Origin: a virus
Virus record (IMG/VR): IMGVR_UViG_3300046536_000243
Span: 1 to 27,348 of that record
Direction: 5' to 3' (one strand)
Length of the DNA stretch: 27,348 bases
Position numbers and translations under genes: made by a program. This document shows positions 1 to 27,348 of this stretch, piece by piece (within the stretch, counting starts at the first letter, position 1; every line of letters starts with the position of its first letter). The notes under the pieces are model-generated. The model was not told the DNA's origin. It saw only the letters and a list, made by a program, of their open reading frames with translations, and did not search any database.

Positions 1-90
1 CCGTTCCAACGCGTTTTTTTCATCCCCCACCCGCTTCCGGGCGTCCTGTACAGCCTTTCGGCTAATCTGGAGCGCCTCGCCTTCCGTCAT
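1..90 (-). CDS. 5' part of a small early protein, cut by the window edge
   Basis: The leftward frame is open from an ATG at 90-88 to the window edge, giving 30 residues that begin MTEGEALQISRKAVQDARKR. It lies one base past the stop of the HTH regulator gene. A good ribosome binding site (AGAGGGG, 8 nt spacing) sits inside the end of that gene, so the two are likely translationally coupled. The visible part is charged and predicted helical, with no recognisable motif. By map analogy with lambda this is where replication genes would begin after cII, but nothing in the visible part shows that function. Confidence 0.55.
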   Translation of the reverse strand, partial: MTEGEALQISRKAVQDARKRVGDEKNALER

Positions 91-91
91 G

Positions 92-490
92 TCATAGGCC
101 CCTCTGTGATGTGATTACTTCTTCCATGAGCGTCAACATCGCCATCCGCGCCAACCACTGAGACAAAGCACGGTTCCCAACTTCTCTTTCAAAATCTGCG
201 ATGTAGCGAGCTGGCAAATCCTGGCGGGGCTTGCCATGTCGGTCGACCGGTTCACGGTTGAGCATGTTCGACATGTGCGAGCCCTTGATCTCAAGCTTTT
301 CAGCCAGCGTTCTTTGCGTCATGCCGCGAAGTGCCCGGTGTTCCCACGCGAGGCAAACGGCATCACGGAAAGATGCGCAGGCGGCGATTGCCTCCTTCGG
401 AAGAAAGCGCGCGGACGAAGGAGTAAATCCGCGCGGATCGGCCTCTAAGGCGTGTGCAGCGGCCCTGTTCGGCGTTTGTTGAATCTGCAT
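92..490 (-). CDS. HTH regulator in the cII position
   Basis: A 132-residue protein. Residues about 45-85 read as an XRE-like helix-turn-helix (MTQRTLAEKLEIKGSHMSNM), followed by an LPARYIADFEREVGN segment typical of small phage DNA-binding proteins. A GGGGA ribosome binding site lies 8 nt before the ATG. It is downstream of the cro-like gene on the same strand, separated by a hairpin (563-578) and three direct repeats (516-547). Position and fold suggest a CII-like lysis/lysogeny activator or an early-gene repressor. Sequence similarity to lambda CII itself is not evident, so the role is inferred from context. Confidence 0.8.
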   Translation of the reverse strand: MQIQQTPNRAAAHALEADPRGFTPSSARFLPKEAIAACASFRDAVCLAWEHRALRGMTQRTLAEKLEIKGSHMSNMLNREPVDRHGKPRQDLPARYIADFEREVGNRALSQWLARMAMLTLMEEVITSQRGL

Positions 491-515
491 TGGTTGGTCC
501 CCGATAGTTAAATAT

Positions 516-547
516 GACTGGATTCCGACTGGAATTACGACTGGAAT
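516..547. promoter_or_regulatory. three direct repeats GACTGGAWT, possible activator site (PRE-like)
   Basis: GACTGGATT (516-524), GACTGGAAT (527-535) and GACTGGAAT (539-547) repeat at 11- and 12-bp intervals, so they lie on roughly the same face of the helix. They sit between the cro-like gene and the HTH regulator gene, where lambda has PRE. A possible rightward -10 (CTAAAT, about 554-559) follows. Binding by the 92-490 product is inferred. Confidence 0.5.
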
Positions 548-562
548 CCGGCGCTAAATGAA

Positions 563-578
563 GGGGTCCAAAGACCCC
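563..578 (-). terminator. weak terminator-like hairpin after the cro-like gene
   Basis: GGGGTC and GACCCC pair around a 4-nt loop. Read leftward, the hairpin is followed by the moderately T-rich TTCATTT. It lies about 25 bp past the cro-like stop codon and before the next leftward gene, the position of lambda tR1. Read rightward there is no T tract. Confidence 0.45.
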
Positions 579-603
579 CGAGAAAAACTTGAAACCGAAC
601 TAC

Positions 604-942
604 TTAATTCTGCGTATCACCTTCATCCAGATCGCCGCCGACCGGAGGCTGTGCATCGTCGCTGGCCGCGCTGTCATGCATGACGCCGTTTCCTTGAAAT
701 TCGCTATCCGCGATAGACTGGGCCGAGCTGCGGATGTAAGCCCAGTCAACATCGGGGCGAAGGTTCTCGACGCGAACCGCGCCCTTGGAAGCCTTCTCGA
801 TTTCGATCGCCAACGACTCGGCGCAGCGGCGTTGTTTGTAGGCGATCTGCCAGAGATAGGCGACGGACGTGCCGACCTGAGCGGCGAACGCATCGCGCTC
901 CGCTTTGCTCAGCGCTTTGAAGTAGGTGTGAAAGGTATCCAT
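604..942 (-). CDS. Cro/YdaS-like repressor
   Basis: A 112-residue protein starting MDTFHTYFKALSKAERDAF. Residues about 14-65 form a small helical DNA-binding domain of the Cro/YdaS type (AFAAQVGTSVAYLWQIAYKQ, then an ESLAIEIEKAS helix and a VRVENLRPDVDW strand). The acidic tail (about 80-112) looks disordered. I chose the ATG at 942-940 because an upstream extension would run through the operators. There is no Shine-Dalgarno, and the predicted start of transcription is next to the ATG, so the mRNA may be nearly leaderless. It diverges from the CI-type repressor gene, the classic arrangement for a lytic/lysogenic switch. Confidence 0.82.
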   Translation of the reverse strand: MDTFHTYFKALSKAERDAFAAQVGTSVAYLWQIAYKQRRCAESLAIEIEKASKGAVRVENLRPDVDWAYIRSSAQSIADSEFQGNGVMHDSAASDDAQPPVGGDLDEGDTQN

Positions 943-1045
943 GGCTGTAACGATAGCATTTGCTCTCGCACAGCGCAAGCACTTGCTCGCAAAACAATAG
1001 GATTTGCTATCACAGCAAATGCTAGTTTTCGGTTTTAATGCCACC
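943..1045. promoter_or_regulatory. OR-like operator region between cro-like and cI-like genes
   Basis: Three copies of the palindrome AGCA-NN-TGCT are present: AGCATTTGCT (955-964), AGCACTTGCT (978-987) and AGCAAATGCT (1014-1023). The third overlaps a wider dyad, TTTGCT-N5-AGCAAA (1003-1019). The first two flank the spacer of the cro promoter. The third lies in front of the repressor gene, where a TTTAAT -10 candidate (1034-1039) would start transcription almost exactly at the repressor ATG (1046). This is a three-operator lambda-type layout. Confidence 0.75.
950..978 (-). promoter_or_regulatory. PR-like promoter for the cro-like gene
   Basis: Read leftward: TTGCGC (978-973), a 17-bp spacer, then TATCGT (955-950) with an extended -10 TG. 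Two AGCA-NN-TGCT operators abut the -10 and the -35, so repressor binding would block polymerase. The predicted start of transcription is about 1 nt before the cro-like ATG. Confidence 0.65.
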
Positions 1046-1849
1046 ATGGACATCGATGCATACCGCCGGGCGCGGCTACAGGAGCTGGTAGACAAAGAAA
1101 CGGGCGGCAATGTCGCAGCGTTCGCGCGCGCGCACCCTTTAGCGGTGGACGCAACAAGATTGAGGCAGATGCTCAGCCCGACTTATCGGGGCGGCGCCGG
1201 GTTCAGGGAGGGCGCAGCGCGCAAGCTTGAGAAAGCACTCGGGCTACCAGATCTGTATTTCGATTTTGGTATCGAGAGCGCACTTGCGTCCAAGCACGGC
1301 GCCGGCCTATTTGATAAGCCGATCAGCGACCCAAATGGTGGCGTAATTAAGCAAACGCCTACACAGCACCGGCATAATCTGAGCGAACAGGATCTCCCAC
1401 ATCCAACCGAAGAAGAGTTCGCTTTCGTGCCCCAATTAGATATGGCAGCCGCTTGTGGAGACGGACGCTTTGAAGACCACGTCGTTGTAAAAGGCGGCTT
1501 GGCCTTCAAACGGTCCAGTTTGCGCGATTTCGGCGTTCCGGAGCATGCCGCCCGGATTATTTACGCAACTGGCGGCAGCATGGCGCCGACCATCCAGGAC
1601 GGGCGCGTTGTCCTGCTCAACCTTGCCGACACAGAGCCTCGAGACGGAAAGATCTTCGCGATCTGCAAGCCTGATGACGGCTTGGTCTTGAAGCGTTTGA
1701 TATGGGACTTCCATGCGTCCATGGGACGGCAGACCTGGATAATGCGCAGCGATAATCCCGACAAGATCGCTCACCCCGATAAGGTCTTGCCGCCCGACGA
1801 TCGTACGATGATCGCCGGCCGCGCCGTGTGGACGGATAGTTTGCTTTGA
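1046..1849 (+). CDS. CI-type phage repressor with S24 (LexA-like) peptidase domain
   Basis: A 267-residue repressor. The N-terminal part (about 1-75) is a helical DNA-binding region. The C-terminal part (about 125-267) is an S24 autoproteolysis domain, with the nucleophile at Ser178 in GGSMAPT, the general base at Lys216 in LVLKRL, and a probable cleavage site Cys137-Gly138 in AAACGDG. This predicts RecA-stimulated self-cleavage and SOS induction, as in lambda CI and LexA. The start at 1046 is chosen over the upstream in-frame start because that extension would cover an operator. No Shine-Dalgarno is visible and a -10 candidate ends 6 bp upstream, so a leaderless message is likely. Confidence 0.93.
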   Translation: MDIDAYRRARLQELVDKETGGNVAAFARAHPLAVDATRLRQMLSPTYRGGAGFREGAARKLEKALGLPDLYFDFGIESALASKHGAGLFDKPISDPNGGVIKQTPTQHRHNLSEQDLPHPTEEEFAFVPQLDMAAACGDGRFEDHVVVKGGLAFKRSSLRDFGVPEHAARIIYATGGSMAPTIQDGRVVLLNLADTEPRDGKIFAICKPDDGLVLKRLIWDFHASMGRQTWIMRSDNPDKIAHPDKVLPPDDRTMIAGRAVWTDSLL

Positions 1850-1860
1850 GGCGGGAAGAT

Positions 1861-2109
1861 ATGTCGGAAAGCGATGTTGAAGGGAGGCTTCGGCGTGCGC
1901 GAGCAGCGCTTACGGCCTATGGAGTCGGAATGCGCCAGTTGGCGCGAGTCGCCCAGGAAATTGCGGAGCCGATCCGGTCAAGAATGAAGCGCGAAGATTC
2001 TGCCGGGCCCCCGAGCGCTGCCGATCATGCAGTTATCGATGCCTTGACGAAAATCATAGAGACTGTTGAGAAAACGGCCACTGAAGTGGGGAAGGCCTTG
2101 GATGAATGA
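1861..2109 (+). CDS. small helical protein downstream of cI
   Basis: An 82-residue protein, beginning MSESDVEGRLRRARAALTAY, charged and probably all helical with no membrane segment. The ATG at 1861 has a purine-rich GGCGGGAAG upstream. A TTG further upstream would overlap the repressor stop and is less likely. It lies between the repressor gene and a membrane protein gene and ends at a shared terminator, so it should be expressed in the lysogen. I do not recognise the family. Confidence 0.65.
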   Translation: MSESDVEGRLRRARAALTAYGVGMRQLARVAQEIAEPIRSRMKREDSAGPPSAADHAVIDALTKIIETVEKTATEVGKALDE

Positions 2110-2413
2110 TGCAGAAAAACTGATCGAACGCATACGAAGGATTCCGCCGCCGCCTCAAGGGCCATCGGTTGACGGAAACGCCGCCTCAGGCGATGATGGC
2201 GGCATGGAAGCCAGAATCTCAGCCCTCGAATCGGCAAACCTCGAAACCCGCGATCGCCTCATCAAGATTGAGACGCGGATGGATTCTCTTGCGTCCAAAG
2301 AAGATCTGCACAAAGAACTGTCAGCACAAACGTGGCGCCTGGTCACATTCGTGTGCAGCTTCGGCACGGCCCTCGTTGCGGCTACCTACTTCATAGCGAA
2401 GCACGCCACCTGA
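2102..2413 (+). CDS. coiled-coil protein with C-terminal membrane anchor, lysogen-expressed
   Basis: A 103-residue protein. It has an amphipathic start, a Pro/Gly-rich linker (about 14-34), a predicted coiled coil (about 35-74, MEARISALESANLETRDRL) and one hydrophobic segment (about 79-99) close to the C-terminus. The ATG at 2102 overlaps the previous stop by 8 nt. It is the last gene before the terminator, so it is expressed with the repressor. Tail-anchored or single-pass proteins in this position often protect the lysogen against superinfection. That role is inference, and the family was not identified. Confidence 0.7.
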   Translation: MNDAEKLIERIRRIPPPPQGPSVDGNAASGDDGGMEARISALESANLETRDRLIKIETRMDSLASKEDLHKELSAQTWRLVTFVCSFGTALVAATYFIAKHAT

Positions 2414-2447
2414 AGATCGGCTTAGCCGCCCCAGCCCACACATACGA

Positions 2448-2471
2448 GCCCAGCCCCGCGCTGGGCTTTTT
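2448..2471 (+). terminator. intrinsic terminator of the repressor operon
   Basis: GCCCAGC (2448-2454), a 5-nt loop, GCTGGGC (2460-2466), then five T residues. It ends the rightward repressor operon and overlaps the stop codon of the convergent gene at 2471-2671. Confidence 0.9.
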
Positions 2472-2671
2472 CATTTCTGCCTCTGCGCGAACCCTTCCCG
2501 CCACAACGTTGCCCCGACTGACGTCAGCAACGCCAAGTCATCCCCCTCGAACATCGCCCAGTTCTCTGCTAGCCAGCCCGCAAAGCCGGCGCAGGCGTCG
2601 CCTATCGGGATGTCAGCCCGCCCCTCTACATTCAGGCGCTCAAATACGGCGATCACTTCCTCTGACGTCAT
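2471..2671 (-). CDS. small acidic protein convergent to the repressor operon
   Basis: A 66-residue acidic protein (MTSEEVIAVFERLNVEGRAD at the start). It has an excellent ribosome binding site (AAGGAGGT, 6 nt from the ATG), which is the main support for a real gene. It is the only leftward gene between the repressor operon and the early promoter region around 2700-2811, from which it would diverge. No domain recognised and no membrane segment. Confidence 0.75.
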   Translation of the reverse strand: MTSEEVIAVFERLNVEGRADIPIGDACAGFAGWLAENWAMFEGDDLALLTSVGATLWREGFAQRQK

Positions 2672-2747
2672 GGTCGACCTCCTTCTGATCCATTCAGTCT
2701 AGGCGCCATACCTCTCGCAAGCACTGTTTTGCGTGCGCCCAACAGAG

Positions 2748-2765
2748 CGATAAAAATATTTATCG
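2748..2765. repeat. AT-rich inverted repeat upstream of the early promoter
   Basis: CGATAAA (2748-2754) and TTTATCG (2759-2765) are perfect inverted repeats with a 4-bp centre. They lie between the leftward gene 2471-2671 and the rightward early promoter. They could be a second regulator's site, an IHF-like bend or an upstream element. Confidence 0.5.
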
Positions 2766-2773
2766 AAAACGAT

Positions 2774-2811
2774 AGCAGATGCTTGCGTTAAGCGAGAGCG
2801 TTTGCTATTGT
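2774..2811 (+). promoter_or_regulatory. PL-like early promoter with two operators
   Basis: TTGCGT (2783-2788), 17 bp, TATTGT (2806-2811) with extended -10 TG. AGCAGATGCT (2774-2783) abuts the -35, and AGCGTTTGCT (2797-2806, one mismatch to AGCA-NN-TGCT) abuts the -10. The operator starts are 23 bp apart, exactly as at 955 and 978 in the cro promoter. This marks it as repressor-controlled and as the start of the long rightward early operon. Confidence 0.75.
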
Positions 2812-2873
2812 TCTCCTCAGACGCAGCACAACACCATCGCAGCAGCAAACGCAACCAGCCAGGAGAGCGAGTC

Positions 2874-3254
2874 ATGCAAGCAGATCGCGCAGTTTGGAAA
2901 GTGACCTTCAGCGATGGCGCATGGGTAAAGATGATCGCCGACGCCGCTGTCGAAATTGCTTTCGAACAGGCTCGTCGTGAGTTCGGCGAGGGATTTTCCG
3001 GCATTGAATCACTGCCCGACACCGACGCTGCTGTTATTCGCGCCAAGGGCGAAGGCAAGGCCACCCTCAGCAGGCCTGATATGAAGCCGATGCCGATTTC
3101 GAAGAGCGCCCAATACCGCGATAAGGTCGGCAATCTCTGGCGGGTCTTCGAGAAGTATCCGTTTGGCAAGGCGCTTATGGTTCGCGTGGATCGTCCCGGC
3201 GTCTCGATGGAAATGCGCTACTGCGACATTCGCGCAAACATGGTTATCGCCTAA
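2874..3254 (+). CDS. first gene of the early operon, unknown function
   Basis: A 126-residue protein, MQADRAVWKVTFSDGAW at the start. The ATG at 2874 has AGGAGA 7 nt upstream. An in-frame extension to 2802 would start inside the promoter and is rejected. It occupies the position of lambda N (first gene from PL) but is not the short Arg-rich peptide expected of an N protein, so an antiterminator role is not supported by sequence. It has a mixed alpha/beta composition with no membrane segment and no motif I recognise. Confidence 0.75.
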   Translation: MQADRAVWKVTFSDGAWVKMIADAAVEIAFEQARREFGEGFSGIESLPDTDAAVIRAKGEGKATLSRPDMKPMPISKSAQYRDKVGNLWRVFEKYPFGKALMVRVDRPGVSMEMRYCDIRANMVIA

Positions 3255-3978
3255 AGGTCGAAACCGCCGCAACTCACCGCGGCAGGTCAGCGGATTATGT
3301 CCGCTCTGACGAGACCAGAAGTTCTCAACGCGCAACGGCGCACAACTCGGTTGACAGCGAGTTGCGATCTTTAACATGACCGGAAGATAAATAGGCTCGA
3401 GCAATCGAGTCCTGCCCTTGGCCGTGACGGCAGAAGCAAAAGTCACGAAATGCTGGCCAGATGAGCCGGTTCCGAAAGGCGCGTAAATCGATCGCGGGGT
3501 AATCGGTAAAACCACGCGGCAGCTGGAGCCAGCTTGCTGGAAGTAGCCAGCGCCGCGTGTGATGCAGTACCCAGTACCCAGCGCACGGTAAGCGCATTCG
3601 ATGAGTGCATTTACCGGGCTATGGCACTTGCAGGTTGTTTTCGAGGTCTTGGGCGTGATCGTGCAGAACCTGCCAGCAGCGACCTGACGTGGTAGTCGCC
3701 GACTTGCCGCCGTAAGCGGCTCCGAACACCGCAGTAGAGGAACACAGGCGCATGGCGTCGTCTGGTAGGGCAAGTGGATCTTTCAAAATTTGCGGATAAA
3801 CGGATCGCCCTCGAGAGAGCGCACCCATCCCCGTCCTGCCGGATGAGAGAAGCACAAAAGGCAGAAAACGTCAGCGGCTGGACCGTTGATCGATCGCGAA
3901 AGCGACGCCCAGCTAACCCTGGCGAGATAAAGGTTAGCACCCGCCAGACCGGCCAATAGATGCACGGTCGGTCTGGAT

Positions 3979-4087
3979 GCAGTTTTCAACGATGGCGTGG
4001 CGCAGAGTGCGGTTTCCACGTGGTAGCGCGCCGGCCCCGGGGTCGGAGGTCGCTGGTTCGAATCCAGCCGCCATCGTTGAAAGCTGC
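3979..4087. repeat. 19-bp inverted repeat enclosing the tRNA-like element
   Basis: The left arm 3979-3997 and right arm 4069-4087 are complementary at 18 of 19 positions, and the exception would be a G-U pair in RNA. The inner 7 bp are the tRNA-like acceptor stem. The outer 12 bp extend it well beyond a normal tRNA end. Confidence 0.85.
3991..4076 (+). tRNA. tRNA-like element with D-loop insertion and unusual anticodon arm
   Basis: Acceptor GATGGCG (3991-3997) pairs with CGCCATC (4069-4075), followed by discriminator G. The D stem is GCGC (4000-4003) with GCGC (4026-4029). The T arm is GCTGG-TTCGAAT-CCAGC (4052-4068), preceded by the typical variable loop AGGTC. The D loop is 22 nt, about 13 more than normal. 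The anticodon stem CCGGC/GTCGG (4031-4035, 4042-4046) closes a 6-nt loop CCCGGG without the conserved U33, so no anticodon can be assigned, and no CCA is encoded. It may be a decayed tRNA, a non-decoding tRNA mimic or an odd phage tRNA. Confidence 0.6.
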
Positions 4088-4332
4088 TGAAGAGAACGAA
4101 TTGCATTCCCTGCCACAGTAGTCCGGCGTAAGGCGATGCTTGGTCAGAGGACTTTAGCCCTGACTTCATGACACGTACACCAGTAGGAAACTCCCTGGCA
4201 AAGCGTAGTGCGTTCTCTTGAGCAACACATAAACGATTTCTCTTACAGTTGCCGATTCTCGCGAGTCGGTAGCCATAAGGGTGATCAGAGAGTTGGCGTA
4301 ATGCGAGCCATTAGTACAACTACGGAGCAAAC

Positions 4333-4611
4333 ATGAACAAAGAGCAAGTCTACGACGATCAGGTTTCGCCGCTGATGTCGCAAATCATCGAAATCTGCAA
4401 GACGAACAAGATCGCATTTATTGCATCGTTCTCAATTCCGACCGAAGAGGATGCCGATTTGCGCTGCACCTCGGCCATGTTGGAAGACGCCTTCGAGCCG
4501 CCCGAAGAGTTCTTGCGTGCGTGGCGAGAAATTCGGCCCGCCTCGCGCTACCCGCTCATGCTACGAACTGATCATGGCGATGGCAGCGTGACCATGACGG
4601 AAATCATCTAA
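4333..4611 (+). CDS. conserved-looking small phage protein
   Basis: A 92-residue acidic protein (MNKEQVYDDQVSPLMSQIIE). The pattern, a helix followed by IAFIASFSIPTEEDADLRCT and a C-terminal strand-rich part, resembles a family of small phage proteins of unknown function. A GGAG ribosome binding site lies 7 nt before the ATG. It is the first gene after the structured leader. No catalytic motif seen. Confidence 0.8.
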   Translation: MNKEQVYDDQVSPLMSQIIEICKTNKIAFIASFSIPTEEDADLRCTSAMLEDAFEPPEEFLRAWREIRPASRYPLMLRTDHGDGSVTMTEII

Positions 4612-4625
4612 CAGCGGGAGAAACC

Positions 4626-4835
4626 ATGAGCAAGAAACACCACCAACGCACGCGGGCAGAGATTCTGGCGAAGCGGGCCCAGCCGATTGTAACGACCAAT
4701 TGCTACACGAAAAACGGCGTCCCTGTATCGCCCAAGCCGTTCTCGCGTAGCAAGTACACGCCACACGTCGGCGCGAAGCAGCAGGCGAAGTTGGCAAAGC
4801 AACTCGAGCGGACGGAGCTGAAGCTCGCCGCCTAA
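4626..4835 (+). CDS. small basic protein
   Basis: A 69-residue Lys/Arg-rich protein (MSKKHHQRTRAEILAKRAQP) with a GGGAG ribosome binding site 6 nt upstream and only 14 bp from the previous stop. The charge suggests nucleic-acid binding, but no fold is recognisable. Part of the rightward early operon. Confidence 0.7.
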   Translation: MSKKHHQRTRAEILAKRAQPIVTTNCYTKNGVPVSPKPFSRSKYTPHVGAKQQAKLAKQLERTELKLAA

Positions 4836-4862
4836 CACCGCGCCACGACGCAGGAGACTGAA

Positions 4863-5195
4863 ATGCACAAAGAACGCCTGCAGCAGATGGTGACGATGCT
4901 GCGGAATTTGCCGGAAGAGAACCAATTCAACCTTGAATCATGGTCGTGCGGCACGTCTGCATGCGCCGTGGGCTGGGCCTGCGTCAATCCGGTGTTTATT
5001 GAGCAAGGACTGACGCGCCGACATACGGGCGCGCCAGAGTTCAAGGGCTACACCAGTTGGGATGCTGTCGAGGCCTTCTTCGAGATCAACGCGACCCAGA
5101 GCGAACATCTTTTCGACTACGAGACTTACCCGAAGTTTTGCGGGACCGGGCCGAACGAAGTCGCCGACCGCATCGAAGCATTCATCGCCGAGTAG
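4863..5195 (+). CDS. small phage protein with Cys-rich core
   Basis: A 110-residue protein with a characteristic central segment, SWSCGTSACAVGWAC (about 27-41), then a helical C-terminal half ending ADRIEAFIAE. The AGGAGA ribosome binding site is 6 nt before the ATG. The Cys pattern is like that of a widespread family of small proteins in phages and bacteria with no known activity. It could bind metal, but the spacing is not a standard zinc knuckle. Confidence 0.78.
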   Translation: MHKERLQQMVTMLRNLPEENQFNLESWSCGTSACAVGWACVNPVFIEQGLTRRHTGAPEFKGYTSWDAVEAFFEINATQSEHLFDYETYPKFCGTGPNEVADRIEAFIAE

Positions 5196-5203
5196 GAGTC
5201 ACC

Positions 5204-5323
5204 ATGGACCGCCTGCACAACATGATCTGCCTGCACTTCAACGGATTCGACGAATACACATGGTGGTGCGGGCGGTGGGTCTATCGCCGCACTGTTGACT
5301 ACCGCTACGTCACTTTGCAGTGA
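5204..5323 (+). CDS. 39-residue aromatic-rich miniprotein
   Basis: It starts MDRLHNMICLHFNGFDEY, followed by a WWCGRWVYRR segment. The ATG at 5204 has AGGAG 7 nt upstream and lies 8 bp after the previous stop. Next comes another RBS-supported miniprotein, which supports this as a real operon member despite its size. Function unknown. Confidence 0.65.
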   Translation: MDRLHNMICLHFNGFDEYTWWCGRWVYRRTVDYRYVTLQ

Positions 5324-5331
5324 GGATTGAA

Positions 5332-5457
5332 ATGAAGAGCATGAAGCGGCAACACGGATTCACTCTGCCCGAATTGGTTACCTATCTCGGGGCACTTCTC
5401 TGCTTCGCCGGCCTGTTCTACGTGCTGTTTGCTGGCGACATCGACAAGTTCTGGTGA
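5332..5457 (+). CDS. 41-residue membrane miniprotein with prepilin-like N-terminus
   Basis: The protein begins MKSMKRQHGFTLPELVTYLG and continues as one hydrophobic segment (about 15-34), ending FAGDIDKFW. A short basic leader, then Gly9-Phe10-Thr-Leu-Pro-Glu14 followed by a hydrophobic helix, matches the class III (prepilin) signal pattern: G at -1, F at +1, E at +5. Only Pro at +4 is unusual. There is no globular domain. The GAGGA ribosome binding site is 7 nt upstream. It could be processed by a host prepilin peptidase, or the match could be chance in a small inner-membrane protein. Confidence 0.65.
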   Translation: MKSMKRQHGFTLPELVTYLGALLCFAGLFYVLFAGDIDKFW

Positions 5458-5464
5458 GGCAATC

Positions 5465-5599
5465 ATGAGTGAAGCATCAGAGAGGTGGCTGGCAGATTCC
5501 TTCGTATGGCTTGACGAGCAGCAGAGCATTCAGGATGCGGGCGACGAGGCGGCATATTGGTGGTTCATGGCCGCACTAGGTTTGAATAACGGAGGCTGA
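5465..5599 (+). CDS. 44-residue acidic miniprotein
   Basis: It starts MSEASERWLADSFVWLDEQQ and ends AAYWWFMAALGLNNGG. A GAGG sequence precedes the ATG and the gene starts 7 bp after the previous stop. It is acidic and Trp-rich, helical in appearance, with no transmembrane segment of normal length. Unknown function, supported mainly by operon spacing. Confidence 0.6.
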   Translation: MSEASERWLADSFVWLDEQQSIQDAGDEAAYWWFMAALGLNNGG

Positions 5600-5600
5600 T

Positions 5601-5831
5601 ATGGGATGGGGAAGCGGTTCACGCGTCATGTCGGAAATCATCGCGGCGATCCAGCCGCATCTGCCTGACGAAAGCGCGCGCAAGGAAGTCTACAAGATCC
5701 TGATTAATGTCTTTGAGGATGATGATTGGGATACGCAGGATGAGTGCGAGGGCGAAGACCCTGCATTCGATGCGGCAATGGAGGAGTTGCATCCTGACTG
5801 GTACGAGTACGACGCAGCGGGCGAGGACTGA
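5601..5831 (+). CDS. small acidic early protein
   Basis: A 76-residue protein. The N-terminal half is a helical region (EIIAAIQPHLPDESARKEVY) and the C-terminal half is very acidic (DDDWDTQDECEGED). The GGAGG ribosome binding site overlaps the stop of the upstream miniprotein. Strong acidity could indicate a DNA mimic or host-factor inhibitor, but this is inference only. Confidence 0.75.
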   Translation: MGWGSGSRVMSEIIAAIQPHLPDESARKEVYKILINVFEDDDWDTQDECEGEDPAFDAAMEELHPDWYEYDAAGED

Positions 5832-5832
5832 C

Positions 5833-5976
5833 ATGGACCCGGACGACGAAGCCTTTGACGAGCGCGAAAACGGCGGATTCTGCCCGAAGTGCGGTGGCTC
5901 CGGTCGCGACGACTACAGCGATGGGCTGATGGAGTGCTCGCACTGCGATGGCGAAGGGTATGAGTGGTGGCAGTAA
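5833..5976 (+). CDS. zinc-ribbon miniprotein (DnaJ-like CXXCXGXG repeats)
   Basis: A 47-residue protein starting MDPDDEAFDE. It has two Cys pairs: CPKCGGSG, and after about 13 residues CSHCDGEG. This is the CXXCXGXG module of DnaJ zinc fingers and small phage zinc-ribbon proteins. It starts one base after the stop of the previous gene. Likely a single zinc-binding ribbon, partner unknown. Confidence 0.72.
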   Translation: MDPDDEAFDERENGGFCPKCGGSGRDDYSDGLMECSHCDGEGYEWWQ

Positions 5977-6034
5977 GAAGTGTCTCTAAGCCAGACCGGC
6001 TCACAAGAGGTTCAAGTCAGGTGGGAAGCCTGGC

Positions 6035-6093
6035 GCCCTGAATGATAGTGATTGGTCCCCGCAAAAGGACTGCTAGTCATTATCACTCAGGGC
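6035..6093 (+). repeat. long intergenic stem-loop in the early operon
   Basis: 6035-6051 pairs with 6077-6093 over 17 positions, with one mismatch and one G-U. An inner stem GTCC (6055-6058) / GGAC (6067-6070) closes a short loop. It occupies the 195-bp gap between two early genes and has no T tract. An RNase III site, attenuator or translational control element is possible. A smaller hairpin AGCC/GGCT lies at 5989-6001. Confidence 0.7.
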
Positions 6094-6171
6094 CAAAGCG
6101 GATGCTGCGCGGAAGGCGGTACGAGTAAGCGCAGTGCAGCGAGTAACCCTGACCAACATTTCGGAGTCCAT

Positions 6172-6369
6172 ATGGGACAACACGCAAACCAACGGGCATG
6201 GCTCGAATTCGAGCGCCTTGACCGGAAGAGACAAGAAGAATCATTCGACGACGAGCCGCCGCTGACGGAGTTTGAGCGGGCGGCTGAGTGGGACCACGAC
6301 TACTGGTCAAAGCTAGACGCGTCGCCAGTGCGCCACGTTCGACGGGACGACTTGGGGAGGGCGGTATGA
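6172..6369 (+). CDS. small charged early protein
   Basis: A 65-residue protein starting MGQHANQRAWLEFERLDRKR. A GGAG ribosome binding site lies 8 nt before the ATG at 6172. The in-frame upstream start would begin inside the stem-loop and is not preferred. Highly charged, with no motif recognised. Its TGA overlaps the next ATG (ATGA). Confidence 0.68.
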   Translation: MGQHANQRAWLEFERLDRKRQEESFDDEPPLTEFERAAEWDHDYWSKLDASPVRHVRRDDLGRAV

Positions 6370-6650
6370 GGGAGATCAAAGACGGTGGTGCTGCATTCCC
6401 GCTCACCGGAACTCAATGGAACCCTGACCGCGACGCACACGAAGTCTCGCCGGTCAGTAGCGGGATGAGCCTCAGGGATTATCTAGCGGCGAAGGCAATG
6501 CAGGGAATTTTGGCGATGGAGCCTGCATTCAAGCCCAATGATGGCGGACCAGACCAGCCGTTTCACGCTGGCAAGGAAACCCATGTTTCAGCGGTGGCAA
6601 AGGGTGCCTACTCAATTGCCGACGCCATGCTCGAAGCGAGGAAAGTATGA
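6366..6650 (+). CDS. conserved phage protein of unknown function
   Basis: A 94-residue protein with the pattern GGAAFPLTGTQ, then GMSLRDYLAAKAMQGILA, then a C-terminal helix (ISIADAMLEARKV-like). This combination is common in small proteins of proteobacterial phages, where it has no assigned function. ATGA overlaps on both sides indicate translational coupling. Confidence 0.82.
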   Translation: MREIKDGGAAFPLTGTQWNPDRDAHEVSPVSSGMSLRDYLAAKAMQGILAMEPAFKPNDGGPDQPFHAGKETHVSAVAKGAYSIADAMLEARKV

Positions 6651-6856
6651 ACGCCACCTTCGAAGTCCACGATGGCTGCACGACCCTCATATCAGACGCC
6701 GTCCGCATCTCAGACGAAGCCTTGCGCCGCCTCGCCGCCGAGAACACCCAGCGCGTGGCGTCTAGCTACATCTACGAAATCACTGCTGGCGCGGGCCTTA
6801 GCGGCGTTGTTGTTGCCATCGTCTGGGCGCTGGTTAAAGCACATACGGGAGGCTGA
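6647..6856 (+). CDS. small protein with C-terminal membrane segment
   Basis: A 69-residue protein. A soluble N-terminal part (about 1-43) is followed by one hydrophobic segment (about 44-64, AGLSGVVVAIVWALVK). ATGA overlap with the upstream gene. Likely inner-membrane, orientation uncertain, function unknown. Confidence 0.7.
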   Translation: MNATFEVHDGCTTLISDAVRISDEALRRLAAENTQRVASSYIYEITAGAGLSGVVVAIVWALVKAHTGG

Positions 6857-6857
6857 G

Positions 6858-7055
6858 ATGTTTAACGACAAGCATGAAGAGGCGCGTAAAGCAGCGCTTC
6901 GCCAGATGGTCGAGGCCGCAGACAACAGAATCGAAGCGCAGCGTAAGCGGGCTATTGAGGCTCTAGGCGAGCGGTGGGTATGTCACCCGGCGAATGCGCC
7001 TCGGAAAGCGCGGTATAACCCGAATACGGGTGCTTACCTTGGAGAAGCAGCATGA
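6858..7055 (+). CDS. small helical early protein
   Basis: A 65-residue protein (MFNDKHEEARKAALRQMVEA) with a charged N-terminal helix and a C-terminal RKARYNPNTGAYLGEAA tail. The CGGGAGG ribosome binding site overlaps the previous gene's end, and its stop overlaps the next start by 4 nt. Unknown function. Confidence 0.72.
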   Translation: MFNDKHEEARKAALRQMVEAADNRIEAQRKRAIEALGERWVCHPANAPRKARYNPNTGAYLGEAA

Positions 7056-7861
7056 GCGGCTTTAAGCAGGGCGATACCGTATTCGACATCCACGGCCGCG
7101 AAGCTGCATATCTGGCGCTCGGCGCTGATGGTCACGTTGTGCAAACGGTGTACGAGCACGACGACTACGACGAGCCGCGATATGGTCAGCCAGAAGTGTG
7201 GCGCGATATTTACAGGTCGCCACCAACCGCGAAGCTGCATGGCGAGATCGCAAAACTTGAGGCAAAGCTGAACGCGGCGCGTGCCGAACTGCATGCGATT
7301 CAGGATCAGCGCCGCACAGAGGATCACGATTATGCGGCTCGCCTGAATCAGCGCAAGCGCTTCAAGCAGTTACAAACGCTTGACGACTTCATCGCCGGCA
7401 AGATCACGCACTTCTTTACGGTCGAAGGCTACGGTGAGCGCATGTCGATCCAGACGTTTGACGAGTTCATGGCGTCGAAAGAGGACCGATATGAGCGCAA
7501 GCTGCGCCTTCTGTCACTGTTCGGCGGATCGAAGGGCGATCTGGCTTGGTATGTCGATCGGTACTCGGATGGATCGGGCGGCAGCAATGGCCGATGCTTT
7601 CCGGCGCTCTCGTATGAGGATGCGGTACGGCTGGCGTCCGAATGGATCGAAGGTCGCTATGCGGACGTTCGGACGAAAGAACACAAGCATGCCTCACTCG
7701 ATCTTGCGAACGCCGCCGAGCGATTCGGCCTACCAGTCCCAGATGACATCGCTAAATGGGCGAAGCAAACAGCCGATACCGCCCACGAATCAAGCCTGAA
7801 GCAAGCCCGCAAGCAGCTTGAGGACGCGCAGGCGAAGCTAAGGGATTTGGAGTCGCGATGA
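7052..7861 (+). CDS. phage protein with two coiled coils, unknown function
   Basis: A 269-residue protein. The N-terminal region (1-60) is beta-rich with an acidic loop (EHDDYDEPRYG). A first coiled coil covers about 61-105 (GEIAKLEAKLNAARAELHAI). A middle domain (about 106-210) contains DDFIAGKITHFF and GSGGSNGRCFPALSYEDA. A second coiled coil closes the C-terminus (about 240-269). It begins and ends with ATGA overlaps just upstream of the recombination genes. Similar-looking proteins occur next to phage recombination genes, but I cannot name a family. Confidence 0.82.
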   Translation: MSGFKQGDTVFDIHGREAAYLALGADGHVVQTVYEHDDYDEPRYGQPEVWRDIYRSPPTAKLHGEIAKLEAKLNAARAELHAIQDQRRTEDHDYAARLNQRKRFKQLQTLDDFIAGKITHFFTVEGYGERMSIQTFDEFMASKEDRYERKLRLLSLFGGSKGDLAWYVDRYSDGSGGSNGRCFPALSYEDAVRLASEWIEGRYADVRTKEHKHASLDLANAAERFGLPVPDDIAKWAKQTADTAHESSLKQARKQLEDAQAKLRDLESR

Positions 7862-8043
7862 ACCAAATCTCCGCCGCCCGTATCGCTCAGGCGATTGCAG
7901 CGATGAAGGCAATTGACGCCGCCTGGAACGCCGATCCTACCCGAGCAATGGCGTCGCGGCTGATGACTGATCTGGCGATTGCGAGGATGCATCTGGAATC
8001 GAGCCTCATCCCAATAACGCTAACTTTGAAAGAGGCAGCATGA
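7858..8043 (+). CDS. 61-residue helical protein
   Basis: Starts MNQISAARIAQAIAAMKAID, all helical in appearance, ending ITLTLKEAA. ATGA overlaps with both neighbours place it inside a tightly coupled block leading into the annealing-protein candidate. No motif recognised. Confidence 0.7.
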   Translation: MNQISAARIAQAIAAMKAIDAAWNADPTRAMASRLMTDLAIARMHLESSLIPITLTLKEAA

Positions 8044-9080
8044 GCACAGCTCTCACAACGCGTCAGGAATTCGGCGCCCAGCAGACAACGACCGCATTGG
8101 TCGAAACAGCATCGACGGCAGTTGCCGCGCAAGCTAAGGCGATGGTCGAGGCCCGCTACATCATGGCGATGCAGCGCCCGCGGAACTGGGATCAGGTTCG
8201 TCAGGACATCGTTCGCGAATGTCGCCGCCCGTCCTTCGCTCACAACAAGAGCGCGTACTACCGCAAGCCGATCGGACAAGGCGTCGAAGGCCTTGGCATC
8301 CGGTTCGTGGAAGTCGCCTTGCGCTGCATGACCAACGTTCTGGTCGAGACGACGATGATCTTCGAGGACGACGCAAAGGAAGTGCACCGCGTCGCCGTAA
8401 CGGATCTGGAATCGAACCTGACCTATCCGCTGGATGTCCGCGTGTCCAAGACGGTCGAGCGGTCCAAGCCGTCTGACGATGGCTCGTACATCGCAGTCCG
8501 CAAGAACAGCTACGGAAAAAACGTCTACACCGTGCCAGCGAACGATGACGACCTTCTGAACAAGCGGGCGGCGCTGATATCGAAGGCTATCCGGACGCTG
8601 GGCCTGCGTATCGTGCCCGGCGATCTGCAGGACGAGGCCGAGGAAATCATCAAGACGGTTCGCATGAACGAAGCGGCGCGCGATCCGGCAGCAGAACGCA
8701 AGAAGATCGCGGACGCTTTCGGCGAGATCGGCGTCAAGGTGTCGGAGTTGGTCGCATATCTGGGCCACTCGCTCGACGCATGCTCACCTACCGAGTTGGT
8801 CGACCTTCGCGGCATCTACGGCGCTATCAAGGACGGCGAGGCAACGTGGAAGTCAGTTATGGAGAACAAGGCGGAGCAGGGCGGCGGGGATTCGGAAGGC
8901 GTGAAGACGATTCCGGTTTGCACCGCGGAGAAGTTCGAAGCGAAGTCAGCCGAATGGCGGAAATTGATTGTCGACAAGAAGAAGACGGTCGCCGATCTCG
9001 TCGCCATGATCGAAACTAAAGACAAGCTTACTGAAGACCAGAAGCTGACCATCGACGCGTGGAGCCACGAAAATGATTGA
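8040..9080 (+). CDS. recombination protein, probable single-strand annealing protein
   Basis: A 346-residue protein. The core (about 38-230) contains VEARYIMAMQRPRNWDQVR, CRRPSFAHNKSAYYRKP, an IRFVEVALRCM helix, and a basic LLNKRAALISKAIRTLGLR segment. I recognise this as a phage family commonly located with YqaJ or lambda-type exonucleases. Immediate 8-nt overlap with the exonuclease gene and the lambda-like position argue for a RecT/Bet/Erf-type annealing role. The C-terminal third (about 235-346) is a charged, possibly protein-binding extension. The family recognition is firm; the biochemical role is inferred. Confidence 0.72.
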   Translation: MSTALTTRQEFGAQQTTTALVETASTAVAAQAKAMVEARYIMAMQRPRNWDQVRQDIVRECRRPSFAHNKSAYYRKPIGQGVEGLGIRFVEVALRCMTNVLVETTMIFEDDAKEVHRVAVTDLESNLTYPLDVRVSKTVERSKPSDDGSYIAVRKNSYGKNVYTVPANDDDLLNKRAALISKAIRTLGLRIVPGDLQDEAEEIIKTVRMNEAARDPAAERKKIADAFGEIGVKVSELVAYLGHSLDACSPTELVDLRGIYGAIKDGEATWKSVMENKAEQGGGDSEGVKTIPVCTAEKFEAKSAEWRKLIVDKKKTVADLVAMIETKDKLTEDQKLTIDAWSHEND

Positions 9081-10731
9081 GCGAAAGATCCTGTCGGTTG
9101 TTCAGGGTTCGGCCGAATGGCTGGCGGTTCGGGCGATCCATTGCACCGCGAGCGAAGCGCCGGCGGCCCTGGGTGTCTCGAAGTACACCGGCCGCACCGA
9201 GTTGCTGCACCAAAAGTCGACCGGCATAACCAAAGAAGTCGACGCATTCACGCAAGGCCTGTTCGATCAAGGCCATGAAACTGAAGCGCTTGCGCGCGGC
9301 ATGGCGGAAGAGATCATCGGCACCGACCTGTATCCGATCACAGCGACGGCTCGGGTTGATGGGCTTGACCTGCTTTCAAGCTTGGACGGCGAGACCATGG
9401 ATGAGGAAATCATCTGGGAACACAAGCTGTTCAATGCGGAGTTGGCCGAGTCGGTGCGATCCGGAAATCTGGACGCGCATTACACGGTTCAGATGGACCA
9501 GCAACTATTGGTCTCGGGCGCAAAGAAGTGTTTGTTCATGACGTCGGATGGTACCCCCGAGAACATGGTGTGGTGCTGGTATGAATCCAGCCAGGAGAAG
9601 TTCGACGCGCTGATTGCCGGCTGGAATCAGTTTGCGCGCGACCTGGCCGACTATGTTCCGGCTGTAACCGAGGTCAAGCCCGTTGGCCGCACACCCGAGA
9701 CGATGCCAGCGCTGCGCATCGAAGTCACCGGCATGGTCACGGCAAGCAATTTACAAGCTTACCGCGATCATGCGATGGAGATCTTCGGGAGCATCAACCG
9801 CGAACTGACTACCGACCAGCACTTTGCTGATGCGGAGCAGACCGTCAAATGGTGCGAGGAGGTCGAATCCAGGCTGAAGGCGGCGAAAGAACACGCCCTG
9901 AGCCAGACTGAAAGCATCGACGCGCTGTTCAAGACGATCGATGACATCACCGCCGAGGCGCGTCGCGTTCGTCTTGATCTGGACAAGCTGGTCACGAAGC
10001 GAAAAGCCGAGGTCAAGGATGGGATCGTGCTGGGCGGAAAAAAGGCCTACGAACAGCACATTGCCGAGCTGAAGGCCGAAACGGACGGCGCATGGATTGC
10101 GCTCACGCCTCCTGACTTTGCCGGTGCAATCAAGGGTAAGCGTACTGTCGCGAGCATTCAGGATGCGGTGAATACGGTGCTGGCTAATGCCAAGATCGAA
10201 GCCGACGCATCGGCGAAGCGAATCCGCGCGAACCTCGCGTGCATCAAGGAAGACGGCGCAGAGTACGAGTTCCTGTTTGCCGACAAGCTGATGCTGATTG
10301 GGAAGCCGCTCGAAGACCTTCAGTTGGTCATCCGGACGCGCATCGCGGATCACAAGGCGGCAGAGGAAAAGCGCAAGGCTGATGCACTGGCTTGTGAGCA
10401 GGAGCAGGCCAGGGCGACGCCGGTAGCAACGGTTGCGGCACAGCCAGCGCCAGTCGCCACGCCCGTAAAGCAAGTGCAGACCGCACCATGGGTCGCGCCC
10501 GCTACGCCCAGCGGAGCCCCCACGCTTCGCCTCGGGCAGATCAATGAGCGCCTGGCACCGATCGCCCTGTCTGCCGATGGATTAGCGAGCCTTGGCTTTG
10601 CACATGCCGCCACGGACAAAGCCGCGAAGTTGTATCACGAGGCCCAGTTCCCCCAAATATGCGCGGCGCTGGTTCGGCATATCGAAGCGGCTTCCGGCGA
10701 TCAAGCGGTGCTTCGACAGCAAGCCGCCTAG
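9073..10731 (+). CDS. YqaJ/lambda-type exonuclease with long C-terminal extension
   Basis: A 552-residue protein. Residues 1-195 form a PD-(D/E)XK nuclease of the YqaJ viral recombinase family. The family start QGSAEWLAVR...TASEAPAALG is present, then SLDG with Asp105, then Glu116 and Lys118 in WEHK, and a YTVQMDQQ helix. Residues about 200-430 are helical coiled coil of the type often fused to or encoded beside phage exonucleases. About 430-480 is a Pro/Ala/Val linker, and the C-terminal 60 residues are a small helical domain. It should degrade one strand of linear DNA and load the annealing protein encoded just upstream. Confidence 0.88.
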   Translation: MIERKILSVVQGSAEWLAVRAIHCTASEAPAALGVSKYTGRTELLHQKSTGITKEVDAFTQGLFDQGHETEALARGMAEEIIGTDLYPITATARVDGLDLLSSLDGETMDEEIIWEHKLFNAELAESVRSGNLDAHYTVQMDQQLLVSGAKKCLFMTSDGTPENMVWCWYESSQEKFDALIAGWNQFARDLADYVPAVTEVKPVGRTPETMPALRIEVTGMVTASNLQAYRDHAMEIFGSINRELTTDQHFADAEQTVKWCEEVESRLKAAKEHALSQTESIDALFKTIDDITAEARRVRLDLDKLVTKRKAEVKDGIVLGGKKAYEQHIAELKAETDGAWIALTPPDFAGAIKGKRTVASIQDAVNTVLANAKIEADASAKRIRANLACIKEDGAEYEFLFADKLMLIGKPLEDLQLVIRTRIADHKAAEEKRKADALACEQEQARATPVATVAAQPAPVATPVKQVQTAPWVAPATPSGAPTLRLGQINERLAPIALSADGLASLGFAHAATDKAAKLYHEAQFPQICAALVRHIEAASGDQAVLRQQAA

Positions 10732-10855
10732 CCTTACCGCCGCAGCATCGCACGGATCGGCCTACGGGCGCATTCCCGGTAAGTCGATGCAGCGGCCCCA
10801 GCAACACTCTTGAAGGCGCACATTCCAGGCGCCCTTCGAAAGTTGCGTGTGTGTT

Positions 10856-10877
10856 CCCGGCTTCGGCCGGGTTTTTT
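10856..10877 (+). terminator. strong intrinsic terminator inside the early operon
   Basis: CCCGGC, a TTCG tetraloop, GCCGGG, then six T residues. It lies 125 bp after the exonuclease stop and 12 bp before the next start codon. It should separate the recombination genes from the downstream accessory genes unless antitermination occurs. Confidence 0.92.
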
Positions 10878-10888
10878 CGAGCATAGAT

Positions 10889-12196
10889 ATGACGACTAAT
10901 ACGGATGCAGTGCCGAGCGAGTTGCGGGAAGCCGCGCGCCAGTTTCACAACCTGACGCAAGGCGATAACACAGTGATCATCCGGGCGCCGTCAGCCGAAA
11001 AGCGAGACGCGATTGTCAAGGCAGGCGAACGCTTGCGCTCGGCCCTCGCTTCTACCACCGAACACGCAGATGCGGCACGTGGAACTGACGCTCAGATTTT
11101 GTTCGAACGAAAGTTGACGTGCGAAGCGATCAACGGCGCGATGGCATTCGGCTACCAGAATACGAATCCGCCGCCCGAGGATGATCATTGGCTCGCGCAA
11201 TTCTGGAAGATTGGCAGAAAGCAGGCCGAGCTGGAAGCCGCCTTGCTTGCCAGCGAGCCGGCCGTGGCAGCGGATGCGCAGGACGACTGCCATAAAACTT
11301 GCGATGTGTGCTGGGGAGAGAACGGGCAAAAATGGCCGTGTGCGAAACGCACGCGCTCGTCCCCTGCCGCGCCAGCGCAATCGGCTGAGCCGGTGGCATA
11401 TGTTCCTGTCGATCCAGAGAACGGGCCGGTATGGCGCGATGTGATGACATCAACGGATCAGGATGGTGGCCGTTTCCCGCTACGCGCCTTGTTCTTCGAT
11501 TCCCCGCAGCCAGGATTGAACAAAATCAATGTGGATGCAGAGCGGGCGGCGTTTGAGGAATGGATGCGTGGGTGCGAAGGGTATCCATACGCTGGTCAGT
11601 ACGCCAATTTGATGTGGAAAGCTTGGCAAGCCCGCGCCGCATCCCCGCAAGCCACCGTGTACTCGCTGTTCTCGTCATCCGATCGACGCAATTTCGGACA
11701 CCTTGCGCCACAAGAGTTCGTCAACGCGGTCATCGAGGCAGTGCGGGCGCAAGCCACGGCGACGCAGCCAGCGCAGACGGCACCGTATCTGCCGTGCCCC
11801 ACCTGCAAAGGCGTCGAAGGGTGCGATCACACGGTGCCGGAGAGAAAGCGCGCGGCGGAGAGGCCGATCTACCAAAATCGTGTCTCAGGCTTCGAGGCTG
11901 CATGGAGAGACGTTAGGAAAGAAACGTTCGATGAATGCTCAGCGCTCGACACTTTCGAGACGCGCATCGTCTACCCAGCACCGCAACCTGTGGCACAGAC
12001 GGAGCGGGCGCTGACGCTGGACGAGTATCACGAGGATTATGGCTTCGTGGTCTGGTGGACTTGGAAGGATGGCGAATGGCTTGGTGAACCGGCATGGATC
12101 GGCACGCCGAACGATAGCGACTGGCCCGGCTATCACACGCACTGGACGAAGCACCCGGCTTTTCCTGACCGCCGCGCAGCCAGCAAGCGGAGGTGA
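10889..12196 (+). CDS. large modular accessory protein (Ea22/Ead-like type)
   Basis: A 435-residue mosaic protein. It has an N-terminal helical part, a Cys cluster (CHKTCDVCWGENGQKWPC, about 139-156), an Ala/Pro linker, a VAYVPVDPENGPVWRD module, an AAFEEWMR...YANLMWKAWQAR module (about 233-263), a second Cys cluster (CPTCKGVEGCDH) and a Trp-rich C-terminal module resembling DUF551 (VVWWTWKDGEW...THWTKHP). Such shuffled modules are typical of ea-region phage proteins of unknown role. The start at 10889 is 12 bp after a terminator and has no good ribosome binding site, which makes its expression puzzling. Confidence 0.72.
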   Translation: MTTNTDAVPSELREAARQFHNLTQGDNTVIIRAPSAEKRDAIVKAGERLRSALASTTEHADAARGTDAQILFERKLTCEAINGAMAFGYQNTNPPPEDDHWLAQFWKIGRKQAELEAALLASEPAVAADAQDDCHKTCDVCWGENGQKWPCAKRTRSSPAAPAQSAEPVAYVPVDPENGPVWRDVMTSTDQDGGRFPLRALFFDSPQPGLNKINVDAERAAFEEWMRGCEGYPYAGQYANLMWKAWQARAASPQATVYSLFSSSDRRNFGHLAPQEFVNAVIEAVRAQATATQPAQTAPYLPCPTCKGVEGCDHTVPERKRAAERPIYQNRVSGFEAAWRDVRKETFDECSALDTFETRIVYPAPQPVAQTERALTLDEYHEDYGFVVWWTWKDGEWLGEPAWIGTPNDSDWPGYHTHWTKHPAFPDRRAASKRR

Positions 12197-12198
12197 TC

Positions 12199-12612
12199 AT
12201 GACTGACGACGTGAAAGTGATCAACGCACCCGAGCGCATCTATCTCCAGATCGGGGACGACTTCGATCCGGGTGAAGTCGACTTCAGTGCGTTGCACGAG
12301 GTGACGTGGTGCGCCGACAAGATCCACGGAACGGACATCGCCTACGTGCGCGCCGACGCTCTCGAAGCAGCGCACTTCCGCATCGCTGAGCTGGAAGCCA
12401 AGTGCCGGCTGTACGAGGCGGCGCTCGACAAGGCTGACATTGATACAGCGCGACTCGATTTCTTGCTCAATAACACTGGCCTATATCGGCTCTACCAGAG
12501 CAAGAAGTTCTGGTGGTGCGTGCCGATAGCTTCCCAGGATTGGCAGGATGGCTACAAATCGCCGCGCGAGGCTATTGACGCCGCCCTAGCTAAACAAAAG
12601 GAACCGAAATGA
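12199..12612 (+). CDS. ea-region accessory protein
   Basis: A 137-residue protein. The N-terminal module (INAPERIYLQIGDDFD...YVRADALEAA) is one repeatedly seen in phage accessory proteins. It is followed by a helix and a RLDFLLNN...REAIDAALAK module, also common in that group. The GGAGGT ribosome binding site selects the ATG at 12199. Function unknown. Confidence 0.8.
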   Translation: MTDDVKVINAPERIYLQIGDDFDPGEVDFSALHEVTWCADKIHGTDIAYVRADALEAAHFRIAELEAKCRLYEAALDKADIDTARLDFLLNNTGLYRLYQSKKFWWCVPIASQDWQDGYKSPREAIDAALAKQKEPK

Positions 12613-12782
12613 CCCAGACATGGACCACCGAAACCGCCCTCTCGTGGATCGCTGGCCACTTCCGATGGAATGGCGGCTTTATCAAAGCGCGGCCTGGCTA
12701 CGTGCCAACCTTGCTCGACCTCGAAGCCGTGCAATACCTGGTCGATCACGAGGATTATGCATTTGATGGGGTGGCGGCATGA
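12609..12782 (+). CDS. 57-residue accessory miniprotein
   Basis: Starts MTQTWTTETALSWIAGHFRW and ends YLVDHEDYAFDGVAA. ATGA overlaps with both neighbours (12609-12612 and 12779-12782) are the main evidence. Trp-rich N-terminal half, acidic end, no motif recognised. Confidence 0.68.
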   Translation: MTQTWTTETALSWIAGHFRWNGGFIKARPGYVPTLLDLEAVQYLVDHEDYAFDGVAA

Positions 12783-13240
12783 CCAAAGACCAACTAGTGA
12801 CGCTCATTCGCGATCACAAAGACTACGAAGGCCGCGTCGATGAATTCGAACTCGCGGATTCGCTGATCGCCGCACTAGCATCGAGCGGTACGCAAGCCGA
12901 TGGTGGGAAGGGTGAGGCGGTGGGCGTAGCTGGGTCGATGCCGGGAACGGATGGATTCACGATGGCGGCCTTCAAGGTATCTGATGTCCCGGTCGGCACC
13001 AAGCTCTACGACGCCACGCCAGCCGAGTGCGCACCGCGTGCGATCCCGAGTGTATGCGACGGAAAGGAGCAGGACGAGTTTGAAGCGTGGGCGCAAAAAG
13101 AGAAGTACGACATGTCGCAGCATCCGCTTCACTGGCTGTTCCTCAATGAACGGACGTATGCCGCGCGTCAAGGTTGGAAAGCCGCACTGGAGTATGTGGA
13201 GCGCGCCATCGAGCAGGCAGCAAAGGAGAATCAATCATGA
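12779..13240 (+). CDS. ea-region accessory protein
   Basis: A 153-residue protein. The N-terminus is helical (MTKDQLVTLIRDHKDYEGRV), then a Gly-rich linker, a GTKLYDATPAE module and a C-terminal EFEAWAQKEKYD...TYAARQGWKAALEYV module. Both modules are typical of Ea22/Ead-like phage proteins and the second also appears in the 435-residue protein upstream. Overlaps both neighbours by 4 nt. Function unknown. Confidence 0.8.
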   Translation: MTKDQLVTLIRDHKDYEGRVDEFELADSLIAALASSGTQADGGKGEAVGVAGSMPGTDGFTMAAFKVSDVPVGTKLYDATPAECAPRAIPSVCDGKEQDEFEAWAQKEKYDMSQHPLHWLFLNERTYAARQGWKAALEYVERAIEQAAKENQS

Positions 13241-13575
13241 AAATGGCCCGCGCATCCGAAGCGGATATCGAAGCTTCTCTCAAGGTGTGTCGAATCCTCG
13301 ACGAACTCGACAAGCGCTACATGCCGTCCGAGGACGACAGCGAGGAGATCGAGTTTTTCGACCGAGACGACGCCGAGCAGTGTCAGAAGGTCGTCAGCAT
13401 GTTGCTCGACGCGACTCGGTACACCAGCCTGTTCCGCGTCGTGTTCGGCATGGCGGTTGTGCTCGATCCACAAAACGAGTTGCTTGACCCGGACGCTGAC
13501 ACGATCGAGAAGCATCCGAAGATTATCGCCGCGCTGGAGGCGTACGACACCGCGAAGGAGAAAGCGAATGGCTGA
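13237..13575 (+). CDS. acidic accessory protein
   Basis: A 112-residue protein starting MKMARASEADIEASLKVCRI with an acidic loop (PSEDDSEEIEFFDRDD), then a hydrophobic helix and the end AALEAYDTAKEKANG. The ATG at 13237 overlaps the upstream stop. Resembles other small phage ea-region proteins of unknown function. Confidence 0.75.
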   Translation: MKMARASEADIEASLKVCRILDELDKRYMPSEDDSEEIEFFDRDDAEQCQKVVSMLLDATRYTSLFRVVFGMAVVLDPQNELLDPDADTIEKHPKIIAALEAYDTAKEKANG

Positions 13576-13765
13576 GTGGCAACCGATTTCGAAGGCGCCG
13601 ACTGATCGCGAAATATGGGCATTCAACGGAGAGCAAGCCCGGATGATCTGGTCGCAAGGTAACCAGTGGGCGCTATGGGTTTGGGCCGACGAACTTCTGA
13701 GTGAGGTCGATCCCTCGCCGGAGCAGCCCACGCATTGGATGGAACTGCCAAGGAACCCGATATGA
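13568..13765 (+). CDS. DUF551-like small protein
   Basis: A 65-residue protein. The pattern EWQPISKAPTDREIW near the start and THWMELP near the end fits the DUF551 family of short phage proteins, which carry a W..I/V..AP...P...L start and a W.PLP end. Overlaps the upstream gene by 8 nt. No known activity. Confidence 0.75.
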   Translation: MAEWQPISKAPTDREIWAFNGEQARMIWSQGNQWALWVWADELLSEVDPSPEQPTHWMELPRNPI

Positions 13766-14046
13766 CCCTCTACGCTGTCCACGTCCAAGGTCCGGACGAC
13801 ATCATTGCAGCACCGAGCAAGCGCGAGGCTGAGGTGTTGGCCGACAAGCTGATGTCAGCCACTCTCGAAGTGCTACAGGGGCGCGAGTGTTGCGTGTCGA
13901 TGGAAGTCATCACGTGGCCCGGTAGCGCCGCCAGCCATGCAAAGCAACTCGCTGAAGATTGGGCGCAACATGCCCGCTTCATTGGGCCGGTCGAGCCAGA
14001 AACCGAGCGCGACACGAAGACGATAGACATGTTTGGAGCAACGTAA
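13762..14046 (+). CDS. small accessory protein
   Basis: A 94-residue protein (MTLYAVHVQGPDDIIAAPSK), with an alpha/beta N-terminal half and a helical middle, ending in a charged tail. ATGA overlap upstream; its stop codon TAA shares a base with the next ATG (TAATG). Unknown function. Confidence 0.72.
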   Translation: MTLYAVHVQGPDDIIAAPSKREAEVLADKLMSATLEVLQGRECCVSMEVITWPGSAASHAKQLAEDWAQHARFIGPVEPETERDTKTIDMFGAT

Positions 14047-14426
14047 TGGCAATGAACAAGAAAGAACTGGCCGAACTGGCGGATTTGAAGAATTCCCTTC
14101 GGCTAGCTAAGGCGCTCCGATGGACCGAGCCGGTAGCGAAGGACATTCCGCCGCCGCCTACTTTTGATAAGGAGACGAGCGGTTTTGTGTTTAACGCGTA
14201 CTCGTCTAGCGTCAGTGCTGCATGGTCATCGACCGTGTCGCACGGTATCGGCAGTCCTACCCGCGAGAGAAGGGGAAGCGGGTCGCAAAACTCTATATCA
14301 ATGTTCAGCACGCGCCTACTCGCACTGCGCGGCTTGCGGAGCGCGGTCGAATATGAGGCAGCGCAGAAGCTGGCACGGATAGACGAACAGATTGAGGCGG
14401 AGCTGAAGGACGAGGCCAGCCAATGA
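14046..14426 (+). CDS. accessory protein with Ser-rich centre
   Basis: A 126-residue protein. Helical start (MAMNKKELAELADLKNSLRL), Pro-rich PPPPTF, a Ser-rich middle (about 55-90) and a C-terminal helix (LARIDEQIEAELKDEASQ). Coupled to its neighbours by TAATG and ATGA junctions. No family recognised. Confidence 0.68.
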   Translation: MAMNKKELAELADLKNSLRLAKALRWTEPVAKDIPPPPTFDKETSGFVFNAYSSSVSAAWSSTVSHGIGSPTRERRGSGSQNSISMFSTRLLALRGLRSAVEYEAAQKLARIDEQIEAELKDEASQ

Positions 14427-14626
14427 ACCAAATAGTCAACCGACGAACCTTCATGGACTCCGCCTACGCCTACACCCGAGCGAGACAGCCCACGGCGCAA
14501 CTGATAGCGGGCCTGTGCGATGCATTCGCGCAGATGATGGCTGATGACTTCGAGGGACGGGTAGCGGTGGCGCTGCCGGATGGGATTAATGTTGTGCGGG
14601 AGCCGAGAAGAGGGAGAGCAGCATGA
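14423..14626 (+). CDS. small accessory protein
   Basis: A 67-residue protein (MNQIVNRRTFMDSAYAYTRA) with a central helix and a basic tail REPRRGRAA. ATGA overlaps on both sides. Unknown function. Confidence 0.65.
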   Translation: MNQIVNRRTFMDSAYAYTRARQPTAQLIAGLCDAFAQMMADDFEGRVAVALPDGINVVREPRRGRAA

Positions 14627-14820
14627 GCGGTGAATGCCAATGCCGGTCCTGTCTCAAGGGAAAAACGGTTGAGTCTGGATTCGGGCCAATCCCTATCGAA
14701 ATGACGCGGATGATCGTCTGCGCCAAGTGTGGCAACAAAAGGTGTCCCCATGCAAATGATCACGGAAACGAATGCACAGGAAGCAATGAGCCAGGCCAGC
14801 GCGGTAGCGCCTATGAGTGA
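14623..14820 (+). CDS. small Cys/His-rich protein, probable metal binder
   Basis: A 65-residue protein with CQCRSC near the start, then CAKCGNKRCPHANDH and one further Cys. The CXXC...CPH..H arrangement suggests a zinc site, probably a non-classical knuckle. ATGA overlap with the upstream gene. The 3' part overlaps the next gene in another frame. Confidence 0.68.
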   Translation: MSGECQCRSCLKGKTVESGFGPIPIEMTRMIVCAKCGNKRCPHANDHGNECTGSNEPGQRGSAYE

Positions 14821-14947
14821 TGCGCCGGAACTGAAAGCCGAACTTCAGTGGTGCATCGATAACGGCACATACGGGCCGCGCACAGGTGCAGCGCTGCGCT
14901 GGGCGCTTGAAGCGCTAGAGGCCATGGAAGCGGAGGCCACCCCATGA
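14750..14947 (+). CDS. small accessory protein, start uncertain
   Basis: 65 residues from the ATG at 14750, which has AAAGGTG upstream. The alternative ATG at 14813 would give an almost non-overlapping gene but has no ribosome binding site. The C-terminal part (ELQWCIDNGTYGPRTGAALRWALEALEAME) is a helical module seen in other phage ea-region proteins and is the conserved portion. Overlaps the upstream gene by 71 nt if 14750 is correct. Confidence 0.6.
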   Translation: MQMITETNAQEAMSQASAVAPMSDAPELKAELQWCIDNGTYGPRTGAALRWALEALEAMEAEATP

Positions 14948-15102
14948 CGCTGCTAACAACTTACGCCCTTATCGGCGCAACGATGTCCCTGATCGGGTCG
15001 CAAGGCCGGCGTCCATCGTTCGAACTGGTGGTGTTGTGGCCGCTGGCTTTGGTGGCGATATTTTCTAGCGTAGTTTTATGGGAAGCGGAGGTGAGGGCGT
15101 GA
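14944..15102 (+). CDS. 52-residue two-span membrane miniprotein
   Basis: Starts MTLLTTYALIGATMSLIGSQ and has a second hydrophobic segment (about 27-46, FELVVLWPLALVAIFSSVVL) after a basic turn (GRRPS). ATGA overlap upstream and GTGA overlap with the next gene. Likely an inner-membrane hairpin with a cytoplasmic or periplasmic basic loop. Function unknown. Confidence 0.68.
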   Translation: MTLLTTYALIGATMSLIGSQGRRPSFELVVLWPLALVAIFSSVVLWEAEVRA

Positions 15103-15359
15103 GCAATTCAACTTGGAACTGCCGAGTAATCGAATTCGAGTCGCCAGACGGAAGCATCCAAAGAGCGATCCATGAAGTCTTTTACGAGGATGGAAAGCTG
15201 ATGGGATACAGCGAAAACCCGGCATGCGTCCTGTGGGACCCGGACGAGGAAAATGAGTCGCCGCGAGTGCAGATCGACCATCTTGAGGATGCGCTTGAGA
15301 GGCCTGTGTTGTATGAATCCGAGTTCGGGCTCGCTAGTGACGAGGAGGTGAAAACATGA
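15099..15359 (+). CDS. small acidic protein with GTG start
   Basis: An 86-residue protein read from GTG at 15099, chosen because GGAGGTGA lies 6 nt upstream and the start overlaps the previous stop (GTGA). The ATG at 15078 would place this ribosome binding site inside the gene. Alpha/beta composition with an acidic middle (DPDEENESPR). Family not recognised. Confidence 0.72.
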   Translation: MSNSTWNCRVIEFESPDGSIQRAIHEVFYEDGKLMGYSENPACVLWDPDEENESPRVQIDHLEDALERPVLYESEFGLASDEEVKT

Positions 15360-15700
15360 GATTTCTTGTTTCCTGCAAAGAGTATCGCGAAGAGGTGATT
15401 GGTGAGCCAGTCACGATTGACCAGGTTCCCGATGAGGCATTCGCTGTGCATCGGACGAATATCGGTTCCCCGTCGACGATGCCGTACTGGACCGTCACCC
15501 ACGTGGACACGGGCTTCGCTGTGTCGCACGGCGATACGATCGATTTCGCCATTCAGCAGGCGCGCGATCGGTTCGAAGCCGCAGGGCCCGACGTGATCGC
15601 AGAGCGATTCAGGTTGGCGCGCGCCATGCAACCGGAAATTCAGTTAAAGCCGATTATGCAGGTGCCGCCCGAAGAATATGGCGATGAAGACGAGGACTGA
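15356..15700 (+). CDS. accessory protein with acidic tail
   Basis: A 114-residue protein starting MRFLVSCKEYREEVIGEPVT. An AGGAGGTG ribosome binding site is present, with ATGA overlap upstream. It has a mixed strand/helix N-terminal domain, a helix (IDFAIQQARDRFEAAG) and a strongly acidic end (EEYGDEDED). Function unknown. Confidence 0.75.
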   Translation: MRFLVSCKEYREEVIGEPVTIDQVPDEAFAVHRTNIGSPSTMPYWTVTHVDTGFAVSHGDTIDFAIQQARDRFEAAGPDVIAERFRLARAMQPEIQLKPIMQVPPEEYGDEDED

Positions 15701-15771
15701 TGGAAGCAGCATTCGAGAGAATCCGGGCCATCACGGTCCGGGAATGGAATCTGGAGGTAGGGAATGGTTAA
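15700..15771 (+). CDS. possible 23-residue leader peptide before the PrtN-family gene
   Basis: A TGATG junction places an ATG at 15700 in a frame that ends at 15771, just inside the PrtN-family gene. The peptide (MEAAFERIRAITVREWNLEV, then 3 more) contains the next gene's ribosome binding site in its last codons. It could provide translational coupling. Too short to be sure. Confidence 0.35.
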   Translation: MEAAFERIRAITVREWNLEVGNG

Positions 15772-16027
15772 TACAGTCTTTCTGCTGATGGCTCAGTTCG
15801 GCGCTCGCGCCGTGATCCCGATTGAAGAGGTGCGCCGTGAGTACTTCGCGCATCTCGAACTGGACAAGCTGCTACGAAAGATCGCAACGGGTGAAATTGC
15901 TCTGCCGCTGGTCCGGAGCGAAAAAAGCCAGAAATCGGCCAAGGGCGTCTATGTACAGGACTTGGCCGATTACATCGATGCCGCCCGGGCGGCGGCGGTC
16001 AAGGAGCGGGATCAGCTAGCGGCCTGA
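15764..16027 (+). CDS. PrtN-family (pyocin activator-like) regulator
   Basis: An 87-residue protein that matches the PrtN family as I know it: TVFLLMAQFGARAVIPIEEV at the start, LDKLLRKIATGEIALPLVR in the middle, then SQKSAKGVYVQDLADYIDAARAAA. PrtN activates pyocin genes in Pseudomonas. Small phage relatives beside integrase genes may instead act as excision or control factors. The GGAGG ribosome binding site is 9 nt upstream. It is the last gene of the early operon and converges with the integrase gene, overlapping it by 16 bp, so it sits where lambda has xis. Confidence 0.85.
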   Translation: MVNTVFLLMAQFGARAVIPIEEVRREYFAHLELDKLLRKIATGEIALPLVRSEKSQKSAKGVYVQDLADYIDAARAAAVKERDQLAA

Positions 16028-17097
16028 GGTGCGACCCGGTCAAGCCATTCCCAGCTAGACCATTTGTCGCCTACCTCCCGGACGTGCGTGTACCGTTTCA
16101 GGGTATTCCATGATCTATGCCCTGAGACGGACGCCACGCGCTGCACCGTCCAGCCCATTTCTGACAGTCTGCTTGCGCCCTCATGCCGTAGATCGTTGAG
16201 CGTCAAGTCTTCGATGCCGAGCGCCAACGCCGCATTCCCGAATGCCTCACTGGCCGACTTTGGTGCGTACGGGAAAATGCGTGGCTGGCCATCTATCTTG
16301 GGCTGAGCCAATATCACCCTAAGCGCCTCTGGCGTGAGATAGCACCATGTATCGTTGCCGATTTTCTCGTCCGGATGTTTCAGGTCGCGCACCATTACCC
16401 GGCATCCATCGACGTCGAGGTCATTCCATGTAATATTGCATATCTCGATGGCGCGGCGCAGTGAGTAAATAGTCATTAAACAGATAGAAGTCATTGGCAC
16501 CGTATCGCCGCGCGTGCTTTTCGACTTACTGAAGTAATCCATCAGCTTGTCCATTTCATCGCGGGTAGGGCGCCTATCTCGTTTATTTGACCGGGCAATG
16601 GTGCCGAGTCGCTTCATAACTACCCGGGCATCATTAACCGCCTGCTCGTCGATTGGAAATCCCCATGCTGGCCTGGCGATTTTGAGGATGGATGCCAGAT
16701 GCGAAAAATAATTGTCCGCAGTGGACGGTGAAACGCCGAGCCCGCCGACAAATCCGACGAGCGCCGCACTGTCAATCTGGGAACAGCGCTTCATGGCGAA
16801 ATCATGCGCCTCAATCATTTTCAGCACATTGATTTTCGACTTGCTCATGTACTTTTTGGTCTCTTTCCGAGCCCGGTCGATGACGTCTTTCAGTGGTGGG
16901 TCTTCGGCTAGCGCCTTTTTCAGACCGGCTGGATCGGCAAGTTCCGTCTCCAGTTTCTTCACCCAGGCAACGGCAGCCTGCCTGCGGGCGAAGGTCTTTG
17001 TTTCCTGGTGCAGCACCTTGCCGTCCTTGCGTATCCGCACCTGGGCCTTGTACGAAGTGCTACCATCCTTGTTCGTTCGTGGGGTGATCGCGCCCAT
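16012..17097 (-). CDS. int: tyrosine-family integrase
   Basis: A 361-residue protein read from the ATG at 17097, which has GGAG 9 nt upstream; longer frames would run into the repeat region. It has an N-terminal arm-type DNA-binding region (about 1-60), a core-binding domain (about 65-165) and a catalytic domain (about 175-361). Catalytic residues are Arg214 (SLRR), Lys240 (DLKHP), Arg304 (NDLRHEGASRL), His327 (SGHRSW) and Tyr336 (LKRYTHV). The first position of the HXXR motif is Asn301 instead of His. It should integrate and, with a directionality factor, excise the phage. Convergent with the PrtN-family gene. Confidence 0.95.
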   Translation of the reverse strand: MGAITPRTNKDGSTSYKAQVRIRKDGKVLHQETKTFARRQAAVAWVKKLETELADPAGLKKALAEDPPLKDVIDRARKETKKYMSKSKINVLKMIEAHDFAMKRCSQIDSAALVGFVGGLGVSPSTADNYFSHLASILKIARPAWGFPIDEQAVNDARVVMKRLGTIARSNKRDRRPTRDEMDKLMDYFSKSKSTRGDTVPMTSICLMTIYSLRRAIEICNITWNDLDVDGCRVMVRDLKHPDEKIGNDTWCYLTPEALRVILAQPKIDGQPRIFPYAPKSASEAFGNAALALGIEDLTLNDLRHEGASRLSEMGWTVQRVASVSGHRSWNTLKRYTHVREVGDKWSSWEWLDRVAPQAAS

Positions 17098-17111
17098 TTT
17101 TATCGCTCCGT

Positions 17112-17365
17112 GGTGCCATGAGGTTGGCGGCACAGATTTTGGCACCATGGCACCACGAAAACAAGGCGTAACCATGGTAAACGCGGTAAAATAAGACGCT
17201 GTCGAAACACTCGTAAATGCATGAGCAGAAACGAAAACCAATGAAATCAAGGCTTCTGGCCCGAACCGAGAAACCCATCATCGATGGGTCCGGCACATCG
17301 GAAAACTCCCTTTGAATTCAAACAGTTAAGTATTTCGTTTAGGCTCATGGCACCCAAATGGCACC
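17112..17365. promoter_or_regulatory. repeat-rich region upstream of int, candidate attP
   Basis: The heptamer TGGCACC occurs at 17140-17146, 17148-17154, 17348-17354 and 17359-17365, and inverted (GGTGCCA) at 17112-17118. The two close pairs have centre distances of 8 and 11 bp. Between them lie a 17-bp dyad ACCCATC-N3-GATGGGT (17273-17289) and a 12-bp palindrome TTTGAATTCAAA (17311-17322). Clustered arm-like repeats around a dyad, beside int, fit an attP, although no crossover core can be proven from one sequence. Confidence 0.55.
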
Positions 17366-17386
17366 GCGAGGAAACAAGCGCAGCCA

Positions 17387-17893
17387 ATGACCCTGGAGCC
17401 TGGCAAGATGAAGGAAATTCCGCTGACACGTGGATTGACCGCGTTTGTCGACGACGATGACTACGACAAGGTCTCGCCTCACAAGTGGCATGCAGACCAC
17501 GAAGGCTACGCATGCCGAAAGGCGGCGCATCCTATCAAGCCCGGAAAATCCACGACGATTTTCATGCACCGGGTTTTGCTGGGTCTAGAGTTTGGCGACC
17601 TCAGAAAGGGCGATCACAAGAACGGCAACAGGGCCGATAATCGCCGCGAGAATATACGCATCGCAACTGCTGGACAGAATCGGAATAATAGTCGGATCGC
17701 CGCCAACAATACTTCTGGATTTAAAGGGGTGTGTTGGAACAAGAAAGATCGTCGGTGGGCAGCCAGAATCAGGATCAACAGAAAAAGTATCCACCTCGGA
17801 TATTTTCTTACGCCAGAAGCGGCGCACGAGGCGTATTGCAAGGCAGCGCTAGAATTGCACGGCGAGTTTGCTAACTTGGGGATGGCTGCATGA
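17387..17893 (+). CDS. HNH endonuclease with AP2 DNA-binding domain
   Basis: A 168-residue protein (start at 17387 or 17408; neither has a perfect ribosome binding site). Residues about 60-95 hold the HNH motif: MHR with His61, GDHKNGNRADN with Asp76-His77 and Asn85, then RRENIRIAT. Residues about 108-166 form an AP2-type domain (SGFKGVCWNKKDRRWAARIR...HLGYFLTPEAAHEAY). This pairing is typical of free-standing homing-type endonucleases in phages. It lies just after the candidate attP, in the moron-like interval. Confidence 0.88.
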   Translation: MTLEPGKMKEIPLTRGLTAFVDDDDYDKVSPHKWHADHEGYACRKAAHPIKPGKSTTIFMHRVLLGLEFGDLRKGDHKNGNRADNRRENIRIATAGQNRNNSRIAANNTSGFKGVCWNKKDRRWAARIRINRKSIHLGYFLTPEAAHEAYCKAALELHGEFANLGMAA

Positions 17894-18144
17894 ACAACAC
17901 AGGCTGGATTTCGGTCCACGACAGACTACCGGAAGATGACGATCCGGTGCTGATTCGCAGACAATGGATGGTCGACCGAGGCGAGACGATTATTGGCTAT
18001 TGCTGGTGCACCACCTATGACAAGGCAGACCGTGACCGCGAGCGTGGGAAGTGGTACGTCGATGCCCCGAGCGGAGATGCGCTTGAGCAGTCGCGCGTGG
18101 AAGCCTGGCAACCGTTGCCGGTGTATCGGGAGGAGGGGTGCTAG
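17890..18144 (+). CDS. DUF551 family protein
   Basis: An 84-residue protein with the family's start GWISVHDRLPEDDDPVLI and end VEAWQPLPVY. The middle contains an aromatic segment (IIGYCWCTTYDK). ATGA overlap with the HNH gene. DUF551 proteins are common in phage accessory regions with no known activity. A second DUF551-like gene lies at 13568-13765. Confidence 0.85.
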   Translation: MNNTGWISVHDRLPEDDDPVLIRRQWMVDRGETIIGYCWCTTYDKADRDRERGKWYVDAPSGDALEQSRVEAWQPLPVYREEGC

Positions 18145-18380
18145 ACCCTCTCGAATTCTTCGAAGAACGCGCCGCGATCCTGCAATTCGAAGCCGGTCGC
18201 TCTAGGCCGGACGCCGAGTTTTACGCCGTCGTGCTGATGCGCCGGTATTGCGCGCGAATGGGAATCGACGAGCCGGAAGACCACTGGATGCGATCCTTGC
18301 CGAGAGCCGAATGGTCAGACGATGAGGGAAAGCCGGTCTATGAGCGGGAGTCGTATGTGCCGCCGCAGTTTAGGGGATGA
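18138..18380 (+). CDS. small accessory protein with GTG start
   Basis: An 80-residue protein read from GTG at 18138, directly after GGGAGGAGG. It is charged and helical (LDPLEFFEERAAILQFEAGR), ending YVPPQFRG. It overlaps the DUF551 gene by 7 nt. No family recognised. Confidence 0.7.
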   Translation: MLDPLEFFEERAAILQFEAGRSRPDAEFYAVVLMRRYCARMGIDEPEDHWMRSLPRAEWSDDEGKPVYERESYVPPQFRG

Positions 18381-18428
18381 CAGCTAGGCCCACTTCCTGC
18401 TGCAAACCTGCACCCACAGGAGGCCACC

Positions 18429-18662
18429 ATGACCGACATACTAACCGATAACCCGGCAGACCAGCCGCCGCTTGTCCGCGCGCTACTCATCGCCCGCTAT
18501 ACCCTGGTCATCCACAACGGCATGACCGCCACGAGCGAGGGCGAGTCGTGGCGACTGGACTTCACTGGCGAACTGGCAGAGATTGACGCTGCGCTTCAAA
18601 GCGCAGGGATTGACACGACCAAGGAAATGCTTGCGCCTGTCAAGTGGACAGATGCCGACTGA
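18429..18662 (+). CDS. small accessory protein
   Basis: A 77-residue protein (MTDILTDNPADQPPLVRALL) with a strong AGGAGG ribosome binding site 6 nt upstream. It has an alpha-beta pattern ending in LAPVKWTDAD. It is the last gene before the AT-rich moron promoter. Function unknown. Confidence 0.75.
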   Translation: MTDILTDNPADQPPLVRALLIARYTLVIHNGMTATSEGESWRLDFTGELAEIDAALQSAGIDTTKEMLAPVKWTDAD

Positions 18663-18717
18663 GGGCTAATGCAAAACATGCCCAGAAAATATATATATGG
18701 AAATTGCAGATAATTTA

Positions 18718-18746
18718 TTGATGATCTACATATATCATACGATAAT
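18718..18746 (+). promoter_or_regulatory. sigma-70-type promoter of the lipoprotein moron
   Basis: TTGATG (18718-18723), 17 bp, GATAAT (18741-18746), within the most AT-rich stretch of the window (about 18663-18787). The following leader is about 35 nt and ends with an AAAGGGG ribosome binding site before the lipoprotein gene. An independent promoter suggests expression in the lysogen. Confidence 0.75.
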
Positions 18747-18787
18747 ACGCGCGCTACGAATTAATACCAAAAAACAAAGGGGTAGAA

Positions 18788-19573
18788 ATGAATAAGAAAG
18801 CTATTTCGGGTGTATTAGTAATGTCGTTTATTTTGACAGCTTGTGGAGGGGGAGGCGGTGGCAGTGGGTCGCCCGGATCTGCAAACCAGCAGCAACCTGC
18901 ACCAGCCGCATCGGCACCGTCTCCGGCATCAGCCCCAACGCCGGCATCAGCTCCTACTCCTCAGCCGAATCCGGTCACGATCGATGCCGAGGGGGATAGC
19001 ACAATATATGGGTACGAGATCGTAAATGGAGTTGGCGTGCAGACGCCTAACAATCCGCCTGTAATTCTGCAATCGCTTCTACGCGCTCAGCTTGGAAGTG
19101 GCATCACTGTTCAAAACAATGGCGTGGTTGGCGGGGCAGCGTTTCAGTCTGTTGGCGGCATAGGGCATTACACGACGACCCTCGCTCAGCGCCTAACAAC
19201 AAATCCCGCGCAAATTGTGCTGGCGAACTACGCAATCAATGACTCTGTTGAGCGCACCACTACTAGCTATCTCAATGACCTTACTTCATGGGTCAATACG
19301 GTGCGCGCGGCCGGTAAGGTTGCAGTTCTGGAAGAACCAAACCCAACATGCAGCACAACGCATACAAACGTCGGAGCGTATGTCCAGATTATGCGATACG
19401 TTGCGCAAACGATGGATGTTCCGCTCATCCAGCAGTATGACTACATTCTTAGCTTACCGAACTGGGAAAGCATGATGAGCGCTGATTGCGTTCATCCGAC
19501 CGACCTACTCTATGCTATCAAGGCACAGCGGGAATATGAGGCACTGGAACCTGTCGTCAAGTCGATGCAGTAA
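18788..19573 (+). CDS. SGNH/GDSL-type hydrolase lipoprotein (moron)
   Basis: A 261-residue protein. A lipoprotein signal peptide ends in LTAC with Cys19 as the lipidation site. A Gly-rich then Ala/Pro linker (about 20-63) leads to an SGNH hydrolase domain (about 64-258). Block I is EGDST with Ser71, a block II-like NNGVVGG has Asn111-Gly112, block III is NYAIND with Asn151, and block V is DCVHPT with Asp233 and His236. All catalytic positions are present. The family removes acyl groups from carbohydrates or lipids. Here the enzyme would be tethered to the outer membrane or its periplasmic face. Own promoter, flanked by the tailspike gene in convergent orientation. Confidence 0.88.
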   Translation: MNKKAISGVLVMSFILTACGGGGGGSGSPGSANQQQPAPAASAPSPASAPTPASAPTPQPNPVTIDAEGDSTIYGYEIVNGVGVQTPNNPPVILQSLLRAQLGSGITVQNNGVVGGAAFQSVGGIGHYTTTLAQRLTTNPAQIVLANYAINDSVERTTTSYLNDLTSWVNTVRAAGKVAVLEEPNPTCSTTHTNVGAYVQIMRYVAQTMDVPLIQQYDYILSLPNWESMMSADCVHPTDLLYAIKAQREYEALEPVVKSMQ

Positions 19574-19582
19574 TTCAGGAAT

Positions 19583-19600
19583 CCCCTCCCGACAGAGGGG
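19583..19600. terminator. possible bidirectional terminator between moron and tailspike genes
   Basis: CCCCTC (19583-19588) and GAGGGG (19595-19600) pair around 6 nt, between the ends of two convergent genes. There is no T tract on either side, so termination may be weak or Rho-assisted. Confidence 0.45.
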
Positions 19601-19608
19601 GGGGAACC

Positions 19609-22260
19609 TCAACTAAAATCTGACTCGACCGATACGACGAACTTACCAGCTGTAGGTGTGAGGTTGTTAATCCAAAGGTTATCGGAAGCTCTAGGCCATA
19701 CGTTCAGATCACCTGCGGTACCGGTCGTACCTGACGGCGTATCAATTCGGAAAGCAACGCCGGAATTCCCGACTGTCAGTATAGGCGTCGAATTTCCAAC
19801 TTGAATGATCCCGGAGAAGTAGTTCGTCACAGCGAACAGTTTCTCGAAGATTGTCAACTTATAGACAAGTTGGCCCCCACCATTCGGAACTGGGACTGGG
19901 CACACGGTGTTCGGAGGGATTGTACACAGCCACTGGTTAAGCCCCGTCTGAATCGTCATCGGTCCAGATGGGGTCAGTGCATCGATGAATGGGTATTTGT
20001 TGATATTATCGGCTTTGATTCCACCTAGAATCGCCCCGCCTACACGAATCAAATTGTTGTACACAATCAGATTCTGAATAGAGGGGACTGCAGTCCCGTC
20101 ATGTTTCAGGACTGCCATGATCTGTGGCTGCTCCGTCACACAGGAAACATCATTCTCCGTAAGCGTCAATGACCAGGGGTTACCAGTCGGAGTCGGGTTC
20201 GTCACATAGGCGAAAGATTGATTGGGCGACTTTGCCCTGTTTCCTTTTGCCACGATGGTTGCATTGGGGACTAGGGTAGCCTGCCGGATCCCCAGGAATG
20301 CAATTGCCCGGTTGGAGAAATTCGATACCATCTGCGGACCATCATCCCCATTCACATCTCCGTTCATGCCGCTACTAGGATCGACGGTCATCCCATCTTC
20401 ATAGGTATTGCCGATATACGTAACACTCGTGCAATACGAGGCTTCCACGCAGAACCAGACCCGCCCACGAATAGTGTTGCCTTGGAAGGTCTGCCCAAAT
20501 CCCTTCTGCATGCTGTTGTAGACATCGCAAATCTGGTTTCCAATGTCCGTGATATAGAAAGAGCCCGTATGGCTTGAGATGCCAGAGTTCGGGTAATTGG
20601 CATTCTGGGGCCAGAACTGGTTGCCGTCGTACGTAAGACCGCCACCGGTTACAGTATTGCCCTCGCGCAGCAGATACATCTCCCCATTGTCACTGTCGAA
20701 CCCGGTATGACAGTTATCAGCCGTATTGCTGCTCACAATCTGGCCAAAGTTGCCAAGGGTAAAGAGTCCATAACCAAGTCCGCCACCCCCAGGCGTCACG
20801 TAATTTGCACCCGTGAAGGTGTTTCCGATAACCTTCGGCCGGTAGTTGTGATACGTGTAGAGTGCGTGATTCGAGAATCCAGAGATTTTGCTGTTTTCAA
20901 TCACCGGGCTATCGCAGTAGGAAATCTGTACACCACGAACTGCTACACCGCTCGCCGGATAGCCTTGTATCTCCAGGCCAGAAAGCCTGGCTGATGCGGT
21001 CTGCATCACGAGCGCCTGACAGGTAGCTGTGACGGAATACTGTGACGTTGCATCGGGGATGGTTGTCCACGGCGCCTGCGGGAAGCCGGTATAAGTCGTA
21101 CCGATGTCGACAACCTTCGTCGTCGGATTGTAGGTGTTGATGTAGCGCGTTTGCCCTGCGCCCGTACCTGCCGTGATGGTGAGCAGGTAGTTATTGAGTT
21201 GCGCTGCCGTAGAAGGGTCACTCGCAGACAGCGTGATCGTACCGCTCGTTCCGCCTTGCGCTGTTCCTGTAGTGATGGTAGAGACAGGCAGATCGAAAAC
21301 TAACGGATCTTCGAGCGTAACAATGTTGCCAGAGACCGACGCCACCTTAACCAGTTGACCCAAGCAATTGTTCGGGTCGAAGCGATGATCGCCATAGGCC
21401 AATCGGTCGGTCAGTAGGCGGATTGTATTGCCGGGTGCCACTTGCGTACCATCAGATATGGTGATGACATTCGACTGCGACAGTGCAGTAGCGATCAGTG
21501 TCAGGGTGGCAGACTGAATGCCATCAAGTTCCAAGCCATTTGCGGCTGCATTACGAGTAGCAAGCTGTGTCAGCTTTGGTGTGCCAGTCCAATGGAATGC
21601 GCCCCCTGCCACAGCACAGAAGATATTCGTAAAGGAATAGGTCTTACCCATGGGCCAGTCGAGTGTAAGGCCGGCTGTAGCGGTCACCGTGATTACATTC
21701 GTAAGCCCAGTAGTTTCATCTGAGCCATCGCCCTTGAGCCCGAACTGTGCTACCGAGATGCTTCCTGTCGTGGCGAGTTTCCAGCGTCCACCGTCTGCGG
21801 CAACGATTATCGTTCCGCCGTTATCAGATGATGTCGTGTCGCTTGAGTCCAGATAGTACAAACCACCGCCGCCATCTCCCGGCGTGTAATAACCAAGTAC
21901 GGATACCTGGCTGTAGTTCGCCTTACTTTGAGCGCGCAAAGCGCCAATCGAATTAACTGCAATAGGGACTTGCGCCATAAGAGACGCAGAGGCAGCGCTA
22001 TCGGTTACTTGATCCCAAATCAGATTGCCAAATGTATCATTGACGACCTGACGGTATAAGCCAGTGCCCCAGATGGTTGCCCGTCCTGCAGCATCTAGCC
22101 TAACCGGGTTAGTGTTGAGAACTGTTCCCGCTTGGTCTTGATACGTGTTCTTCGGCGTGCTGGTGTTGGGGATGTAGAAATGGACGAATCCCCCCGCAAG
22201 GGGCCTGCCGTTGAAGTCTAAGAACTGAGATTTACCGTTTAGAACTTGGTATGCGGACAT
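19609..22260 (-). CDS. tailspike protein with beta-helix
   Basis: An 883-residue protein. Residues 1-95 are a recognisable podovirus tail N-terminal module (GKSQFLDFNGRPLAGGFVHF..., TYQDQAGTVLNTNPVRLDAA, then GLYRQVVNDTFGNLIWDQVT) that attaches the spike to the tail. A linker with GYYTPGDGGGGLYYLD and SVAQFGLKGDGSDET follows (about 120-185), the usual entry to a pectate-lyase-like parallel beta-helix (about 185-700) with many NTFTG/GNTYEDG-type turns. The C-terminal 120 residues look like a trimerising beta domain. It should bind, and probably cleave, a surface polysaccharide. Last late gene of the leftward block. Confidence 0.9.
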   Translation of the reverse strand: MSAYQVLNGKSQFLDFNGRPLAGGFVHFYIPNTSTPKNTYQDQAGTVLNTNPVRLDAAGRATIWGTGLYRQVVNDTFGNLIWDQVTDSAASASLMAQVPIAVNSIGALRAQSKANYSQVSVLGYYTPGDGGGGLYYLDSSDTTSSDNGGTIIVAADGGRWKLATTGSISVAQFGLKGDGSDETTGLTNVITVTATAGLTLDWPMGKTYSFTNIFCAVAGGAFHWTGTPKLTQLATRNAAANGLELDGIQSATLTLIATALSQSNVITISDGTQVAPGNTIRLLTDRLAYGDHRFDPNNCLGQLVKVASVSGNIVTLEDPLVFDLPVSTITTGTAQGGTSGTITLSASDPSTAAQLNNYLLTITAGTGAGQTRYINTYNPTTKVVDIGTTYTGFPQAPWTTIPDATSQYSVTATCQALVMQTASARLSGLEIQGYPASGVAVRGVQISYCDSPVIENSKISGFSNHALYTYHNYRPKVIGNTFTGANYVTPGGGGLGYGLFTLGNFGQIVSSNTADNCHTGFDSDNGEMYLLREGNTVTGGGLTYDGNQFWPQNANYPNSGISSHTGSFYITDIGNQICDVYNSMQKGFGQTFQGNTIRGRVWFCVEASYCTSVTYIGNTYEDGMTVDPSSGMNGDVNGDDGPQMVSNFSNRAIAFLGIRQATLVPNATIVAKGNRAKSPNQSFAYVTNPTPTGNPWSLTLTENDVSCVTEQPQIMAVLKHDGTAVPSIQNLIVYNNLIRVGGAILGGIKADNINKYPFIDALTPSGPMTIQTGLNQWLCTIPPNTVCPVPVPNGGGQLVYKLTIFEKLFAVTNYFSGIIQVGNSTPILTVGNSGVAFRIDTPSGTTGTAGDLNVWPRASDNLWINNLTPTAGKFVVSVESDFS

Positions 22261-22272
22261 TTCTTATGCTGC

Positions 22273-22863
22273 CTATTTGGTCGGGGCAAGGGCTGCAAGG
22301 ACTCGATCGAGCATGTGATCTTCGACATTGGGAATCGGCAGGGCAGCCTTTCCAATATGTGTCAAAAGTGCGGCATGATTCCAGCCAAGAGGGATGTCAG
22401 GGACTGCATCGTTTCCGTTCTTATACAGATGCACCGGTACGTTAGTGAGGAGAGCCCTAACACCGATATCCTTGCTGACTCGTGGAGGCTCGAATCCATA
22501 TACAGCGATAGGAGGCTTATCGAGCAGCGTCAGCGATACTGCAGCACAGATTGCAAGAGCGGCGCCGAGGGAGTGGCCTACCAGCGTTACAGGCTGATCA
22601 TCGATCGCATCCATCACTTCATCAGCAATGGCCGACCATGCCTCAAAGAATCCCCGATGAACTTGGCCGGCTCTGGGGATGTTGACTGTGAGCGCATCTA
22701 GATCGGCCATCCAGCAGGACGCGTTATCTGTGCCGGGAAACGCCACGACTAGGCCTACATCAGTCTCACGCACGATCGCTCGAGAAGCGCTATTCGCTTC
22801 GCCGATATCTGGCGTCGCGGTGTACGCCTCTTGAGCAATCAGTGCGTAGGCATACAGCGTCAT
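22273..22863 (-). CDS. class-3 lipase/esterase of the alpha/beta-hydrolase fold
   Basis: A 196-residue protein. It has an AFPGTDN oxyanion-type loop (about 41-47), nucleophile Ser98 in VGHSLG, a likely acid Asp152 (or Asp156) in NGNDAVPDIP, and His183 in NVEDHML. The order and spacing fit lipase class 3 proteins. No signal peptide, so it stays in the cytoplasm until lysis or is carried in the virion. ATGA overlap with the upstream lipoprotein gene ties it to the lysis cassette, and the tailspike gene follows 12 bp later. Confidence 0.87.
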   Translation of the reverse strand: MTLYAYALIAQEAYTATPDIGEANSASRAIVRETDVGLVVAFPGTDNASCWMADLDALTVNIPRAGQVHRGFFEAWSAIADEVMDAIDDQPVTLVGHSLGAALAICAAVSLTLLDKPPIAVYGFEPPRVSKDIGVRALLTNVPVHLYKNGNDAVPDIPLGWNHAALLTHIGKAALPIPNVEDHMLDRVLAALAPTK

Positions 22864-23177
22864 TGCGATGCGGCAACCGGGGCCGAGGCGGCAACTGGGG
22901 AAGTCGCTGCAATTGCTTTATTTACAGCGCAGAATACGCCGTTCCCTACTGCAATTACGCTCAGCGATGGGTCCGCTACAGATGCAGCAGTAATGACGGA
23001 TTGGCCGACTGGGCACGCTGCAGATACTGAAGTTGCAGTAGTTTGGAGCGCGCCGACTGCTGCGCTGTTCATGGCCGCGACATTAGTCGCTGCAGTCTGG
23101 ATTTGCGTAGCCGAGCAAGCGGAAAGAGTGCCGACGATAGCGCCGATTACACCATAGAGAGTCATATTGCTAATCAT
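22860..23177 (-). CDS. small lipoprotein in the lysis cassette
   Basis: A 105-residue protein with a signal peptide ending in LSAC (Cys21), followed by an Ala/Thr/Ser-rich mature part with two more Cys (about 55 and 83). It overlaps the small membrane protein gene upstream and the lipase gene downstream by 4 nt each. Position after holin, endolysin and a membrane protein suggests an outer-membrane spanin subunit, but it lacks the Pro-rich character of Rz1 and is longer, so this is tentative. Confidence 0.75.
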   Translation of the reverse strand: MISNMTLYGVIGAIVGTLSACSATQIQTAATNVAAMNSAAVGALQTTATSVSAACPVGQSVITAASVADPSLSVIAVGNGVFCAVNKAIAATSPVAASAPVAASQ

Positions 23178-23419
23178 TGCGCATCCTTCAGTGAAACGGT
23201 GGGCAGCTTCTGTTCAGACGTAACAGGACCAGCGCTGCTGGATTGGATCTGTTGTAAGTTAGTCGACTGCAAATTGGCGATAGCGTGGTAAAAGCCGAGT
23301 GCACCGAGCGCATATTTGATTGCATCGATGAGATCGGCGTTTTCGTGACCCGTGATAATAAGTGCAGTCCACAAGCCAAAAAGCAGTACGCATCCTGCAA
23401 ATTTGAGATATACGGTCAT
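23174..23419 (-). CDS. small membrane protein of the lysis cassette
   Basis: An 81-residue protein starting MTVYLKFAGCVLLFGLWTAL, with one clear membrane segment (about 6-24), a second weaker hydrophobic helix (about 31-50) and a polar Gln-rich tail. The ATG at 23419 overlaps the endolysin stop (ATGA); longer starts would lie inside the endolysin gene. It could be an inner-membrane spanin subunit, an antiholin or a second holin. Confidence 0.75.
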   Translation of the reverse strand: MTVYLKFAGCVLLFGLWTALIITGHENADLIDAIKYALGALGFYHAIANLQSTNLQQIQSSSAGPVTSEQKLPTVSLKDAQ

Positions 23420-23922
23420 GATGCGGCCTTGAGTAAATTTGATGCGATCCGGCGAGCCCATCCTTTCCCGAAAGATGGCCATACATCCAGTGCAGTCATA
23501 TATTCCAATCGGTAGGCGTCGAACTTCATGCAGACTTTCATCGGATCAAGTGCGTTAGCCGCGGCGATGGTAGCGGGGCCGACAACCCCGTCTGCCTTGA
23601 CGCCTACCGATTGCTGAAGCCAGAGTACGGGCTTGCCGCCGTTGTATGCGGCATCGAATACTTGAAGCGCTACTTCTGCGTTAAGTTCATCGCAGTGGTA
23701 GCGATCCCAGTAGTCGCGCTTGGCGATTGTTTTCGCCTGATCGAGTGTCAGATTCTTGATGTCGTAATCGGGATAGGATGCTGCAGAAATCCCATACTTG
23801 GTGCCTCGGCACGTACCTACGCCGACTCGGCCGCCAGTCCAGTTTCCGGAATCGATCGGGTTATCGGTGAACCCCTGTTCAATGCCGACTACGAATACAA
23901 ATGCATCATCGAAAGCGCTCAT
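23416..23922 (-). CDS. GH108-type endolysin with peptidoglycan-binding domain
   Basis: A 168-residue protein. The N-terminal lysozyme domain starts FVFVVGIEQGFTDNPIDSG, with catalytic Glu15 in the E-Q/G-G family motif, then GTKYGISAASYP and a DYWDRYHCDEL helix. The C-terminal part (about 95-165: QQSVGVKADGVVGPATIAAAN) is the peptidoglycan-binding module usually paired with GH108 muramidases. There is no signal or SAR segment, so release needs the holin encoded immediately upstream. Confidence 0.9.
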   Translation of the reverse strand: MSAFDDAFVFVVGIEQGFTDNPIDSGNWTGGRVGVGTCRGTKYGISAASYPDYDIKNLTLDQAKTIAKRDYWDRYHCDELNAEVALQVFDAAYNGGKPVLWLQQSVGVKADGVVGPATIAAANALDPMKVCMKFDAYRLEYMTALDVWPSFGKGWARRIASNLLKAAS

Positions 23923-24092
23923 TTACCAGCCCTATACCGTTTGACCGAGATGTATGTTTGAATCACGCTGTAGACGATTGCCACGATAGAAGCGACACCC
24001 GAAAGGGTGAGATCGCTGGAGATGTGGCTGACGCCAATCGCTACCCATGCTGGAGCGGTCTTGGCTGCGTCAATAACGTGATGGCTATCCAT
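23919..24092 (-). CDS. 57-residue holin candidate
   Basis: Starts MDSHHVIDAAKTAPAWVAIG and has one strong hydrophobic segment (about 28-48, LTLSGVASIVAIVYSVIQTY) followed by a basic end (SVKRYRAGK). The first part (about 12-24) is only weakly hydrophobic, so the topology may be one or two spans. A GGGGA ribosome binding site is present, and its TGA overlaps the endolysin ATG (ATGA). Position directly before a cytoplasmic endolysin makes holin the best call. Confidence 0.75.
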   Translation of the reverse strand: MDSHHVIDAAKTAPAWVAIGVSHISSDLTLSGVASIVAIVYSVIQTYISVKRYRAGK

Positions 24093-24172
24093 GCTGTTCC
24101 CCGAGATTCTTTTGATACGCGGGGCGGTGATCGGTATTGACCGGTCTACGGATAGAGAGAAGAATCTGTGAC

Positions 24173-24472
24173 ATGTCTCGCCCCAAAGCAGATAAAAGCA
24201 AGCTTTCGCTTACCTTGTCTCTGCCCTGGAGAGACTTCTTAACGGGCAACTACCGCGAATTAGAGGTTCGCTACACCATGACAACTGAACAGATTCTGCA
24301 TGCCATCGGAACGTCCGCTGGCCTTTCCATCGTCTATGCGCTCAAATGCTCAGCGGCTGCCCGAAAGGAGCGCCGGCAAGCTGCCGGGTACGACAAGGCG
24401 GCCGAGACCCGTAACAGCATTCCCTACCGGCTTGGCAAGTTGTGGGCGCGCTGTCAGAAGCGCCGCAGCTAG
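24173..24472 (+). CDS. possible small gene opposite to the late operon
   Basis: A 99-residue reading frame starting MSRPKADKSKLSLTLSLPWR with a protein-like composition and a basic end. It occupies the 257-bp gap between two leftward late genes and overlaps the end of the ejection protein gene by 123 bp on the opposite strand. A TTGACC-17-AAGAAT promoter-like pair lies upstream, but the ribosome binding site is weak. It may be a chance frame. Confidence 0.35.
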   Translation: MSRPKADKSKLSLTLSLPWRDFLTGNYRELEVRYTMTTEQILHAIGTSAGLSIVYALKCSAAARKERRQAAGYDKAAETRNSIPYRLGKLWARCQKRRS

Positions 24473-26551
24473 CTTGCCGCCAGTCTGCGTATAAGGCAGA
24501 GAACCAATTCCGATTCCTCCAAGAGTCGCCAATGTCGAAGTCGGAGCTGTCGCTAGTCCGGCCGCTACAGATCCTGGCGCAAGTAGCGACATCAGGCCTC
24601 GACCCACTGTTCCGGAATCCGGGTATTTCGATCCAAGCACACTTTGGCCGGCGCCAGAAAGGTCTTGCATCAGGGCGTTACCCGTTGCCGTTGCCCCCTT
24701 TCCTGCCGACTTATCTGCACCGCGCACCGCACTTTGCAATTGCGCACCAGTGAAGACGCCACCGTTGTTCATCGCACCGGTCGAAGATGCGGCGGAACGC
24801 AGCCGCACGAAGTTTGCCCAAGCCTTATTCGCATTCGATAGTTGATCAGCCAGATCAGATGGATTTACGCGCGCGAGGTTACTATCAACGGCATCGCGTA
24901 GAGAACTGACTGCCGCGCCGAGTTGTCGGTTATCGAATGATGGATCTTTCAGGTAGCCGCTCGATATGCGTGCGAGTTCGCTCTGAACGCCCTTAAGCGT
25001 CTGACCATCCATGTTTCCCTGTGGGCCGAGCTTGTCGAAGATCTGCGTTTTTAGGACGTTCATGAACGTCTTTTGTTGTGAATCCGGGAGGCTGTTCGCC
25101 ATCTGTCCGAGATTCGTTACATCCGCCTGAAACTGCGGATCGACCTTCATCTGCATTTTCGGCAACACCGAGTCATAGGCCTGACCGATGGTCTTGCCGA
25201 CCTGATCGATACCCTCCTGACCGACATTGCCGCTGAACGTCTTACCGATAGGTGCCAGTGCATCGTTGTAGGCAGCAGCGTTGAACTGGCCGACTGCGCG
25301 CTGCTGCGCGTTCTTAATCATGTCGCCAAGGACCGGCAAGCTGGTAAGCTTGTCTTCAATACGCGCGAATCCACCACCGAGAATCTGCCCCGGCGTGGGC
25401 GTTACGCCGCGGTTCATCAGTGTCTGTACATCAGGCGAAATATTGGGTGAGATAATGTGGCCTGCGAGACCTGCCAATGGTGATAGGACACCGCCAGCTG
25501 CAGCGCCAAGTACAGTTTGCTGGCCTTTATCGCCCCAATAGTCCTGGCTGTTCGGATCGACAGGAGCAAGTGCGCCGGTGATGCCGCCAAGGCCGGCGCC
25601 GACCGCTGCCATTCCTGGAAGCGTACGCGCGACAGGAGCAAGCGCACCGAGTGGCGCAGTCGCGGCAATCGAGCCCGCCACATTGCCTGCTCCCGTAGCA
25701 ATCGGATGTGCCGCCGAGTATGGTGCGACTTCCTGTGCGCCGTGTGAGAGGCCCTGATTAGCGTCATTGACTAGCCAGTTACCGACACCATTTAGACCGA
25801 CTGCCTGCGCTCCATGCCCAAGCAATTGCTGCGCACCGAGAGCAGTTTCCTGCATGCCGCGGCCGACTCCAGCAAGGAATGAGGTGATGCCACCCGGTTG
25901 ATTATTTTGTGATGCAGGTTGTGGCTGTGCCGTCTGCTGTTGCGGTTGAGCCGATGTAGCCGATGGGGCAGATGATCCCTTTGTGAACGCCGAGAGGATC
26001 TGATCATCATTCGGACCAGCCTGCGTTTGTGGCTGAGCAGCAGGGGCTGAAGTCTGCTGCGCCTGTTGTTTCGGCTGCGTAGCAGAAGCACCCTTGCTGA
26101 AAGCAGCAAAGATTGCATCATCGCTCTGATTGCTCGAAGGTGCGCTAGGGATTCCCGGAAGTACCGAAGGAGTCTGATTGTTTTGTGTCGGCATATTTAC
26201 TCCTGCTGCTGCCAGAACCTTCCCAGGGTATGCTGCATTTACCGGTCCCCATTGAGACGTATCATTGCCCCCTTGGTAGTGCCGCAGTGCAGTCGAGACA
26301 TCGCCATACTGATCGAGTAACCCAGAAAGCAACTTGGCGCCGCCGTTGATATTCTGGACGGGATCGGTCGGATCGGTGATGCCCAGCGCCTTGTAATTCG
26401 ACGGCATAATCTGCATGAGGCCGGTCGCAACTTTGCCCGAGACGGCACCCTTATTACCGCTCGATTCGGTCGCGATGATGCCTCGAAGCAGATTAGGGTC
26501 GATGTTATTCGACTTTGCCGCCTGCTGGATGATGTCGTCATACTGACTCAC
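24350..26551 (-). CDS. internal virion/ejection protein with lytic transglycosylase domain
   Basis: A 733-residue protein. Residues about 1-115 form an SLT-type lytic transglycosylase, with catalytic Glu29 in IIATESSG, then GLMQIMPSNY and ALRHYQGG. A Gln/Ala/Pro-rich linker (about 120-220) holds two copies of DDxIxxAFxKGxS (144-156 and 182-194). The middle (about 220-360) is Ala/Gly-rich and may enter membranes. The remainder is helical. Such proteins are ejected with phage DNA and locally open peptidoglycan. ATGA overlap with the upstream virion gene. Confidence 0.88.
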   Translation of the reverse strand: MSQYDDIIQQAAKSNNIDPNLLRGIIATESSGNKGAVSGKVATGLMQIMPSNYKALGITDPTDPVQNINGGAKLLSGLLDQYGDVSTALRHYQGGNDTSQWGPVNAAYPGKVLAAAGVNMPTQNNQTPSVLPGIPSAPSSNQSDDAIFAAFSKGASATQPKQQAQQTSAPAAQPQTQAGPNDDQILSAFTKGSSAPSATSAQPQQQTAQPQPASQNNQPGGITSFLAGVGRGMQETALGAQQLLGHGAQAVGLNGVGNWLVNDANQGLSHGAQEVAPYSAAHPIATGAGNVAGSIAATAPLGALAPVARTLPGMAAVGAGLGGITGALAPVDPNSQDYWGDKGQQTVLGAAAGGVLSPLAGLAGHIISPNISPDVQTLMNRGVTPTPGQILGGGFARIEDKLTSLPVLGDMIKNAQQRAVGQFNAAAYNDALAPIGKTFSGNVGQEGIDQVGKTIGQAYDSVLPKMQMKVDPQFQADVTNLGQMANSLPDSQQKTFMNVLKTQIFDKLGPQGNMDGQTLKGVQSELARISSGYLKDPSFDNRQLGAAVSSLRDAVDSNLARVNPSDLADQLSNANKAWANFVRLRSAASSTGAMNNGGVFTGAQLQSAVRGADKSAGKGATATGNALMQDLSGAGQSVLGSKYPDSGTVGRGLMSLLAPGSVAAGLATAPTSTLATLGGIGIGSLPYTQTGGKLAAALLTARPQLAKPVGNAVTGLGRLVVPGSLPALLSGSR

Positions 26552-27348
26552 TGCGGCACTCCAGAAGCCGGGAGCGGTGCTGCCGAAGCTTGCGGTGCAG
26601 CCATTGCTGCCTGCTGTGTACCTGGCATCTGGATAATCCCCTGGCGTACGAGATTGCCGAGATTAGTCTTGAACTGAGTCAGTTCGGCTGGTGATTGACG
26701 CTTGAGGAATGCCTGCTGCTGATTCGGGCTCATACTCGTGAACACGAACGCATCGGGATTAACCGCTTTATTCCACTGCGACTGCCATTGGTTGAACTTG
26801 TCCGGCGTGTTGCCTGAGTTCTGCCATGCGTAATCCTGTGCTTGACGCATCTTCTCGGCTGCGATCGTCTTCGTGAGAATGTCCTGATTGGCAAGGTTCG
26901 AAATGCCTGGGTTTGCGTTTCCAGTGACTGCAGCATTAAGACGTGCATCAGTTCCCGACCCGATAGACCCGGAGACGGACGAAGCATAGTTCGTCAGGAT
27001 CTTCTTGAATTCGTCATAGTTCTGGATATCGCCCGTCCAGCCTGCTTCCTTGGCTATGCCTGGGCTGAGCGAATTGACAAACGACTTTGCCGTATTACGC
27101 CAATCGCTATTAGGACCTGTATCAAGCGGAGGAGCATTGCCATCTGCGCCCGTCAGTGCATTTCGAGCCGTCTCCAGCAAGTTAAGGCGCATCGGCGCAT
27201 CGGCTGCTGCATTGTGCAGATCCTGCGCTGCTGTAGCAGACTGCGTAGCCTGTGCACTCGCGCCGGCAGTCTGCGATGCCTGAGCGGCAGGCGATAGACC
27301 TGTCGCAACGAAACCCGACGGCGAACCACCTGGAGCGGCGCCCCCTTG
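26548..27348 (-). CDS. virion/ejection protein, 5' end beyond the window
   Basis: The leftward frame is open from 27348 to the stop at 26548, so the ATG at 27192 is probably internal; at least 266 residues are visible. The first 50 are Ala/Gln/Thr-rich (SPAAQASQTAGASAQATQSA). The rest is helical with SPGIAKEAGWTGDIQNYDEF, AEKMRQAQDYAWQNSGNTPD and a Pro/Ala-rich end. It resembles podovirus internal or DNA-transfer proteins and is coupled to the transglycosylase gene by ATGA. Confidence 0.8.
   Translation of the reverse strand, partial: QGGAAPGGSPSGFVATGLSPAAQASQTAGASAQATQSATAAQDLHNAAADAPMRLNLLETARNALTGADGNAPPLDTGPNSDWRNTAKSFVNSLSPGIAKEAGWTGDIQNYDEFKKILTNYASSVSGSIGSGTDARLNAAVTGNANPGISNLANQDILTKTIAAEKMRQAQDYAWQNSGNTPDKFNQWQSQWNKAVNPDAFVFTSMSPNQQQAFLKRQSPAELTQFKTNLGNLVRQGIIQMPGTQQAAMAAPQASAAPLPASGVPQ

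Follow-up and report, generated by a model that had tools for sequence, protein, structure and literature searches.

Organization of the early region

The window, i.e. the whole stretch of DNA analysed here, holds the complete IMG/VR record of 27,348 bp, which comes from a soil phage. Since a near-identity search of annotated phages with this sequence gave zero matches, the comparison was built on IMG/VR contigs. Table 1 lists the features of the locus. The genes of a CI-like repressor and of a Cro analogue are arranged divergently, with putative operators lying over both start regions; a second set, matching in sequence, lies past the repressor operon at the opposite early promoter.

Table 1. 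Genes and predicted regulatory elements of the early region
Feature	Positions	Strand	Sequence or location	Basis or remark
YdaS-family Cro analogue, 112 aa	604..942	-	first gene of leftward early operon
Leftward early promoter (lambda PR analogue)	950..978	-		sequence; kept across 17 aligned sequences
Operator O1	951..968		CGATAGCATTTGCTCTCG; over PR -10	matrix rank 1, 25.7 bits
Operator O2	974..991		CGCAAGCACTTGCTCGCA; over PR -35	matrix rank 3, 19.4 bits
Operator O3	995..1012		CAATAGGATTTGCTATCA; core AGGATTTGCT	matrix rank 5, 14.9 bits
Operator-like O4	1010..1027		TCACAGCAAATGCTAGTT	matrix rank 8, 8.9 bits
Repressor promoter (PRM analogue), -10	1034..1039	+	TTTAAT	6 nt to ATG
CI-like repressor	1046..1849	+		N-terminal HTH and S24 autopeptidase domain
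Two small genes	1846..2413	+	position of lambda rexAB	ORFs; variable cargo slot in relatives
OL operator	2770..2787		CGATAGCAGATGCTTGCG; over rightward -35	matrix rank 2, 23.3 bits
Rightward early promoter (lambda PL analogue)	2783..2811	+		sequence; conserved at OL among relatives
OL operator	2793..2810		CGAGAGCGTTTGCTATTG; over rightward -10	matrix rank 4, 19.2 bits

The repressor matches Peptidase_S24 (1.1e-7) and PHROG 4, repressor (5.5e-26), and the Ser/Lys dyad formed by S178 and K216 is invariant in the alignment. Its predicted fold, a model of moderate confidence (pLDDT 70), resembles lambda CI and LexA mainly in the C-terminal domain; the HTH was assigned solely from predicted helices and weak PHROG matches. 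The product of the divergent gene, for which the label cro-like had been proposed, is indeed a Cro analogue and can be placed more precisely in the YdaS family: It matches Pfam YdaS_toxin (PF15943, 1.2e-9) and PHROG 35, transcriptional repressor (4e-12), and its predicted fold comes closest to a solved structure, YdaS of CP-933P (8co2; E 7e-4 in Foldseek), with Xylella Cro (3bd1) as a further match. The YdaS gene is followed by a weak HTH protein of 132 aa (92-490, minus strand), which occupies the position of lambda cII or ydaT.

In relatives, the slot that holds the two small genes downstream of cI (1850-2770) carries differing cargo, namely a HigB/HigA toxin-antitoxin pair (L030), DUF3800 (L022), DUF1828 (L028) or a DUF4760 membrane protein (L010), and is near-empty (~0.1 kb) in L017 and L018; L008 and L026 were also included in this comparison. 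A 66-aa ORF (2471-2671, minus strand) points away from the second operator and is similar in L008, L009, L010, L028 and L034 despite the change of neighbouring cargo. About 1 kb at the beginning of the rightward operon (3255-4332) is without a convincing gene; it contains a boxA-like element, GATCTTTAACA, near 3366 and a tRNA gene (3990-4077; Rfam tRNA, 44 bits) whose anticodon is unclear.

Two predicted early promoters and their putative paired operators

The leftward promoter consists of the -35 hexamer TTGCGC (978-973), a 17-bp spacer and the extended -10 element TGC-TATCGT (955-950). The rightward one has TTGCGT (2783-2788), again a 17-bp spacer, and TGC-TATTGT, with TATTGT at 2806-2811. 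Both thus have the TTGCG-type -35, spacer length and extended -10 that the original prediction had assigned to them, the common form being TTGCG(C/T)-17-TAT(C/T)GT with TGC ahead of each -10, and they are the only matches of the type TTGC-N16-TGCTAT in the window. About 60 bp ahead of the predicted rightward start lies an A/T-rich inverted repeat, CGATAAAAATATTTATCG (2747-2764); the A-tract near it is retained in relatives and is possibly an UP element or an IHF-type site.

Pairs of palindromes resembling AGCA-NN-TGCT cover the -10 and the -35 element of both promoters (951-991 leftward, 2770-2810 rightward). The cores AGCATTTGCT (955), AGCACTTGCT (978), AGCAAATGCT (1014), AGCAGATGCT (2774) and AGCGTTTGCT (2797) were found exactly at the coordinates first reported for them, and so was the distance of 23 bp from start to start within both pairs. 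Among sites scoring at least 7/8, no spacing from 10 to 40 other than 23 is seen twice. The proposed palindromic unit had to be modified: its core AGCA-NN-TGCT stands, but a width of 10 bp is too small, as the operator comprises about 18 bp with informative outer positions. The consensus is CGAAAGCA(N)2TGCTTTCG, i.e. CGAAAGCA-NN-TGCTTTCG.

A symmetrised position matrix was derived from the loci of 13 relatives, leaving out the window and its near-identical copies. AGC/GCT are its strongest positions, and the outer flanks add further information. In the 27.3-kb record, the five best sites are, in this order, 951, 2770, 974, 2793 and 995; the next one scores 4 bits below the fifth. Simulated windows contained on average 0.03 sites at the score of the four paired operators, and none contained a 23-bp pair. 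A scan for clustering, which had been suggested as a check, showed that in the window, and likewise in the relatives, the sites gather at the two early promoters; the even spread that would have spoken against operators was not seen. Only one further exact match to the core exists in the record, at 25821; it lies within a coding sequence and does not rank among the top 25 matrix scores. With a score of only 3.2 bits, 2716-2733 was rejected as a third OL site. Core matches elsewhere were checked in two further records (G001, 25274; G002, 26466), where they belong to a GC-rich hairpin, GGGAGCATTTGCTCCGGG, and were judged not to be operators. Searches of the open-access literature for the operator sequence brought up unrelated papers only, and the sequence itself was in none of those covered; a search for PDB codes of the YdaS structures likewise gave no relevant result.

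Operators and repressor domains in relatives

Searching viral contigs with the repressor protein identified 15 loci. All relatives from this search that have a similar N-terminal domain possess the 23-bp pair upstream of cI; wherever the sequence extends far enough, a second pair lies downstream, 0.9-1.9 kb from the cI start, and the intervening genes differ. Note that these loci are independent of the operator, whereas those of the following scan were chosen by the operator itself. A gene-blind scan of 2.9 million viral contigs (IMG/VR) with the 35-bp pattern of the leftward pair gave 16 stretches, every one of which adjoins a YdaS homologue and a CI N-terminal domain. The same pattern occurs in three contigs from 84,980 bacterial and archaeal genomes, and two of these, from Paraburkholderia tagetis and Caballeronia glathei, carry the same genes. 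The third match, in a Muribaculaceae MAG, has neither a repressor nor a YdaS match and was taken as chance. Peptide patterns of the repressor found nothing in the 84,980 genomes. Given the two Burkholderiaceae contigs, the window phage probably has its host in this family; the group is little studied, and its hosts appear to be bacteria of the Paraburkholderia/Caballeronia type.

Natural exchanges of repressor domains allow the operator to be assigned to one half of the protein. In L012, L013, L014, L015, L016 and L019, the C-terminal domain is 71-86% identical to that of the window repressor, the N-terminal domain only 17-34%, and the operator pair is missing. The reverse case is represented by L017 and L018 (N-terminal domain 73%, C-terminal domain 24%), which have the pair and were found independently of it. 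The operator-selected loci L022, L026, L028, L030, L034 and L035 likewise combine a window-type N-terminal domain and the pair with a different C-terminal domain. This correlation, the strongest evidence at hand, suggests that operator specificity resides in the N-terminal domain of the repressor. Together with the clustering at the early promoters, it supports the initial reading of the palindromes as repressor operators.

When one swapped locus (L013) was inspected by eye, the Cro analogue had apparently been exchanged along with the N-terminal domain of CI. Because YdaS accompanies the window-type domain and looks replaced in L013, its specificity is inseparable from that of the CI N-terminal domain. 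Other palindromes lie upstream of repressors that share the C-terminal domain but differ in the N-terminal one: TTACCCAAAGGGTAA in L012, TAGCGATTCGCTA in L013 and TTACCTTTAGGTAA in L015. The switches of these three loci are candidates for further immunity groups.

The repressor promoter and the sites O3 and O4

The additional core ahead of the repressor at 1014 had been noticed before; the number of sites had not been given correctly, as the cI-side region contains four rather than three, the one at 995-1012 having been overlooked. The centre of O3 is located at -42.5 from the predicted repressor start. Among 17 aligned sequences, its distance to the PRM -10 is constant and its sequence variable. 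O4 is centred at -27.5 and matches the matrix in the core only, its flanks being CAC/AGT versus CGA/TCG elsewhere. An 18-bp stretch of O4, ACAGCAAATGCTAGTTTT, is identical in 16 of the 17 sequences, with a single change in L011; O4 is the most invariant element of the alignment. The fit to the matrix is poorer for O3 and O4 than for the four paired sites.

The PRM analogue is without a recognisable -35 element. In all 17 aligned sequences, TNTAAT is followed after 6-7 nt by the ATG of cI, and the PR -10 sits 5-7 nt ahead of the ATG of the cro-like gene. As the -10 elements are so close to the start codons, both mRNAs are predicted to begin at or within 1-2 nt of the AUG, i.e. to be leaderless. 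In lambda, CI activates PRM when bound near -42; on this ground, we propose O3 as an activator site and O4 as a shut-off site.

A proposed switch and its alternatives

Very probably, the mirrored palindromes serve as the sites at which the repressor of an ordinary lambda-like lysogeny switch binds, and judged by its sequence the locus is, with high confidence, the lambda-type OR/OL immunity region of a temperate phage with a CI repressor and a YdaS-family Cro analogue. We infer that the N-terminal HTH of CI would bind the operators of about 18 bp with their core AGCA-NN-TGCT. CI dimers on O1 and O2, 23 bp apart, would cover both elements (-10 and -35) of the leftward promoter, from which the YdaS/Cro analogue is expressed, and dimers on the two OL sites would do the same at the rightward promoter with identical geometry. 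From O3, CI would probably activate its own promoter, like lambda CI from OR2. O4 probably serves to turn PRM off, and among the sites it is the likeliest to be preferred by the Cro analogue. Cooperativity or looping between OR and OL may contribute, and induction would follow autocleavage by the S24 domain, which would remove the repressor. A more detailed version of this scheme, which we put forward tentatively and would not bet on, reserves O4 for Cro (YdaS): CI would recognise it poorly owing to its different flanks, the core being shared, the outer bases discriminating between the two proteins, and both mRNAs being leaderless.

An alternative, in which the YdaS/Cro analogue is the principal or sole reader of the palindromes and CI recognises different or overlapping sequences, comparable to CI and Cro of PY54, is improbable: The N-terminal domain of CI follows the operator across exchanges of the C-terminal domain, and paired sites on both promoters are the usual layout for CI. 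This holds even though every operator locus also encodes a close homologue of YdaS (identity in relatives 61-86%), CP-933P has two overlapping kinds of repeats (PMC8630535), and the CI sites of PY54 differ from its Cro sites (PMC4488713).

One half of each palindrome is a promoter element (TGCTAT at -10, GCTTGCG at -35), so the likeness of PR and PL is partly due to promoter conservation. This overlap of half-sites with the -35 and -10 elements could suggest that the two regions merely share a duplicated sigma-70 promoter of the TTGCG/TGCTAT type and contain no operators, which we regard as very unlikely. Promoter conservation does not explain the other half-sites and the flanks, as the symmetry extends to both of them beyond the hexamers; O3 and O4 share the core although they lie away from PR and PL; and repressors with swapped N-terminal domains are preceded by different palindromes in the same intergenic region (TAGCGATTCGCTA in L013, TTACCCAAAGGGTAA in L012). 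A short palindrome that arose by chance can practically be dismissed, although the 10-bp core with one mismatch occurs 22 times in the window versus 13 expected (2 of 100 shuffles attained this number): when the window was simulated 1000 times with a first-order Markov model, one 23-bp pair occurred in 5 simulations and two pairs in none, and the conservation in all relatives sharing the N-terminal domain refutes it.

Comparison with known switches

In lambda, the two divergent early promoters carry operator pairs on their -10 and -35 elements, cI and OL are separated by small genes, a CI operator is centred near -42 of PRM, and cI is leaderless. The window resembles it in its putative OR and OL pairs, in the genes between cI and OL, in the predicted operator near -42 and in the predicted leaderless cI mRNA. 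It differs in the operator sequence, in the number of sites (four versus three in OR, two versus three in OL) and in its Cro analogue, which belongs to the YdaS family, unlike lambda Cro.

The closest parallels come from prophage CP-933P of E. coli O157:H7, where PaaR2 and YdaS were shown experimentally to be the analogues of CI and Cro; four 18-bp palindromes lie between paaR2 and ydaS, the paaR2 mRNA is leaderless, operators are found at PR, PRM and PL, and PL has the same promoter hexamers (PMC8630535). As in the window, YdaS diverges from the CI analogue over about 100 bp, cargo genes precede PL, and PL combines the same -35 and -10 with more operators past the repressor operon. The leaderless repressor mRNA, demonstrated in CP-933P, is a prediction for the window. 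By analogy with this precedent, the Cro analogue may read the same palindromes as CI (PMC8630535). In contrast, the operator consensus is of the GTTTAGTAA type in CP-933P and CGAAAGCA-NN-TGCTTTCG in the window, and PaaR2 is short (~15 kDa), whereas the window repressor, part of a switch predicted from sequence, has an S24 domain.

The immB region of PY54/N15 shares leaderless cI and cro mRNAs, which in PY54 have been shown to begin at the AUG (PMC4488713) and are predicted in the window; PY54 differs in that its Cro uses a single OR3 site and in being a linear plasmid prophage. The Rac prophage of E. coli K-12 has divergent repressor and YdaS genes (racR/ydaS) with repeated palindromes between them, like the window; its repeats are of the TTAGGC type, however, and a Shine-Dalgarno-like TTTGGAG precedes ydaS.

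In view of CP-933P (PMC8630535) and PY54 (PMC4488713), the architecture and the mechanism of the switch were already known; within the open-access literature searched, the operator sequence and the phage group are new. The results define an operator and a probable immunity specificity for temperate phages of Paraburkholderia/Caballeronia-type bacteria. Moreover, they provide a series of repressors whose domains have been swapped in nature and whose operators have changed accordingly; this series can serve to decipher the recognition code of the HTH family concerned.
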